From positions 8,606,001 through 8,670,000 of the forward strand of contig NZ_CP017641.1 of assembly GCF_001983935.1 (NCBI RefSeq): a stretch of 64,000 nucleotides of DNA. Direction: 5' to 3'. The notes beneath the pieces are model-generated. The model saw nothing but the letters and a program-made list of their open reading frames with translations, made no database searches and was not told the DNA's origin. The stretch is from Fuerstiella marisgermanici. Its GTDB lineage: Bacteria; Planctomycetota; Planctomycetia; Planctomycetales; Planctomycetaceae. Of this stretch, positions 1 through 64,000 are shown one piece after another. The translations under genes and the position numbers were made by a program. Positions within the stretch are counted from its first letter, which is position 1, and the number at the start of each line of letters is the position of its first letter.

Positions 1-584
1 CTCATGTGCTGACGAAGAATGACGAGGACATGGTCGGCAGCCACGAAGCGGGGGCTGAAACATGGAAGCCGCTGATCAACGAAGCCGTTGCCAAGATGCT
101 TGGGCGAGCCTGCATGGACGTGCAGACTGTGTCTTACACCGAACCAGGCGGACTACCGGTTCGCAAGGTCTGCTTTGTCGGTGTTGAAAACAAAAGCAGC
201 GAACCCATCGGAGATTTCCGAGAGCAAATCTACGAGCACATTGATTCTCAAATCGGGCAGGCGGATCACTTCCGGATGATCAGCCGCCGCTACGTCGAAG
301 CGGCGATGGCGGAATGCCGCTGCCGCCCTGACCTCTTGGTTCTACCGGCCAAACAACGAGAACTTCAGGCCGCGCTGGAACGAGCTGACCAGCCGTTCGA
401 CTTTCTGCTGTTCGCTCAAATTACATCCGGGACGACTCGAAGCAACAAAGACTACCAGCGTGACTACCTGTTGACGCTTGAGTTGCTGGACGTCCACTCC
501 GGCGAAGCACTGAAAGAATCAGCGACGCTGCGCAAGGGATATCACAAATCGAAACTCGGCGAGTTGCGTCATTACGGTCGGTAA
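1..584 (+). CDS. LpoB-like penicillin-binding-protein activator, 5' partial
   Basis: The frame is already open at the left edge, so the N-terminus and any lipoprotein signal lie outside the window; the first possible in-frame start seen here is GTG at 6. The visible part reads as the small alpha/beta domain of the LpoB/COG3417 type: a beta strand with VGVENKSSEP, a following helix (REQIYEHIDSQI), then QADHFRMISRRYVEAAMAE, matching the family pattern of 'conserved strand, N-S-T/S, helix, then a variable-function residue run'. LpoB proteins are outer-membrane lipoproteins that stimulate class A penicillin-binding proteins. The next gene, 3 bases downstream, is COG3014-like, a known neighbour of lpoB-type genes in proteobacteria (family knowledge recalled, not searched). 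Function in a planctomycete, where peptidoglycan is thin, is inferred. Confidence 0.6.
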   Translation, partial: HVLTKNDEDMVGSHEAGAETWKPLINEAVAKMLGRACMDVQTVSYTEPGGLPVRKVCFVGVENKSSEPIGDFREQIYEHIDSQIGQADHFRMISRRYVEAAMAECRCRPDLLVLPAKQRELQAALERADQPFDFLLFAQITSGTTRSNKDYQRDYLLTLELLDVHSGEALKESATLRKGYHKSKLGELRHYGR

Positions 585-587
585 GGC

Positions 588-2078
588 ATGCAAAGAATTG
601 CCCACGTAGCGAACGCGAGAATGCCGTTACACGTCGCTGGATTGGCGCTATGCGTGTTCTTCTGCGGCTGCCAAACGGCTGCGAAACAGCAGCTTGCCGC
701 TATTGCTCGATTTGACGAAGGTAAACCGCAACAAGCCGTCGAAGCATTGACGCTGGCTGCCGAAAAACGCGGCGCAGAATTGGAGATCATCGCGGTCGAT
801 CGCGGCATCGCTGCGCTAATGGCTGGTGATGCGGCGTCAAGCGAAACGCTGCTCCGAAAAACTCGGGAGCAGATGGATTTCCTGCGTCAAAAGGACGTGC
901 GTGAACAGACTCAGGCGGTCCTCACTGACGATAAAGCCATCGCGTGGGCTGGTCGCGAATTCGAACAACGGATGGTGGACAACCTGCTGGTCCTATCCAG
1001 TTTGATGAACGATCGCGGCGATGCATTCGCCTATGCGACTCAGGTTATGAACCACGTTGCCGACGAAGGCGCAACGCTGGCGGAAAATAGCACTGGTGGC
1101 GAAGTCGTCGCCGTGTCGCATTCGGATTCGACCGCGCCGACCGCCACCGTACCGAGTTCCTCAGTGCTGCCAGCGACTCCGCCACCGCCGCCGGAACGAC
1201 TGGCTGCCAACGCACTGTCTGCATATCTATCGGCAGTTGTGCATTCCGAAAACGCGATGGACAGCGACGTCACCAACCGTGCGTTGCAGCAAGTGGCATA
1301 TTGGCAGCCGGATGCTGTTGCTGTGAGCGCTACACAGCAGCTTCAAAATCCTGTTGTCATGACCGAATTCGGGACTCAAACATCGAAGGGGCACGGCACG
1401 GTTCATGTGATCGTGTTTGCCGGGCGTGTGACTAATTGGACGTCCGAAACGGCTGCTCCCACGTCGGCTGCTCTGCTGCTGGCGGATCAAATTCTGAGTG
1501 CCGTGGGGGATCATTCCGTTCCGCCAACGATCGCTCCAGTGAAAATCGCGAGACCCGTTCATCGAGGGCGTCTGCATCCGTTCTCTACGGAAGTTCGTTT
1601 TCCAGGTCCTGACGAAAAAGGAATGCGTCTGACAGCAAAAACGATTGTCGACCTCAATCAGGTTGCGTGGGCTTCTTACGAACACAATCGCGACCAGCAA
1701 CTGGCGCGGGCGGTGGCTCGCCGCATTGTGAAGAAGGGGGCTGTTTACGCGGCCAAGGATCAACTGGCGATCACGGGCGACAGCGGTGCTGACCTTCTGC
1801 TAAATCTGGGAGGCATCGCGTGGGAGGCTTTGGAGAAAGCTGACACCCGCCACGTCCATCTACTGCCGGAACGCATTGAAGTCGCTCAGGCGTCGCTTCC
1901 TGCAGGCGACCATGATGTCGAAATCGGTAGCTCCACCATTCTGGCATTTCGCCACCTACCGACTTCCGCATCGACTCAGACAGTTCGAGTCCACGTTGAA
2001 GACGGTCGCAACACGTTCATCCTGTGCTTCCGACCGTCGGACAAATCCGGCGAGCAGGTGATTGTGACATCAAAATAA
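588..2078 (+). CDS. COG3014-like lipoprotein
   Basis: A 496-residue protein starting 3 bases after the LpoB-like gene, so almost certainly co-transcribed with it. The N-terminus (ARMPLHVAGLALCVFFCGCQ) is a signal peptide ending in a cysteine that could be lipidated. Residues about 30-170 look like a helical, TPR-like region (accumulating 'load' of small helices); a Pro/Ser/Thr-rich linker lies near 195-210; then comes a mixed region with ARAVARRIVKKGAVYAAKDQ and a C-terminal beta-rich part containing LLPERIEVAQASLPAGDHDV. This arrangement is what COG3014 proteins show. No enzymatic motif is visible. The pairing with an LpoB-like protein suggests a role in envelope or peptidoglycan synthesis, but that is inference from context. 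Confidence 0.6.
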   Translation: MQRIAHVANARMPLHVAGLALCVFFCGCQTAAKQQLAAIARFDEGKPQQAVEALTLAAEKRGAELEIIAVDRGIAALMAGDAASSETLLRKTREQMDFLRQKDVREQTQAVLTDDKAIAWAGREFEQRMVDNLLVLSSLMNDRGDAFAYATQVMNHVADEGATLAENSTGGEVVAVSHSDSTAPTATVPSSSVLPATPPPPPERLAANALSAYLSAVVHSENAMDSDVTNRALQQVAYWQPDAVAVSATQQLQNPVVMTEFGTQTSKGHGTVHVIVFAGRVTNWTSETAAPTSAALLLADQILSAVGDHSVPPTIAPVKIARPVHRGRLHPFSTEVRFPGPDEKGMRLTAKTIVDLNQVAWASYEHNRDQQLARAVARRIVKKGAVYAAKDQLAITGDSGADLLLNLGGIAWEALEKADTRHVHLLPERIEVAQASLPAGDHDVEIGSSTILAFRHLPTSASTQTVRVHVEDGRNTFILCFRPSDKSGEQVIVTSK

Positions 2079-2080
2079 AA

Positions 2081-2110
2081 GAAGCCTGGCTTTGGGGAAA
2101 GCCCGGCTTC
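2081..2110. terminator. Bidirectional intrinsic terminator
   Basis: A 13-bp stem with one mismatch and a 4-base loop (GAAGCC..GGCTTT / AAAGCC..GGCTTC). It sits between two convergent genes. On the minus strand it is followed by TTTTATTTTG, so it is a good rho-independent terminator for the DUF1573 gene; on the plus strand there is no T tract, so it would act there only weakly. Confidence 0.75.
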
Positions 2111-2142
2111 GAAGTGCACCCAGGATTGCTTGTCGTGGAACT

Positions 2143-3135
2143 CTAATTGGTAATCGTTCCAGTCACGTGAAACCGCAGCGGTTCCGGACGGCCGTCAATC
2201 TGTACGACCAATTCTTCATCAAATCGACCCGGACGATCAGGAGCGTTGAATTCGATTGGCACTACGTGAACTTTTTGCTCGCGAGGTACCAGTGTGGCTT
2301 TGAAACAATCTTCCATTCCCGCACAGTCAACCGTCTTGATCTGGAACGGTTTCTTGCCTTTGACCACGACCTGCACGCGAGCCGTCTGTCCAGGTGCCAT
2401 TGGTCGCACAGCAACGGTTGCTGGAGTGACGGAGAAGTCAGGAACGACGACACCTTCCACCATCAACGGGACGTAAGGGTTTTTGACATCGTTTGTGACG
2501 ATTGTCACGACGTCTCGCAGGCGGCCAGGTTTGGCGTCTTTGCTAAGCGTCATTGTCAGCGTGTGCTTTAGCAGCCCGCCGTTGCGTTCGGGGGCACTAA
2601 GAACGCCTTTCAGGTTCTTATTCGCGATCTTGATGTCCTTAATGTCCCAATCTGGTCGTCCTGCGTATTCAATGACGATCACGGCTTTGCCTTCGTTTCC
2701 TACTTCGACATCGCCGAAGCCAATGTAGCCTGGCTTGAATACGACATCGGTTCGAATGTAGGCAGTGATTGGGATGCGAACTTCTGTGTAGCGCGGGCTG
2801 TCGAACTTGACGATCAGTTTTGAGTCTTTGCGGCGTTGGAACTTCTGAGTGTTCATTTTGACTTCGATTGAAGTCTTTTCGCCGGGTTGCAGAGTCTGCT
2901 TGCCGGCAGTCGCGGCTGAGCAACCGCAGGTGGTACTGACGCTGGCAATGTGCACTATATCATTGTGCACGTTCGTGATTTCAACAAACTTCTTCGCTTC
3001 AGAACCGGTCGCGATGACGCCGAAGTCGATCTTTTTCGATTCGACCATTTGCTCGGCCCACGGGTCAGCCGTGGCCGTTCCAGTGCATGCAGAAACAAAG
3101 AGTGCGAACAGAATTGGTCGAGTGATAGCGTTCAT
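2143..3135 (-). CDS. DUF1573 exported protein
   Basis: A 330-residue exported protein. I chose the ATG at 3135 (MNAITRPILFALFVSACTGT) over the GTG at 3147 because it starts directly at a clean signal peptide. The mature N-terminus contains KIDFGVIATGSEAKKFVEITN and STTCGCSAA, the hallmark DUF1573 pattern of an Ig-like beta sandwich with an invariant CGC. Two further Ig/ASH-like beta sandwiches follow (about residues 120-220 and 230-330). DUF1573 proteins are abundant in planctomycetes and Bacteroidetes and are thought to be periplasmic or surface proteins of unknown function. It is monocistronic and ends at a strong terminator shared with the convergent gene. Confidence 0.85.
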   Translation of the reverse strand: MNAITRPILFALFVSACTGTATADPWAEQMVESKKIDFGVIATGSEAKKFVEITNVHNDIVHIASVSTTCGCSAATAGKQTLQPGEKTSIEVKMNTQKFQRRKDSKLIVKFDSPRYTEVRIPITAYIRTDVVFKPGYIGFGDVEVGNEGKAVIVIEYAGRPDWDIKDIKIANKNLKGVLSAPERNGGLLKHTLTMTLSKDAKPGRLRDVVTIVTNDVKNPYVPLMVEGVVVPDFSVTPATVAVRPMAPGQTARVQVVVKGKKPFQIKTVDCAGMEDCFKATLVPREQKVHVVPIEFNAPDRPGRFDEELVVQIDGRPEPLRFHVTGTITN

Positions 3136-3757
3136 TTCGATACCCACATTCGCCGTTAGGGCGTTTTCTGAAAGTTGAAAATGCGAGAGAGTCCGGAGTG
3201 TGGCTCAGGAGGAGGGATTATCTACATCTACCGCCGGAAAGAACAGTCTCTTCGCCACACGTTTTTCTGCAGCCTGTCATTCCCAACTCTGGTTGGCCCT
3301 GATGCAATGCAGCATCGGCGCGTTTCATGCGACGCGTGAAAGATGATTCTGCAGCAGCCACGATCCCCTGAATTTTGAAGACTCGAAGCCTTATCGAACC
3401 CGAATCTGTAGCATTTCGGACTTTCCGACAACACAAAACATGCTGAAGAACACCCATGTTCCGGATTGAGCGAATATTCGCGCAGCGTTACGCAGTTTGT
3501 CTATTTTTCGGTAGCGCGGCGGTCGGCCGGGCGTGGCGTCTCTGCCTACGGCGGCCGGAACCCCTGAGTGTGGCAACGATTTCGCGCAGCAGAGGGCGCT
3601 GTTTGGGAAGAACTCAAAGCTTGGACACAGACGAAGCTAGCGGACGGTCCGTTTTCGGGCCAGCAACCAGTGGGCAGGACTTCGTGCGTTTGATTTCCGA
3701 AGTTCTTGGTGTGGAACGACTTGCGTGTTCCTGCCTACCGCCCGAGTTGCGTGCAGA
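3136..3757. other. Gene-free stretch
   Basis: About 620 bases between a divergent-looking pair. Only short overlapping frames exist on both strands (for instance 3456-3761 plus and 3218-3457 minus); their translations are Arg/Cys/Ser-rich without signal, motif or ribosome-binding site, so I do not call them. Promoters of the DUF1573 gene should lie in the left part. No convincing repeats or RNA were seen. Confidence 0.4.
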
Positions 3758-3862
3758 CTAGCGAGACAGCTTCACGTGGCGTCGCTTCAGTTTGCGAGCT
3801 TTTGAGCTGGCAGGTCGCCGACCGTGATTGGCTTTGGTAAGTTTTCGATTGGTCTTGGCCAT
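3758..3862 (-). CDS. 34-residue basic protein (ribosome-associated-like)
   Basis: A complete small ORF, ATG at 3862 and TAG at 3758-3760, giving MAKTNRKLTK, then ANHGRRPASS, KARKLKRRHV and KLSR. It is extremely basic (about 14 Lys/Arg of 34), lacks Cys and acidic residues, and has the MAK start and NHGRRP turn that look like a small ribosomal or RNA-binding protein rather than random translation. I recall similar unannotated peptides in other planctomycetes, but cannot verify this. It does not match bL34, bL36 or bTHX closely. It stands alone between gene-free stretches. Confidence 0.55.
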   Translation of the reverse strand: MAKTNRKLTKANHGRRPASSKARKLKRRHVKLSR

Positions 3863-4097
3863 CGGAATTTGTCGCTATGATAAATAGTGGTAGAGCCGTG
3901 CAGCTCTCGGATTTTTCAGGATATTCGGCCGGTTTGGTAAGTCGATCAGCCTGCCAGTTTATCGGACGAGACCTCCGAACCGCGGAGAATTCTCGTCAGC
4001 AGCACGGTACAGTATCGACGGCAGGTCGCTGCGGAAAGCCCCAACCTTCTCGGTTTCTTGAATTCTCGCACAGTTTTATAGCGCCCCGGCACCATAC

Positions 4098-4808
4098 ATG
4101 ACACAGAAAATCGTTTTTTTTGATATCGACGGCACACTGCTGCACACGGGCGGAGCCGGTCAGCGAGCGTTGGGTTTGGCGCTGGTTGAGGGGTTTCAGG
4201 TGGACTTCCCGTTCGAAGGCGTCCTGACCGCCGGCCGGACCGATCGTGGCATCACAGACGAGATTTTTCAGCGCCACGGTGTTGAGAACTCAGACGCCAA
4301 TCGTCGTCGGTTCCGTGACGCTTATCTGGCTCATCTGCCCGACGCGCTATCCGATTCGCCTGGGCGGCTATTGCCCTGTGTTCGGGAGTTGCTGGAACAG
4401 CTCGCGGGCGAGAAACACGTCACGTTGTCGCTGCTGACCGGGAATTATGCCGAAGGAGCCTGGATCAAGTTGCGGCACTTTCAATTGGACGACTACTTTC
4501 GCCGCGACGGATTGAACTTTAAGCATGGCGGATTTGGCGATGATCATGCCGAACGAGACGACGTGGCTCGGTTTGCCCTAACGACTGCGTCGACTTACGT
4601 AAAGCGAAGACTGGCAGGTGTGGACACGATGGTCATCGGTGACACGCCGGCCGATATCCAGTGTGCTCGAGCGATCGATGCCACCGCGGTCGCTGTGGCA
4701 ACCGGCACGTACACGGTCGATGAACTTCGACCGCACGCTCCCGATCATGTGTTCGAGGACTTTTCTGATACAGACCACACGACTCAAAGAATTCTCGAAT
4801 TGCTATGA
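4098..4808 (+). CDS. HAD-superfamily phosphatase
   Basis: A 236-residue haloacid-dehalogenase hydrolase. Motif I is FFDIDGTLL with nucleophile Asp9 and acid/base Asp11; a helical cap follows (about 20-85); motif II is LSLLTGN; motif III lysine is in AWIKLRHF; motif IV is MVIGDTPADIQCAR. This is the phosphoglycolate-phosphatase-like subgroup, but the substrate cannot be told from the sequence. Its stop overlaps the start of the next gene by 4 bases (ATGA), so it is translationally coupled with the PlsC-type acyltransferase, which could point to phospholipid or phosphate ester metabolism. Confidence 0.85.
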   Translation: MTQKIVFFDIDGTLLHTGGAGQRALGLALVEGFQVDFPFEGVLTAGRTDRGITDEIFQRHGVENSDANRRRFRDAYLAHLPDALSDSPGRLLPCVRELLEQLAGEKHVTLSLLTGNYAEGAWIKLRHFQLDDYFRRDGLNFKHGGFGDDHAERDDVARFALTTASTYVKRRLAGVDTMVIGDTPADIQCARAIDATAVAVATGTYTVDELRPHAPDHVFEDFSDTDHTTQRILELL

Positions 4809-5506
4809 CGCTGGAATCAGTTGAGCCACAATCGGCAGTGGAGCCCGATTCAACCGTCACTGCGCAGCGGCGTGATCGTCGAAACTGGGTATGGCTGCTG
4901 GTCCACGTCCTCGTTTACCTTCCTCTGCGGTTTTGGTGTCGGACACGCGTGATCGGGCGCGAGCATCTCGACCCGACGCGGGGCGGCGTGTTGTTGGTGA
5001 ACCACCAGAGCTACCTGGACCCATTATTCGTGGGCGTTCGGCTGACGCGGCCGGTGTCGTATCTGGCTCGCGATTCGCTGTTCAAGGTGCCGATGCTGGG
5101 GTGGCTATGTCGCAGCACATTTGTGATCCCGATCAGTCGCACCGCGTTTCGTGGTAGCAGTATTCGAGCCGCACTGGAAAGACTCGAGCGAGGCTTCCTT
5201 GTCGGAATTTACCCCGAAGGAACTCGATCGGCCGGCGAACCACAAAAATTCCGCCCCGGGTTTCTGTCGTTGGTGCGGCGAACTGATTTGCCCGTTTACC
5301 CCGTGGCGATTGTGGGGGCCGATAAAGTGCTGCCCAAAGGAGCATGGTTTGTGCGGCCGGCGAAAGTCACCGTGGTTTACGGCGAACCGTTGACTGACGA
5401 AGAGCGGTCGATTCTGAATAATAGTGGCGATGACAAAGCGATGGCCGAAATGATGCGTCAACAAGTGCTGGACGCATATCGTTGCGCTGCTAAGGGTGAC
5501 GGCTAA
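4805..5506 (+). CDS. plsC: 1-acylglycerol-3-phosphate acyltransferase (PlsC type)
   Basis: A 233-residue membrane-associated acyltransferase. After a basic N-terminus and one hydrophobic segment (about 28-45) come the conserved blocks: NHQSYLD (HX4D, His67/Asp72), SYLARDSLFKVPMLGW, FVIPISR, GIYPEGTRS and the late PVYPVAIVGADKVLPKG. PlsC transfers an acyl chain to lysophosphatidate, producing phosphatidate at the cytoplasmic membrane. The start ATG overlaps the HAD stop. Members of this family also acylate other lipids (e.g. ornithine lipids), so exact substrate is not certain. Confidence 0.85.
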   Translation: MTLESVEPQSAVEPDSTVTAQRRDRRNWVWLLVHVLVYLPLRFWCRTRVIGREHLDPTRGGVLLVNHQSYLDPLFVGVRLTRPVSYLARDSLFKVPMLGWLCRSTFVIPISRTAFRGSSIRAALERLERGFLVGIYPEGTRSAGEPQKFRPGFLSLVRRTDLPVYPVAIVGADKVLPKGAWFVRPAKVTVVYGEPLTDEERSILNNSGDDKAMAEMMRQQVLDAYRCAAKGDG

Positions 5507-5530
5507 GACTGAAAACTGAAAAGGCGAGGC

Positions 5531-7459
5531 ATGGAACTTTCGCTGTTCAAACGCGAACTGATCGAACTCGCTCAGCGAAAGCGGACGTACGGGCTGCGGT
5601 GCCTTGTCTGGCTTGTGTTCCTGATCGTGTTTCTGATTGCTTACATCGATCTCACCACCTACGCCGCCAACATGTTGCAGATGCTGGGACGCGGCAACCA
5701 GATCACGGAAGCGTTGTTCATCACACTGATTCTGACGATCTATGTGTTGAACCCGATCATGGCGTGCACAGCCATTACGTCGGAAAAAGAAAAGCAAACG
5801 CTGGGCCTGTTGATCGTTTCCAAGCTGACTCCCACGTCCATTGTGGTGGAGAAGATTGCGTCGCGAATGTTACCGCTGGTGTCGCTGCTGCTGGTGTCGG
5901 CTCCCTTGTTTGCGGTCGCTTACCTGTTTGGCGGTGTCACGTTCACTCACACATTGGTCGGCCTGTTCATTTTGTTCTCAACAATTCTGCAGGTGACGAC
6001 CATCGCCGTGTTTTGTTCGGCTTTGTTTGAATCCGGCATCGCCGCGTTTTGGGGTACGTATCTGCTGCTGGGGCTACTGTATTTTACGTTGCCAATGATG
6101 CGAGAGTTTCATTTGATTCGGATCGACTTTGGAAGTCTGCCCGATGAAGAATTCATGTTCTTCCCGATCTACCAACTCGCGATATTGATGAACACGGGGC
6201 AAAGTTACAGCGACATCTTGTTACTGACGCTTCCCAATTTTATTGTCACGATAGTGTTTGCCTTTGCCGCTCGCTGGGCAGTTGTGAAGTTCAGTTTCGG
6301 AAGCGCGTTTGCGTTTGCGAAACAGGCAAACGTGGTCAGAAAGGAAGTCGCCCACTGGTTGCGGCAGCTGTGGGAAAATCGACCTCGGTCGCTGACGATC
6401 GTGTGGCCCAATCAGCCGATGCCGGAAGTGGAAGCAGCGAAGCCGGTCGCATCTCCTGCTTCGCTTCAGCCGGATCCACGTATGGAATCACGGTGCGAAG
6501 ATTCTGCCCGGCAGGCTCATGAAACGACGCTGCAGCAATCATGGCTGTTGCAGCGAGGACGGCCGATTGCCTGGCGAGAACTACGGGGCAAGCTGGTCAG
6601 CAGTCGAATGCTTCAGGTTTCCTGCTTGGCCGGACTGTTGTTGTTCGAACTATCGTGGATGGCCAACCAGCAGCATGACACAGAAGAAATTTCGGCCGTC
6701 GTTTCGATCGGACTGCTGATCGTCGCCGTGCTGCTTGTGCTTGGTTTCAGTTGCCGATTGTTCGCGACAGAACGAGAACGGCAGACGCTTGATTCGCTGC
6801 TGGTTGCTCCGCTGACGAACACTGAATTGCTGCGGCAAAAGTTGGCGGGAGTCAATCGACTGATCGTGTTGCTGCTCGTCCCGCTGTTCGTGCTCGGCGT
6901 GATCAACATGCTCAACGCCGATATCGATTATGGCTATCCCGAATGGACAATCGGCGGCGTCACTGGACGTGGGGCTCTAAGAAATCGAACTCGGTTGATC
7001 CCAGGCCAGTTTGTGTGGTTCTGGCACGGATGCCTGTTTCTGACGTGCATTGTCGGTTCCGCGTTTATCTACCTGAACCTGGCGAAGTGGATTGCCATTT
7101 ACTGGGGCTTGAAACTGAACACACAGATGAAAGCACTTCTGGCCAGCGTGCTCTGCGTGATCGCTCTATGCCTTGTCCCGATGATGACATGCCTGGGATA
7201 CCTGTTTTGGACAGATGCCGATCCGGACAGCACGCCGCTTTTTTTCTTCAGTAGCCCCGCAATTATTGTGTGCATGAATGAGATCCATGAACTCTACTAC
7301 GTCTACCGTCGAGGTTCGTTTCCGCCTTCTGACTGGCTGGTCGTGCTGACGAATTTTGCAATCTACGGCAGTCTTGCCCTGGCGCTTCGAACTGTCCTGT
7401 TGCGGCGTTTACCGAAACTGCTGAACCGTCCGGAACACGCTACGAAAGCGTTGACGTAG
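5531..7459 (+). CDS. ABC-2 type transporter permease, double length
   Basis: A 642-residue protein with about 12 predicted membrane segments in two halves. Each half repeats the ABC-2 permease order: an N-terminal amphipathic block (FKRELIELAQRKRTYGLR and, near residue 345, GRPIAWRELRGKLVSSRML), then 'ITSEKEKQTLGLLIVSKLTP' and 'FATERERQTLDSLLVAPLT', the intracellular coupling motif that precedes the next helices. The halves are joined by a hydrophilic linker (about 285-340). The matching ATPase is not adjacent; the gene lies 24 bases after plsC. Substrate unknown; planctomycete homologues are often annotated only as ABC transporter permease. Confidence 0.8.
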   Translation: MELSLFKRELIELAQRKRTYGLRCLVWLVFLIVFLIAYIDLTTYAANMLQMLGRGNQITEALFITLILTIYVLNPIMACTAITSEKEKQTLGLLIVSKLTPTSIVVEKIASRMLPLVSLLLVSAPLFAVAYLFGGVTFTHTLVGLFILFSTILQVTTIAVFCSALFESGIAAFWGTYLLLGLLYFTLPMMREFHLIRIDFGSLPDEEFMFFPIYQLAILMNTGQSYSDILLLTLPNFIVTIVFAFAARWAVVKFSFGSAFAFAKQANVVRKEVAHWLRQLWENRPRSLTIVWPNQPMPEVEAAKPVASPASLQPDPRMESRCEDSARQAHETTLQQSWLLQRGRPIAWRELRGKLVSSRMLQVSCLAGLLLFELSWMANQQHDTEEISAVVSIGLLIVAVLLVLGFSCRLFATERERQTLDSLLVAPLTNTELLRQKLAGVNRLIVLLLVPLFVLGVINMLNADIDYGYPEWTIGGVTGRGALRNRTRLIPGQFVWFWHGCLFLTCIVGSAFIYLNLAKWIAIYWGLKLNTQMKALLASVLCVIALCLVPMMTCLGYLFWTDADPDSTPLFFFSSPAIIVCMNEIHELYYVYRRGSFPPSDWLVVLTNFAIYGSLALALRTVLLRRLPKLLNRPEHATKALT

Positions 7460-7629
7460 CTCAACGCGATACGCACCGCAGTCTGACTTCTGAATTCCAA
7501 CTATTGCAGATTTCATTCTGTTGGCTGTCATGACGCGCGGCAATTCGCCAGAATTCGTTCTGTTGACACCCTCCTTAATCCTACCTTGACCCTCCGCGTT
7601 CTTACGTCCAGCCTGTCAGGAATCTTCTC

Positions 7630-8796
7630 ATGCCACTTTGTAGTTTACTTCGCACGTTCGCCGCTGCCATCGTTTGCCTGGCCGGCACCGCGTCGCTTAC
7701 CGTCGCCCAGGACAGGCCGCCTCAGGGCGTGGCACCGGGGGTTGAGAAGCCCTTGCGCATTTCTCCGCGACCGGGCAACGGCCGCAACAGTGAAGGCGAT
7801 TTCATTCAGCTGAAGGATGGTCGCCTGATGCTGATTTACACGAAGTTTATCGGCAAAGGTGATCATGCTCCTGCCGACCTCGCGGCTCGGTATTCTTCTG
7901 ATGGCGGGAAAACGTGGACGACAGATGACGTTGAAGTGTTGGCTCGCGAAGAAGGTGAAGCGAATCTGATGTCGGTCTCGCTGCTGCGACTGCAGGACGA
8001 CCGCATCGCGCTGTTCTACATAATGAAGTACCCCAATCCGGCTGGCGTTGGATACGAATATCTGGACCACCTGCTGATGCGCACAAGCACGGATGAAGGC
8101 AAGACATGGTCCAGCCCGGTTTATATGACTCCAAAGGATGAGCCCGCGTATCGCGTTTTGAACAACGACCGAGTGATCCAGCTAAAGAGCGGTCGATTGG
8201 TCGTGCCCGTGGCAACTCATTACCTGCCCGGCTGGAAGACGATGCGTCCTTCCGCTCAGATCCACTGCTACCTGTCGGACGACGCCGGGGAAACCTGGCG
8301 AGCCAGCCGCAGCACTCTGGAATCAGAATTGTTGGTGCAGGAACCAGGTGTGGTGGAGCTTAAGGACGGGCGCCTCATGATGTTCTGCCGCAGCCGCGAT
8401 TGCGAGGTTGTTACGTATTCTGAAGACGGCGGTGAGACGTGGTCAAAGTTAAAGAAATCCAATATCCCTCAACCCACTCCGTCTCCGGCAACCATCGAAC
8501 GCATTCCATCAACGGGAGACCTGCTGTTGGTGTGGAACAACGGTGACGATCCAGCGGCCAAAGCGAAACCCATCGGCCGTCGCCCGTTCACTGCGGCCAT
8601 TTCCAGCGACGATGGAGCCACGTGGAAGCATGTCAAAAATATCGGCACGGATCCGGATGGCTGGTACTGCTACACAGCGATGCAATTTGCCGGTGATCAC
8701 GTCGTGCTGGGGCACTGCGAGTACCCGCGTCTGAACTCACTGCAGATCACTCGCTTCCCAGTGAAGTGGCTGTACGAAGCAGCGAAGGAAGATTGA
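7630..8796 (+). CDS. Exported BNR-repeat sialidase-family protein
   Basis: A 388-residue protein with a signal peptide (MPLCSLLRTFAAAIVCLAGT, cleavage after VAQ). It is a six-bladed-propeller sialidase fold: five Asp-boxes are visible (SSDGGKTW, STDEGKTW, SDDAGETW, SEDGGETW, SSDDGATW) at roughly even spacing. Catalytic-type Arg and Glu residues occur (for example EGDFIQLKDGRLMLIYTKF at the first blade, and PGVVELKDGRLMMFCRS), but whether the full sialidase triad is intact needs a structural alignment. Such proteins are numerous in planctomycetes and probably act on algal or host glycans. Expressed alone. Confidence 0.85.
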   Translation: MPLCSLLRTFAAAIVCLAGTASLTVAQDRPPQGVAPGVEKPLRISPRPGNGRNSEGDFIQLKDGRLMLIYTKFIGKGDHAPADLAARYSSDGGKTWTTDDVEVLAREEGEANLMSVSLLRLQDDRIALFYIMKYPNPAGVGYEYLDHLLMRTSTDEGKTWSSPVYMTPKDEPAYRVLNNDRVIQLKSGRLVVPVATHYLPGWKTMRPSAQIHCYLSDDAGETWRASRSTLESELLVQEPGVVELKDGRLMMFCRSRDCEVVTYSEDGGETWSKLKKSNIPQPTPSPATIERIPSTGDLLLVWNNGDDPAAKAKPIGRRPFTAAISSDDGATWKHVKNIGTDPDGWYCYTAMQFAGDHVVLGHCEYPRLNSLQITRFPVKWLYEAAKED

Positions 8797-9221
8797 CGGA
8801 TCCGGATCCCCGAATCGTAGGTCAGGCTCCTGCCTGACTTCGCTGCTTGGTTGTATGTCGCGGCGGAAGCCTACTCTGGCAGGATACTGCGGCATTGCGT
8901 TCGTTTGCGATTGACCAGAACGGGGCCGAAGCACGTAGCCGTGGGTGGCAGCCCACCGAGAACGCAGCCCGGAGGGCGAAACAAGAATTGCCGGTGGCGT
9001 GAGCCACCGAGTGAGTGAGAGCGAGTGCCATAGCCTGGAGGGCGACGCATGCCTGGACTTGCTGTCGATTGTGTCGCCCTCCGGGCTTGCTGAGCAGGGT
9101 TCCTTTATCCGGTGGCTGACGCCACCGGCAGGTCCTGTACCGCCCTCCGGGCTCTGAACGGCATTCCCCTTTGGAACGAACATTGCGAGAAAGTAGACAC
9201 GTGCCCCCCTCCAAAACAAAA
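8797..9221. repeat. Palindromic REP-like intergenic repeat cluster
   Basis: A gene-free 425-base stretch made of inverted repeats. Seen directly: a palindrome GTCAGGC...GCCTGAC at about 8821-8840, with a related copy near 9521-9540; a 14-bp perfect inverted pair at 8966-8979 and 9074-9087 (AGCCCGGAGGGCGA and its complement); and a pair of 18-base near-palindromes with core GGTGGC..GCCACC near 8991-9008 and 9112-9128. No reading frame there is credible. It looks like a dispersed REP/MITE-like element; transcripts would fold into long hairpins. Confidence 0.6.
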
Positions 9222-9479
9222 TCACACGCCAGCGCTAGTCGCAGGTGATTTCTGGGAAGCGCGTTCCGGCATGCTGAGGTACGCCCAAACGCCGAGGACC
9301 GACCAGACGACGATCATCGGTGTGAAGCAACGATAAAAGGTCGCTACACCTTTTTGTCCAGCCAGGTTGTCCGGCATAAAGACGTCCGCAACAACGATCG
9401 AGGCAAGGCACGCAAGGACGACGGATGCGCTCACGCACATAAATGCAATGGCCTGCGGCCGAGTCTTGAATGGGTTCAT
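9222..9479 (-). CDS. Small two-helix membrane protein
   Basis: An 85-residue protein with two hydrophobic segments (about 12-31 and 51-68) separated by a short polar loop (PDNLAGQKGVATFYR), and a polar Ser/Ala-rich tail. AAAGGGAT lies a few bases upstream of the ATG at 9479, supporting the start. I do not recognise the family. It lies on the same strand as the other small membrane protein at 9540-9806, 60 bases apart, so the two may be an operon (9806 to 9222). Confidence 0.5.
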   Translation of the reverse strand: MNPFKTRPQAIAFMCVSASVVLACLASIVVADVFMPDNLAGQKGVATFYRCFTPMIVVWSVLGVWAYLSMPERASQKSPATSAGV

Positions 9480-9539
9480 CTTATCCCTTTCGTCGGAGTG
9501 AGTTTGATTTCAGGATTGTAGGTCAAGCCCCTGCCTGAT

Positions 9540-9806
9540 TTACCTGCCTGTTGGTGTGTCGTTGCTGCTGGAGACATCACGAGGTCTAACAAGTCCGAAC
9601 CCGATCGATGCGAACGCGACTGCGTAGACGGATTGCTTAACGAGCCATTGTGTTGTGCGATCAGGCGAACCTTGCCAGAGTAAAACAGCGAGCCCGACCA
9701 CCTTGAGCGTGGCGAGGTGGAGAAGTATTACACCGCCGACCATGCGGACTGATGACATGACGCCTCCTGTGCCAAAATGAATCGCAATGTACGTGACCGC
9801 GGGCAT
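9540..9806 (-). CDS. Small membrane protein
   Basis: An 88-residue frame with hydrophobic segments around 22-42 (VGGVILLHLATLKVVGLAVLL) and 55-72. The start could instead be the internal ATG at 9758 (MSSVRMVGG), which begins just before the first helix. No motif is recognised. Its end overlaps a copy of the GTCAGG palindromic repeat region near 9520-9545, so the C-terminus may have been shaped by that repeat. Confidence 0.4.
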   Translation of the reverse strand: MPAVTYIAIHFGTGGVMSSVRMVGGVILLHLATLKVVGLAVLLWQGSPDRTTQWLVKQSVYAVAFASIGFGLVRPRDVSSSNDTPTGR

Positions 9807-10144
9807 TCCAATGTATACCGCACCTTATTAATTTATCGGTCGGCCTCTGCTGACACAAATATTACCGTGGCAAATCGCTTGTTGAAAATGGCTGGGTTCC
9901 CGATGTGCAGCAGTTTGGAATCGTAGCTCACTTCGCATCAGCCTTGCTGGTTTTGTTGTGCGCCACGGCGGACGGAAGCTGGTCCTGTCCGAACTGGCCT
10001 CACAGACTGATCATGTTTTGTTCCTCAAGCGGAGAAACAATCGGAGGGCTCCGCTATACTTGCGGCCTTACATCTGCGTATTAATTTTTTTCGTCAAGCG
10101 CCGCCTATTCGCAGTCGGGGCATGACTCTTATCGAAAGTGAATC
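9807..10144. other. Gene-free stretch
   Basis: About 340 bases upstream of the SDR gene. It contains a TATACT hexamer at about 10053 but no properly spaced -35 box, and no reading frame with coding character. A partial copy of the intergenic repeat may lie near 9920. The promoter of the SDR gene presumably lies near the right end. Confidence 0.35.
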
Positions 10145-10924
10145 ATGGGTTGTCTGAAGAACAAAGTGGCGATTGTGACCGGGGCTGGTACGGGGATCGG
10201 GCGTGCGGCCGCGAAACTGCTGGCGGCAGATGGAGCGAAGGTTGTGCTGGTTGGCCGGCGAGCGGAGCCGTTGAATTCCGTTGTTAAAGAAATTACCGAC
10301 GCTGGTGGTGAAGCGGTCGCTCATCCAGCCGATCTGGTTGATGGCGAGCAGGCCGCAGGCGTGGCTGAATTCACGTTGAAGACGTTCGGCCAGGTTGACA
10401 TTCTGGTTAACAACGCGGGCTTTTCTTCGAAGGTGCGGTCTGTCAAATATGTACAGCCGGACGAATGGGAGGCGGTTTTCAAGGTGAACGTGGAAGCCGT
10501 CTACCGGCTGACTCAGGCTTGCCTGCCCGACATGCTGTCGCGCGGTGAAGGCACCATCATCACGACATCTTCGATGGCCGCATTGAAGCCGGGCGTGCTG
10601 GGCGGGTCGCCGTATTCGGCGGCCAAGGCGGCGTCGCTTAATTTTTCCAATGGACTGAACAGCGAATTGCGAGCTTCCGGCATTCGAGCAACCGCGATTA
10701 TACCGGCGGAAGTCAACACGCCGATTCTGGATGGCCGCCCCGCTCCGCCCGACGATGAGGCTCGAAAGATCATGATGCAGCCGGAAGACGTGGCTCGCTG
10801 TATCCACCTTGCCGCAACGTTGCCGGTTCGAACGGTGATTGAAGAAATCGTCGTGTCGCCCACGATTCCCCGTGACATGTCGGCCGAAATGGAAATCGCC
10901 AGCAAGGCCGGCGCGCCGTCGTAG
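10145..10924 (+). CDS. Short-chain dehydrogenase/reductase
   Basis: A 259-residue classical SDR. The nucleotide-binding motif is TGAGTGIG (Thr12-Gly19), NNAG follows at the end of strand 4, the catalytic serine pair is in TTSSMAA, and the Tyr157/Lys161 motif reads YSAAK. GRRAEP after strand 2 (VVLVGRR) favours NADP(H) over NAD(H). The substrate is not predictable; the closest style is 3-ketoacyl-ACP-reductase-like FabG paralogues. It is isolated between gene-free repeat regions. Confidence 0.85.
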   Translation: MGCLKNKVAIVTGAGTGIGRAAAKLLAADGAKVVLVGRRAEPLNSVVKEITDAGGEAVAHPADLVDGEQAAGVAEFTLKTFGQVDILVNNAGFSSKVRSVKYVQPDEWEAVFKVNVEAVYRLTQACLPDMLSRGEGTIITTSSMAALKPGVLGGSPYSAAKAASLNFSNGLNSELRASGIRATAIIPAEVNTPILDGRPAPPDDEARKIMMQPEDVARCIHLAATLPVRTVIEEIVVSPTIPRDMSAEMEIASKAGAPS

Positions 10925-11235
10925 CGCTGGTTTTACCTGGCAAGAAAACAAGTGACGTGTTGCCGCCAATCGCGCCGGCGGCCGATGCAATTCTTAACGA
11001 ATACCCCTCCCGCAATTTATTGTGGGAGGGGTCGATCGAGCGAAGCAAGATCGGGGGAGGGGCATCCAGCGCGTGAAGCGCGTTTCTGCTCACAGGCTTT
11101 CCGTTCGCACGGCCCCCTCCCGGACGTTGCTTCGCTCGTCTGACCTCCCCCCAACGGCTTCGCCTGGGGGAGGTTGAATTTCAGGCGTCCACGATTGACT
11201 CCTGATCCATCAACGGCACAAGCTGTTCGGCGTTC
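10925..11235. repeat. Hairpin-rich intergenic repeats
   Basis: No gene. Two long hairpins are visible: CCCCTCCCGCAAT...ATTGTGGGAGGGG at about 11006-11030, and CCTCCCCC...GGGGGAGG at about 11143-11173. Between them lie a third partly complementary CCCCTCC and GGGGAGGGG run and GCGCGTGAAGCGCG. The CCTCCC/GGGAGG elements are typical dispersed palindromes in planctomycete genomes (from memory). The first could serve as a terminator for the SDR gene although no T tract follows. Confidence 0.55.
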
Positions 11236-11709
11236 TTAGTTGGCCAGAAACCGCAGGCACCAGTCGGCGATTGAGACGTCGTCTTTGACGTCGAAGAGCA
11301 CGGCGTTTGCACCAGCTTCCAACAACACGGGCAGCAGGTCGCGGTGGGCGGACTCGGCGACGATTAGAATCGGTCGCTGGCGTGGCAGGCGAGCCAACCG
11401 GCCGAGGATGCCCAGACATTCGCGTTCGAGGCCTGTCAGGAACAGGACGAAGCCGACGGTGCTGCGAACTTCGGCCAGCATGATGACGTCTCGCGCGGCA
11501 TGGCACGCTTCAAAGACTGGGGTGGCTCGAGTTTGCGGATCAGTCACAGCCAGTCGTTCGTGCACCTCGGCCGAGATTGCGGGTGTCCAGAGATTGGTCG
11601 GTTCAAACACGACGAAGCGGTTTGTTGACCAATCGGGCAGGTAGTCTTTGGCCGATGGCAATGGGCGAGGAAGTTCAATCACGCGATTCGACCTCATAAA
11701 TTCACACAT
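11236..11709 (-). CDS. Degenerate response-regulator-receiver-like protein
   Basis: A 157-residue protein whose C-terminal half looks like a receiver (CheY-like) fold: alternating strands and helices with RPILIVAESAHRDLLPVLLEAG and ANAVLFDVKDD. The phosphate-accepting Asp of strand 3 and the DD pair of loop 1 are not found where expected (the strand-3 equivalent ends in FVLFLTGLE), so phosphorylation is unlikely. A second start (MRSNRV) lies at 11697. Function unknown; perhaps a pseudo-receiver scaffold. Monocistronic, divergent from the LRR gene. Confidence 0.5.
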   Translation of the reverse strand: MCEFMRSNRVIELPRPLPSAKDYLPDWSTNRFVVFEPTNLWTPAISAEVHERLAVTDPQTRATPVFEACHAARDVIMLAEVRSTVGFVLFLTGLERECLGILGRLARLPRQRPILIVAESAHRDLLPVLLEAGANAVLFDVKDDVSIADWCLRFLAN

Positions 11710-11793
11710 CGCGTTTTCACAGGGGGCGCTCGGTCTGTTAGGCTTCGGGTTTCCCTGGAAGGTCCGTCATCCATCACACGTCGCACCATCACC

Positions 11794-12705
11794 ATGAAAC
11801 GACTACTTCACATCATACTGATTTCCGTTGTCACAGCCACGTACCTTCAACCCGCCTGCGCCGACGAGGTCAACGTTCCGGACGCGGCACTCAAGGACGT
11901 GTTGCAGCAGATTTTGAAACGTAAAGGTGTCGACAAGGAAACTCTGGAAGCGGAAGATCTTGCGACGATCAACTATCTAAATGGCCGCGGTCGAAATATC
12001 GCCGATCTGGCCGGGCTGGAACACTGCGTGGAGCTGCAGGAAGTTCGTCTGGACGACAACAAGATCAAAGACGTCACTCCTTTGGCGGCGTGCGTGAAGA
12101 TGAAATCTCTGGACCTGTCGTCGAATCAAATTGCGTCCATCGAACCGCTGAAGTCGCTGGAGGAATTGCGTTACCTCAACATCGAAGGCAACGCCGTGCA
12201 GAAAATCGATTGCGTGAAATCGATGGATGGGCTGACTTCGTTGTTCGCCAGCAGCAATCGCATCGCCGACATCAGTCCACTAAAAAACAGGATGCGACTG
12301 CATTCGTTGTATCTCGCGGGAAACAAAGTGGCGGATCTATCTGCCGTGTCGACCCTGAAAAGCCTGGCGTCGCTGGATGTCCGAAAGAATGAGGTGGTTG
12401 ATATCACGCCATTAAAATCATTGAAGCGACTTCGTTGGACGTTTTTGTCTGACAACAAAGTTGCTGATATCACGCCGCTGGCCGAGATGGCCGCGCGGGA
12501 TAACGATCGTGAGTTCGCTCCGTATTGGCGAGTTTATCTGGAAGGCAACCCGCTGGCTGAGGACTCTGAGCAACAGATTCAGGCCTTGAAAACAGCGGGC
12601 GTCACCGTACGGTTGAAGAGTCCACCGCCGACACCGAAGCCTTCTGCGGCACCGCCGTCGCCAGACGCTCCTGAACCGGCGGAAGCAGAAAATGATGCGG
12701 AGTAA
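11794..12705 (+). CDS. Exported leucine-rich-repeat protein
   Basis: A 303-residue protein with signal peptide (MKRLLHIILISVVTATYLQP, cleaved near CADE). After a helical cap (VPDAALKDVLQQIL) come about seven internalin-type 22-residue LRRs with the pattern LxxLxLxxNxIxDIxPL, for example LRYLNIEGNAVQKI and LASLDVRKNEVVDITPL. The tail is Pro/Ala/Glu-rich (PPTPKPSAAPPSPDAPEPAE). Planctomycetes have many such proteins; they are presumed to bind proteins at the envelope. It is followed after 15 bases by the site-2 protease, probably one operon, which might indicate a substrate or regulator relation, but that is inference. Confidence 0.75.
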   Translation: MKRLLHIILISVVTATYLQPACADEVNVPDAALKDVLQQILKRKGVDKETLEAEDLATINYLNGRGRNIADLAGLEHCVELQEVRLDDNKIKDVTPLAACVKMKSLDLSSNQIASIEPLKSLEELRYLNIEGNAVQKIDCVKSMDGLTSLFASSNRIADISPLKNRMRLHSLYLAGNKVADLSAVSTLKSLASLDVRKNEVVDITPLKSLKRLRWTFLSDNKVADITPLAEMAARDNDREFAPYWRVYLEGNPLAEDSEQQIQALKTAGVTVRLKSPPPTPKPSAAPPSPDAPEPAEAENDAE

Positions 12706-12720
12706 GGTCAGGTAATCCAC

Positions 12721-14067
12721 GTGTCTGATACGGAAAATCCATTCGGCGACGATGCGTCGTCGCCTTCGCAAGGCCGCGATGAGAGCACTGGTCATCCGTT
12801 CGAGGTGACTCGAAATCCGGGCACGGCGGGCGTGCCTGCCGTTCGTGAGTTCACAACAGGTCGCATGCCGTGTGCCGAAGAGGAGGCTTTGGCAAAGTTG
12901 TCGTTTGAAACTCAACAGCGGCTGGCACAGGAGGCCTTTCGACGTCGCAAGTTGCGCCAGTATCGTACGTCGTTGATCTTGTTTCTGTTGACGTTGCTGA
13001 GCACCACGCTGGTCGGAGCCGATTATTGGCCGTTGGATATTCTGCCGGGCTTCTTCAACGTCGAAACGCAGCAAACGCTGCTGGAGCACTTCGAACGCAC
13101 TTGGCCAACAGAAGGTACGCCGACGCTGGTGGATCGATTCTGGCAATCGATCAGAATGGGATGCACGTACAGTATTCCGTTGATGGCGATCTTGCTGTGC
13201 CACGAAATGGGACACTATCTGCAGGCCGTACGTTATCGAGTACCAGCGTCGTTTCCGTATTTCATTCCGCTGCCACTGCCGCCGCTGGGGACGATGGGAG
13301 CCGTCATTCTGCAGGGACGAGGTGCGGCGGATCGGAAGAAGATGTTCGACATCGCAGTGACGGGCCCGCTGGCCGGGCTGGTCGCGACCATTCCGATCCT
13401 GTACTTCGGCATTCAATCGTCCGGATACACGTCGGAAGTGATGCCGCGCGGATTTGCATTCGGACAACCGCTGCTGATTGAATGGCTGATCGAAGCGATT
13501 CACGGCCCGCCGGAAGCCGGCATGACCTTTCACTGGAACGGCTACGCAACGGCTGGCTGGGTGGGGGTGTTTATCACCGCGATGAACCTGCTGCCGATCG
13601 GTCAGCTTGATGGCGGGCACATTCTGTACACGCTGATCGGCCGGAAAGCTCACTTCGTGGCGTGGGGCCTGATTGTGGTGGCTGTATATGGCATGATTCG
13701 GATGGACATGTATTCGTACATCCTGCTGTTGATCCTGTTGACGCTCACCGGGCCCCGCCATCCGCCGACGGCCGACGACACTGTGCCTCTGGGCGCGATT
13801 CGCCATGTCATTGGTTGGGCGACACTGGCATTTCTACTGATCGGTTTCACGCTGCAGCCGATCATTGTGGCCGAAAAGCGTCCGGGGTTGGAACCGCCTG
13901 GGGTGATGCAAAAAGATGCGCCGCGCGACGGTGTTGCGGGAAACCGCAGAGGGGTTCGCATCTCGCCGCAAAACAGTCAGAACCGTGCCTGGCAAACCTT
14001 GATCAGGCGTTCTCACGGCGCTATAAACGACGGGTCGAATTTGGTCCGGTCCGGAAAGAATGGCTGA
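12721..14067 (+). CDS. Site-2 protease (M50 family) membrane metalloprotease
   Basis: A 448-residue polytopic protein starting at GTG 12721, 15 bases after the LRR gene. Zinc motif HEMGH at residues 161-165, and the third ligand region NLLPIGQLDGGH (near 290), the NPxDG-type motif of S2P. The order of N-terminal extension, cytosolic segment, 'HEMGHYLQAV', a proline-rich loop (FPYFIPLPLPPLGTMG) and 'FDIAVTGPLAGLVATIPI' is like the EGY/plant-type S2P group. The C-terminal 70 residues are Arg/Lys/Ala-rich and polar. These proteases cut membrane-bound anti-sigma factors or signal peptides within the membrane. Confidence 0.85.
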   Translation: MSDTENPFGDDASSPSQGRDESTGHPFEVTRNPGTAGVPAVREFTTGRMPCAEEEALAKLSFETQQRLAQEAFRRRKLRQYRTSLILFLLTLLSTTLVGADYWPLDILPGFFNVETQQTLLEHFERTWPTEGTPTLVDRFWQSIRMGCTYSIPLMAILLCHEMGHYLQAVRYRVPASFPYFIPLPLPPLGTMGAVILQGRGAADRKKMFDIAVTGPLAGLVATIPILYFGIQSSGYTSEVMPRGFAFGQPLLIEWLIEAIHGPPEAGMTFHWNGYATAGWVGVFITAMNLLPIGQLDGGHILYTLIGRKAHFVAWGLIVVAVYGMIRMDMYSYILLLILLTLTGPRHPPTADDTVPLGAIRHVIGWATLAFLLIGFTLQPIIVAEKRPGLEPPGVMQKDAPRDGVAGNRRGVRISPQNSQNRAWQTLIRRSHGAINDGSNLVRSGKNG

Positions 14068-14350
14068 TTGCGGTGAGTTTTATGACAACGAAGAGCGTGC
14101 CGGACTGGCGATCGCTGCTCGTTTTCTGCTCATCAGCGGTTATTTCGCCTGAACTGGACTGGCCCCCTGTCTTTGCCATCTAACTTGTCTTTCTGTTTAA
14201 CCCAACTTCTAATTCACCCTGGGCGGGGTAGAATGGTTAGGTTTGGCTAAGCGGTAGGTTCGGTGCTGGCTCACAGTTTGGTGAAGATCGGTCGCTGTCA
14301 ATTCGAGATTCAGAAGCTTTCAAAAGCCTGTGTTGCAGGAAAGGTGTGGA

Positions 14351-17300
14351 ATGCAAAGCGTTAAGAAGACTTTGACGTGCGTGATTGCGGTGGCGATGTC
14401 CGTCGCGATCGGCGAGTTGGCGAAGGCTCAAAGTTCCGGTAGTGCGAGCGATTTTCCGCCGCACGCCAAAGTGTTGGACGGGTTTACGAAGGTTGTCACA
14501 AAGGCCAACATCACTCCGATGTACACGTTGTACGTGCGGACCAAAGATGGCCAGATGTATGCAGAGTTGCCGCGAACATTCGCCACCAAGAAGTACTACA
14601 TGGCGATGACGGTTGCCAGTGGCGGACCGTACGCCGGGCTGCACAACGCCGACAAGTATGTCTACTGGCGCCGCTACGATAAACGGCTGGCGTTGATCGA
14701 GCCCAACACAGAAACCCGAGCGACCGGCGACAAAGAAGCGGCGTCTTCTGTAAAGCGTCTGTTTACCGACAGACTCGTGCTGGATGTACCGATCGCGACT
14801 ATCGGTCCCGGTGGCGGCCCCGTAATCGACATCGACCAAATGCTTGTGTCGAATTCCAGTCGCCTGTTCTCGCGTGATATGAGCGGCGACGGGATGATTG
14901 GCACTCAGGCACGCTACGGTATCTTTTCGATTGCCACGTCGAAAGCATTCAAGGAAAACGTCGAAATTGCGTTTGAAGTTCCAGGTCCTGACGGCACGCT
15001 GAAGAAGCTGCACTATTCAATCAGTGAGATCCCCGCTTCAACCGGTTATAAGCCACGCAAAGCCGATCAGCGAGTCGGCTTTTTTACGACCAGCTATTCT
15101 GACCTGGCGAAATACAACGACCAGGAGACTCGAGTTCGCTACATCAATCGCTGGCACCTCGAAAAAGCGGATCCCAAGCTACAGCTTAGTCCGCCGAAGA
15201 ATCCTATCGTCTTTTACATCGAACACACGACGCCTGTGCGGTATCGTCGTTGGGTGAAAGACGGCATTCTGTCGTGGAACAAAGCATTCGAAAAAGTAGG
15301 TATCTCAGACGCGATCGAAGTCTACTATCAGGACGCCACTTCCGGCGCTCATATGGACAAAGACCCGGAAGATGTGAACTACAACTTTGTACGCTGGTTG
15401 AACAATGACGTTGGCACGGCGATTGGGCCAAGTCGAGTGAACCCGATGACCGGCCAGATTCTGGATGCGGACATCATTCTGACCGATGGCTGGATTCGTC
15501 ACTATCAAAAGCAGTTCAACGAACAGCTTCCGAAAATTGCGATGGAAGGTTTCGGACCGGAAACGCTGGCGTGGCTGGCCGAACATCCGAGCTGGGATCC
15601 ACGACTGCGTCTGGCTGCTCCTTCGCAACGCAATATGATCGCGGCACAGATTGCTTTGGAAAGTCGCAACGCGTTCGCCGGTCATGCGATTGGCAACGTT
15701 GACACATCGATGATTGGCGACGATATCTATGACGGGCTTGTGGGCCGCACCAGCCAGATTAACGGCATGTGTCTGGCCGCTGAAGGTATGTCGTTCGATT
15801 TGGCGTTGATGCAGATGACTTTGGCCAACGGGCTGCCGGATTTTTCTGCCGCGACTCCTGCACACGCGATTCATGGCGGTTGGAAGGGAACGGTTGGAGG
15901 ACTCATGGCCGTCGGTCTCCCGATGGATTCCATGCCGTTCGAGTTGAATCTGCAGTACGGTGACGACAAGGTTCTTTCCGGTTCTGCCACTTTCGGCGGC
16001 CAGGAAGTCCCGTTGCAGAATCCTTCCTTCAAAGAAGACAGCAACGAATTTCTGGCGACTCTGACACCGGAACCCAAAGTTGAAGTGAAATTGGCAGGTA
16101 AGCTCGACGGCAAAGAGCTCGCTGGCGCATGGACTGTTATGACTGGCGAAGGCAAGACAACAGCGGGCAAATGGTCTGCCGCAAAAGTTGCCGCGCCATC
16201 GGACAATTCGCCGCACCCTGATCCGGCCAAAAAGTCTGACGATGAAAAGGCCGGTGGCGACAAGCCGAAGGCAGATGCAGATTCAGACAAGGACGAAAAA
16301 AGAGAAGATAAGGACAAGGACAAAGACGAAAAGAAAGATGACGACAAGGATAAGAAGCCGTCTGAACAACAGCTCGATGGTATGCCGGAATCGTTTGTCG
16401 GACCCCTGGTCGCTCACCTTGTCGCTCACGAAGTTGGCCACACGCTGGGCCTGCGTCACAACTTCAAGGCCTCCAGCATCTACTCGTTTGACGAAATCAA
16501 CAGTGAAGACGTCAAGGGTAAAAAGCAGCAGGCTGGTTCTGTGATGGACTACATTGGCGTCAACATTAACGCCAAAAAAGGCGGTGTGCAGGGCGATTAC
16601 TGTATGACGGGCATCGGTCCGTACGATTTCTGGGCCATCGAATATGGTTACACGTTCGGTGACACGAAGAAAGTGCTCGCTCGCGTTGCAGAACCTGAAC
16701 TGACGTTCGGTACAGACGAAGACACCGGCGGACCAGACCCGTTGGCTCGCCGCTATGACTTCAGTAAGAACCCGCTGGATTACGCAGAAAATCAGATGGT
16801 GCTGGCTAAACATCATCGCGATCGGCTGCTGACCGACTTCGTTGAAGACGGTGATAGCTGGGATCGAGTTCGCTACGGTTACGAACTGACTCTGTCGCTG
16901 CAAACCCGAGTGGTTTCTATGATGGCGAACTGGGTCGGCGGAGCATTCGTGCATCGCGATAAAAAGGGCGATCCAAACGGTCGCAAGCCGGTGGAAGTTG
17001 TTCCGGTTGATCAGCAGCGAGCTGCTCTGGCATTTGTTGTTCAGAATTCCTTCAACGACAAAGCATTCGGCTTGTCGACGGAACTGACTCAGTCCATGGG
17101 CCTGGATAAGTGGATGGACGACCGTTCTTCGTTTAGCAGCGAAGCGACGTGGCCGATTCATGACCGCATCATGGGCATCCAGTCTTCTGCTTTAACGATG
17201 CTGATGAACCCCACGACGTTGAAGCGAGTCTACGACAACGAAGCTCGTGTTCCGCGAGATCAGGACAGCCTCACCCTGCCGGAACTGCTCGAAACGGTAT

Positions 17301-17695
17301 CGGCCGAAGTGTGGAATGAGCTGGACGAAAAGGCGAACGGCAAGTTTACGCCGCGTAAGCCAATGATCTCCAGCCTGCGTCGCAACCTGCAACGTGAACA
17401 CCTGGAACGGCTGATCGATTTGACGCTGCCCGGTGGCGGTTCTAATGCGGCTTCGCGAGCGATCTCGATGCTGGCGGCAGAAAACCTGAAGCAGATCGTT
17501 CGCAAGATCGACAACGCTCAGGGTTCGGCTGCCGATAAGCACGACGCGTACACGGCCGCACACCTGTCTCAGGCGAAGACTCGCATTGAGAAGGCTTTGG
17601 ACGCCGACTACATCCTCAACCCCGGCAGCGGCGGGGGAGCGGGAGGGGCTCTGATGTTCCTGTTCGGTAACGAGCAACCGAAGCCTGCGAATTAA
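14351..17695 (+). CDS. Large zinc metalloprotease (DUF5117/DUF5118-like) with inserted domain
   Basis: A 1114-residue exported protease. The ATG at 14351 (MQSVKKTLTC) starts a clean signal peptide; an upstream in-frame codon at 14330 would add seven residues before it. Catalytic site HEVGHTLGLRH at residues 693-703 (HExxHxxGxxH, His/Glu/His zinc pocket) with a Met-turn SVMDYI. Family members are about 800-850 residues; two insertions explain the excess: a beta-rich W-x-G module around 507-615 (GGWKGTVGGLM ... GKLDGKELAGAWT), and a very acidic/basic Asp-Lys low-complexity run around 622-675 (KDKDEKKDDDKDKK), both between the N-terminal half and the HExxH. A terminator follows. Probably envelope proteolysis. 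Confidence 0.8.
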   Translation: MQSVKKTLTCVIAVAMSVAIGELAKAQSSGSASDFPPHAKVLDGFTKVVTKANITPMYTLYVRTKDGQMYAELPRTFATKKYYMAMTVASGGPYAGLHNADKYVYWRRYDKRLALIEPNTETRATGDKEAASSVKRLFTDRLVLDVPIATIGPGGGPVIDIDQMLVSNSSRLFSRDMSGDGMIGTQARYGIFSIATSKAFKENVEIAFEVPGPDGTLKKLHYSISEIPASTGYKPRKADQRVGFFTTSYSDLAKYNDQETRVRYINRWHLEKADPKLQLSPPKNPIVFYIEHTTPVRYRRWVKDGILSWNKAFEKVGISDAIEVYYQDATSGAHMDKDPEDVNYNFVRWLNNDVGTAIGPSRVNPMTGQILDADIILTDGWIRHYQKQFNEQLPKIAMEGFGPETLAWLAEHPSWDPRLRLAAPSQRNMIAAQIALESRNAFAGHAIGNVDTSMIGDDIYDGLVGRTSQINGMCLAAEGMSFDLALMQMTLANGLPDFSAATPAHAIHGGWKGTVGGLMAVGLPMDSMPFELNLQYGDDKVLSGSATFGGQEVPLQNPSFKEDSNEFLATLTPEPKVEVKLAGKLDGKELAGAWTVMTGEGKTTAGKWSAAKVAAPSDNSPHPDPAKKSDDEKAGGDKPKADADSDKDEKREDKDKDKDEKKDDDKDKKPSEQQLDGMPESFVGPLVAHLVAHEVGHTLGLRHNFKASSIYSFDEINSEDVKGKKQQAGSVMDYIGVNINAKKGGVQGDYCMTGIGPYDFWAIEYGYTFGDTKKVLARVAEPELTFGTDEDTGGPDPLARRYDFSKNPLDYAENQMVLAKHHRDRLLTDFVEDGDSWDRVRYGYELTLSLQTRVVSMMANWVGGAFVHRDKKGDPNGRKPVEVVPVDQQRAALAFVVQNSFNDKAFGLSTELTQSMGLDKWMDDRSSFSSEATWPIHDRIMGIQSSALTMLMNPTTLKRVYDNEARVPRDQDSLTLPELLETVSAEVWNELDEKANGKFTPRKPMISSLRRNLQREHLERLIDLTLPGGGSNAASRAISMLAAENLKQIVRKIDNAQGSAADKHDAYTAAHLSQAKTRIEKALDADYILNPGSGGGAGGALMFLFGNEQPKPAN

Positions 17696-17720
17696 GTTCG
17701 CTTAGCAGGCGTTTTCAACC

Positions 17721-17759
17721 AACGGCCCTTCGAGATATTGACTTTCTCGAAGGGCCGTT
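17721..17759. terminator. Hairpin terminator after the metalloprotease
   Basis: A perfect 14-bp stem AACGGCCCTTCGAG / CTCGAAGGGCCGTT with an 11-base loop, ending in TTT then GCG. The T tract is short, so it may be a bidirectional or attenuating hairpin, but it is located just after the protease stop and before the next gene. Confidence 0.6.
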
Positions 17760-17831
17760 TGCGTTCGGCTTCTGCAGGCGGAACGACTATGCTGCGGCAC
17801 CCAATATCTGCATCCGTACGTCAGACTGAAC

Positions 17832-19481
17832 GTGAAACCGCTTTCTTCCAGAACCCTGATCGCTTGCATCGCTGTGACGACGACTGTTGTCACGGCGTCC
17901 ACTCTGCCGCTGGGCGTTGCCGGCGAATGGACCTGGACGCGGCACGTCTGGTTTCAGGGCGCTTACGATCTTGCCGATCGTATTGCTCCTGCCGTGCTGG
18001 TCGGACTGTTCTATTACGTTGTTGCCGCGTGGGGCAGACGCCGAATCGTTGCCTGGATTGCGGAATCGCAGGGGGATGACGCCAACGTCACAGATGACAG
18101 TGAATCGGCACTTCAAGCGTTTTCAGGAGATACCGCGTTTGCTGATAACGGGGAAGGTACTCGTCGTCCACTTCCTGCTGGCGGCTTAATAAAGCTGTCC
18201 GGTTTGTATATGGTTTTGATGGCTGCCGCGTATTGCTGGCTTCTCGCGGCGCAGCACAGTGCGCCGATGATCCATCGTGACGTGAAGCCACTGTGGGTGT
18301 TGTATGATCCGGGATCGTCGGGCTATTTTCTGGAGGCGGCATTCCACATGGATTCTGTGGACGCGTTTCTTGAGGAATACGAAGAACGCATGCAGCAAGG
18401 AGACGTGTTGCACGTGGGCACTCATCCGCCGGGCCTGTTTTTGCTGGCCAAAGCGTGCCTGACCGCTTGTGAATCTTCGCCGCTGATGGTGACATGCCTC
18501 GAAACGATCCGTTCTCAAACGCAGGCGGACGCCTTCCGATATGTCGAATCCGAAGCCCGATTTGGTCCAAAACTTCTACCAACGCAATTAGCCGCGCTGC
18601 AGTTGCTAAGCCTGCTTTCCACGTTGGCTGTTGTGCTGACGATCATTCCGCTGGCGGTTTTGTCCAACTGGTTGGTGGGGCGACAAACGGCGTGGATGGT
18701 CACTTGCCTGTGGCCCACGCTGCCTTGTCTTGCGATTTTTCTGCCAAAGTCTGACCTGCTGTTTCCGTTGACGTGCACGATTGTGCTGGCGCTTGCCGTG
18801 CCGCTCCGAAGTCATTGGAAATCAGGAGCGTGCGCCGTGCTGGCGGGAATGACGCTGTTTGTTGGCTTGACGCTTAGCCTTGCCCACCTACCTGTGATCG
18901 CGTTGTTGGGGGCTTATGTCGCGTTTCATGCGATCCGGACGCGCGGGGCAGCGTTGCTGGCGGATGCGTCTCGAATGATTTTGATGCTGGCGACAACAGT
19001 CGTTGCGGCGCTGATCTTTAGTCGCTGGGCCAACTGCGACATCTTCGGCATCTGGAAATGGAACCTAACCAATCATGAAGCTTTCTATGGCCAGCATTCA
19101 CGGACCTACGGAAAGTGGCTACTGGTCAATCCAGCGGAACTCGCGTTCGCCGTCGGGTTGCCCGTCTTTGTGGCAGCCGTACTCGCTTTCCGGCACAGCG
19201 CGGTCGCTTTGATTCGTCGTCATTCGGCCGGTTTGAAATCAGCCGAAGCGTTCTGTGCCGCCGCGATGGTAACGATTGCGGTTCTGTGGCTGTCCGGAAA
19301 GAACCAGGGCGAAGCAGCTCGACTGTGGTGCTTTCTCACGCCATGGCTGCTGATCGCGGTTGGCCTTTGGCTGCGACATCAGCCGCGACCAGACCAGTCT
19401 TCACAGTGGCAACGACTTCTGTTGGTACAACTGCTTTTGTGCCTGGTGGTGGTGTCGCAGGTCAGCGGATTTCTTTTCTGA
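17832..19481 (+). CDS. Polytopic membrane protein, GT-C glycosyltransferase-like
   Basis: A 549-residue protein starting at GTG 17832 with about 11-12 membrane segments. An extracytoplasmic loop between the early helices carries RDVKPLWVLYDPGSSGYF and then GDVLHVGTHPPGLFLLAKA: the HPPG motif next to an acidic patch resembles the GT-C enzymes (mannosyltransferase/ArnT-like 'D..HPP' loop). The remaining helices (VVLTIIPLAVLSNWLVG, PCLAIFLPKSDLLFPLT) fit that fold, and the C-terminal domain is membrane-only. It probably uses a polyprenyl-phosphate-linked sugar at the outer face of the cytoplasmic membrane, but donor and acceptor are unknown. The N-terminal region up to the first long loop is basic-rich, variable. 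Confidence 0.5.
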   Translation: MKPLSSRTLIACIAVTTTVVTASTLPLGVAGEWTWTRHVWFQGAYDLADRIAPAVLVGLFYYVVAAWGRRRIVAWIAESQGDDANVTDDSESALQAFSGDTAFADNGEGTRRPLPAGGLIKLSGLYMVLMAAAYCWLLAAQHSAPMIHRDVKPLWVLYDPGSSGYFLEAAFHMDSVDAFLEEYEERMQQGDVLHVGTHPPGLFLLAKACLTACESSPLMVTCLETIRSQTQADAFRYVESEARFGPKLLPTQLAALQLLSLLSTLAVVLTIIPLAVLSNWLVGRQTAWMVTCLWPTLPCLAIFLPKSDLLFPLTCTIVLALAVPLRSHWKSGACAVLAGMTLFVGLTLSLAHLPVIALLGAYVAFHAIRTRGAALLADASRMILMLATTVVAALIFSRWANCDIFGIWKWNLTNHEAFYGQHSRTYGKWLLVNPAELAFAVGLPVFVAAVLAFRHSAVALIRRHSAGLKSAEAFCAAAMVTIAVLWLSGKNQGEAARLWCFLTPWLLIAVGLWLRHQPRPDQSSQWQRLLLVQLLLCLVVVSQVSGFLF

Positions 19482-19600
19482 TGAATCGAGCGCCATAGAC
19501 TGTTTTAGTGCCCACATTGGTAATGCCCCAAAGGTCGCTCTCAAGACCTACTTTGTAACAAACAACTCTCAACTAACTGCTAATCCAGATTGGAATAAAC

Positions 19601-20650
19601 ATGTCTGAACTTCGCCTTGATCTCGATGTCCTGGAACGCAACGCGAAACGCATTTCGGAAGAAATTGCGTCGCTTGGCAAGATGTGGCGTCCCCACATCA
19701 AAGCTCACAGCCAGCCGCGCATCGCTCAAACGATGATCGACCTTGGTGCGTGCGGAGTGACCGCCGCCAACGTGGCAGAAGTGGAAGTTATGGCCGAAGC
19801 CGGAATTCCGTCTGCGTTGCTGGCTCACCTTGCCGTCACGGATATAGACCTGGACCGCCTGGCCGCCGCGGCGCAGAAGCTTCAACTGTTAGTAACGATT
19901 GACCATTTCGTACATGCAGAACGATATTCCAAAGCGGCCGCTCGCAACGGCGTGGAATTCAACGTGCTGGTCGATGTTGACATCGGTATGCATCGCACGG
20001 GCGTGCGACCGCGAGTCGATGCGACTCAACTGGCAAAGGCGGCGAACGCCCTGCCCGGCGTTTCAGTGATTGGCATTATGGGGTACGAAGGTCACTTACT
20101 GACAATGTCGGATGCCGCTGAAAAAAAGACCGCCATCTTCGAAGCCATGAACATGCTGCAGCAAACGCGAGACGCTATGCTTGACGAAGATCTGACATGC
20201 GACATCGTCAGCGCGGGGGGCAGCGGTTCGTTCTGGATTACCGGCCAGCATGAAGCGGTCACAGAACTTCAGGCGGGCGGCGGCGCATTCGGGGACCCGT
20301 TTTATACAAGTCTTTGTAACCTCGAAGGTGTGACACCGGCACTCACGGTACCAGCCGAAGTGGTTTCGCGTCCCTCGCTGACTCAAGCGGTGATCAACTG
20401 CGGCCGAAAGGCGATGAACCCGGCAGTCTGCCCGCCCGAACTACTGAACCAACCCGGCGCAACAATCGAATGGCTCAGCGCTGAACACACGGTTGTGTCG
20501 TTGGAAGGACCGGCTCGCGATCTGAAAATCGGCGACCCGGTGGAATTTGCCGTCGGCTATTCGGACCACTCAATTCTGATGCATCGCGATATTCAAATCT
20601 ATCGCAGCGGAGAAAAGATCGGCACATGGCCCGTCATTCGGCGGGCGTGA
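19601..20650 (+). CDS. D-threonine-aldolase-type PLP enzyme (alanine-racemase N-terminal fold)
   Basis: A 349-residue protein of the DSD1/D-threonine-aldolase family. The PLP lysine motif RPHIKAHSQPRIAQTM has Lys34; the barrel continues with TAANVAEVEVMAEAG and a strand VLVDVDIGMHRTGV; the C-terminal beta domain has the divalent-metal-type motif YSDHSILMHRD near the end. Family members cleave D-threonine or D-3-hydroxyaspartate to glycine or other products with PLP and Mn2+. Proper substrate cannot be told. Stands alone in front of a gene-free region. Confidence 0.85.
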   Translation: MSELRLDLDVLERNAKRISEEIASLGKMWRPHIKAHSQPRIAQTMIDLGACGVTAANVAEVEVMAEAGIPSALLAHLAVTDIDLDRLAAAAQKLQLLVTIDHFVHAERYSKAAARNGVEFNVLVDVDIGMHRTGVRPRVDATQLAKAANALPGVSVIGIMGYEGHLLTMSDAAEKKTAIFEAMNMLQQTRDAMLDEDLTCDIVSAGGSGSFWITGQHEAVTELQAGGGAFGDPFYTSLCNLEGVTPALTVPAEVVSRPSLTQAVINCGRKAMNPAVCPPELLNQPGATIEWLSAEHTVVSLEGPARDLKIGDPVEFAVGYSDHSILMHRDIQIYRSGEKIGTWPVIRRA

Positions 20651-21172
20651 TGATCGTGCGGCGTCTGCGCGTAATTAGACTGGCATCGAACAACCCCCGT
20701 GGCTGGAGTCCAATATTAAAGCCAGATTCGATTCCTGCTGGCGTCGCCGCAGGTTGAGTGCCCCGCGGATGACAGAATCTCTTGAGCAGCAAATGATGCT
20801 TACAGCGAATTTCGCTGACTTGTGGCCGCGGAACAAGCGTGTCGGACGATGAAGGATGTTCTCCACGAACCCAAACCGGCCACAATAAAAGGTAAAGTGG
20901 TCTCGTGGCTCACCGATGACTGGAACTGACTTTCGCGCGGTCTGGCTGACGGCACATCAGCTGTCTGGTAACGGGCGGCCTAAAATCGTTCACCTTTTCG
21001 GTGACGCAGCGACTAAGATGAGGTTGCACAAGACGCCCCAGTTACCATTTTGTTCTGATGGTATTTAAGGGCGAGTTTTAGATTGAGACGTATGGGGAGA
21101 TCCATGGCTATAACTTCTCCTGGTCCGTTGGCCTGCCGTCCCTCTTCTGGCCTCGTCCCTGAGATTCGTATT
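20651..21172. other. Gene-free stretch
   Basis: About 520 bases between the PLP enzyme and the ankyrin cluster. A minus-strand frame at 20634-20885 (83 codons) is Arg/Ser/Pro-rich, lacks a signal and lies over the 3' end of the neighbouring gene in antisense, so it is not called. Nothing else recognisable. The promoter of the ankyrin operon should lie near 21040-21150. Confidence 0.35.
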
Positions 21173-22126
21173 ATGTGTTGCCAACGCATCGTTTCAATGC
21201 TGCTAACGACGGCCATGTTTTGCCTGTTCGGCTGCAATAAAGGTGGATTTGTTCTGTCCCCAACGGCACCGAAAAGCTGGCATACAAAGATGGGTTGGAA
21301 GGCGACCGAGTACTTTGACGATCCGCAGGTGGTTGCCTTGTGTGAGGCGATTGAGAAGAACGACATTCAAGAGATCGACCGTCTCATTGCCGCAGGTGCC
21401 GACGTGAACGCCAAAGGCAAAGGCAACATGACTCCACTGTTGTGGGCGTTTCCCGATAACCAAATCAAGCGATTCAAACACTTGCTCAAACGCGGTGCAA
21501 ATCCGAATGTCATATTCGAATCCGATTTCGGCGTCCCCAGCGGCTTCCACGCCGGTGATTCCGTCACGCACATGTCTGCCGGCACCGCGTTTCCCGGCTA
21601 CTTTGAAGCCGTCATGGAACATGGTGGCGATCCGGAATTGATAGACGAAAAGACCGGGAACTCACTACTGTTTGAGGTGATCTCGTCAGGTGTTGGAGAT
21701 ACTAAACACCGAGTGAGGATTTTGATCGAAAAGGGAGCAGACCTGAATAGAAAGTCTTTCGGAGGAGTTACGCCTTCGATGGCGGCGGTGACACGGTTTG
21801 CGCAGTTCGACATCGCGCTGCTGCTGCTAAAGGCGGGCGCTGATTCCGATGTGTATCAGGATCGGTCGAACCAACAACTGATCCATCACGTCGACAGAAT
21901 TGAAGAGAAGCTAAAGCTCCTGTCTCCGGAGCAGCGGAAATCGTACCGAGAGTTAGTGAAATGGATGAAGGAGCATGGAAAGGACTTTGCGAAGGCCCGG
22001 CGTGATCGCGAGCGCTGGCGAGAATGGGGGAGTGGATCGATCGCCGACTATCGGAAGAAAATTGATCAGGAGATTGCCGAACGAATCGCGAAAGAAAAGG
22101 CGGATGCAGAGAATGACGCTGATTAA
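21173..22126 (+). CDS. Ankyrin-repeat lipoprotein, copy 1
   Basis: A 317-residue lipoprotein. The start at 21173 (MCCQRIVSMLLTTAMFCLFG-C) was chosen because it gives a short basic n-region, a hydrophobic core and a lipobox; in-frame codons upstream from 21083 are polar. The conserved block WHTKMGWKATEYFDDPQVVAL is shared by all three copies. Ankyrin repeats follow: IEKNDIQEIDRLIAAGADVNA, TPLLWAF, FKHLLKRGANPNV, FEAVMEHGGDPEL, RILIEKGADLNR and FDIALLLLKAGADSDV. A charged helical tail (residues about 250-317) ends the protein. Overlaps copy 2 by 14 bases. Likely a periplasmic/outer-membrane anchored interaction protein. Confidence 0.75.
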   Translation: MCCQRIVSMLLTTAMFCLFGCNKGGFVLSPTAPKSWHTKMGWKATEYFDDPQVVALCEAIEKNDIQEIDRLIAAGADVNAKGKGNMTPLLWAFPDNQIKRFKHLLKRGANPNVIFESDFGVPSGFHAGDSVTHMSAGTAFPGYFEAVMEHGGDPELIDEKTGNSLLFEVISSGVGDTKHRVRILIEKGADLNRKSFGGVTPSMAAVTRFAQFDIALLLLKAGADSDVYQDRSNQQLIHHVDRIEEKLKLLSPEQRKSYRELVKWMKEHGKDFAKARRDRERWREWGSGSIADYRKKIDQEIAERIAKEKADAENDAD

Positions 22127-23198
22127 CAAACCCTGGCTCGACGGCGCACGAAGCCGTTTCGCATTCGCTATTCATGTGATGTTTGCCTACAGATTAGCGC
22201 TTTGCATTCTGGCATTGAATCTTTCCTTGAGTTCGATTGGATGTTCAAAGCCACCGATTGCATCGATTTCTGCTGAAGCCACCAACTGGCATGCGAAATT
22301 CGGATGGAAGGCGACCGATTACTTTGACGATCCGCAAGTGATTGCCTTGTGTGAAGCGATTGAGGAGAACGACATTGCAGAGATCGACCGTCTTATCGGA
22401 GCAGGTGCCGACGTGAACGCGAAAGGGAAAGGCAACATGACACCGTTGTTGTGGGCGTTTCCCGACAACAAACTCAAACGTTTTGTAAGTCTGCTGGAAC
22501 ACGGGGCTGACCCGAATGTGGTGACTAAATCCGAATTCGGCGTCCGCAGCGCGTTTCATGTTGGTGATTCAGTCACCCACATGGCCTCTCGCAGCGCATT
22601 CCCGAAGCACTTTGAAGCCGTGATGAAACACGGTGGTGATCCCCAATTGTTCGACACAGGGAAAGGGGATACGCTGCTACACGCCGTGATCACGTCTCGC
22701 GCACCCCACAAGATTAAGAAGGAACGAATACAACTGCTGATCGAGAAAGGTGCCGACTTGAATGCGGTGGATGCCAGTGGAAACCCTCCGGTCACAGATG
22801 CAGTCGCGTGGTTTGGCCAATTCGATATTGCCTCGCAACTGCTCAAAGCTGGTGCGGACTACGGCATTTACCAGTCTGGGTCCAATTCTAAACTCGTCCA
22901 CATTGTCGAACGGGCAGGTCTGAATCTGCACCTTATGGGTGACGATCAAAGACAGGATTTCAAGGAGTTGGAAGCGTGGCTCAAAAATGCCGGTGAGGAT
23001 CTTGAGGCCGCTCAAGTGGACAATGCAAGATGGAGCAAGTGGGGACGGACTCTGCCACCCAAAGAGATTCGACGTCGAAGGGAACTGGAAGTCGCTGAAC
23101 GTAAAGCCCGCGAGGCTGCTGACCCGAAATTAAACGAGCCGTGTACCGGTGATCCTGAAACAGATACCGCCAAGCAGAATTCACAAGCCCGTGACTAA
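22113..23198 (+). CDS. Ankyrin-repeat lipoprotein, copy 2
   Basis: A 361-residue lipoprotein overlapping copy 1 by 14 bases, so coupled. A second candidate start lies at 22179 (MFAYRLALCILALNLSLSSI). The lipobox is SSIGC. Same order of blocks as copy 1, with MTPLLWAFPDNKLKRFVSLLE and RIQLLIEKGADLNAVDASG; the C-terminal tail (DQRQDFKELEAWLKNAGEDL, then Arg/Glu-rich) is longer. Nucleotide identity with copy 3 is very high at 22329-22478 (runs of 49 and 66 identical bases). Confidence 0.75.
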   Translation: MTLINKPWLDGARSRFAFAIHVMFAYRLALCILALNLSLSSIGCSKPPIASISAEATNWHAKFGWKATDYFDDPQVIALCEAIEENDIAEIDRLIGAGADVNAKGKGNMTPLLWAFPDNKLKRFVSLLEHGADPNVVTKSEFGVRSAFHVGDSVTHMASRSAFPKHFEAVMKHGGDPQLFDTGKGDTLLHAVITSRAPHKIKKERIQLLIEKGADLNAVDASGNPPVTDAVAWFGQFDIASQLLKAGADYGIYQSGSNSKLVHIVERAGLNLHLMGDDQRQDFKELEAWLKNAGEDLEAAQVDNARWSKWGRTLPPKEIRRRRELEVAERKAREAADPKLNEPCTGDPETDTAKQNSQARD

Positions 23199-24189
23199 TT
23201 CCCAATCCGTGACTATGTTTTTAGCGCTTTATGTCTTTTGCTGCCTGGCTGGCTGCGAGAAGAACGAATTGGCACTGATTCAATCAGAACAATACTGCTG
23301 GCATGAAAAAGTAGGCTGGAAGGCCAGTGACTACTTCGAAGATCCGCAAGTGATTGCCTTGTGTGAAGCGATTGAGGAGAACGACATTGCGGAGATCGAC
23401 CGTCTTATCGAAGCAGGTGCCGACGTGAACGCGAAAGGGAAAGGCAACATGACACCGTTGTTGTGGGCGTTTCCCGATAACCAAATTAAGCGGTTCAAGC
23501 ATTTGATCAAACGCGGTGCAAATCCGAATGTCATATTCGAATCCGATTTCGGCGTCCCCAGCGGATTCCACGCCGGCGATTCCGTCACGCACATGTCCGC
23601 AAGGACGCAGTTCCCCGGTTACCTCGAAGCCGTCATGGAATCTGGAGGCGACCCCAATCTGATCGACCAACGACGGAACCGAACACTGTTGCATGCCGTA
23701 ATTACCGCCGGAGTCCCTGATGTCAAACAGAGAGTCCAAATCCTTATTGACAACGGTGCCGACCTGAACGCCTTGGACTCCAGTGGTCACCCTCCAGTCC
23801 GAATGGCTGTTATGTGGTTTCGGCAGTTCGATGTCGCCCTGAAACTTTTGAAAGCGGGGGCAACCCCCTCAATCTATCGCCCTCGATCCAACTCAAAACT
23901 CGTTCACGCCGTTGAATCGGCAGGCCAGGAGGTCGAGACGATGAGCGACAGTCAACGCAAAAGTTTCATAGCCTTGGAAGCCTGGCTAAGGGAAGCCGGT
24001 GAGGATCTAAAGGCTGCTCGGATGGATAATGCGAGATGGAGCGAGTGGATTAGAACACTTGCACCGAGTGAATACCGGAAGCGGATCGATCGGGAAGTCG
24101 CGGAACGCATGGCCCGAGAAAAAGCTGCCGTGAAGTCGGAAGAGCCTGTCGGTAGTACTCCCGAGGCGGATGCCGCCGAACAGGAATGA
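23149..24189 (+). CDS. Ankyrin-repeat lipoprotein, copy 3 (mosaic)
   Basis: A 346-residue lipoprotein starting at 23149, overlapping the end of copy 2 by 50 bases; a second start lies at 23215 (MFLALYVFCCLAGC) but that would lack the basic n-region. Lipobox LAGC. The sequence is a mosaic: 23340-23470 is nearly identical to copy 2, the central segment 23472-23600 (KRFKHLIKRGANPNVIFESD) is nearly identical to copy 1 (53 identical bases), and the rest (SNSKLVHAVE, EAWLREAGEDL) is like copy 2 again. This indicates gene conversion within the tandem cluster. The gene is followed by the interrupted locus at 24300. Confidence 0.75.
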   Translation: MILKQIPPSRIHKPVTNSQSVTMFLALYVFCCLAGCEKNELALIQSEQYCWHEKVGWKASDYFEDPQVIALCEAIEENDIAEIDRLIEAGADVNAKGKGNMTPLLWAFPDNQIKRFKHLIKRGANPNVIFESDFGVPSGFHAGDSVTHMSARTQFPGYLEAVMESGGDPNLIDQRRNRTLLHAVITAGVPDVKQRVQILIDNGADLNALDSSGHPPVRMAVMWFRQFDVALKLLKAGATPSIYRPRSNSKLVHAVESAGQEVETMSDSQRKSFIALEAWLREAGEDLKAARMDNARWSEWIRTLAPSEYRKRIDREVAERMAREKAAVKSEEPVGSTPEADAAEQE

Positions 24190-24476
24190 TGTTTTAACAC
24201 GCTGATTTCTAGTCGTCTCGTCGAACCCTGTTTCGATGACGTGGATTACTGGTATGCCCCCAATGTTACATTTAAGGTCTCGGAGAAGTAGGAGCCACGA
24301 TGGCGAGCGCTCACACCACGACATACTACCACTACGGGCTGATGGTGCGGCAGGGGTGAACTCCTGGACGAAATCTTCTGGGACATTTATGGGTACGACT
24401 TCTATTGATCCGCAGGCTCCTAATGAGACTTCGTCAACCTCGCAAGAGACATCCTGATCCTCAATCTGCAACAGGA

Positions 24477-24501
24477 TGAGGTGGTACAGGTTTCAGGGAC
24501 A
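24477..24501 (+). repeat. IS3 terminal inverted repeat, left
   Basis: 25 bases starting TGAGGTGG, exact inverted copy of 28362-28386. Preceded by the GGA target duplication. Confidence 0.85.
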
Positions 24502-24511
24502 GGTCATTCTC

Positions 24512-24591
24512 TTATTTTGGGAGATTGATGATCTGTTCGAACTGAGCTGGCGACCTGTAATCGAGGCTGGAGTGTCTGCGTTCGTGAACGT
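24512..24591 (-). pseudogene. IS3 orfB, C-terminal fragment
   Basis: Minus-strand reading from the element junction gives (V)HERRHSSLDYRSPAQFEQ and then IINLPK with a TAA at 24512-24514. ERRHSSLxYxSPAQFE is the canonical C-terminal motif of IS3 OrfB (rve_3 region). It joins the N-terminal fragment at 27221 across one GT: ...KYVRYYN + VHERRHSSL..., in frame with no base lost. Confidence 0.9.
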
Positions 24592-24605
24592 ACAACCTCA
24601 CGAAC
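24580..24605. other. attL junction of the serine-recombinase element
   Basis: The left junction of the inserted element. The core dinucleotide GT is at 24590-24591: bases to its left belong to the IS (attB half), bases to the right to the element (attP half). An 8-bp inverted repeat GTTCGTGA (24580-24587) / TCACGAAC (24598-24605) brackets it, lying 2 bases from the core on the attB side and 6 bases on the attP side; such different spacing between attB and attP half-sites is a feature of large serine integrases. Confidence 0.75.
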
Positions 24606-24966
24606 CGATACCCATGTTACCGAGGCAGTAGTTCGGTATCGATGGCACCCTTGGTTTGATCAGCCCGTCACGATTGATCGAGCGATCGTACGTCGTGATC
24701 GCGGAGCTGTCTATTTGTGTCGTCCTGCCGACGTGACGGACGGAAAGTTTCGTGAAGTTCCGCAGTGGATGTTGAATCAGTCTGTATGCTGCGTCATGCA
24801 GCTACGCGACGAACCCTGCGTTTCAATATCAGCACTATTGAATCTTTCAGCACTGCTGCGGGACGCCACAGCGGGCGATGAGTTTCTGATAGATGTTCAG
24901 CATTTCCAATCTTCTCAGGGAGATGCTGATGCCACAACCCAGAACGAAACCGACAACACAGCTTGA
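24592..24966 (+). CDS. Element ORF1, start-less in integrated form
   Basis: Frame open from the left element end: TTSRTDTHVTEAVVRYRWHP, WFDQPVTIDRAIVRRDRG, CRPADVTDGKFREVPQWML, and so on to TGA at 24964-24966 (124 residues). There is no ATG, GTG or TTG before the TTG at 24715, which would delete the conserved RYRWHPWF..VTIDRA block. Joining the right end of the element (27209-27220: ATG AAA CAC AGT) to 24592 in the circular form gives an intact 128-residue protein starting MKHSTTSRTD, with an AAAGGTG Shine-Dalgarno 6 bases before the ATG. It overlaps ORF2 in another frame. I recall similar RYRWHP proteins next to recombinase genes in planctomycetes; function unknown. Confidence 0.8.
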   Translation, partial: TTSRTDTHVTEAVVRYRWHPWFDQPVTIDRAIVRRDRGAVYLCRPADVTDGKFREVPQWMLNQSVCCVMQLRDEPCVSISALLNLSALLRDATAGDEFLIDVQHFQSSQGDADATTQNETDNTA

Positions 24967-25108
24967 TCTGTTTGAAGTGAGTCCGCCCCGGCCGCGATGG
25001 AGTGATCTGCCCAGCGAGACTCGGGAAGAAGCGACCCGATATCTGGCGGAACTCGTTCGTCATCATGCTGAAAATCTCAACAGCGGAAAGGAGTCCGAAG
25101 ATGAGTGA
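24929..25108 (+). CDS. Element ORF2, small QLDLFE protein
   Basis: 59 residues, start ATG 24929 supported by AGGGAG 6 bases upstream (24917-24922); the ATG at 24923 would be too close. Sequence begins MPQPRTKPTTQLDLFEVSPP, then RWSDLPSETREEATRYLAEL, with a charged tail. The frame overlaps the recombinase start by 8 bases. The PTTQLDLF and SDLP..R...RYLAELVR pattern is a small helical protein that, from memory, regularly precedes such recombinases. Possible accessory factor or regulator; function unknown. Confidence 0.75.
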   Translation: MPQPRTKPTTQLDLFEVSPPRPRWSDLPSETREEATRYLAELVRHHAENLNSGKESEDE

Positions 25109-27185
25109 AAAGATTGAAGCCATCCATCTTCAGCGGAAAGCCGTTCTTTACATTCGTCAGTCGTCGCCGTTTCAGGTGCTTCACAACGAAGAAAGCCGCA
25201 GGCTGCAGTATGCCATGCAGCAACGGATGCGTTCACTGGGATGGAAAGACATTGAAGTCATCGATGAAGATCTGGGGCGCAGCGCGTCCGGCAGCGTTGT
25301 TCGATCGGGATTTGAACGCATGGTCGCCGATGTGTGCCTCGGGAAGATCGGGGCCGTTGCTGCACGAGAGGTGTCGCGGTTTGCTCGCAACAGTCGTGAA
25401 TGGCAGCAACTGGTTGAAGTGTGTCGAGTCGTGGACACGTTATTGATCGATCAGGAAACGGTCTACGCTCCTCGCCGGAGCAATGACCGACTGTTGCTGG
25501 GACTGAAAGGAAGTTTGAACGAATACGAGCTGGACCTCCTTCGTCAGCGATCCGTAGAAGCTCGGCGTGAAAAGGCGCGCCGAGGAGAACTGATCATTTC
25601 GGCACCGGTCGGATATCTGAAAACGGGAACGACTCGAGGCAAAGATCAGCGCATTGAGAAAGACCCGAATACTCGCGTGCAACAGATGATCAATCTGGTG
25701 TTTCGCAAGTGCTTCGAACTGGGGAGTGCACGGCAAGCTTTGATGTGGCTTCTGGAAGAAGATCTGCAGATGCCGACACGAGACAAAGCCGGAGTCCTGA
25801 AGTGGAAGCGTCCGACATACGGGATGGTGTACCAGATCCTGACTCATCCGGTGTACGGTGGGGCGTATGCGTATGGCCGAACCGAACATCAGCCATCGTA
25901 TGAAGGTGGATTCGTTGATTCAAAAACACGGCGGCGCAGTCGCGAAGAATGGATCGCATTGATTCCCGAACATCACGAAGGCTATGTATCGTGGGAGGAG
26001 TTCGAACGATTGCAGGATTTGATTTCGTCAAACAATCTGCGTTCCGGGCGAGGCGCTGCTCGAAAAGGTTCGGCACTGTTGTCGGGAATGCTGGGCTGTC
26101 AGCAATGTGGACGGCGACTGGCCGTCGCGTACAGCGGAGTCGGAGCGAAAGTGCCACGTTACTGCTGCCACCGAGGGTATCTGGACAATGGCGAAGCCAA
26201 GTGCATCGCATTCGGTGCCACGTCCGTTGACATCGCCGTTGCAGAACAGATATTCCGTGTTGTTGCTCCTGCCGCTCAAGAGGCCGCCATGCTCGCTCAC
26301 CAGAAAACAACCGAACGTGACAACGAAATCCTTCAGGCACTGGAAGGGGAACTTAAGTCTGCTCGTTATGAAGCATCGCGTGCACAACGTCAATTCGATG
26401 CAGCTGACCCGGAAAATCGACTTGTCACCGAGGAACTGGAACGAAGATGGAATGCGTCGATGCAACACGTCAGCGACGTCGAAGCACGGATCGATCAGCA
26501 GCGAAATGACAGATCTTCAATCGACGATCCTGATTTGCAGGGTCTGATGGCAGTCGTGGCTGACCTTGACGCAGTCTGGAACAATCCTGATGCTGACATT
26601 CGAATCAAGAAACGCATCGTTCGGACTCTGATCCGCGATATCGTTGCGGATGTCGACAACGACGTGAGCGAAGTCATTCTTACAATCCACTGGGTTGGTG
26701 GTGTGCATACCGAACTGCGACTTCCCCGCCGTCGTCGCGGAAAATCGACAGCCACGACAGCCACGTCAGCAGAGGCCGTCGATGCTGTCCGGTCACTCGC
26801 ACGAATCTGTTCCGACGATCTCATCGCCGGACTGCTCAACCGCAACGGGTTACCAACGGGACGAGGAAACCGGTGGACTCGAGAGCGGGTCACATCGATG
26901 CGGAACTACCACAAGATTGCCCGCTGGACTGCACAGGCTCAATCTGATCAAGGCTGGATGAACCTAACCGACAGCGCAAAACATCTTGGCATCAGCACGC
27001 GGACACTCAGACTGGCGATTGAACGAGCCGATATCAAAGGTCAACACCCGCTTCCGGACGGACCGTGGATCATCAATCGCAGCGAACTGGAGACGCCAGC
27101 GGCAAAGGCCGTTGTCCGGAAGGCAAAAACTCGAAACCGCAACCCCGCGGTACCAGATCCCAAACAGCAATCCCTTGAGTTTTAA
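25101..27185 (+). CDS. Large serine recombinase
   Basis: A 694-residue protein. Start ATG 25101 with AAGGAG about 9 bases upstream. Domains: resolvase catalytic domain (about 10-150) with YIRQSS, Ser21 as likely nucleophile, and AREVSRFARNSREW with the conserved Arg pair; recombinase domain (about 160-300, PVGYLKTGTTRGKDQRIE); zinc ribbon with Cys333/Cys336 (CQQC) and a following CC..C; long coiled coil (about 395-455); and, after Arg-rich PRRRRGK, a C-terminal winged-helix, excisionase-like domain (about 618-670, GWMNLTDSAKHLGISTRT, then LPDGPWIINRSELE). It integrates or excises the element between attP and attB via a GT core. C-terminal wHTH fusion is unusual. Confidence 0.9.
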   Translation: MSEKIEAIHLQRKAVLYIRQSSPFQVLHNEESRRLQYAMQQRMRSLGWKDIEVIDEDLGRSASGSVVRSGFERMVADVCLGKIGAVAAREVSRFARNSREWQQLVEVCRVVDTLLIDQETVYAPRRSNDRLLLGLKGSLNEYELDLLRQRSVEARREKARRGELIISAPVGYLKTGTTRGKDQRIEKDPNTRVQQMINLVFRKCFELGSARQALMWLLEEDLQMPTRDKAGVLKWKRPTYGMVYQILTHPVYGGAYAYGRTEHQPSYEGGFVDSKTRRRSREEWIALIPEHHEGYVSWEEFERLQDLISSNNLRSGRGAARKGSALLSGMLGCQQCGRRLAVAYSGVGAKVPRYCCHRGYLDNGEAKCIAFGATSVDIAVAEQIFRVVAPAAQEAAMLAHQKTTERDNEILQALEGELKSARYEASRAQRQFDAADPENRLVTEELERRWNASMQHVSDVEARIDQQRNDRSSIDDPDLQGLMAVVADLDAVWNNPDADIRIKKRIVRTLIRDIVADVDNDVSEVILTIHWVGGVHTELRLPRRRRGKSTATTATSAEAVDAVRSLARICSDDLIAGLLNRNGLPTGRGNRWTRERVTSMRNYHKIARWTAQAQSDQGWMNLTDSAKHLGISTRTLRLAIERADIKGQHPLPDGPWIINRSELETPAAKAVVRKAKTRNRNPAVPDPKQQSLEF

Positions 27186-27202
27186 CTCAAATAGAACAAA
27201 GG

Positions 27203-27236
27203 TGCATAATGAAACACAGTTGTAGTAGCGGACGTA
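27203..27236. other. attR junction and relocated ORF1 start
   Basis: Right junction of the element with core GT at 27219-27220. Left of it is element sequence containing AAAGGTG (27198-27204) and ATG at 27209-27211; right of it is orfB, whose codons TAC TAC AAC resume. In the integrated state this ATG reads only into antisense IS sequence (MKHSCSSGRI...). Confidence 0.75.
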
Positions 27237-27968
27237 TTTTGACATCTCTCTTCTTGCCTCTGCCTTGCTTTGGTAATCGGTCATTTCGAGTTCGTTCTTG
27301 ATCGTTCCGAAGCAGCTTTCCATGGATGCGTTGTCATAACAGTTGTCAGCACGGCTCATGCTTTGTGTGATTGCTGCCCGACGAAGAATTGATCGGTATT
27401 CATTGCCAGCGTACTGGCCGCCTCGATCCGTGTGGTGAATCAATCCAACGTCAGGCTGTCGTTCTTTGATGCTCGAACGCAGTGCTTTGAGGACCAGCTG
27501 TTCCGTCATGTTGTTATCCAGATGCCAACCAACGATCCGCCGGGAAAACAGATCCATCAGCATCGCCATGTAGCAAAACGTCCCGTCAGTCAGCGGGATG
27601 TAGGTAATGTCTCCAACCCAAATTTGATTGATCGTTGTTGGGGCGTCCGCATCGAGCAACAGGTTCGGCGAATAGCCCAGTCGATGACGGCTGTCTGTCG
27701 TTTTTGGAACGAACGACTTCGGCTGAATTGCCTTTAATTTAAGGGCTTTCATGACATTCGAGACCTTCCTGCGATCACAGGGAAGTCCCATTTCCTTGAG
27801 GTCTTCGGCAATGCGACGAGCCCCGTAGCGGCGGCGGTGACACTTAAAGATGACTCTTATCAACGGAGCCAGTTGAGCATCCTGTTCTTCAAAGATCGTG
27901 GGCTCAGCAGTCTGCCAGGCATAAAACGAAGTTCGGTTCACACCGAGATGACGACAGACTTCGGCCAC
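27221..27968 (-). pseudogene. IS3 orfB, N-terminal fragment
   Basis: DDE transposase with IWVGDITYIPL, HHTDRGGQYAG and ASMESCFGTIKNE giving all three acidic catalytic residues. The frame from GTG 27968 ends in its native part at KYVRYYN; the following 85 codons in the open frame (to 26964) are antisense of the recombinase and not IS sequence. The natural product is an OrfAB fusion made by -1 frameshifting from orfA. C-terminal 20 or so residues are at 24512-24591. Confidence 0.9.
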
Positions 27969-28018
27969 GTTTCCATGACCTTCCTGAACAATCGCTTCAA
28001 CGGCCGCATAGACGTCAG

Positions 28019-28321
28019 CTATTCGTTGCGGCCGAAAATAGCCAACGCTTTTTTTAGTATGTCCCTCTCACGTTCGACACGCCGCAGATCGGCTTCGAGG
28101 TCCTTGACCTTAGCCTCCAAAGAGCTTGCCACTGGACCACTTTGTTCCAGCTGCTCCTGTTTCCAGCGATACAAAACGTTGACGTTTGAAATGCCCAACC
28201 GGTCCACAACCTGAGGAGCCGTGTACCCATCCAGAAGCAGCTGCACGGCTTCTTCTTTGAACTCATCCGTGTACTGACGGCGAGACGATTTCTTGACTGA
28301 TGTTTTTTTCTTCCGAGACAT
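28019..28321 (-). CDS. IS3 orfA, helix-turn-helix transposase subunit
   Basis: 100 residues: basic N-terminus MSRKKKTSVKKSSRRQ, then the IS3 OrfA HTH (YTDEFKEEAVQLLLDGYTAP and GISNVNVLYRWKQEQ) and a leucine-zipper-like coiled coil (LEAKVKDLEADLRRVERERD) for OrfA-OrfAB dimerisation. It stops at TAG 28019 after the slippery A7. Intact. Confidence 0.9.
   Translation of the reverse strand: MSRKKKTSVKKSSRRQYTDEFKEEAVQLLLDGYTAPQVVDRLGISNVNVLYRWKQEQLEQSGPVASSLEAKVKDLEADLRRVERERDILKKALAIFGRNE
28049..28055 (-). promoter_or_regulatory. Programmed -1 frameshift site
   Basis: Minus-strand A7 in the orfA frame CTA AAA AAA GCG. Slipping by -1 continues as ERDILKKSVGYFRPQRIADV (minus-strand) into the orfB frame, which runs to AEVCRHLGV without a stop. 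A heptamer A AAA AAA is a classic IS3 frameshift signal. Confidence 0.8.
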
Positions 28322-28361
28322 CCTGAGGTCCTTTCTACGGACTCAGAATAAGAGATTCACG

Positions 28362-28386
28362 TGTCCCTGAAACCTGTACCACCTCA
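28362..28386 (-). repeat. IS3 terminal inverted repeat, right
   Basis: Exact inverted copy of 24477-24501, followed by GGA (28387-28389), the second copy of the target duplication. Confidence 0.85.
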
Positions 28387-28536
28387 GGATACTGGGCATC
28401 GAAGAAGAGTCGTCAGTAGTGAGAATGCTTGATGCCCTTGGAGAATTGTGGCTTGGGGTGTATGGCAACCCTTAGCGGCTGTTCGCTTTGATATTGCAGA
28501 CTATCAACTGGCCTTGATTAACCCAGAGTACCGAGC

Positions 28537-29460
28537 ATGGACATTAATGTGCGGTTGCCGATGGCGGGCGAATTACGGAGTGGGTACTTCTATATTTTGG
28601 ACTGTCACCAGCTGACAGACGTATCCGTCTACAGTGCTGGACTTCGACAAAAGATAGTTGGTAGATCTTCGCCTGCCGGTAACCGTTTTGGAATCACAAT
28701 CGAGTCGCAAATCGAGTCGAAAGTCGTCGCAGCAAGGAAATGCCCGAGTGACCCGTCGCACGTGACACAATGCCACTGGGTTGGAGCGGTAGCGATCCCC
28801 TTTGTGGGGCCAATCACACCGGTCGTGCAAGCAATCTCGGATGATGGTACGACTTTTATCCACTCCGAGTTGCGGAAGGGCCTGCCAGATAGTGGTCTAT
28901 CCGGATTCGAAACGGATACCGTAAAGTTCGTCACCCAAGAGAATCGACTGAAGGGCCAGACAGATGACAAGTCCGGACTTTACCCTTTGTGGTACTGGAA
29001 GTTTACAGGTGAATGTCGACTGCGATCATTGTCTGTGGTCGATGGCGAAAACCGTTGTCCGAATTGCGGCTGGGGTCCAATCTTTTGTCCAACATGTCCG
29101 TTCAATGAATACGACTGCCCCAAATGCAGCCATGAGCTTTGGGTTGGTGCCAAGAGCAGATATCGAGACCGGCGACTTCACGCACTGGTTGTAGAGTACA
29201 AATACGGCCGTGATGTTCTGGAAATTGTTGAAGGAGAGACTTGGGACGGTTCAGACTTTATGAGCATTTCCGTTAGCCACCCCGAAGTGCCGCGCCCCAG
29301 TTCGGGCGATTTCCGAATTGTCACTCGCCGTGCTGTGGATTGGATGCTCAAGCACAACATGGCCCCCTTTACTGTCGTACCCATCACGGTTGATGTTTCA
29401 CGAATGAATCCAAAGCAGCTAAAGAAGCTGGAAGCTGCGAAAGTACTGCCGCCTGTGTGA
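28537..29460 (+). CDS. Hypothetical protein with zinc ribbon
   Basis: 307 residues, cytoplasmic in character. A cluster of three CPxC knuckles (CPNCGWGPIFCPTC, CPKC) around residues 187-208 would form a zinc ribbon; a lone Cys pair lies near residues 69-80 (RKCPSDPSHVTQC). The N-terminal half is beta-rich and the C-terminal half has a domain ending with TVDVSRMNPKQLKKLEAAK. It vaguely resembles 'double-CXXCG' immunity-type proteins, but I would not name it so without a profile search. It lies directly after the IS-interrupted pseudogene and the two may have been one module. Confidence 0.55.
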   Translation: MDINVRLPMAGELRSGYFYILDCHQLTDVSVYSAGLRQKIVGRSSPAGNRFGITIESQIESKVVAARKCPSDPSHVTQCHWVGAVAIPFVGPITPVVQAISDDGTTFIHSELRKGLPDSGLSGFETDTVKFVTQENRLKGQTDDKSGLYPLWYWKFTGECRLRSLSVVDGENRCPNCGWGPIFCPTCPFNEYDCPKCSHELWVGAKSRYRDRRLHALVVEYKYGRDVLEIVEGETWDGSDFMSISVSHPEVPRPSSGDFRIVTRRAVDWMLKHNMAPFTVVPITVDVSRMNPKQLKKLEAAKVLPPV

Positions 29461-30114
29461 TGCGGACGCAGCGTTCGAAGCAGCCAGGATTGTGCGATCA
29501 TGCATCCTTCCGACATTATCATCGCTGGGTGGCACACCCGAACAGGGTGTGTTGCGAAGCAACAAGAGGCTTTTCTGACGGTGGCCAAACCGTGGCGGGC
29601 GGGTGCTGATGGTCGACGTTGATAGCAGCTTCCTGTGCCTGCGGCACACACCCACTGCGTGGATGTGCCACCCGGCGTTGGCGGCCCGACGGAACTTTCG
29701 CCATCGGCGAACCGGGCACAGAGAGGGATGCCTCGGACATTGCCACGCTCACTGCACATCGACAATCGAAAACAACGGCTCAGCGACAAGGTTGCAGGTC
29801 GCCTTCAGCGAAGTGCCGCCCGGCGGTCGGCACCTACACGGTCGGTGATCAGGGCATTTCCGTATCCTGCTTGCCGACGGGGTAGGTTCGACGCATGAAT
29901 TAGCTGTCGCTTCGTTCTGCGTATGCGTTTCGCGCCGCAGCGGTGATCGTTTTTGTGACGCTGGTTCCGTCGACTATCGCAACGCCCTATCCCTGACCGG
30001 CTGCGATATGGTTTTGCGGTTGCTGTCGCTTCCAGCAAGTACGGGACTCGCGCATTGGTCTGCAGAACGCAGACCGGGACGAGGCCGTGACCTACAGCTT
30101 GGGGGTGTTGCTGG
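29461..30114. repeat. Gene-free stretch with inverted repeats
   Basis: No credible gene in about 650 bases; overlapping short frames on both strands are Arg/Pro/Ala-rich and contradict each other. Inverted repeats are visible: GGGTGGCACA (29528-29537) is complementary to TGTGCCACCC at about 29666-29675, and GTGTGTTGCGAAGC-like and CACACCCACTGCG-like pieces form further arms, resembling the palindromic cluster at 8797-9221. Confidence 0.45.
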
Positions 30115-31695
30115 TTAGCTCTGATGCCGCGCCTGGCGAGGTGGCAGGCTGGTCGACGCGGCGGCGACCGTGACCTCACTGGTGAATTCACGCAGGAAGT
30201 CCGGCACGTTGCGGCGGCCAGTTCCTGAGTAGTCTCGCAGCAATGTTGGGCCGACGACTTCCTTGGACAGCCGTTGGTGTACTGTCAGGAATTCGAACAG
30301 CCGCCGAGTCAGCTTGTCCAAAGGAATGCCGTGAGTCCTGCTTTCTGTGGCGAACAGCCAGTCTGCGAATTTCAGGAACTCGTCGAACGGTTTGCGCTGC
30401 GACCACATCAATGGAGTGGTCTCGACAAAGTTGCCGCTGTTGGCCGTCAGGTCCCAGTACCGTGAAAACCTGCGCAGACGATGCATGGTTTCAAAATCGA
30501 TCAGCCGGTTACTCAGAATCTCATACGGAGCGTGCTGGCTGTAAACCATCTGCCAAGTCTGATCGTGCCGTGTGATTGGAGTTCCCTTCAGCCGTTTCAG
30601 AATGCCAACCTGTATTTCCTGCGGCGCGAGTTCCACCAGACGGTTGAAGCCTGCGGCGAAGCTTTCCAGTGATTCACCCGGCAGCCCCACGATCAGGTCT
30701 GCGTGAATGTGAACACCGGTCTGCTCTCGCAAAAACGCGAAATTGGAAGCTAACTCTTCATTGTCCTGACGTCGGCTGATCAATTTGCCCACCTCATCGT
30801 TGAACGTCTGCACACCAATTTCGAACTGCAACGCGCCGGGCGGGAATTGGGCAATCAGCTTCTTTAGCGAATCCGGCAGCCTGTCCGGGATCATTTCGAA
30901 ATGCAGAAACAGGTCTGGTTGGCATCGGTCGAGGAAGAACTGAAGGATGGTCGTGCTGACTCGCATGTTCAGATTGAAAGTGCGGTCGACAAACTTGAAT
31001 TGCCGGGCGCCTCGATCCAGCAGATCCTGCATGGCTGCCAGGAAACTATCAAGATCGAATAGCCGCACCGGAATATCGAGCGCAGACAGACAGAATTCGC
31101 AGGTGAACGGGCAGCCTCGTGAAACTTCGACGTAGATGACTCGATGAGCGATGTCTTCATCGGTGTAGAGATGATACGGCAGTTGAACGTCATTCAACGC
31201 CGGAACACCGCCACCGATGATCTTCTGGCTACTCGCGGCAGGCTCCTGCATCGAAAGCAACGCAGCGGTCTCGGTCGCGACCGCTGCTGGTTCGTTGACA
31301 GCATTGGCGTTCAGCAGGCGACGGCAAAGTTGAGGGAAGGCGATGTCGGCTTCACCTGTGACCACAAAGTCGGCGTCTTCGACAATGCCCTGCCCTTCGG
31401 TTTCGTAGCTGACTTCCGGGCCGCCCAGCACAATGGTGACGTCTGGTCGCACTCGCTTTAAATCAGCGACCAGCTTGGTCGCGGGCTCGACGTTCCAGAT
31501 GTAGACGCCGACGCCGACGATTTTGGGGTTGTGAGCCAGAATGGTGTCGATCATGTCGACCGGACGCTCGCTGATCCCGAATTCCAGCATCGCCGTGCGG
31601 GATTTCAGATCGCCCATATTGGCCAGCAGGTAGCGCAAGCCGAAGGAGCTGTGCCAGTACCGTGCGTTTAAGGTTGTCAGGACAATGTCGGGCAT
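30115..31695 (-). CDS. B12-binding radical SAM protein
   Basis: 526 residues from ATG 31695 ([20 protein letters not shown]). The N-terminal domain (1-150) is the B12-binding Rossmann-type fold: [14 protein letters not shown] and [10 protein letters not shown]. The radical SAM cluster motif is CPFTCEFC (CxxxCxxC), with EVSRGCPF preceding, then [13 protein letters not shown] and [11 protein letters not shown] of the TIM-barrel. The C-terminal part (residues about 390-500) is an Arg/Trp-rich domain ([14 protein letters not shown]). It belongs to the DUF4080-like uncharacterised group; a methylation or rearrangement of an unknown metabolite is likely. Divergent from the SbcD-like gene. Confidence 0.85.
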
Positions 31696-31924
31696 GCGCG
31701 TATCGTAGTACAAACACGCCTCCGATGCTGTTTTTGCCGATCGGGAATTGATGCGGCAAAATCTGCCGAATTGGGGTAGGCAGGAATTCGGATTTTGTCC
31801 TACATTTCGGCGGTAGTGGTCCGGGAGCCGCTGCGACCAGGCGCGGCCTGCCACGGATGACAGGTCTTCAACGCCGAAAAACACTCACTGCCGAACGAGA
31901 TTCGGCCAATGCAGGGAGGCATTG

Positions 31925-33031
31925 ATGTCAACGATTCGATTCGTTCATACCGACCATTTTCGACTTGGAACTGCCTTGTCCGGACTGTCGGATTCGCCCG
32001 GGTGGCTGCAGCAGCTGGCCACCGACTGCGTTCGCCAATCTGTACGAAACGTAATCGAAACGGCCGTCGCCAAGCAGGCTCAGTTCCTTCTGATCGCTGG
32101 CAGCGTGACGGAATCTCACGAAGACCTCGAACCCGCCGTTCGCTGGCTGGACGACCAGTTCGAAACGCTGCGATCCCGTGGTATCCGTATTGTGGCGACG
32201 GCCAACGACGCCGACACAAACTCCGGTCTTAATAAAATCTGCGACATCGTGCTGTCACCGGGCCAGTCGCTGATCGCGTCACATACGGGCCAGTCCAACG
32301 TCCATCTGAACGTGTGTTCGACCGGTCAGGCGGGATCGGGTGATCTGGCAGTGACGATTGGCGAACATGTTCCGCAACCTGCGTCGCGAATGGTTTACCA
32401 CGCGGTGCCGTCGATTCGGCCCAGCCGCGATCGGCACGACACGTCACATAGCGGCACGATGACTCGATCAGCAGGCGCTGTTCAGGCCGTGTCGCCGACG
32501 GAAACCTGGGAAGGTGGTTGTGTGCTGGTCGAAGCCGACACCACTTCTCACACGATCGAATCGAACGCTCATACATGCGACGTGATTCGATTTGCCACGG
32601 AACGTGTGTCGCTGGCAAATGTGGCGGCGGGAAAAGATTTGGTGCCGACCGTTATTCAGGAATCGGATTCACTGAGCAGTCGCACCAGCCGGACCACAAT
32701 TGTCGACTGGGTTCTGAATGCGAATATCGCGGCCAGTGCGGCTGAGGTCAAAACGCTTGATAGTCGAGCACTCCTTGCCGATTTGCGAGACCGAATGCAC
32801 GGTGGCCATCATGGCGTGTGGCCTCGATCGGTTTCGTTTTCCGGCGAATCTGCGTTGCAGCTTTTTGCGGATGATCGAGCGGCTCTGGAAGAATACATCG
32901 ACGTGGCGAACGGCCCGGTCAGCAGTTTTGACGGCACCGGTGTCAACTCGCATCAGGTTTGCCTGCAGGGTGGAATCGGCGTTTCTGCCGACCTGGTTGC
33001 CGGCTTAAGTTTGCTGCACCGAGCAGCATAG
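31925..33031 (+). CDS. Degenerate SbcD/YhaO-like metallophosphoesterase
   Basis: 368 residues, ATG 31925 preceded by AGGGAGG 5 bases upstream. The fold of the N-terminus follows Mre11/SbcD/YhaO (STIRFVHTDHFRLGT, AQFLLIAGSVTES), but the metal ligands are gone: DxH of motif 1 reads HFR, the GD of motif 2 reads GS, and GNH of motif 3 reads ANDAD. The later HxH motifs are not visible. So it is an inactive pseudo-nuclease, maybe a structural partner. The gene is followed by the YhaN-like ATPase, as sbcD-sbcC pairs are. C-terminal half (residues 200-368) is unlike SbcD. Confidence 0.65.
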   Translation: MSTIRFVHTDHFRLGTALSGLSDSPGWLQQLATDCVRQSVRNVIETAVAKQAQFLLIAGSVTESHEDLEPAVRWLDDQFETLRSRGIRIVATANDADTNSGLNKICDIVLSPGQSLIASHTGQSNVHLNVCSTGQAGSGDLAVTIGEHVPQPASRMVYHAVPSIRPSRDRHDTSHSGTMTRSAGAVQAVSPTETWEGGCVLVEADTTSHTIESNAHTCDVIRFATERVSLANVAAGKDLVPTVIQESDSLSSRTSRTTIVDWVLNANIAASAAEVKTLDSRALLADLRDRMHGGHHGVWPRSVSFSGESALQLFADDRAALEEYIDVANGPVSSFDGTGVNSHQVCLQGGIGVSADLVAGLSLLHRAA

Positions 33032-33151
33032 CGTCGTTTTGGCGTAACGTCTTTGAGAAGGCAGATCAGCGGGCCATTCAACAGAACCAGTTGCAGGTGC
33101 AATCCGAGTTCGACAAGACTTTATCATCAGGCGAGAAAAGAAAGCTTCGTC

Positions 33152-36100
33152 ATGCGTTTAGTAGATATTAATGTGGATCGATTCGGTGTTCTGAAAAATG
33201 CCTCGCTGGAAGACCTGTCTCCAGGAATGACGGTTGTTTACGGCGGCAACGGCAGCGGCAAAACGACGCTGGTCAGCTTTCTGCGAGGATTGCTATTCGG
33301 TTACACGACCGACCATCAGGGCTTTCAGGTTGATGACAGTCACTTTGGCGGCAACGTGTCTCTGAAATCGCAGGGGCGATCATTGCGGCTGTCTCGGGAA
33401 TGCAACCACGGCATTTCGTCAGACCTGTCCACCAAAGATCTGGCCAGCAGCGTCGCAGTGACAACGCACGCCACTCAACTGGCACCATGGATCAATGAAA
33501 CGGTACACCAGGAAATCTTCAGCGTCGGCTATCAGGAAGCCGCTCGCTTTGACCTGCTGACTCGCCTGTGTCTGGACGGCGAAGGGGCCACCGGCAACGA
33601 AGAGGAAATGCGACGCACCGAACTGGCGATTAGCGAGTGTGTGCGGGAACGCGAAGGTGACGGCGTGCAGCACGGCCTTCGTCAGAAGATGGCTGATGTG
33701 CAGCGGCAGCGAGACGACTTGCGAGGGCGCCTCGCAGAAATGCGACGCGTTGATCCGACAATTCCGCCACGCATTGCCGAACTCGAACTGCAGCTGAAAC
33801 GACTGGCCGCGTTTCTGGCGGAAGTTGAACAGAAGATCACAGATTGCGAAGCACAGATCCGTCAACTGGAAGAAGTGCTGGAGCAGCTACGCCGCCGCAA
33901 CGTTGTGACACTCGATCGTCGCGCGATTGAGGAGCGGATTAACAGTTTGTCTCAGCGGCAACAACGGTGGGCGTCGATTCGCGAATCCGTCCAGCGAGAG
34001 CTCTCCGGTATCGATGGTCGCCGTTCTATCAGCGGTAGCAGCACCGATTCATTGACGTCCGTTCGAGCCCTTGTGGCACGACTTGAACAACGCATGGACA
34101 GCCTGTTGAAAGATGGAACCCTTCAGGCCACGTCGGCAACTGGCGTGAATCGCGATCTGTTTATCGAACATCTGCGCAGTGAAGTGTTTTCGTTGTGCGA
34201 ACACGTCAGTCACCACGAAGCCGCTGTGCAATCGCACGAAGCCTCGCTTGAATCGCTGTTGGCTGAACGGACGCTGCACGACGCGGACAACGTTGATGCT
34301 GTGATTCAGGGCCAAATCGACGCACTGAAGGAAGAGCTGGTTTGCAGCGAAAACGTGCTCGACCGAGATGTTCGTTCGGTACTGACCTGTGATTCTCACA
34401 GTCATGCTGAATTTTTCCGACCATCGCAGCGTACCGTGCACGGCTCCGTTGAGGAAATTGAAGCTCAACTGATCACGCTGCGGCGCCGGTTAAGTGACCT
34501 GCATCGAGAACGTCAGTCGACAGTTGACCAGGTTCGTCAGCTGGAAGTCGAACTTGCTGAGTTGCGTTTGAAGTTGAAAGCCACAGCGAGACTGGAAGAC
34601 ATTGATCGCGTCAAAATGCAGATCGCTCAGCTGGACGCGGAATTCGAACTGTTGCAGCAGCGATACAACGTTCAGCAAACGACTGAAGCGAATTTGCGCA
34701 CAGTGCTGGAACGGTTGCGGAATTATCGTAACCCCGGTGTGCTGGAGCTGGCCTCCGAATACGTCGATCGTCTGACTGACGGAGACTGTCATCAGTTGAT
34801 TGCTGATTCAACGAATTCGCACATTCTGGCGGAAACACGGCAGTCGTCGCATCCGCAGAAACTTCAGCAGCTAAGCCGGGGCACGCGGGATCTGGCAGCT
34901 CTGGCACTTCGCCTCGCGTTGATCCAATGTCGCGCCGAGGATGCGGAACGTTGTCCGCTGATTCTGGATGACGTGTTCATCACGGCCGATGACGATGCGG
35001 CAGAAGCGGCTGCTGATCTGCTGATGGATGTCGCCGCCGACGGCCAGCAGATTATCTTCTTCACTTGCCAAAAAGATGTGCGTGAGCTGTTTGCTCGCCG
35101 AGACGCGAGTGTCCGATACCTCAACGAACGTCCGGCTGTAGCCCCGCGAGTTGCTGAAGTTCCTCAGCCGGTCATCTCTGCACCCACGCCGCCGCCCGTT
35201 GTTCAGCCAGCACCAAAGCCGGCGCCGACCTCCGACCACACGAATTGGTTGTTCTATCTTGAAGTCGACAATTCGGTGGAAGATCTGTCGGGGTTGACGG
35301 TTGCTGAAGTCGAAGCGTTTCGCGCTTCGGATATCGAAACAATCGACGAACTTCTGACGATGTCCGTCGATGAACTGGAAGCCAGGTTCCGTCAGCGAGG
35401 TTACTCAATCAGTCGCGATCGTATTCGTGCGTGGCGTGGTCAGGCAGAACTAGCGAGCCAGATTCCAATGCTGCGACGCAGCGATGCAGAATTGCTGTAT
35501 GCGGCGGGTATTCAAAGCACTGTCGAACTTAGCCGTATGCGTCCGGAAACTGTGTTCGACGTTGTCACGACATTCCAGGACACTCAGGCTGGATCACGTT
35601 TTCGCCGTTCGAGCCGCTCAATTGATCGGCAGCAGGCCATCAACTGGAGTCGCTGGTCTCAGCATTCGCGATCACTGTCAGAAGCACGACGATCGCGTTC
35701 GCGGTTTTTTGTTGGGTCGGGAGATTCGGACAGCAGTGGCCGAGGCTTCGACAGGAGTTCTTCGCGACTAAGAAGCCGACGTGCTCGCATCTCTGAAAGT
35801 GGTACCGTCGTTCGCAAGCAGCGACGCCCCAGTCTTTCAACGGAAGCCCGCCGCAAGCGAGACGACCGGCAAAACCGACGCCGCCAGCGGATGACACGTC
35901 ATTCGTCTTCGTATCGAACGACAAAACAATCCAACGACACTGATACCGATACTGACCGGGAACTGAAGTTCTATCTGAATCGTTCGGACGATGTGGAAGC
36001 CGCTCCATCGATCGGGCCCAAGACGGCTCAACGACTGGCCAGAGTTGGCATCTATACGGTCGATGACCTGTTGAATGCCCATGCGACTGACGTGGCGGAT

Positions 36101-36403
36101 CGACTGGACAATCGTCGCATCTCTGCTGACACGATTCTCGAATGGCAGGGGCAAGCTCGCATGGTTTGCCTTGTGCCGGGACTGCGAGGCCACGACGCTC
36201 AGATTCTGGTTGCCTGCGGAGTCACAGAGCCCGAGCAGCTAGCTGCAAAACGAGCGGCGGACCTGTTCGCCATTGTTGGCCCATTCGCGGACACATCAGA
36301 AGGCGAACGGATCGTCCGTGGCGGCCGCAAACCGGATTTGGAAGAGGTCACTGACTGGATCAGCTGGGCACAGAACTCACGATCGCTGTCAGCAGCCGCA
36401 TAA
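33152..36403 (+). CDS. SbcC/YhaN-like ATPase fused to DUF4332 domains
   Basis: 1083 residues, ATG 33152 (MRLVDINVDRFGVLKNASLE). Walker A GGNGSGKTTL (31-40), two coiled-coil arms (about 180-300 and 420-560), ABC-type signature in SRGTRDLAALALRL, Walker B LILDDVFI, giving an SMC-like head at both ends of a shortened rod (typical SbcC or YhaN has a longer one). After a Pro-rich linker come a first DUF4332 domain (about 705-830, EVEAFRASDIETIDELL), an Arg/Ser-rich stretch, and a second one (about 940-1075, SIGPKTAQRLARVGIYTVDD), helix-hairpin-helix-like and DNA-binding-like. Ends at a terminator. Confidence 0.7.
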   Translation: MRLVDINVDRFGVLKNASLEDLSPGMTVVYGGNGSGKTTLVSFLRGLLFGYTTDHQGFQVDDSHFGGNVSLKSQGRSLRLSRECNHGISSDLSTKDLASSVAVTTHATQLAPWINETVHQEIFSVGYQEAARFDLLTRLCLDGEGATGNEEEMRRTELAISECVREREGDGVQHGLRQKMADVQRQRDDLRGRLAEMRRVDPTIPPRIAELELQLKRLAAFLAEVEQKITDCEAQIRQLEEVLEQLRRRNVVTLDRRAIEERINSLSQRQQRWASIRESVQRELSGIDGRRSISGSSTDSLTSVRALVARLEQRMDSLLKDGTLQATSATGVNRDLFIEHLRSEVFSLCEHVSHHEAAVQSHEASLESLLAERTLHDADNVDAVIQGQIDALKEELVCSENVLDRDVRSVLTCDSHSHAEFFRPSQRTVHGSVEEIEAQLITLRRRLSDLHRERQSTVDQVRQLEVELAELRLKLKATARLEDIDRVKMQIAQLDAEFELLQQRYNVQQTTEANLRTVLERLRNYRNPGVLELASEYVDRLTDGDCHQLIADSTNSHILAETRQSSHPQKLQQLSRGTRDLAALALRLALIQCRAEDAERCPLILDDVFITADDDAAEAAADLLMDVAADGQQIIFFTCQKDVRELFARRDASVRYLNERPAVAPRVAEVPQPVISAPTPPPVVQPAPKPAPTSDHTNWLFYLEVDNSVEDLSGLTVAEVEAFRASDIETIDELLTMSVDELEARFRQRGYSISRDRIRAWRGQAELASQIPMLRRSDAELLYAAGIQSTVELSRMRPETVFDVVTTFQDTQAGSRFRRSSRSIDRQQAINWSRWSQHSRSLSEARRSRSRFFVGSGDSDSSGRGFDRSSSRLRSRRARISESGTVVRKQRRPSLSTEARRKRDDRQNRRRQRMTRHSSSYRTTKQSNDTDTDTDRELKFYLNRSDDVEAAPSIGPKTAQRLARVGIYTVDDLLNAHATDVADRLDNRRISADTILEWQGQARMVCLVPGLRGHDAQILVACGVTEPEQLAAKRAADLFAIVGPFADTSEGERIVRGGRKPDLEEVTDWISWAQNSRSLSAAA

Positions 36404-36428
36404 GGCACCGCCGCAAAACTGTTACGTG

Positions 36429-36499
36429 AACGGCGAGCCGTAGGCGTTTTATCCTCGAACAAGCCGAGGGTTAACGTCTTCGGCTTGCCGTTTTTTTTT
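36429..36499 (+). terminator. Intrinsic terminator after the YhaN-like gene
   Basis: Stem AACGGCGAGCCG / CGGCTTGCCGTT, with an internal CCTCG..CGAGG hairpin, followed by a T10 tract at 36490-36499. Confidence 0.8.
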
Positions 36500-36601
36500 T
36501 GCCCGAATGTCACGGGCCGGGCGGCAGATTGGCTCGCCGCCAGACTTTCTGGCTCGATGCACCACGGCCTCAGGCCCAACGTCCGACGCCCGCAGCGCAC
36601 A

Positions 36602-36640
36602 AAAAACGCCGACCTCACCAATTGTGAGCTCGGCGTTTTT
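36602..36640. terminator. Terminator of rpsD
   Basis: Stem AAAAACGCCGA / TCGGCGTTTTT with a long loop, ending in a T tract in both directions. In the minus direction it follows rpsD by 24 bases; it would also stop plus-strand read-through. Confidence 0.75.
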
Positions 36641-36663
36641 GTTTGAATACCGTATCGACCAGA

Positions 36664-37272
36664 CTATCGTGACAGGAACGCCACAACCTGGTTCGCGTCG
36701 ACGATCAGTCCCACGTCGTCGAATGTCGGCAACGTGGTCACGATGGCAGACAGGCTGCTTTCATCGAAGTTGATCCAGTCGTTCTGAGGGATCGTGACAC
36801 CTTCAGCAATGTGCTTGTACAGGTTCTGCAGGTTTGGACGTTTTCGCAGAGTGATCACATCGCCAGGGCGGACCATGATGCCAGGCTTGTTAACGGTGAC
36901 GCCATTCAGTTGGAAGTGGCGATGCACGATGCCCTGACGAGCCTGTGGGCGAGTGCAGGTGAAGCCTGCTCGGCGAACCACATTGTCCAGGCGACGTTCG
37001 CAGAGAATCAGCAGCGACTCCCCCGTGTTACCTTTGATGGCACGAGCCTTATTGAAGTAGCGGTTCAACTGACGGTCGCGAAGGCCGTAATAGAACTTGA
37101 TCTTCTGCTTTTCTGCCAGACCCAAACCGTAGTTGGTCGGCTTCTTACGACGCTTGTGCATGCCCGGCGGAAACTCTTTCCGCTCAAGCGATTTGATCGC
37201 ACCATTTGATTCGTAAACGTTGACGCCCAGCCGGCGGTTGACTCGTCCCTTTGGACCTGTGTAACGACCCAT
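36664..37272 (-). CDS. rpsD: 30S ribosomal protein uS4
   Basis: 202 residues. uS4 N-terminus MGRYTGPKGRVNRRLGVN, then the conserved HKRRKKPTNYGLGLAEKQK, YGLRDRQLNRYF, the S4 RNA-binding domain LILCERRLDNVVRRAGF and RQGIVHRHFQLNG, PGDVITLRKR. The Cys zinc knuckle in some S4 forms is absent. It nucleates 30S assembly by binding 16S rRNA. Here it is single, not in an rpsK-rpsD-rpoA operon, which is usual for planctomycetes (recalled). GGAG lies about 12 bases before ATG. Confidence 0.95.
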   Translation of the reverse strand: MGRYTGPKGRVNRRLGVNVYESNGAIKSLERKEFPPGMHKRRKKPTNYGLGLAEKQKIKFYYGLRDRQLNRYFNKARAIKGNTGESLLILCERRLDNVVRRAGFTCTRPQARQGIVHRHFQLNGVTVNKPGIMVRPGDVITLRKRPNLQNLYKHIAEGVTIPQNDWINFDESSLSAIVTTLPTFDDVGLIVDANQVVAFLSR

Positions 37273-38088
37273 TCTTCATCGAACTCCGAAAAACTAATTT
37301 TGGCTCTGTACCACCACACCGCCACGCGCGATGGGTCGTCAACAATCGCCGCATTAGACATCGGTCACATTGCTTTGTGAGCGACAACAAGCGGCACTGA
37401 CAGGCTGAAAACAGCCACATGGCTGCGATCAACGTACAGAGAAATGACCCGATCATAAGTCCGCGACTAAACGGCAGACATCGCGGTTTTGACACGGCGC
37501 AGTGTGATCGGGAAGTGCGGAAGAGTATCGACGACTGCGGCGATCTTCAACACCGACATTGCTGCGACTCAGGTCTTTCTCTGATGAAAACCTTGCTCGG
37601 GCGTCCGATTGGAAGTTAGCCGCGTTCTACGGGTCTACCAGCATAGGGCTGCCCGCTTAAGTCGAAATTTAAGCAAAGAAGCTGGCGACCGCAGACGGGC
37701 CGTACGCATCGGCTGCAAAAACGTTGGCAATAGGTCGGTTTTTGGAAAAATTGGCAGCAATTTTCGAGGTGAAGCTGAAGACAATTAATGCGGATTGAGG
37801 GGGCAAATCGTCGCGATAACAGCGTCAAATCAGCCCTCGAGGGAAAACAGGGCTTGACGTTTTTTGCGTTATTCCTATCTTTGAGACTTGGTGGTTCGGC
37901 GAATCCTGCGGGATCGTCGAGCGAGTCTATGTTTCGCAGTCCCAACCAGTCTTCCTGTCGGCTGTTCGCCGCAATGGTTGAGGTCTGTCTGTTTTCTGCA
38001 AGCCATTCAAGAGAGTGAACTGCATGTCCTGATGAATCCGTCGGATAACTGCGACGGAGTTCAAGTTTCCATTCGAAAGGGTCTACCC
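37273..38088. other. Long gene-free stretch with promoter
   Basis: About 815 bases between rpsD (minus) and the gene at 38089. Frames here are short or antisense. One recognisable promoter is described at 37854-37881. The region next to rpsD should carry its promoter and maybe a translational leader, but I saw no convincing S4-binding pseudoknot. Confidence 0.35.
37854..37881 (+). promoter_or_regulatory. Sigma70-like promoter
   Basis: TTGACG, 16-base spacer rich in T, TATCTT. It points to the gene at 38089 with a leader of about 200 bases. Match to consensus 5/6 and 4/6. Confidence 0.4.
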
Positions 38089-38541
38089 ATGAGTAACACC
38101 TTCTCCACATCGAAGATCAATACGCTCGCCGCATGCAACGAATTCCAATATCTGTTGTTGGGCGACCTGCGAGACATTCTGGAAGAGACCCCCGATGAAT
38201 CGAACAAGCGCTGGCTGCTGGAAGTGTTGAACGTGCTGGTCGACCTCATGCCGCGCGAACGTCGCCTTAACGAAGACAGCGGCGGCTACATGGCGGAAGT
38301 ACTGGACGAATTTCCAAACTGGAATCGTCAGGTCATGCGTCTGCATCTGAAGAAGCTGCACCTGGACTACGCCCTGCGAGAACTCCGCAATCGCATTCGA
38401 GACGAAGAATCCTGGGTGGCCGTTGCGGACCAGCTGAGTTCTGAGCTCGCCGACTGGATGAGTCTGTTTCATGAATTGCATCGCGCTGAAGCGTCGCTTG
38501 TGATGGACGCCATGCTGCTGGACATCGGACCGGGTGATTAG
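38089..38541 (+). CDS. Small acidic helical protein
   Basis: 150 residues. ATG 38089 has AAAGGG 9 bases before. The protein is all-helical and acidic, without a signal: GDLRDILEETPDESNKRWLL, VLNVLVDLMPRERR, MRLHLKKLHLDYALRELRNR. No Cys, one histidine-poor pattern, so not hemerythrin. I do not recognise it; conserved between-planctomycete hypothetical is plausible. Its stop is 37 bases before the ATG of the next gene, probably co-transcribed. Confidence 0.6.
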   Translation: MSNTFSTSKINTLAACNEFQYLLLGDLRDILEETPDESNKRWLLEVLNVLVDLMPRERRLNEDSGGYMAEVLDEFPNWNRQVMRLHLKKLHLDYALRELRNRIRDEESWVAVADQLSSELADWMSLFHELHRAEASLVMDAMLLDIGPGD

Positions 38542-38578
38542 TCGTCCGACCGTTCGCCTTAGACGGTATAATGTCGGT

Positions 38579-41218
38579 ATGTCGCACGACACACCGCCAT
38601 CAAAATCAATTTTTCAACTCGCACTGCTGGTAACACTGGCCATCGCTGCCTGCACTGTCACTACGCTGCAGGCAAGCGATCCGGTCGGTGATCGCGCGGA
38701 GCATGCGTTTCTACGTCAGCTGACGGAACGGCAGCTGTTCTCGTTGGCTGAGCGACATTGCCGAACACTGTTGGCCAGTTCGGTGACGCCTAATCGCAAA
38801 GCCAAGTGGTGTTTGCGGCTGAGTGACACAACGCAGAAGCACGCGTGGTTTGTTGATTCCGCCAGCCGAACGGGGCTGATTAACCGGTCGGTCGAAGATA
38901 TCACTGAATTCCTGAAGGTCAGCCCCCCATCGGCGGAAGCCAATCTTCAGCTACGGCTTCAACAAGTCCGAGCATTCGCCGCCGAAATCCGGATGCAGCT
39001 GGTCCTGGCCGAAGCCGGGCATTTGTTTGGGCTTCGGGACGAACCGGTTGAGCAAAACTCGCCCGTGGTTGGGCAATCCTTGCCAGGCCGCAACAGCCGG
39101 GCTGCCGCTGAACGTGGAATCGAGTTGGCGGTGGCGCTACTGGAGCAGTTTGACACGATTCGCAGCAATTTGGATGCAGACGCCAGACAGAAAATCCGCG
39201 ACGACGCTCGTTTGCTATTGGCCGAGTTGCATGTGTTGAACTGGCGTTCGAATACGAATTCCGACGACCACCAACAGCTGTTTCAGACTGCAGACAGTGC
39301 TGTTTCCGCGGCCGCTCGATCGTCACGAATCGGTCACAATACAGCGAGGGCCGCATGGCTGTTAGCGGAATGGAAGCTGTATTCGGACGACCATCGCGCG
39401 TTCGGCTTGCACGCCCCAAACCTCGTTACCTCTTCTTCAACTGACGAAGTCCCGCTGCGGCAGTTTCTGACGATCCGCAGCTTACTCTTTCGCAAAGAAG
39501 CCAGGCAGGCCCTGAAGGTTGTCGCGGAAGCAGAGCCCCAGACGGCACGGCAGCGAATGCATCTTCAATGGCTGAAAATGGAGGCACTGTTGGGGGCACG
39601 AGAACTGGCCGGACAACTCGCCGACGAGCCACTGATCGCTCAGACATCCAGGGACTTCGAAGCCGAACGAGACCGAGTGCAGCGCGTGTCGCGCGGTGTG
39701 TTCGGCGACGCGATTGAAGCGGTCAATCGTCGTTTCGATCTGGTGAATGAAGTTGGAAGCGAGATTGCCGATCTCATTGAGCAGATTGAGGCGGAGCGTG
39801 ACACGGGCGACGATCAATCGGCCTTGAGGTTGATCAACGTTGCTCTGCAGCGCCTTCCCCCGCAGAATTCGCAACGATCGCGCGCGGCGCTGCAATTGCG
39901 AGCCGGGGAAATTCTGATTCAACAGCAACAGTGGGCTGCGGCTAGAGCTCGGCTGAAGGGAGCCTGCGCGGATTTTGAGTCTGTCGGCATGCTCGCTGAA
40001 CAATCAGCGGCCGACCTGCTGCGAATTTTCGCCATGGCGCAACTGGTTGATAAACCTCGAACGGACGATGGTGTGTCTGAGATGGAATACACGACGGCTG
40101 TGGAAGCTCACGTTCGCAATTTTCCAGATCAGCCGACTGCTAAAACTGCCAGCCAGTGGTTGCAGAAAATCGTCAGCGTCAGACAACCCCGGCGAGCCGC
40201 AGAATTATCGTTGCAACAGTTTGCCAACGCGACCGAACCGTTGGTTGCTGCCGAGTTGGTGTTGCGGGCCAGTGACAGTCTTCAAATGGCGGCTGATACC
40301 GGCAAGTCCAATGACCTTGCTGACCTTCACCGGCAGCTTGTCCAACACGTGGCTAAGCTGCTGGCAAGCTCGCGCGATGAGTTGCCCGTAGCAAAGCAGG
40401 TTCGATTGCAGGTGCTCTTGCTGGAAGATCAGCTCCAGGTGGCCCGCTTACAGACCGATCAATGGACGGAATTTGCCGCCACTGTTCAGCGACTGCAGGC
40501 TTTGATAAACGAGGCCCCCGCGAACGGCGAGGCAGGCGGGCGAGGGGGTATCGCAGATTCAGTGCGTCGGATGCAATTGCTGGAACTGATTGTCAGCGCT
40601 CGAACAACGACAGACGTGAGCCGATTGTCCAAATTGCGGCAGCAAACGTTGGAGGTCCTGGACAAAAATTTGCCTCAAACGGTCCGGTTTATTCACAGCC
40701 AGATCAACGGCAACACATTGCAGGCGGGAGACACGTATCTCGCAAACCTAAACGGGCAGCTTCTCTGGCGATTGGTACAACAGCGAGGCCAGCAGATTCC
40801 TATCGATGAGCTGCGTTGGATGCTTCCAGTAGCCGCGAATGTCGCAGCTGTATCCGGCGACGAAAAATCGCTTACGTGGCTCCTTGAACGCGTGACAGCG
40901 ATGTCGCTCAACGGCGAGCAACTGAGTTCTGTGGCACAAGCGGTCGCGTCCGTTGAACAGCCAGCGAAGCAGTCGCCAGCTGCGAACTCATCGTCGGCGG
41001 CCATACAAGAATTCTGGCAGCAAGTCCTGCAGAACGGCACTCAGGGAACCGATTCGTGGCTGGAAGCGTCACTGCAGCTGGCTCAGATCGCAGCCAACAA
41101 TGGCGACGGCCAGCAGGCGACGCGGCGAATAGGCGTCGTCGAAACGCTCTACCCCGATTGGGGCACGCCAGCGCGAAAAGCGCGAGCTGCCGAGTTGCTT
41201 AAGCGTCTTAGCGAATAG
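38579..41218 (+). CDS. Exported TPR-like repeat protein
   Basis: 879 residues. The start ATG 38579 (MSHDTPPSKSIFQLALLV) leads into a hydrophobic signal segment ending at QAS; earlier in-frame codons from 38534 lack it. Almost entirely helical with short, degenerate TPR-type units (for example AERDRVQRVSRGVFGDAIEA, QRSRAALQLRAGEILIQQQQ). No catalytic motif. Such very large exported repeat proteins are typical of planctomycetes and probably scaffold envelope complexes. It ends 6 bases before the stop of convergent mcsB. Confidence 0.65.
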   Translation: MSHDTPPSKSIFQLALLVTLAIAACTVTTLQASDPVGDRAEHAFLRQLTERQLFSLAERHCRTLLASSVTPNRKAKWCLRLSDTTQKHAWFVDSASRTGLINRSVEDITEFLKVSPPSAEANLQLRLQQVRAFAAEIRMQLVLAEAGHLFGLRDEPVEQNSPVVGQSLPGRNSRAAAERGIELAVALLEQFDTIRSNLDADARQKIRDDARLLLAELHVLNWRSNTNSDDHQQLFQTADSAVSAAARSSRIGHNTARAAWLLAEWKLYSDDHRAFGLHAPNLVTSSSTDEVPLRQFLTIRSLLFRKEARQALKVVAEAEPQTARQRMHLQWLKMEALLGARELAGQLADEPLIAQTSRDFEAERDRVQRVSRGVFGDAIEAVNRRFDLVNEVGSEIADLIEQIEAERDTGDDQSALRLINVALQRLPPQNSQRSRAALQLRAGEILIQQQQWAAARARLKGACADFESVGMLAEQSAADLLRIFAMAQLVDKPRTDDGVSEMEYTTAVEAHVRNFPDQPTAKTASQWLQKIVSVRQPRRAAELSLQQFANATEPLVAAELVLRASDSLQMAADTGKSNDLADLHRQLVQHVAKLLASSRDELPVAKQVRLQVLLLEDQLQVARLQTDQWTEFAATVQRLQALINEAPANGEAGGRGGIADSVRRMQLLELIVSARTTTDVSRLSKLRQQTLEVLDKNLPQTVRFIHSQINGNTLQAGDTYLANLNGQLLWRLVQQRGQQIPIDELRWMLPVAANVAAVSGDEKSLTWLLERVTAMSLNGEQLSSVAQAVASVEQPAKQSPAANSSSAAIQEFWQQVLQNGTQGTDSWLEASLQLAQIAANNGDGQQATRRIGVVETLYPDWGTPARKARAAELLKRLSE

Positions 41219-41224
41219 CGGCTG

Positions 41225-42301
41225 CTAAGAATTAAGTCGTTCGCGCAGATAGGCCGCTCGCGCGACATTGCGTTCGGCCGTTTTTAGCGGTCCGCCGTGC
41301 AGCTTTTGCAGGTGTGATGGCTGAGTGTGAATGAAGAGTTCATTCACGGTTGCAATTGTCACTTCCGGCACCAGGCCGAGGTTCACGCCCAGCCGGACAC
41401 TCGAAAGCAGATGCATGGTTTCTTCGGAACTGATGGACCGCGCGCTGGTCAGGATGCCCATTGCGCGAGCGATTTGGTCGTCCAGTTGAGCTTTGTTATC
41501 GCGGCATAACAGGTCTCGCACGCGGCGTTCGTAGCCCAGAATGTTAGGCACAACTTCGGCAAGATTGTCCAGCAGATCCTGTTCGCTGCAGCCCAGCGTG
41601 ATTTGGTTTGAGATCTGATAGAAGTCACCCATCGCCTGGCTACCCTCGCCATAGAGTCCACGGACGGCGAGGTTGATCTTTTGAGCCGCCTGATGCACTT
41701 TCTGAATTTCGCGAGTGATTCGTAACGCGGGCAGGTGCAGCATCACGCTCACGCGGATGCCGGTGCCGACATTGGTTGGGCAGGCGGTGAGATATCCCAG
41801 TTCTTCATCAAAAGCAAAGCTGGTGCGCGCCTCCAGCGAGTTATCCAGATCGTTGATTTGTTCCCAGGTTTTTTCCAGAGCTAATCCGCTGTGAAGCACC
41901 TGAATGCGGACATGGTCTTCTTCATTCAGCATGATGCTGACATGTTCGCCTTCGCCAATCACTACCCCGCGAGGGCCCTCAGACTGCGCCAGTTCACGGC
42001 TGATCAACTGGCGCTCGACCAGCAACTGCTTGTCGATGTCGTCCAGGGCTGCCACGTCGACGAATTGCAGATGCTGGCCGCAATCGGTTGCCGAGATGGT
42101 GGTCCTGAGCGAATCCACCAGCTGCCGACGGATGTCGTCGTCGGCTTGCGTCATAAAGGGGAACCCGGCCACATTTCTGGCCAACCGGATGCGAGTGGAA
42201 ATCACAATATCCGATTCCGGTCCCTCGGCGCGCAGCCATTCTCCGCTGGTTCGAGCCAGTTCTTCCAGACAAAGAGTCTGTTCTTCTCCATCAGACGTCA
42301 A
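41225..42301 (-). CDS. mcsB: Protein arginine kinase McsB
   Basis: 358 residues. Phosphagen-kinase fold: SDIVISTRIRLARNVAGFPF, the catalytic glutamate and Cys region TACPTNVGTGIRVSVMLHLP, and the nucleotide Arg cluster. McsB phosphorylates arginine residues to mark proteins for ClpCP. The C-terminal allosteric motif RDxxRA of B. subtilis is here RNVARA, with the Asp replaced by Asn. mcsA follows upstream in the same operon direction, 121 bases away; together with a Gram-negative-type genome this is a noteworthy distribution, although planctomycetes are known to have McsAB. Confidence 0.9.
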   Translation of the reverse strand: MTSDGEEQTLCLEELARTSGEWLRAEGPESDIVISTRIRLARNVAGFPFMTQADDDIRRQLVDSLRTTISATDCGQHLQFVDVAALDDIDKQLLVERQLISRELAQSEGPRGVVIGEGEHVSIMLNEEDHVRIQVLHSGLALEKTWEQINDLDNSLEARTSFAFDEELGYLTACPTNVGTGIRVSVMLHLPALRITREIQKVHQAAQKINLAVRGLYGEGSQAMGDFYQISNQITLGCSEQDLLDNLAEVVPNILGYERRVRDLLCRDNKAQLDDQIARAMGILTSARSISSEETMHLLSSVRLGVNLGLVPEVTIATVNELFIHTQPSHLQKLHGGPLKTAERNVARAAYLRERLNS

Positions 42302-42422
42302 CAGATTTCACCCTGATTGTTAAGGTTGGTTTTCGCTTGCCGCAGCGGGCGTTACAAAGATTGTAGCTGGAGTTACGTCGCACAAAAACCCGGCCTGCAG
42401 TTCCTGAGGGTGGCGACCGCAA

Positions 42423-42956
42423 TTAACCTTCGGCCGACCTTGGGGATGCCGCAGAGTCGCCGTGCAGATCCCCTTCAATTTCTGCGATCTGGTCGCGGAG
42501 TTGAGCGGCGGCTTCGTAATCTTCGCAATTAACCGCATCGCGCAAGTTCGCTCGCAAATGGATTAGTCGAGAATGGTCTTCCGACTGTCCCGGATTGCGC
42601 AAGGGCCGTTTGCCCACATGATTGACCTGTTCGTGGATATTCTCCAGCAGAGGAAGCAAATCTGTGCGGAACTCGTCGTAACAGCACGGACAGCCCAATC
42701 GGCCCTGTTCACGGAATTCATTGAACGAAATCTGGCAGTTCGGGCAGACGGGTGACGGGGTGTCGGAATCTTCCGACACAAGGGCTTCCAGCTTAGCCGC
42801 GAGTTCAGCGGCCGGGCTGCTGATCGTGTCGTCCTCAGAATCCTCCAGATATTCCCGAGCGCAGCTTTCACACAAGTGGATGGCGACCGCGTTTCCTTCG
42901 TGGATCTCGGTGATATGTAAAGTTGCTGGCTTTGAGCAGCGACGGCACTTCTTCAT
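42423..42956 (-). CDS. mcsA: McsA-like zinc protein with UvrB/C motif
   Basis: 177 residues from ATG 42956, chosen over TTG 42974 because GGGAG sits 9 bases before it. Four CxxC knuckles (CRRC, CESC, CPNC, CPCC) form two zinc modules; the C-terminus carries the UvrB/UvrC helical motif (LRDAVNCEDYEAAAQLRDQI). McsA activates McsB kinase. Same strand as mcsB, transcribed first; the tail ASPRSAEG is at 42423. Confidence 0.9.
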   Translation of the reverse strand: MKKCRRCSKPATLHITEIHEGNAVAIHLCESCAREYLEDSEDDTISSPAAELAAKLEALVSEDSDTPSPVCPNCQISFNEFREQGRLGCPCCYDEFRTDLLPLLENIHEQVNHVGKRPLRNPGQSEDHSRLIHLRANLRDAVNCEDYEAAAQLRDQIAEIEGDLHGDSAASPRSAEG

Positions 42957-43334
42957 TTCGACTTCTCCCGACAATTTGGAGCGGAATCATTACGAACAAT
43001 GATAGGCGACGCAAGATGGCCGGAGCACCGACATTTTCCGGGCTTAGGTCAATTGAGCCGTTCAGCGGTCGCGTGCCGGTTGTAGGAAAACGCTCCGCCA
43101 TTAGTCTTTTTTTCTGAAATTCGAGAACGAAAGCAGCGTCGCCGGTCGATTTCGCCGATGATGCGGTAGGTTCTCTCCCTGCATTGAGTTGACTCTGACA
43201 CGCGAGAAGTTTCCCGCACTTGCGTTTGCATGATGGCGGATTTCGAGTAGACTTTCAGGTCCAGCGGGCAGCGTGCGCGCCTGCATTTACGACCAGTTGT
43301 AGTGGTTTATCTTACGATCGAACGGAGCTGTTTA
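42957..43334. other. Divergent promoter region of mcsA and rpsU
   Basis: About 380 bases. The plus-strand promoter described at 43226-43253 fits rpsU. The minus-strand promoter of mcsA was not identified. No reading frame is credible. Confidence 0.4.
43226..43253 (+). promoter_or_regulatory. Possible rpsU promoter
   Basis: TTGCAT, 16-base spacer, TAGACT, about 80 bases upstream of the GTG start of rpsU. Confidence 0.35.
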
Positions 43335-43538
43335 GTGGTTAAGTTGCGTCTGCGTGACAACGAAAACGTTTCTGATGCGGTAAAACGATTCCGCAAATTA
43401 GTCGAACATGCCGGTATCAAACGCGAGATGCGCAAGCGCGAGTTCTACGAAAAGCCCAGCGATGAACGCCGTCGCGAACGACGTCGAGCCGAAATGCGGG
43501 CTCGAAATGCTTCAAAGCAACCGCAAATCGGTGGCTAA
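43335..43538 (+). CDS. rpsU: 30S ribosomal protein bS21
   Basis: 67 residues from GTG 43335 ([20 protein letters not shown]), supported by GGAG 8 bases upstream. bS21 order: basic N-terminal strand, [20 protein letters not shown], and the Arg-rich helix [15 protein letters not shown]. bS21 stabilises the 3' end of 16S rRNA and the anti-Shine-Dalgarno region. Expected short length for the family (55-70). Confidence 0.9.
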
Positions 43539-43706
43539 TCGCCGACCTGGCTGATCGCTGTCGATTTCTCTGCGGCTGGGGCTTCCAGCCGCCACACGAC
43601 CAGCGACTGCCGCTATTCTGCAAAGCCGTCCAGGCGCGAGGCGGCAGAACGACTCGGCAAGTTCGCGGCCCCACGCCCCTATGGCAGCGCGCTGTGCTTG
43701 TTGAGA

Positions 43707-44519
43707 TTACACGGTGCAGATGTTTCGCCGCCGAAGGATAATGCCTCCGGCCGTCCATGAAGTTGCCGCAACTGCCAGCAGGATCATGACGTCCTGCCAT
43801 GGAAACTCGCCCGCCTGAATGGTCTGAGCGGGCCGGTAGTATTCCATGATGCTCAGAAACGAAAACGACTTCACGGCTTCCCAGAACTGAGCCACGAAGT
43901 TCAGCAGAAACGACAGCAGCAGAACGGCAAACATCACTCCAATCGCGCGACCTCGCCGATCGCTTGCGGATGACACAAGAAACGTAAAACCGCCCACGGC
44001 AAGGTAAACCGCAAACAGATTCGACAGGACGCAAAACGTTGCGTATGCGCTGGGCCTCATGCCTGGTTGAAGCGACGCCGATGCCAGCCAGTGTCCCGTG
44101 TATCCGATGCTTAAAATCACGATTCCGGTCGCGGCAAATCCGATCAGTTCTGCCGTGTGCAGCTTCCATCGGGATATCGGCAGCCCCAGCAGAAAATCAA
44201 TGCTCCCTCGGTCGATCTCTGCCGCTGGAACGCGAGTGCAGTACATCAGGGCGTGAGCCCAAATCAGGGACAACACCGTTGGGTGCACCCACAGAAACGC
44301 CTGCATCATTTGAGCCGTAAAGCCATGGCCCGGGTCAACTCCCAGCAGCGCCGTGAGCAGAGGTTTCACAAACGGAAGTTTGTCAAAAATCCGATCGATA
44401 TCGCTCAGCACTTTCGGAAGCAGGGCCGTCAACAGCGACATCACCAAGGCCAGGCCGATGCCGAATAGCACGACCGGCCAGCGAACTTCGATGCATGTTT
44501 TCCGTAGCAATCCTCTCAT
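43707..44519 (-). CDS. ABC-2 transporter permease
   Basis: 270 residues, six membrane segments, no conserved catalytic site. N-terminus (KTCIEVRWPVVLFGIGLALV) is one transmembrane start; EIDRGSIDFLLGLPISRWKL is the coupling-type motif of ABC-2 permeases. Its ATG overlaps the stop of the ATPase gene (ATGA), so the exporter pair is coupled. Substrate not predictable. Confidence 0.8.
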   Translation of the reverse strand: MRGLLRKTCIEVRWPVVLFGIGLALVMSLLTALLPKVLSDIDRIFDKLPFVKPLLTALLGVDPGHGFTAQMMQAFLWVHPTVLSLIWAHALMYCTRVPAAEIDRGSIDFLLGLPISRWKLHTAELIGFAATGIVILSIGYTGHWLASASLQPGMRPSAYATFCVLSNLFAVYLAVGGFTFLVSSASDRRGRAIGVMFAVLLLSFLLNFVAQFWEAVKSFSFLSIMEYYRPAQTIQAGEFPWQDVMILLAVAATSWTAGGIILRRRNICTV

Positions 44520-45433
44520 TGCTGCGCCTCCACGGATGCCGCAGCAGCTTCATCTGTTTGGTAGTATCGCCGGAACAGTGATTCCAGATTTGGTGGCCCA
44601 ATGCTGATGTCTGTGATGGTTTGCGTTGCCGCCCAGTTTGTTAGTTCAATCGCCGGGCCGTGTAGCTGCAGGTGAATTTGATTTGCTGTTTGCTTCTGCT
44701 TATGCAGAAATTCGGGAGTCTCGCAAAGCGTTGCTGCCTCGTCCGTTGCGAAGGTGAGGATCACAGATCTCGGAGCTCGCTGCTTCATTGTGGCAAGTTT
44801 TTCGTCCGCCACGATTCGACCATCGCGGACGATTGCGATGCGGTCGCACAACGATTCCACTTCGCTAAGAGTGTGGCTGGAAAAGAAGATCGTGCGGCCT
44901 TCGCTGGCCATTTCTTTTAGGCAATCCGCCAGAGTGTCCTGCATCAGCGGGTCGAGGCCGGAGGTGGGTTCGTCCAGAATGACCAGCTTTGGTCGGTGCG
45001 CTAACGCCATGACCAGCGCTAACTTCTGTCGGTTGCCTCGAGACATCTTTCGTACCGGAAGGTCAGGTTCTAGGCGAAACCGTTCGGCCAGTTTCAGGCC
45101 TTCTTCAAACAGATCCTGATGCCGTATCTCGCCGACAATTCGAAACGCTCGCCGAGCAGTCAGCCACGGGTAGAGTCGCACATCGCCAGCCACGTATCCG
45201 AGATCCCGTTTGACGCTCTCGCTGTCGGTCCAGCAGTCTTTTCCAAAGATGGTGGCCGTGCCTGACGACGGTTTCAAAAAGCCCATCAGCAGGCGAATCG
45301 TGGTGGATTTACCGGCTCCGTTCGGACCGAGGAATCCGAAGATTTCGCCATGGTCGACAGTCAAATTGATGTCGTTAACGCCGCGGCGAGCGCCATAGGA
45401 TTTGCAGAGACTGTGGGTGACGAGAACACTCAT
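44516..45433 (-). CDS. ABC transporter ATP-binding protein
   Basis: 305 residues, ATG 45433 with AAGGAAAG upstream; the ORF upstream (to 45574) lacks coding character. Walker A GPNGAGKSTT, signature MSRGNRQKLAL, Walker B LVILDEPTSGLDP and the H-loop follow in order, and the DrrA/CcmA-like C-terminal domain ends with LESLFRRYYQTDEAAA. Drives the permease at 43707. Divergent from sulfatase. Confidence 0.9.
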   Translation of the reverse strand: MSVLVTHSLCKSYGARRGVNDINLTVDHGEIFGFLGPNGAGKSTTIRLLMGFLKPSSGTATIFGKDCWTDSESVKRDLGYVAGDVRLYPWLTARRAFRIVGEIRHQDLFEEGLKLAERFRLEPDLPVRKMSRGNRQKLALVMALAHRPKLVILDEPTSGLDPLMQDTLADCLKEMASEGRTIFFSSHTLSEVESLCDRIAIVRDGRIVADEKLATMKQRAPRSVILTFATDEAATLCETPEFLHKQKQTANQIHLQLHGPAIELTNWAATQTITDISIGPPNLESLFRRYYQTDEAAAASVEAQQ

Positions 45434-45596
45434 TGCTTTCCTTTTATCACCAGCGAACTGCCGCGAGCGGCGAACCCGCTGGGAGTCAGACCGTAGCAGA
45501 ACGCGATCGCTCTGTGTACGATCACTGGGTTCGAAAACGTTTGAATCAGCGTGGTCCTGATTTGCGGAACGCACCTGCTACTTCACGGCAATAACT

Positions 45597-47210
45597 ATGC
45601 TCAGAAAACTTTCGTCCACCATCGCTGTGTTTCTGTTGCTGTCGAGTGTCGCACCGGCCGGCGCCGCCGAGCGTCCCAACATTGTGCTGATGATGGTGGA
45701 CGACCTTGGTTTTTCAGATTTTGGGTGCTACGGCAGCGAAATTGAAACGCCGAACATAGACGCCCTTGCCAGTGGCGGCGTCCGTATGAACCAGTTCTAT
45801 AACACGGCTAAATGCCATTCATCGCGAATCTGTTTGTTGACGGGGAAGTACACGTTTCAGGCTGGCAACGAAGCCATGGACAACGCTTTGACAATCGCCG
45901 AAGTGATGCAGCACAACGGCTATTTTACCGCGATGGCTGGCAAGTGGCATTTGAAGCAGGAACCGACGGATCGGGGCTTCATGCGATACTGGGGACATCT
46001 GTCCGGTGCCACAAACTTCTTTTCGGGCGACGACACCTTCCGCCTGAATGGGCAACCGTGGTCGGATTTCGACGATGATTTCTATACCACCGATACCAAC
46101 GTTGACTATGCGATTCAGTTTATCAGCGAGGCGTTGGCGGCTGATAAGCCGTTCTTCCAATACATCGCTTTCAACGCGCCACACTATCCGTTGCAGGCAA
46201 AAAAGAAAGACGTGCTGAAGTACAAAGGGCGCTACGCGATTGGCTGGGATGAACTCCGCAAACGCCGCTACGCCAGACAGGTGGAACTCGGCATCATCGA
46301 TGCAAAACACAAGCTCAGTCCTCGACCTGACTACATACCGGCGTGGGAAGATCTGACTGACAAAGAACGCGAATGGGAAGAGGCACGCATGGAAGTCTTC
46401 GCGGCGATGGTGGATTGCGTCGATCAAAACGTCGGGCGCCTCGTTCGTCATCTGAAAGCAAAAGGTGTGTACGATAATACGCTGATTCTGCTGTGCTCAG
46501 ATAACGGAGCCTGTCCGTTCGATCGCACTCGCGGCAAAGATCTAAAGCCCTGGGATCCGAAGTCCTATTGGTGCTATGACGTTGGTTGGGCTCATGCCGG
46601 TAACACGCCCTTTCGTTGGTACAAACAGAATCAGCATGAAGGCGGAATTTCATCGCCGCTAGTCGCTCATTGGCCAGACGGCGTGACTGCGAAGCCCGGT
46701 TCCATCAGTGATCAGCCGGGGCACCTTATCGATCTGTCCGCCACGTGTTTTGATGCGGCGAACGCTGCTTACCCCGATGAGTTCGCCGGCAAACCAACGA
46801 CCGCGATTCAGGGGCAATCGTTGTTGCCGATCCTGAAGGGCAAACAACGCGACGGCCATGAATGGCTCTACTTCCAGTTTGGTGATAATCGAGCCATCCG
46901 ACGCGGCGACTGGAAAGCCGTCTCAGCACGCGGCGGGCGATGGGAGCTCTATAATCTTGCCGAAGATCGCTCGGAACTGAACGACCTGGCCTCGTCGAAA
47001 AAAGGCCTCGTGACCGGACTAAGTGAGCTTTGGGATCGTGCGGCGGATACAGTCGACCACGCGCCAAAGAAGTTTCGGCGGCCTGTGAAAGACAGCCTGC
47101 AAACGTTTCCTGCAAACTCGATGACTCAACGAGCTGCCGGGCCGAAGGCGAAACCGGCTGCGGGAGGCCAGCAACGCGGTAAGAGAAAGAATGTGAACGA
47201 TGAACGCTGA
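45597..47210 (+). CDS. Exported sulfatase
   Basis: 537 residues, with signal peptide (MLRKLSSTIAVFLLLSSVAP, cleaved before AERP). Metal-binding N-terminus VLMMVDDLGFSDFGCYG. The formylglycine site is Cys73 in KCHSSRICLLTGKYTFQAGN: the R-x-x-x-L-T-G half is canonical but the usual C-x-P/A-S-R is C-H-S-S-R (Ser instead of Pro/Ala). Later metal site LLCSDNGACP, and GKWHLKQ. The C-terminal tail is Lys-rich. An anaerobic or FGE-type maturase is needed. Probably cleaves sulfate from algal polysaccharides. Overlaps the OsmC gene by 11 bases. Confidence 0.85.
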   Translation: MLRKLSSTIAVFLLLSSVAPAGAAERPNIVLMMVDDLGFSDFGCYGSEIETPNIDALASGGVRMNQFYNTAKCHSSRICLLTGKYTFQAGNEAMDNALTIAEVMQHNGYFTAMAGKWHLKQEPTDRGFMRYWGHLSGATNFFSGDDTFRLNGQPWSDFDDDFYTTDTNVDYAIQFISEALAADKPFFQYIAFNAPHYPLQAKKKDVLKYKGRYAIGWDELRKRRYARQVELGIIDAKHKLSPRPDYIPAWEDLTDKEREWEEARMEVFAAMVDCVDQNVGRLVRHLKAKGVYDNTLILLCSDNGACPFDRTRGKDLKPWDPKSYWCYDVGWAHAGNTPFRWYKQNQHEGGISSPLVAHWPDGVTAKPGSISDQPGHLIDLSATCFDAANAAYPDEFAGKPTTAIQGQSLLPILKGKQRDGHEWLYFQFGDNRAIRRGDWKAVSARGGRWELYNLAEDRSELNDLASSKKGLVTGLSELWDRAADTVDHAPKKFRRPVKDSLQTFPANSMTQRAAGPKAKPAAGGQQRGKRKNVNDER

Positions 47211-47712
47211 AAAACTCAAACAGATTCAGGCACCGTTGAAAGCCCGATACGCGGACGACTCCGCTTCCGCTCTGGACACTCAGCGAGCCGTCGGAAAAAT
47301 TGACTGCGAAGGACTGACCTGCCACGTAGAAACGCACTGTGCTACGCCGGGAATGACAACATCGAGCCTGCACATTATGGCCGGAGGCGACGGAAGTCAT
47401 GCCTGTGCAGGGGATATGCTGCTGCAGTCGCTGGTGGCATGTTCAGGAGTGACCTTTGCCGCAGTGTCGACGGCCATGGGACTCACCATCAGCAGTGCCA
47501 GCGTGGAAGCTCGCGGGACGATGGATTTTCGAGGCACATTGGGCGTTGATCGCGAAGCGCCCGTCGGTTTGACTTCGATTGAACTCATTTTCGACATCAG
47601 CAGTGACGAACCCGACGAAAAAATCGACAAGCTGATTCAGCTCACTGAACGCTACTGCGTCGTCCTGCAGACGATCAGCAAGGGCGCAAACGTTTCCTGC
47701 CAGCGGCGGTAG
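47200..47712 (+). CDS. OsmC-family peroxiredoxin-like protein
   Basis: 170 residues. OsmC/Ohr fold with two conserved cysteines: LLQSLVACSGVTFAAV and LTERYCVVLQTISKG. The N-terminal helix and SSLHIMAGGDGSHACAGDML are family-typical. OsmC proteins reduce organic hydroperoxides; the orientation of the two Cys is as in OsmC. Coupled to the sulfatase gene by an 11-base overlap, an unusual neighbour. Confidence 0.8.
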   Translation: MNAEKLKQIQAPLKARYADDSASALDTQRAVGKIDCEGLTCHVETHCATPGMTTSSLHIMAGGDGSHACAGDMLLQSLVACSGVTFAAVSTAMGLTISSASVEARGTMDFRGTLGVDREAPVGLTSIELIFDISSDEPDEKIDKLIQLTERYCVVLQTISKGANVSCQRR

Positions 47713-47731
47713 TGGACGCGGGCGGCCCCGT

Positions 47732-49033
47732 TCAGCTCCCGCGTTTCCAGTCATGGGACTGTTTTAGCCCTCGCCCGGCTCGCGCGCCCGGCCACTGTTC
47801 CAGTGGCCATTGTCCGGTCTGTTCGTCCGGTCGTTCGCCGTTGTAGTACATGAGGTGATCGGCGGAATTCCACTCCGCATCGAGATCGCCCTGCGTTGCT
47901 GTCTGAATGCCCAGCATGCGTTTCAATATCTGAACCAGCTGCAAAGATCCCGCCAGCAGCACAATCATAAACACGGCCATCAAAACCAGAAACGGCCCCA
48001 TGTCAAAGAACCGCTTCGCGAAGGGCCACGCCGTGGGCCATGTCAGCAGCAGCAGGACGGTCGCGATACTCAGAAATGGGCCATACGGAATTTCGTTGTC
48101 TCTGTGAGCGACCCAGTTAATGATGGCGGCGAAAATGGCCAGCAATGGAGCGAACACGAATACGGCCAGAACGGGCTGCCACCCGATGACGCTGCCGATC
48201 ATGCCCATCAGAACGACGTCGCCAAAGCCCATCGCCTCCTGCTTCAAAACCAGAAACCCAACCTGCCGCACCATCCATACGGATCCGGCACCGACAATCA
48301 TCCCGAACACGCTCACCAAGAAGCCGTGCCAATGAGGCCACTCACGCGCGAATTCGCTGGCGTCCCATGGCACAAACAACGGCTTCAGCAATTCCGGCAT
48401 CAACGGACGCAGTGTGCTGACCATACTGGAATCCTGAAACCAGATGGGCACGATATACAGCTGCCCAAAGATCCCACTGGCAGCCAAGGCCAGTAGCATG
48501 ATGGGAATGGTGCTGCCGTCCGGGATGATTCGACGTTTGCGGTCGATGTCGGTCGCCACGATCAGGCCGCAGATCATCAGCATGTGCAATGCGTATCGCA
48601 GATGCAGCCACACAATCGGCGACCATAAATTCTTGATGACTTCCGGACCATGAGGGCCTTCTGAAGACGTCAGGCCACCGGCTGAGATCGTCGCGTTCGC
48701 CCCGGTTGGAATTTCAAACCAATAAACCACGGCGAACAGAATTCCGGTCATCAGTTCCACGACGGGAAGGTCCACCGGCAATAAGCGTCTGCACGAATGA
48801 CACCGGCGGCCAGCCAGGAACCAGCCCAGGACAGGAATGCGTTCTGTTGGCGTTGGTTTGGCCTGGCAGTTTCGACAAACGGTTTGCCGTGTCAGAACCG
48901 ACTTCAGTTGGTCGCTCAGAATGTCGTGCTTCGGAAAGCGATCGATGCACACATTTAAGAATCGACCAACAAACGCGCCGAACACGAACAGGCACATGAG
49001 GACAACGGGCATTGGCAGTTCGTGACCAATCAC
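47732..49033 (-). CDS. Prepilin peptidase (A24 family)
   Basis: 433 residues with about eight membrane segments. N-terminal GRFLNVCIDRFPK, then zinc-type CRNC and CHSC pairs before the second helix, as in PilD-like enzymes. The catalytic Asp pair is in ATDIDRKRRIIPDGS and GFGDVVLMGMIGS (GxGD). An extra loop (residues about 195-260) and a long C-terminal tail (380-433, LMYYNGERPDEQ) enlarge it over the 250-290 residues usual. Cleaves and N-methylates type IV prepilin-like leader peptides. Its ATG overlaps the aroK stop (ATGA). Confidence 0.85.
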   Translation of the reverse strand: MIGHELPMPVVLMCLFVFGAFVGRFLNVCIDRFPKHDILSDQLKSVLTRQTVCRNCQAKPTPTERIPVLGWFLAGRRCHSCRRLLPVDLPVVELMTGILFAVVYWFEIPTGANATISAGGLTSSEGPHGPEVIKNLWSPIVWLHLRYALHMLMICGLIVATDIDRKRRIIPDGSTIPIMLLALAASGIFGQLYIVPIWFQDSSMVSTLRPLMPELLKPLFVPWDASEFAREWPHWHGFLVSVFGMIVGAGSVWMVRQVGFLVLKQEAMGFGDVVLMGMIGSVIGWQPVLAVFVFAPLLAIFAAIINWVAHRDNEIPYGPFLSIATVLLLLTWPTAWPFAKRFFDMGPFLVLMAVFMIVLLAGSLQLVQILKRMLGIQTATQGDLDAEWNSADHLMYYNGERPDEQTGQWPLEQWPGARAGRGLKQSHDWKRGS

Positions 49034-49566
49034 CGTTTGCCCTCCGCTGCATCCGAGGGCAACCGGCTGAAGATTTCATCGGCCAGTTCCTGCGGCGTGG
49101 CCATGTCTGAATCAACAATGATGGACGACGTGGATTCGTACAGCGGTAGGCGAGCCTTCAGGACTTCCGCGACTTCCACTTCAACCGACTTGCCAGTGAG
49201 GCTGGGGCGGCGGTCCGCTGTTGTGCCATCTCCACAAATGCGTGCCGCCAGAGTTTCCACGGTGGCTCGTAGCCAGACAACCGGCCCCGCTGCCTGTATG
49301 CGCTGCCGATTGACTTCCGCCAGAATCGCTCCGCCACCGGCTGCGATCACGATGTTGTCTTGCGCGATCAGGTCGGTCAGAACTTCGGTTTCCAGCCTCC
49401 GAAATTCATCGACGCCGTCAGTCGCAAAGATCTCACGAATCGATTTGCCCGCGCGAGCTTCAATTTGGTCGTCGCTGTCGACGCAGTCGCATCCCAGTTG
49501 CCGCGCGAGCAAAGGACCGACACTCGACTTGCCGCAGCCGCGATATCCGATCAGAGTGACGACCAT
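49030..49566 (-). CDS. aroK: Shikimate kinase
   Basis: 178 residues. Walker A GYRGCGKSS (7-15), DSDD, EFRRLETEVL and AAGGGAI typical of shikimate kinase, and the adenine-binding R near ADRRPSL. Phosphorylates shikimate to shikimate-3-phosphate. 5 bases downstream of aroDE, overlapping prepilin peptidase by 4: aroDE-aroK-pilD is one transcription unit. Confidence 0.95.
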   Translation of the reverse strand: MVVTLIGYRGCGKSSVGPLLARQLGCDCVDSDDQIEARAGKSIREIFATDGVDEFRRLETEVLTDLIAQDNIVIAAGGGAILAEVNRQRIQAAGPVVWLRATVETLAARICGDGTTADRRPSLTGKSVEVEVAEVLKARLPLYESTSSIIVDSDMATPQELADEIFSRLPSDAAEGKR

Positions 49567-49571
49567 GGAAT

Positions 49572-51059
49572 TTAACTTTGCGTCAGACTAAGTGCTCGGC
49601 GGAGCGTTTCGGTCATGTGGTCCAGCGGTGGTTCCTGCCCTGTAAACAGCTTGAACTGCTGAGCTGCCTGGCGGACAAACATTTCCAGGCCGCTGGCCGT
49701 CGCACAGCCTCGTGCCCGAGCGTCCTTCAGCAGCAGGGTGTTCTCCGGCGTGTAAACCGTGTCGAAGACCAGCATGTCTTCGTTCAGCCAGTAGTCTTCA
49801 AACGGAGACTTGTTGATGTCCGGATGCATACCCACCGAAGTGCAGTTGATCAGGATCTCACACGCTTCCGCGCCTCGATTGGCCCAGTTCACGAACAAAC
49901 ATTCCAGTTCTGCCGCCAGCGCTTCGCCTCGTTGCCGCGTTCGGTTGGTTACCACCACCGTCGCGCCGCGCTGCTGCATGGCACTGGCGGCTGCTCGAGC
50001 CACACCACCGGCGCCAAGAATTAAGACTCGACGCCCGGCAAGGTCGGCCACATGAGTCGGGGATTTCTCCAACGCCGCGACAATAGTTTCGGCAATCGCA
50101 TCGTAATCTGTGTTCGTTGCGTGCCACTGATTGTCTTTTTTGAACAGCGTATTGGCCGCACCGATGGTTTCGGATTGTTCGTCCGGTACGTCCGCAAATT
50201 CCAGCACGGCTTCCTTGTGCGGGATGGTGACGCTGTAGCCGCTGACGTTCAGTTTTTCGTATTCCTGAAGCGATTCCTGCAGATTGTCGGCCGGAATTCG
50301 CAGAGGCAAATATACGCCGTCAAAACCAACTTCGCGAAACGCGGCGTTGTGGAGGAGAGGGCTGAGGCTATGAACAATCGGATCTCCGATGACACCAAAA
50401 ATCTGAGTGTCTTTCGCGATCTTGTTGAAGCGATACAAGTTGCGAGTCTCAGCAAACGTCAATTGCCCGGGAGCCATCTCGCGTTCGCTGCTGAACCCGG
50501 CATAGGTGAATGGCGAGCCCATCTGACCACATAGAATGCGGCTGATCGTGCCAAATTCGCCCATGCAGAATCCGATGGTGGGCACTTCAGCTGCACGGAC
50601 CATTTCCAGAATGCGTACGTTGTCCGACGGCTTGTTGGCCATCGTTACGATTTTGATGATGTCGGGATCAAGCTGAGTCATCCGCTGATGGATTTCGGAC
50701 AACTCAAGCGGCGTTTCGTCGAAGTTGTGATAACTGACGATGCGTTTGGTGTCGCCGTACCGAGGAATCGTTTTGGCAACGTCTTCTTCGATGTCGACGT
50801 ATTCCGCGCCCGCGATAATGGCTTCACGCAGCAGGGCGAGCCGTTGCTCTTCGGTTCCCGACCACCGGCCTCGATCCTCCGGCCGGCGACACGTGACCAG
50901 CACCGGCGTGGGACGGTCTTTTAGCAGGCGACCAATGTCCGGTCGTTTGCGAATCCAGTCCACGCGCAGCTCAACCAGTTCGGCATTGAGTTCCGCCAGA
51001 TGCTGGTGCCCTTCCAAAAAGGCGGAATGGCGCGTTCTTCCGAGACTGATGCAGATCAT
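49572..51059 (-). CDS. aroDE: Bifunctional 3-dehydroquinate dehydratase/shikimate dehydrogenase
   Basis: 495 residues. ATG 51059 (MICISLGRTRHSAFLEG). The N-terminal 220 residues are type I dehydroquinase: EYVDIEEDV, IVSYHNFDETP, and the Schiff-base lysine in IIKIVTMANKPSDN. The C-terminal half is shikimate dehydrogenase: GVIGDPIVHSLSPLLHNAAF, TNTDYDAIAETIVAALEK, and the NADP motif LGAGGVARAAASAMQ followed by VVVTNRTRQRGEAL. This AroD-AroE fusion occurs in plants and several bacteria including planctomycetes. First gene in the aroK operon. Confidence 0.95.
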   Translation of the reverse strand: MICISLGRTRHSAFLEGHQHLAELNAELVELRVDWIRKRPDIGRLLKDRPTPVLVTCRRPEDRGRWSGTEEQRLALLREAIIAGAEYVDIEEDVAKTIPRYGDTKRIVSYHNFDETPLELSEIHQRMTQLDPDIIKIVTMANKPSDNVRILEMVRAAEVPTIGFCMGEFGTISRILCGQMGSPFTYAGFSSEREMAPGQLTFAETRNLYRFNKIAKDTQIFGVIGDPIVHSLSPLLHNAAFREVGFDGVYLPLRIPADNLQESLQEYEKLNVSGYSVTIPHKEAVLEFADVPDEQSETIGAANTLFKKDNQWHATNTDYDAIAETIVAALEKSPTHVADLAGRRVLILGAGGVARAAASAMQQRGATVVVTNRTRQRGEALAAELECLFVNWANRGAEACEILINCTSVGMHPDINKSPFEDYWLNEDMLVFDTVYTPENTLLLKDARARGCATASGLEMFVRQAAQQFKLFTGQEPPLDHMTETLRRALSLTQS

Positions 51060-51163
51060 TGTCGTGAGGAAAAGCAGGAAGGAGGTTGCGTGACGAGGGA
51101 GCCACTTAAGGCTGGACAAGCATTCTAGCGAGGCGGCCAATTGATGCCACCGCCCTGCCCCGC

Positions 51164-53212
51164 CTATCCCAGGCGGCCAAATTGCTTATCAAGGGTCGCT
51201 CGGGACAGCATCAGAGACGTCGGTCGGCCGTGAGGACAGTGGTGAGCGTCGTCGACAGTGTGTCGCTGGCGCAGCAGTTCCTGCATTTCTTCCGGAGCCA
51301 GCCGCTGGCCGGCCTTGATCGCCGCTTTGCACGCCATCGTGTGCATCATGTGGTCCAGCAGGTCGCGGCGAGACGTTTTGCCGTCCGATTCTTCCAGCCG
51401 TTCTGCCATGTCACGCAAAATTCGCACGAAGTTGCCGCGTGGCAACATTACGGGATGAGCCGAAACCAGAATCGTTGTGCCACCGAAGTCTTCGATTTCA
51501 AAGCCGATTTCGATCAGCAATTCACGGTATTCCATCAACACCGCCGCTTCGCCCGCGCTGCATTCGATGGCTTCCGGCATCAGCAGTTTCTGGCTTTCAA
51601 CCTGCCCTTCGAGAACTCGCAGCCGCAAGTGTTCGTACAGAATGCGTTCGTGCAGAGCGTGTTGGTCAATTACTTCGAGACCCTCATCGCCTGCGACCAC
51701 CAGGTAACAATCGTGAATCTGGAAGGCTCGAAAATCGTCGCCGTAGACGATGTCAGAAGAGGTCGCTCCGCCTGACACTGCCGTCAATTCCGGAGTCGCG
51801 CCGGAAGAATCGTCGACGGGCACCGGCACTGCCGATTCGATGACGTCCATGCTGTGCGGCTGGTCTGCCGTTTCTGTTTCGTCGACGGCGAAAGCCGTTT
51901 CGGTGGCGACCGCTGTGCCAGGGGCTTCCGCAAATTCGGACATCGCGTCTGTGACGGCCAGGCGGAACGCGGATGACTTTAGATTCGGACGAATTGCAGG
52001 CGCCGACGAAGTCACGGCGTCGCCCGCGTAGCGTGGCGTTTGGATCGCAGCTGCGGGTGCCGCCATCGCCGGGCGGTCCGTCTGGCTGACTGATGCCGCC
52101 CAGATATCCAGTTCCTTCTGCAACGGGGCGTTGGGATTTGTGTTGGCGTTTGCTTCTGTCCGTCGAGCCGTCGGGACCTGAATTTCTGATTGAAAGTTCA
52201 ACGACAGAAACTTGTCACGCAACGTGTGGAGCAGCTGCCGGTACAACGACTGTCCGTCCTGAAAACGAACTTCCGTTTTCGTGGGGTGCACGTTGACATC
52301 GACCAGATGAGGCGGCAATTCCAGAAACAGAAAGCTGACCGGATGACGGCCGACCATCAATAGGCCTCGATACGCTTCGCCCAACGCATGCTGCAGGCTA
52401 CGGTCCTGAATGTGACGTCCGTTTAAAAACAGATACTGGTCTTTGCGAGTTCCTCGACTAAACGACGGATCGCCCACAAAACCCCACAATCGAATCTCTT
52501 CGCCTGCCTCAGTGGTGGCTTTTGATTCCACCGGAATAAGCTTGTCGCCCAGATCGCTGCCAAAGAACCGCCGGATGCGTTCTAATTGATTGGGCGTCGC
52601 CGGAAGTTCGTACACCAGTTTGTCGTTGTGCCGCAGCACCAGGTGAAGGTTGGGATTTGCCAGTGCGATCTTCGAAAACTGTTCGCTGATCCGGCCAAAT
52701 TCCGTAGACGGCTTTTTCAGAAATTTGCGGCGAGCGGGCGTGTTGAAGAACAGGTTGTGAACTTCGATCACCGTTCCCTGAGGGCACCCGCATTCGCGGT
52801 TGATATTGACGTCGCCTCCGTCAGCCTGCAGTTCGCGGCCGGTATCGAGACCGGTATCGAGACCCAGTCGTCGCGTGCGGATTCGAAAACGGCTGATCGA
52901 CGCAATCGACGCCAGCGCTTCTCCGCGAAAGCCCATCGTGGCGACTTTTTGCAGGTCTTCGTCGCTGCGGATTTTACTGGTGGCGTGGCTGGTGACGGAC
53001 AGAAGCAGGTCGTCCGGGTGCATGCCCTCGCCGTTGTCCGAAATGCGAATCAGATCGATGCCGCCCGTAGAAATGTCGACTTCAATCCGAGTCGCCAGGG
53101 CGTCCACGCTGTTTTCGAGCAACTCCTTCACGACACTCGCCGGCCGCTCAATCACTTCGCCAGCCGCGATGCGATTGATGACGTGAGGATCAAGTTGCTG
53201 AATACGAGACAT
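51164..53212 (-). CDS. mutL: DNA mismatch repair protein MutL
   Basis: 682 residues from ATG 53212 (MSRIQQLDPHVINRIAAGEV). GHL ATPase: ELLENSVDA, DNGEGM, GFRGEALASIASIS, then RHPVSFLFLELP and VDVNVHPTKTEVRF. A low-complexity linker (about 360-480). C-terminal dimer/endonuclease domain: DQHALHERILYE fits the DQHAx2Ex4E nuclease motif, followed by ACKAAIKAGQ and CPHGRPTSL. So this MutL is an endonuclease-type, as in genomes lacking MutH. The gene is 104 bases upstream of aroDE. Confidence 0.95.
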   Translation of the reverse strand: MSRIQQLDPHVINRIAAGEVIERPASVVKELLENSVDALATRIEVDISTGGIDLIRISDNGEGMHPDDLLLSVTSHATSKIRSDEDLQKVATMGFRGEALASIASISRFRIRTRRLGLDTGLDTGRELQADGGDVNINRECGCPQGTVIEVHNLFFNTPARRKFLKKPSTEFGRISEQFSKIALANPNLHLVLRHNDKLVYELPATPNQLERIRRFFGSDLGDKLIPVESKATTEAGEEIRLWGFVGDPSFSRGTRKDQYLFLNGRHIQDRSLQHALGEAYRGLLMVGRHPVSFLFLELPPHLVDVNVHPTKTEVRFQDGQSLYRQLLHTLRDKFLSLNFQSEIQVPTARRTEANANTNPNAPLQKELDIWAASVSQTDRPAMAAPAAAIQTPRYAGDAVTSSAPAIRPNLKSSAFRLAVTDAMSEFAEAPGTAVATETAFAVDETETADQPHSMDVIESAVPVPVDDSSGATPELTAVSGGATSSDIVYGDDFRAFQIHDCYLVVAGDEGLEVIDQHALHERILYEHLRLRVLEGQVESQKLLMPEAIECSAGEAAVLMEYRELLIEIGFEIEDFGGTTILVSAHPVMLPRGNFVRILRDMAERLEESDGKTSRRDLLDHMMHTMACKAAIKAGQRLAPEEMQELLRQRHTVDDAHHCPHGRPTSLMLSRATLDKQFGRLG

Positions 53213-53420
53213 AGTCGTGGAAATTCGTCCGTGAAGGGGCAGCGGGATGAGGGGCATTCTAGTGTTTGCTGTCGCCATATCCAACGACTCGATGCACTCG
53301 AATTTATGCCGCCTACACAGCGATCAAATCAAGTAAGACGGGGCTGTCTCTTGTGTTAATGCCGTGATAGGATGCGAGTTCGTTGCCACCCCGCCGAGCG
53401 TTTCTCGTCTGGATTAGAGC

Positions 53421-54194
53421 ATGAACAGCCACAAACGGACGCTGACCACATTCTGCATGTTGTCTGCGGTTGTCTGTTCGCACGAGGGGACAGCGATTGC
53501 CGGGATGCCCGCCCCGTTGCCTTCTTCGTGGACCGCCGATAGTGCGAATCAGCTTTATCAGCATGCCGACTCGGCCGTGATACTGCGTTTGCAGGCGATC
53601 TCGTTTTTTGCTGTTCTGCTACTGCTGAGCGGCTGGTTCGTGAAGCTGCTGTGGAATTCTGTCGGCAGAGACTTTCCCGCTCTGCCGCAGCTTAGCTACG
53701 GCCGAGCTATTGGGCTTGTTGGGTTGTGGGGAGTGGCGTTCGTGATTGTGCTGACGATGATTTCCGGTGCTCGCGAATTGATGACGCCTGGTGCGTGGCA
53801 GAAGCAAGGCTGGACTTATCGACTGGCGGATTCGGAGTCTGCGGCAACAGTGAGTCAGACGACGAATCGGCGGCGTCGGCTTGAAGAACTACGTGCGGCA
53901 CTCTGGCAGTACGCGGCGACTAATAATGGACAGTTGCCGAATCTGGATAGCCCGGCCATTGATGTCGAGCTCACTGAAATTCCCGGCTGGGCAGGAATCA
54001 ACTACCTCACGGTCCCAAATCGGCATGCGGAAGCGGCGGGCCGCCTTTATGTATTCGAACCAGAGTTGGACCACGACGAGCGGCTCGTACTGCTGACCAA
54101 CGGATTTATCGGGTCCATGAACTCAGCCACGATTCGCAAGTTACTCAGCGATTCGGGATCAAGTACCTCGTTGCCGCACAGAGGCACGCCATGA
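53421..54194 (+). CDS. Hypothetical exported/membrane protein
   Basis: 257 residues. A signal-like N-terminus (TLTTFCMLSAVVCSHEGTAI), one hydrophobic segment around 60-80 (ILRLQAISFFAVLLLLSGWF), another at 100-118, and a C-terminal globular half with GARLYVFEPELDHDERLVLL-type strands. It ends with an ATGA overlap with the DUF1559 gene, hence coupled. The RRLEELRAALWQYAATNNGQ piece resembles the pilin-like alpha-helix/linker of DUF1559-type partners. Function unknown. Confidence 0.55.
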   Translation: MNSHKRTLTTFCMLSAVVCSHEGTAIAGMPAPLPSSWTADSANQLYQHADSAVILRLQAISFFAVLLLLSGWFVKLLWNSVGRDFPALPQLSYGRAIGLVGLWGVAFVIVLTMISGARELMTPGAWQKQGWTYRLADSESAATVSQTTNRRRRLEELRAALWQYAATNNGQLPNLDSPAIDVELTEIPGWAGINYLTVPNRHAEAAGRLYVFEPELDHDERLVLLTNGFIGSMNSATIRKLLSDSGSSTSLPHRGTP

Positions 54195-55330
54195 AAGACG
54201 CAGAGACCAAAGCTGCAACGCCAATGCCGAGCAATGGTTGGTGGAAGGGGGGCGTTGGGGCTTTCGTCGCTTTGTTGATTGTTGTCGCCGTGATTGGGCC
54301 GTTCGAGTATGTAGAACAGATCTTATTGGGTTGGCTCTATTTTCCACTCGGAACGATTCCCCGGGCATCCGTGGACTGGCCGACTGCAATACTCGGAATA
54401 GCCTGCGTTTTTCTGTTCGTTGTCGGCCTGCGCTTCACGGGGCGCTGGCTGCTTTATTCGACAGCGTTGAACAACAACACACCCCGGCCACAATGGACGT
54501 GGCGTTGTTCATGGGTTTTGGGCGGGACTCTGTTGGTGCTTTTCGGTTCCGGCACGGCATTGGTCGGAGTCACTCATCAATTCATCTGGCTGTTGTCAGG
54601 TCGCCCCAACACCGCTTCTGCCTCGACGGGAGTCTCGCCAGGGTTCATTGGTCAGGCACGCAACGCGGCGCGGACGACTCAGGCTAAGAATGAGCTGCAC
54701 ATGCACGGCTTGGCTTTTCAGAGCGTTATCGATGTTCGAGGTGGTCGTCTTCCGCCCGGAGGCACAATGACCGAAAGCGGTGAATTGCTGCACGGCTGGG
54801 CCGCGTTTCTTGGACCGTATCATTCGTACGACACGTCCGGGATTGACTTCTCTATTCCGTGGCATCAGGCACCTAATGACCGTATTTACAAGTCCCAGCT
54901 ATCGTGTTTCGTCAATCCGTCGATGCCGGGGGCAGTCTTTGACGCAAACGGGTACGCACTCAACCACTGGTCCGGTAACGTCCACGTATTGCCGCTGCAA
55001 ACACTAAATGCTGCCGCTGACGAAACGCCCTCGCGGCATGACGTCTCGAATGACCCCGGCATGTCGCTGGAGCAGATCACCGACGGGGCAAACAATACAA
55101 TTCTGATCGGTTCTGCAGGCGGCGCATTCATGCCGTGGGGGCACCCGGCGAACTTACGAGACCCCGCCAAAGGCATCAATAATTCGCCGCAAAACTTTGG
55201 CGGACCGGACCTTTGGAATGGTGCGATGTTTGGCTTCTGCGACGGTTCCGTGAAGCTGCTGAGCAATCAAACAGACCCGGCCGTCCTTGAGGCACTCGCG
55301 CGGCCGGCAGACGGCGTTTCTGAACAGTAA
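54191..55330 (+). CDS. DUF1559-like protein
   Basis: 379 residues. The terminal GAMFGFCDGSVKLLS is the H-X9-DG-like motif that marks planctomycete DUF1559 proteins; NAARTTQAKNELHMHGLAFQ is similar to the helix after the pilin-like N-terminus. Unlike most DUF1559 proteins, the N-terminus carries three or four membrane segments instead of a single type IV pilin-like leader helix. DUF1559 proteins are abundant pseudopilin-related exported proteins; the genome's prepilin peptidase is at 47732. Coupled to the preceding gene by ATGA. Confidence 0.65.
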   Translation: MKDAETKAATPMPSNGWWKGGVGAFVALLIVVAVIGPFEYVEQILLGWLYFPLGTIPRASVDWPTAILGIACVFLFVVGLRFTGRWLLYSTALNNNTPRPQWTWRCSWVLGGTLLVLFGSGTALVGVTHQFIWLLSGRPNTASASTGVSPGFIGQARNAARTTQAKNELHMHGLAFQSVIDVRGGRLPPGGTMTESGELLHGWAAFLGPYHSYDTSGIDFSIPWHQAPNDRIYKSQLSCFVNPSMPGAVFDANGYALNHWSGNVHVLPLQTLNAAADETPSRHDVSNDPGMSLEQITDGANNTILIGSAGGAFMPWGHPANLRDPAKGINNSPQNFGGPDLWNGAMFGFCDGSVKLLSNQTDPAVLEALARPADGVSEQ

Positions 55331-55498
55331 CGCGTGGTGTGCCGTCAACGCATCGGCAGTTTCGCTTCAATCAGAACGACCGGACGTCCCGGTCTTGAGA
55401 CGCCAGTTGGTCACGCCATAAATCACTGTCTCGTGATCTATCATGTGTGGACAGTACCCGGACTTTGTCCACCTCTGACTTCACACCATGAGCTTACA

Positions 55499-56440
55499 AT
55501 GCCCGCTATCGGCCTTCCCCCTCTTCTACCGCCCGCCGCGACCGTTCAAAGCACAGATCAAGTCGTGGATCGAGAAGTCTGCGTGGCGATTTTTGCGTAC
55601 AACGAACAGTCCTCAATCGTTGCATCCATCGAAAGCGTTCTGAAGTCGGCAGAGAATGCAGTGGCAGGCGAACATGTGCGGGTGGTTGTTCTGGTGAATG
55701 GTTGTACGGATCATACGGCCGCGAGAGTGGCGGAATTCGGTCGGCGGGATGATCGCGTCAGGCTGCAGGTAATCGAAGTCGGCGACAAAGCGAACGCCTG
55801 GAACACCTACGTTCACGAACTGGCGCAACTCGACAACGACAACCGACTGCATGTGTTCATGGACGGGGACGTCACGTGTACTCCGGATGCTATTTCGGCT
55901 ATGGTAAAAGCCGCGCGGCAGGCACCAGCAGCGAAAGCGGTAGCGACTTTACCTGCTCCCGGAATCGGCCGTAACCGCCAGCTTAACGTTCAGCTGTACG
56001 ATCAGGACGGAGCGATCTTCGGTAACCTCTACGGATTGACGTCCGACTTTCTGCGTCGCGTGCGTGAACGTCAAATACGGATTCCTCGTGGTGCGGTCGG
56101 TGAGGACGCGATCGTCACCGAAATGATCGCTCACGACCTGCGTCGCAAAAACAGCTACGACAATCGCCTTGCGGTCTGTGCTGCTGAACCTGCCGGTTTT
56201 GTGTACCCGCGATTGTCGCCGTGGCGTCTGAGAGATATCAGACTCTACATCAACCGCCGTGTTCGCTACGCGATCCGAGACCATCGTCTGCCATTGCTGC
56301 GTCGAATTGAATTTGACGACATGCCCGAATCCATGGAGCCACTCGATCGGCAGATTCTCACGACCCTGAATAAACGCAGATGGCTACATCCCCTGCAGTG
56401 GTTGGCTCGCCGACGCCTTCGACGAGCGCTTCAAGAATAG
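55499..56440 (+). CDS. Glycosyltransferase family 2
   Basis: 313 residues, ATG 55499 (MPAIGLPPLLPPAATVQ). GT-A fold: CVAIFAYNEQSSIVASIESV, VVLVNGCTDHT, and the DxD motif in VFMDGDVTC; a later EDAIVTEMIAHDL gives the catalytic-type ED. The C-terminus is a basic amphipathic helix (PWRLRDIRLYINRRVRYAIR). A soluble or peripheral enzyme; donor sugar unknown. Confidence 0.8.
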   Translation: MPAIGLPPLLPPAATVQSTDQVVDREVCVAIFAYNEQSSIVASIESVLKSAENAVAGEHVRVVVLVNGCTDHTAARVAEFGRRDDRVRLQVIEVGDKANAWNTYVHELAQLDNDNRLHVFMDGDVTCTPDAISAMVKAARQAPAAKAVATLPAPGIGRNRQLNVQLYDQDGAIFGNLYGLTSDFLRRVRERQIRIPRGAVGEDAIVTEMIAHDLRRKNSYDNRLAVCAAEPAGFVYPRLSPWRLRDIRLYINRRVRYAIRDHRLPLLRRIEFDDMPESMEPLDRQILTTLNKRRWLHPLQWLARRRLRRALQE

Positions 56441-56479
56441 GACGTACGCTGCGTAAGAATCCGGTCGCAGGTTGCCCGC

Positions 56480-57508
56480 TTACGCGTCGTGTTTGGAATC
56501 AGCTTCAGCTTCAGGTTGCTCATTCGATTCCGATTCAGTGTCGGCGCTTTCGGCGGGTGGCTTCTGAGTTGCATCAGCAGGCGCGACTTTCGCGTCGACT
56601 GGTTCGCTGTTGCCTTCGATCTGAAATTCTTCAATCAGCTCTTTACGACGTTCGGCAACGGCTCGATCGAATTCGGAAAGTACGTCCATCGCTCGGTCAC
56701 GCGATGTTACGAGGCCGATTATGAGATACTGAGTGATCGCCAGCAGGTAACAGCACCAACCCACCAGCCAGCGTTCGCGATGGCGACGGAATTCACCGTG
56801 CAGCCGAGCGACATCGGCCAGATTCGACTGAGCATCTGTTCCTGTGGTGTCCTCAACCGTTTGGTTCACAACCTTCACAGCGATCAGAGTCGGCGCGGAA
56901 GCCATCGCCTGCATGGGCGTGGCCACTCCGATTTGCTGCACCATCGTCCAGTCGACGACGTTGGTGCGAGCGATCCGGACGCGATCGACGTTCGATAATG
57001 TCAGCAGTTCTGCGCCTACAATGGCTGCCATCATGGCCAAAACCGGTGATGAGCGATTCAGATGTTGGCAGACGAAGCCTTTCAAAAACTTCCACTTCAT
57101 CCGCCAGAATTCTGCCAGTGCATTGCGGCCGGGTTTGATCTTCGGCGGGCCGGGATGGATGACGGCGAATAGTTCCTGGTCGGGCATGGCTTCGATCACG
57201 CCGATTGCGAGCATCAGCCGCAGTCCCATTGTGAGCCAGTCCATGCGGTCCATCCAGTCCAGCCGATCGACCCAGCCAAACAGCAGGTGTTCCATATTGG
57301 CCGTGGCTGCCAGTAACAGCAAGGCCCCTCGAAACCATTCTTCGAGGTCCTTTTCCAGCTCATCGTCCAGGTCCTGCAGCCGAAACACCCTTCGCATGAT
57401 GAAGCGAAAGATCGGGATCGCGATCACGCCCACCAGAACTCGCGTAATCGGGCGCAGCACCGACTTGAACATCGGAAGGTTCATCAGTGCTCGAAACATA
57501 CCGCCCAC
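56480..57508 (-). CDS. Hypothetical membrane protein
   Basis: 342 residues, start codon at 57508 (MGGMFRALMNLPMFK). Amphipathic and hydrophobic segments (VLRPITRVLVGVIAIPIFRF, GALLLLAATANMEHLLFGW, SPVLAMMAAIVGAELL, WLVGWCCYLLAITQYLIIGL), and a polar Glu/Ala/Asp-rich C-terminal tail (AESADTESESNEQPEAEADS). Conserved residues such as EAMPDQELFAVIHPGPPKIK are present. I do not recognise a known family. Confidence 0.5.
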   Translation of the reverse strand: MGGMFRALMNLPMFKSVLRPITRVLVGVIAIPIFRFIMRRVFRLQDLDDELEKDLEEWFRGALLLLAATANMEHLLFGWVDRLDWMDRMDWLTMGLRLMLAIGVIEAMPDQELFAVIHPGPPKIKPGRNALAEFWRMKWKFLKGFVCQHLNRSSPVLAMMAAIVGAELLTLSNVDRVRIARTNVVDWTMVQQIGVATPMQAMASAPTLIAVKVVNQTVEDTTGTDAQSNLADVARLHGEFRRHRERWLVGWCCYLLAITQYLIIGLVTSRDRAMDVLSEFDRAVAERRKELIEEFQIEGNSEPVDAKVAPADATQKPPAESADTESESNEQPEAEADSKHDA

Positions 57509-57712
57509 GAGTTGGAGTTTCCCTGCGTCGTTTTTTGTTCAGTCAGCTCTCAATCGAATTCGAATCGTTGCCGACTGACAAGACAAACGATCACTCAACA
57601 CTGTATCTTTATCGCTTCAATTCAGCCACGCTCCAAAAAATCAGGCGAAACAGGCGAATTGAGTAGGGCACGCTTCAAATAGAACGCTGTTTTGGGAAAC
57701 AGGATCAACAAT

Positions 57713-58492
57713 ATGTTCGGTATGGCGGGGGAGACGGAATTTGATCTGCGGTTTGAACTGCTGGGGGTGCCCATTCGCGTTCATCCGGTGTTTTGGATCA
57801 GTTCCATCTGGATTGTCTGGGACGGAGACGACCCGCGTCGCGTCTTTGTGGGAGTTCTGTGCATTTTTGTGTCTGTTCTGGTTCACGAAATGGGTCACGG
57901 CCTGCTGTCACGCCGCTACGGATACCCGTCGGAAATTGTGCTGTACATTCTGGGCGGCTATGCCACGGCAACTCGCTTTTCCACCTGGAAGAATGTGAAG
58001 GTGTCTGCGGCTGGACCTGCCGCTGGATTCCTGCTGTTCCTTCTGACGTATATCACGTTGCTGCTTCTGGCGGCCTCTAATCCGGAAAGCCTGATCGGTG
58101 ACAGTATGATCGGGTACGCGATCAAGATGATGTTGTTTGCGAATCTGATTGTCACGTTGATGAATCTCGTACCCTGTGTGCCGCTCGACGGTGGCCGGAT
58201 CGCGGAATCGCTGATGAATTTGTATGGCGGCCCGCAGTCGATGGAACGCACAATTCAACTTGGCATCGTCGCGTCCGGGCTGGTCGCGTTGCGAGGCATC
58301 TATTGCATCAACACCGGTGCAGACTATGTCCCGTTGCCGCAGTTCTTGTTTCCATCGTTTCGAGTGGGAGACATGATCTACACATGGTCGGGCAGTGGGA
58401 TCCAACCAGCCCCCAGGTTCATGGTTATCTTCTTCGGCTTTCTGTGTGCTCAACAGGTAATCGCCTACAACGAGATCAAGGGGCGAAGGTAA
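57713..58492 (+). CDS. Site-2 protease (M50) membrane metalloprotease
   Basis: 259 residues, ATG 57713 preferred over TTG 57692. HEMGH at residues 58-62; NLVPCVPLDGGRI is the second metal-site region. Four to six membrane helices, no PDZ or CBS domain, so it is the short SpoIVFB/rhomboid-like S2P type. It is adjacent to murJ but on the opposite strand (convergent). Confidence 0.85.
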   Translation: MFGMAGETEFDLRFELLGVPIRVHPVFWISSIWIVWDGDDPRRVFVGVLCIFVSVLVHEMGHGLLSRRYGYPSEIVLYILGGYATATRFSTWKNVKVSAAGPAAGFLLFLLTYITLLLLAASNPESLIGDSMIGYAIKMMLFANLIVTLMNLVPCVPLDGGRIAESLMNLYGGPQSMERTIQLGIVASGLVALRGIYCINTGADYVPLPQFLFPSFRVGDMIYTWSGSGIQPAPRFMVIFFGFLCAQQVIAYNEIKGRR

Positions 58493-58537
58493 GCACGTGC
58501 GAATTAATGCAACCGGCCCGTTCGTCGCCTGCGAATT

Positions 58538-60214
58538 CTACGACTTCGACTCGCCGTTGGCGTCCGATGGTGCTTGGTCCGGCAGATGAGGTTCGTTCAT
58601 CAGCTTCAACGGCGATAGCCCGACCGCGAACAGACCGCCTGCATACACCACGACCGCGACGGCTACGGGGAGTACGACCTTCAGCAGCCGGTAACTGAAG
58701 ATATCCAGAGAATTCTCCAGGCCTGATACCCAGTACAGCATCCCCAGGCCGCAGGCGTTCATGACCAGTGTGCAAATGGCGACTCGCCAAAGCAGCGGTA
58801 CAAAGGCCGATCGGCCGATCACCAGAAAACGATCACGCAGAACTTCCAGTGCCAGCCCCAGTTGAAGCAGTGTCGCCAGCACGCTGGCCAGAGGAAGCGC
58901 GGGGCCACCGAAGGCCGGCAGCATGACGAAGTCGAACAGCAGGTTGAGACCGACGCAGACGAGTCCCTGCCTCATCGGAGTGACCTGGTCATTGACCGCA
59001 TAGAACACTCGATTGACAATCAACAGTCCGCTGAACACCCACACGCCGATGCCGTACGCAGCAATCATCCGATAGGTCAGGTCAGCTGCCTGGGCGTCAA
59101 ACTGACCGTAGCGGAACAGCAGGTCGGTGATTGGTGCCGCCATAAACCACAGACCAACGCTGGCTGGAATTCCGACGACCAGCACCAGTTGCAAACCGTG
59201 GACAACGTCGCGGCTGAGTTCCGTTCGGTCGTTTGCCTGAGCGTGCATGGCGAAGCGAGGAAACAGCACGGTCCCCAACGCGATTGCGAAGACTCCCATG
59301 GGGAACGTATACAGTCGCTGGCCGAGATACAACGCACCTGCTGTGCCTTCAGGCAGAGTGTATTGTTCGAGCGCCGTGATGCCGTCGAGATTTCCGGACA
59401 TCAGCGTCCACGCCAGGAAGCTATCGATGAGTCCATTAATCTGCGTGATCGACAGGCCAAGCAGGACCGGCCCCATCGCTCGAAAGACTTTGTCCACCGG
59501 CAGAGATTTGGCGCTGTTGGCGGCTAACGCGGAATTCAATTGCATGCGAATTTGAAACTGATTTGCCTTGTAGATCAGCATGCTAAGCTGAGCCACTCCG
59601 CCCATCAGAATAAATCCCGCAATGACTCGAACTTCGTTGACGCCTGAACCCAGCTTCCACGCCGCCAGCAGCCCGCCGCCCAGCCACATGACATTCAGCA
59701 TGACTGGAGCCAGTGCCGGGAATACGAAGTGCCTGACACCGTTAAGCGCGGCTGAATAGTGCCCTGCCATGCAGATCAGCAGCATGTACGGCATCATGAT
59801 CAGCGACAGTTCGCACAACAGCGTCGACCGGTCGCTCATTTCTACAGTCAGGTAAATGACCGTCGTGGCAACCTCAATAGCAACCGTCACCAGCAGCAGG
59901 ATCTTCAGCAATCGCCAACCGACACCGCCGAACAAGTTCGACGCCGATTCGCGTCCCTGCTGTTCGTCAATGCGGACGAATTCGGGCAAAAATGCGGCCG
60001 TCATCGCTCCTTCACCAAACAGTCGGCGAAACATGTTCGGAATGCGAAACGCGACGGTAAACGCGTCCAGAATCCAGCCGGTGCCGAATACCGAGGCCAT
60101 CAGTGAATCACGAGCCAGTCCGGAAATGCGGCTCACCAGCGTCAGCAGGCTGACGACTTTGAAGCCCTTCAGCTTGCCGGTTGGCGCGTCGGTATTTTGG
60201 CGATCCATGCCCAC
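58538..60214 (-). CDS. murJ: Lipid II flippase MurJ
   Basis: 558 residues, 13-14 membrane segments. MVF/MviN family: LVSRISGLARDSLMASVFG, AFRIPNMFRRLFGEGAMTAA, FLPEFVRI, and ALALGTVLFPRFA-type helices. Translocates lipid II across the cytoplasmic membrane for peptidoglycan synthesis. A second start (MDRQNT) lies at 60208. It ends 46 bases from the convergent S2P gene. Confidence 0.95.
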   Translation of the reverse strand: MGMDRQNTDAPTGKLKGFKVVSLLTLVSRISGLARDSLMASVFGTGWILDAFTVAFRIPNMFRRLFGEGAMTAAFLPEFVRIDEQQGRESASNLFGGVGWRLLKILLLVTVAIEVATTVIYLTVEMSDRSTLLCELSLIMMPYMLLICMAGHYSAALNGVRHFVFPALAPVMLNVMWLGGGLLAAWKLGSGVNEVRVIAGFILMGGVAQLSMLIYKANQFQIRMQLNSALAANSAKSLPVDKVFRAMGPVLLGLSITQINGLIDSFLAWTLMSGNLDGITALEQYTLPEGTAGALYLGQRLYTFPMGVFAIALGTVLFPRFAMHAQANDRTELSRDVVHGLQLVLVVGIPASVGLWFMAAPITDLLFRYGQFDAQAADLTYRMIAAYGIGVWVFSGLLIVNRVFYAVNDQVTPMRQGLVCVGLNLLFDFVMLPAFGGPALPLASVLATLLQLGLALEVLRDRFLVIGRSAFVPLLWRVAICTLVMNACGLGMLYWVSGLENSLDIFSYRLLKVVLPVAVAVVVYAGGLFAVGLSPLKLMNEPHLPDQAPSDANGESKS

Positions 60215-60223
60215 TCCGGACTG

Positions 60224-61714
60224 TTATAGACGTTGACGCAGCCGCCGCTCGGCCGCGATTCTCTTGACAACCTCATCGGCCAGCACACCCACAAGGATGA
60301 CCGATCCAATGATAGCGTATTCCAGAGTTCCCGAGATCTTGAGCAGCATGATCAGATTATTCAGGATCTGCATCACGGCTGTTCCAATCACGACACCCAC
60401 GATTGATCCTTCACCGCCTCGCAAACTGCAGCCACCCAGAACGGCCGCTGCGATCGCATACAATTCGAAAAAGTTGCCAAAGCTGGATGGCGAGATCGAA
60501 AGAGAATCCAAGGCGAACAGCATCCCGCCGACAGCGGCCAGAGCGGAGCAGACAACAAACGCGGCAAGAGTCACGTTGCCCGTGTTGATGCCGCTAAATC
60601 TGGCAGCTTCCTCATTGCGTCCCAGTGCCAGCAGATAGCGGCCCCAAATTGTGCGGTTCAAAAAGGTGGCAGCCACGATACCGATGGCGGCCAAAAAGAA
60701 AAACGGGTATGGAATGCCAAACGTTTCGCCGGCGGCGTTGGTGTAGATGGTAAGGCGACCGCTGCCGACCTGACACAAAGTGTCGGAGTACTCGCCGAGT
60801 CCCGCCGGGTTGTCGCCCGTGAGCCAGCGCGAGAGGCCTCGGTAGATCAGCAGCCCACACAGTGTGACAACAAACGGCTGCAGCCGTGCGCGAGTGACCA
60901 GCAGTCCGTGTATCAGGCCGAGTGTCGAAGCGATCAGCAGCACAGAAAGAAGTGCAAGCGGGACGGGCATGCGCTGATGCCGCTTCAACGGAATCGCCAG
61001 CCATTCGGCGTCGAGACGTTTACCGGGGTTGTTGGCCAGATAGACCGTGGTCGAATTTTCACCGGCCTCGACTTTGGTGATCGCCTCCGTCTTCAGCCCG
61101 GATTCCGGATGCACGAGCGTCAGTTGGTCTCGGACACGCAAATCATGCTGGCCTTCAAGGACGATTCTTGCACCGTGTTCCGCATCGTCGCCCTGAAATC
61201 GTTCGACCGTTCGAACCGGGGTCGCCAGAGCAATCTCACCCTGATCGTCGTCGCGCGTCAGCTTTTCAACAATCTTGATTGTATTGCCGTCGACCGAAGC
61301 GATCGTCAACAGGTTGCTGGGCGCTCGGCGGCCGCCTGAGTAGCGAATCCTGTCACCGGGATTCAGCCCCGATGATTGTCGCTGCAGTGTTAATTCTCCG
61401 GATTCCGCCGCAACGTTGGTGACGGCTGATGACACAACCGGCTGGTATTCGACATGCAGAAACATGGCCAGCAGCACGCCGGACATGCACACCAGCGAAC
61501 CGATCGAAAGATCGATTCCGCCGGTGATGATTACAAAGGCGACACCCACGCCCAGAATGCCGAACATCGCTGTGCGGCTCAGCAGGTTCTGGATATTTCC
61601 TGCCTGCAGAAATTTTGATGAGCCCACGTTGTACCACGGATCGGATGTCATGATCGTCATGAAGACGCACAACACGACCAACAGCCCAAAGATACCGAGG
61701 ATCTTTGCCTTCAT
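60224..61714 (-). CDS. Ribose-type sugar ABC permease with inserted domain
   Basis: 496 residues against about 320 for RbsC. The BPD_transp_2 fold is clear: QNLLSRTAMFGILGVGVAFV, TGGIDLSIGSLVCMSGVLLA, YAIAAAVLGGCSLRGGEGSI, VGVVIGTAVMQILNNLIMLL. Between the second and third helices lies an extra 140-residue hydrophilic domain (about 75-215) with beta character (GLNPGDRIRYSGGRRA, IKIVEKLTRDD, GARIVLEGQHDLRVRDQLTL). Its ATPase partner is upstream. Confidence 0.85.
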   Translation of the reverse strand: MKAKILGIFGLLVVLCVFMTIMTSDPWYNVGSSKFLQAGNIQNLLSRTAMFGILGVGVAFVIITGGIDLSIGSLVCMSGVLLAMFLHVEYQPVVSSAVTNVAAESGELTLQRQSSGLNPGDRIRYSGGRRAPSNLLTIASVDGNTIKIVEKLTRDDDQGEIALATPVRTVERFQGDDAEHGARIVLEGQHDLRVRDQLTLVHPESGLKTEAITKVEAGENSTTVYLANNPGKRLDAEWLAIPLKRHQRMPVPLALLSVLLIASTLGLIHGLLVTRARLQPFVVTLCGLLIYRGLSRWLTGDNPAGLGEYSDTLCQVGSGRLTIYTNAAGETFGIPYPFFFLAAIGIVAATFLNRTIWGRYLLALGRNEEAARFSGINTGNVTLAAFVVCSALAAVGGMLFALDSLSISPSSFGNFFELYAIAAAVLGGCSLRGGEGSIVGVVIGTAVMQILNNLIMLLKISGTLEYAIIGSVILVGVLADEVVKRIAAERRLRQRL

Positions 61715-61753
61715 TGATTGTCAACCTTCGTCATTGGGCACCTTCGACTGCGA

Positions 61754-63274
61754 TTAAGACACGGCTGCCTCAGGAGCACCGGTCGCGAGTTGCATCACGG
61801 CTTCTTCCGTCAATTCATCTCGTTGCAATTCGCCAGTAATACGCCCTTCATGCATTACGATGGCACGGTCACTCATGCCGATGACTTCTTCCATTTCGCT
61901 GCTTACGAAAAGAATCGCCATGCCCTGTCCGGCCAGTTCGTCCATCAACTGATAGATTTCCTGCTTGGCTCCCACATCAATGCCGCGCGTTGGTTCGTCC
62001 AGCAGCAGGACCTTGGGTTGCAGGATGAGCCACTTTCCAAGCACCACCTTTTGCTGATTGCCGCCTGAAAGATTGCCGACCACCTGAAGATCGTCAGGCG
62101 TTTTCACGCGCAGCCGATCCACCATCGCGGCCGAATCCGCTCGTTCGCGTTCGAAGTCAACGAACCCGCCAGGTTTTGCATTTCTCTTAAGAGCGGCCAG
62201 GCCAACATTGCGGCGGATAATCATCTCCAGTACCAGGCCCTGCTGCTTGCGGTCTTCCGGCACCAAGGCAATCCCCGCCTCGATCGCATCCTGCGGCGAT
62301 GATAGTTGCACCGGCTTTCCGTCGACGGAAATGCGTCCGGCGAGTGGCCGATCGACGCCGAACAGCGTTCGCAACATTTCAGTTCGACCAGCTCCGACCA
62401 GGCCCGCAACGCCCACAATTTCGCCCGCAGAGACTCGGAAGTTCAACGCATGAGCAGGCCACGTTGGCGTGATCAGGTCGTGCACCTCAATGGCAACGTC
62501 ACCGGCGTCGTGCGGTTGCCGAGAATAGAACCGCGAGACATCGCGTCCCACCATTAACTGCACCATTTTGTCATGGCTGACTTCATCACGCGAAAGGTCG
62601 CCCGCGTTTTCGCCATCCCGCAAAACGGTGACGCGGTCTGATAAGTCCTGGACCTCGGCCAGCCGGTGAGAAATATACAAAATACTGACACCACTGCTGC
62701 GGAGGTCACGGATGACTTCGAACAGCCGTTCGGATTCGCCCGCCGACAGACTGGAGGTGGGTTCGTCCATGATCAGCACTCGAGCGCCGATCGAAACGGC
62801 CTTGGCGATTTCCACCAACTGCTGCTGACCGATCGTAAGATCCCGCACCAATGTCTGTGGAGACACCGTTAGCCCCACGCGACGAAGAAACTCCTCCGAT
62901 TCAGCATTAATCTTTGCTTCGTCGATTAAGCCTCGTCGCAGCGGCTCGCGACCCAGAAAAATGTTCGCACCGACTTCCAGATTGTCGGCGAGGTTCAGTT
63001 CCTGATGGATCAACGCGATGCCGTTGTTCAGAGCGTCGCTCACATTGCGAAAGTGCTGCGGCTTTCCTTCCACCAGAATCCGGCCGGAATCCTGATTCTG
63101 CACGCCGGCCAGAATCTTCATGAGGGTGCTCTTGCCGGCGCCGTTTTCGCCGATCACGGACAATAGTTCCCCGGCCGCCACGTGCAGATTTACTTTGTGC
63201 AGTGCGCGCACGCCAGGGAACGTCTTGCAGACATCGCAGACCTGAAGTCGGTGTGGTGAGGCCCCTTCTGTCAT
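61754..63274 (-). CDS. Sugar ABC transporter ATP-binding protein (RbsA/MglA type)
   Basis: 506 residues from ATG 63274, with GAAGGG upstream. Two fused ATPase halves: first Walker [10 protein letters not shown], signature [14 protein letters not shown], Walker [17 protein letters not shown]; second [12 protein letters not shown] and [15 protein letters not shown]. The CUT2-type pattern with the second ATPase site degenerate in its Walker A. The start overlaps the stop of the binding protein (ATGA), so the genes are coupled. Confidence 0.92.
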
Positions 63275-64000
63275 TGGCCCTTCTTTGCCCGCAGATCTTC
63301 CCAATATTCGTCGACGTTTTCCTTGGTGATCGATCGAGGCGGAATGTCGATGTACTTCGAAGCCGGAATCACGTCTTCATTGCCGTTCAGGATCTCGTTC
63401 AGCACGCGTACCGATTCGTAACCGTACATGTACGGATTCTGAACGACCGTTCCGATGCATTCTCCATCTTTGATGGCCTGCAAGGTGACGTCGTTTTCGT
63501 CGAAGCCAACCAACTGGATCTGTCCAAGTTTGCCAGCTTTCTTCAGAGCCTGATAGAGTGCCGGTGGGTTGTATTCGAAGAGCCCGACCATCGCGTTCAG
63601 GTCTGTATAGGTGTTCAAGGCGTCTTCCGCTTTCGACAACGCCACTTCCGGCTTGCCCTGATCGGTGACCGTCGCCACGATCGTGTATTTGTCGCCCGCG
63701 ATTTCGCCGTCGGTTGGATCCCACGCATCGGGCTGCTCCTGGTAATAAGCCGCCGTTCTGTCTCGGCCCAGCAACACGTCGATGACCCCCTGTCGACGGT
63801 ACTTGCTGTTGTCCTGTTCCAGGCGTCCGATCGTCAGCAATACTTTTCCGCCGTCTGGAAGAGCTTCCACCACGAGGTCCCCGCAGGCTCGGCCACCCGC
63901 GTAGTTGTCCATACCGATGTACATCAGCCGTTCCGACTGCGGGGCGTCCGAATCGTGAGTGATTAAGGGAATTTTCTCCGCGATTTCGTTCAACCATTCG
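63271..64000 (-). CDS. Periplasmic sugar-binding protein (Peripla_BP_4), 5' partial
   Basis: At least 242 residues; the N-terminus with signal peptide lies beyond the right edge (the frame is open to 64000). Periplasmic-binding-protein fold of the RbsB group: [82 protein letters not shown]. It is the first gene of the operon binding protein - ATPase - permease (64000 to 60224). Confidence 0.9.

Follow-up and report, generated by a model that had tools for sequence, protein, structure and literature searches.

A minimal serine-recombinase transposon of Fuerstiella marisgermanici with a candidate start-codon switch at its attachment site

The stretch of the Fuerstiella marisgermanici genome analysed here (the window, 64,000 nucleotides of NZ_CP017641.1, positions 8,606,001 to 8,670,000) contains what is probably a minimal transposon of the large-serine-recombinase kind, with attP inside its first gene: joining of its ends would complete that gene, ORF1, and translation of ORF1 would feed that of the recombinase. 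The main features are as follows, in window coordinates.

24590..27221, plus strand: whole element, 2632 bp, equally placed at 24593..27224 through the common GTA; defined by 8 empty host-IS copies and 7 like-ended copies
24590..24592, no strand: attL core GTA, exchange probably at TA, 24591-24592
27222..27224, no strand: attR core GTA
24592..24966, plus strand: ORF1 body, no start codon when integrated, conserved Y.WHPW block at about 24637-24654
27209..27221, plus strand: start codon and following codons of ORF1 (ATG AAA CAC AGT T..), with AAAGGTG upstream
24929..25108, plus strand: ORF2, small, overlapping the ORF1 end and ORF3 start, in-frame ATGs also at 24893 and 24923, no family match
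25101..27185, plus strand: ORF3, large serine recombinase with Resolvase, Recombinase, weak zinc-ribbon and weak C-terminal HTH domains
24477..24591, minus strand: interrupted IS3-type IS, left part, 3' end of orfB (..YVHERRHSSLDYRSPAQFEQIINLPK)
27222..28387, minus strand: interrupted IS, right part, orfB up to the Tyr codon (rve 6.1e-26) and orfA at 28019-28321

The ORF1 frame in the window is open from a stop at 24529 to a stop at 24964, and its first ATG, GTG or TTG is the TTG at 24715, downstream of the WHPW block, which bears out the earlier note's reading that the integrated gene has no start codon ahead of its conserved part. The start codon that the note placed at the opposite end is found there, in an AAAGGTG..ATG AAA CAC AGT stretch whose ATG occupies 27209-27211. 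When the ends of the window element are joined they read ATGAAACACAGTTGTACAACC, that is, MKHSCTTSRTDTHVTEAVVRYRWHPW.., and the frame runs unbroken as ATG AAA CAC AGT TGT ACA ACC.. through 129 residues (MKHSCTTSRTDTH..), so that the att site does lie inside a coding sequence. The join first proposed, from 27220 to 24592 through GT with a product of 128 residues, was right in frame but 3 bp short: the ends defined by GTA add one codon (TGT, Cys), giving 129 residues, and TA is a likelier exchange point than GT. As judged from the sequence, ORF1 would thus be whole only with the element's ends joined, be it in a circle or in copies lying back to back.

The ends of the element could be set exactly from the host genome, a single contig of 8.92 Mb. 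The gene of insertion is orfB of an IS3-type IS on the minus strand (rve 6.1e-26; orfA-like HTH_Tnp_1 3.7e-09), and a 300-bp probe from the IS flank found 10 copies in the same genome, 2 occupied and 8 empty. The empty site reads TTCGTGAAC-GTA-GTAGCGG in all 8 copies, and only GTA is common to both ends of the occupied site, which places the element at 24590..27221 and indicates precise insertion with no target duplication beyond the short core. ORF3 is present in the genome in 7 copies at 99-100% identity, along with 1 paralogue at 33%, and all 7 near-identical copies share the same ends, ACAACCTCACG on the left and AAAGGTGCATAATGAAACACAGT followed by TGTA on the right; the copies begin with GTACAACC in 6 cases and with ATACAACC in one (L003). 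Among insertions in the wider family the base ahead of TA at the left end varies (TTAT|ACAA in L030, L037, L038, L053 and L023; TTCT|ACAA in L062), and the arms of a Bradyrhizobium junction described below are symmetric about T^A; for these two reasons we take TA, more than GT, as the likely exchange point. Joining through GT implies an attB that is absent from all 8 empty IS copies, and a search of the host's genome for a GT-type junction returned 0 matches. In large serine recombinases a non-palindromic 2-bp core sets the orientation of insertion. The best-fitting core here, TA, is palindromic, yet one orientation predominates.

Relatives of the element appear to share a narrow target. On the minus strand, in the direction leading away from the TA core, a strict motif of the Y-N-x-x-R-x-H type was present in 58 of 66 left flanks compared with 13 of 12530 TA sites in the same loci, and a looser version in 62 of 66 compared with 77 of 12503, both motifs having been composed after the flanks had been seen. 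One locus (L062) is inserted in the opposite orientation, two (L033, L081) carry the motif on the right side and have no left end, and three (L039, L056, L085) do not fit; the motif stands on both sides in L044 and L048, while the second side of L063 is a chance match. On the other side of the element the interrupted gene encodes an integrase-core domain (rve or rve_3) in 9 of 10 loci scanned, the miss being L075. By the evidence of these flanks, insertion favours a single Tyr-Asn codon pair in DDE transposase genes.

The position of the start codon was followed through the family in 91 loci: the best 80 of 254 from a scan with an ORF3 alignment, 6 entries from the host's own genome (two of which, W and L001, have identical element sequence) and 5 plasmid loci. 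Left out were the window copy L002, the own copy L007 and the 33% paralogue L008; L009 and L013-L018, which repeat own copies; L010-L012, which are partial or distant; and L019, L021 and L026, in which the recombinase frame is broken or an IS21 lies. By eye, L019 has the same ends. The best 80 are labelled as Alpha-, Beta-, Gamma- and Deltaproteobacteria, Acidobacteria, Planctomycetes and one Actinobacteria. ORF1 itself matched 78 plasmid records by tblastn, most of the 40 matches listed aligning from its first residue, and within a sample of the host's phylum it occurred in 4 of 392 genomes, the host's included.

In 88 of the 91 loci, which span several phyla, the right-end T[GC]TA is preceded in the ORF1 frame by a start codon at a distance of exactly 12 or 9 nt (60 ATG and 5 GTG at -12, 23 ATG at -9), in line with the start codon that the earlier note had placed at this end; 3 of the 5 loci with GTG at -12 have ATG at -9 as well. 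The three misses are a locus that ends with its contig (L091), a truncated one (L046) and one with ATGAAGCGTACTTGTG, where the start is present and TGTA is not (L054). In a second test right ends were located without requiring a start codon, which found 87 of 91 (all except L020, L075, L078 and L091), 52 of them distinct, and 48 of these 52 have ATG or GTG at -9 or -12. In the same 52 ends, the 14 off-frame positions from -1 to -20 together hold 8 ATG and 27 GTG, 19 of the GTG being at -17. Two of the four ends scored without a start (L085, L090) had been cut at an earlier T[GC]TA, with ATG further on; the others are L054 and the truncated L046. A second in-frame ATG at -21 in 30 of the 52 makes the exact start codon ambiguous in those lineages.

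The same right-end stretch could be read as a mere recombinase-binding arm of attP, its position in frame a by-product and the joined ORF1 without a functional product. The joined ends are indeed partly symmetric about T^A in Bradyrhizobium (AACGCCCA on both sides), many relatives conserve TGGGYGTT close to the ATG, and a family-wide Shine-Dalgarno signal is no stronger than in shuffles (mean -4.83 vs -5.08 kcal/mol; 64 distinct upstream stretches). Against this, lineages differ in the position of the ATG by precisely one codon (-12 or -9), which keeps the ORF1 frame, those with ATG at -9 carrying CTG, CCG, CAG or GTG at -12, and such a shift goes beyond what a pure DNA-binding motif would require. 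Moreover, the window arms are hardly symmetric past ACAAC and the ATG is kept nonetheless, and the codons before the conserved block look coding in the ORF1 frame only (see below). We consider a binding arm with no coding role rather improbable, and it is likely that the same bases serve as both binding arm and coding sequence. A promoter search of the right end gave one promoter-like match, which overlaps the ATG, has 0.5 expected by chance and is not usable.

At the left end, which could not be located in 20 of the 91 loci, 53 of 70 loci have no ATG, GTG or TTG ahead of the Y.WHPW block, and ATG occurs there in 0 of 70. This absence is weak evidence by itself, since shifted frames often look alike (starts absent in 41 of 70 and 66 of 70, stops absent in 64 of 70 and 41 of 70). 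Substitution patterns were more telling: among the 42 loci that lack a start within the element, thinned to 30 and bootstrapped over codons, pN/pS for ORF1 codons 1-16 was 0.62 (0.40-0.94) in frame vs 1.39 and 1.07 off-frame. Codons 9-16 gave 0.60 (0.33-0.96), codons 1-8 alone 0.66 (0.30-1.26, an interval that spans 1), and a wider set of 37 gave 0.60 in frame vs 1.32 and 1.10 off-frame. The codons ahead of the conserved block therefore appear, on this comparison, to evolve as coding sequence in the ORF1 frame only.

These data also bear on the idea that integrated ORF1 is translated from an internal TTG or GTG, or from a start in the flank, with the right-end start contributing little. A start does precede the block in 17 of 70 loci (the first being TTG in 11 and GTG in 6), several flanks offer in-frame starts, and the window has its TTG at 24715. 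We nevertheless regard this as very improbable: 53 of 70 loci offer no start, neither the flank nor the left end in the window has one, flanks vary between copies, and initiation at TTG 24715 would lose the invariant Y.WHP block. Conserved codons precede that TTG, which speaks against a family of proteins beginning at or after it, the outcome named in the earlier note as one that would count against its model.

We found one natural example of joined ends. A class-1 junction search of 29 genomes matched 2, of which one is real, that of Bradyrhizobium erythrophlei GAS478 (G417, the genome of L089 and L098). There the end of ORF3 is followed by ATGAAGCAGGATTGTACAACGAGG and then by an uninterrupted ORF1 (MKQDCTTRFENAHRTVRREVLYRHHPWFGRRV..), with the bases as predicted, so that this tandem pair carries an intact ORF1, which the earlier note had named as support for its model. 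The 12-kb region holds two different elements head to tail, flanked by transposase halves (..LRTHRSLNKDAP.. on the left, ..HLRHVLLSYLKYYN on the right) that may belong to different genes, and the junction arms are symmetric about T^A, with AACGCCCA on either side. In the first element ORF3 is open in a single frame only from position 4018 of the region on; in the second, a further recombinase gene, lying on the minus strand at 7017-9113, splits it. Because both recombinase frames are interrupted or frame-shifted, the junction speaks to register, not to activity. The pair may be the remnant expected when a circle enters the attR of another element.

Other searches returned no further junction. 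There was none in a set of 15 genomes (0 of 15) or in a search of 394 (0 of 394); a search of 391 genomes gave 5 matches, with ORF1 behind the junction only in G417. The correct junction did not occur in the host's own genome, where the 1 match, with 3 mismatches, is the L005 copy's right end next to flanking DNA. In viral contigs the first junction pattern gave one match, to an unrelated contig, and the second none. The candidate L118 proved to be the right end of L044 beside its flank, and L121, L123, L124 and L125 do not continue into ORF1. No free circle was found in the host's genome, the viral contigs or the genome searches, the single true junction being the tandem pair.

ORF3 (694 aa) combines Resolvase and Recombinase domains in one long protein (PF00239, 1.1e-18; PF07508, 5.2e-19), with a zinc ribbon (PF13408, 4.4e-05) and an HTH_17 domain (PF12728, 0.0024) below the cut-off. 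The C-terminal HTH weakly resembles excisionases (HTH_17, 0.0024, below cut-off; phrog_66, 0.002), and one may speculate that it allows excision without a partner. The stop of ORF1 overlaps the start of ORF3 or lies within 6 nt of it in 61 of 71 loci (overlap of 4 nt in 34 and 1 nt in 23, stop 2 or 6 nt ahead in 4). The 10 exceptions comprise the 6 own-genome entries, where ORF2 bridges a 134-nt gap, three loci in which ORF1 is cut short (L056, L057, L064), and L020, in which ORF1 and ORF3 share one open frame. With the stop overlapping or abutting the ORF3 start in most relatives, and with ORF2 as a bridge in the window, ORF1 translation probably aids that of the recombinase; an AAGGAG precedes ORF3 itself in the window, so that its translation need not depend on ORF1. 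Most relatives have some 13-19 nt between the ORF3 stop and the ORF1 start downstream of it at the right end, so that joining the ends would place the genes one after another around a ring.

This arrangement raises the question of whether ORF1 is chiefly a leader, its translation across attP opening the recombinase start while the protein hardly matters. The close spacing of stop and start in those 61 loci and the shared frame of L020 fit such a role, but ten columns are invariant in an alignment of 31 ORF1 sequences, pN/pS across the ORF1 body is 0.48, and a structural model from 27 sequences (mean pLDDT 77.5, pTM 0.54) shows a small beta-rich core plus a helix, with confident block means of 87-95 pLDDT over residues 11-70. 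We therefore think it unlikely that ORF1 is mainly a leader. ORF1 had no Pfam or PHROGs match and one meaningless NCBIfam match at 0.12, and 31 family members gave scattered single matches only. DUF5372 and Y4bD/Y4pK are what we took to be possible kin; no DUF5372 match was found among the 31 members, and the Y4b/Y4p names led to nothing relevant in open-licence literature. Comparison of the model with PDB folds gave 0 matches at E <= 0.001 and only weak tudor/chromo-barrel-like ones. Because only joined ends would yield the complete protein, ORF1 seems more likely to act on the integration side or in regulation than in excision.

Taken together, exact ends, a conserved in-frame start, coding selection and one natural junction support the view that joined ends complete ORF1, and make a start-codon switch plausible. 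Recombination between the ends would set the right-end start codons before the left-end ORF1 body, the usual joined form presumably being a free circle. Translation of ORF1 would then probably promote that of the recombinase, so that joined ends may yield more recombinase and integration, by removing the start, less. The recombinase is expected, from the chemistry of its family, to exchange strands at TA where a DDE transposase gene encodes Tyr-Asn, interrupting the IS.

Related principles are known. In Tn4451/Tn4453 (TnpX), ICEKp1, ICEclc and Tn916, joining the ends switches on genes behind the junction. The Tn4451 circle reportedly forms a promoter for TnpX, a finding said to be that of Lyras and Rood in 2000. 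In elements of this type the junction gives a promoter, whereas in the present element it would give the ORF1 start and first codons, no promoter having been found. For ICEKp1, ICEclc and Tn916, joined ends are described as forming a promoter that turns on the genes behind the junction (PMC13023037).

The 'suicidal' integrases of the archaeal SSV type are similar in that the recombination site lies within a gene of the element and is split on integration, and the review that describes them calls self-disrupting recombinases exclusively archaeal (PMC8371274). There the tyrosine integrase gene itself is split, whereas here it is a small companion gene, and the bacterial serine recombinase stays whole: ORF3 is intact at 25101-27185 and attP lies in ORF1, so the element falls outside the SSV definition, which places attP in the integrase gene. 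In mycobacteriophage BPs, attP lies inside the repressor gene and integration alters the repressor C-terminus (PMC4557955), and free and integrated forms likewise yield different products; in our element the N-terminus and start of ORF1 are removed instead, and ORF1 has no family match. The multi-targeting large serine recombinases of Durrant et al. 2022 resemble ORF3 in that one family inserts in many different genes; that paper reports DUF4368 in 63% of the clade and an example with a TT core, and 'IS3' is absent from its main text (PMC10083194). ORF3 differs in lacking DUF4368 among its 9 Pfam matches, in its probable TA core and in its single kind of target gene. The earlier note knew of no described element of this design, and we found no description of the design or the family in open-licence literature either, but related principles are in print.

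We give roughly even weight to a broader proposal, that these elements form a widespread, seemingly undescribed family preying on transposons, which would insert at the Tyr-Asn codons of IS3-type transposases, carry a start-codon switch at attP, close a ring of ORF1 and recombinase translation only when joined, and be quietened by integration. ORF1 is easily overlooked by gene finders: in 8 plasmid records, whose gene tables are incomplete, no gene is listed in the ORF1 body in 6 (L019, L022-L026), nothing is listed in the stretch in L020, and L021 has a short gene call inside the body. A target restricted to one codon pair of transposase genes would provide a landing site that is both dispensable and mobile, and because attP, attB and empty sites are known, the recombinase is directly testable. 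If the proposal is true, the family would have a switch by DNA rearrangement that acts at a gene's start codon instead of at a promoter and is conserved across phyla.

The insertion point of the elements was one Tyr-Asn codon pair of IS3-type DDE transposase genes, which insertion interrupts; the target sites considered were those in the window (positions 24590 and 27222), of own-genome copies L001-L006, and of L027-L106. The strict target motif was matched in 58 of the 66 left flanks, and the rve/rve_3 domain lay on the opposite side of the insertion at nine of the ten loci scanned. Under a looser motif, nearly all insertions had one orientation relative to orfB, the transposase gene that carries the element in the window (62/66 left flanks), with one clear case of the opposite orientation, L062, among these loci. 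The core of the exchange site is likely TA, a palindrome, and the orientation bias was present despite this. Just upstream of the interrupted IS in the window, we detected a tandem array of putatively ankyrin-like proteins:

21083-24189: three similar proteins in tandem, with common stretches such as GADVNAKGKGNMTPLLWAFPDN

The C-terminus of the large serine recombinase, ORF3, had a weak HTH_17/excisionase-like match (window 26958-27093, about residues 619-664), and the same genome encodes a recombinase paralogue with 33% identity (L008, G000:C1:8078843-8080741). At a plasmid locus of Cupriavidus sp. KK10 (L020, 4998-7598), a single open frame of 867 codons spans ORF1, the ORF2 region, and ORF3. 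Two elements lie head to tail in a Bradyrhizobium erythrophlei GAS478 region (L120), where ORF3 of the second is interrupted:

7017-9113, minus strand: recombinase-like gene, different from ORF3 (ITGDHLARSAYVYVRQSSIDQLLHNPESRRRQY..)

The own-genome copy L007 has a left flank of the kind seen at L006 and a right flank of the kind seen at L003. At L044 and L048, the transposase 3' half (YN..RP[HN]) was found on both flanks, which suggests rearrangement between copies.
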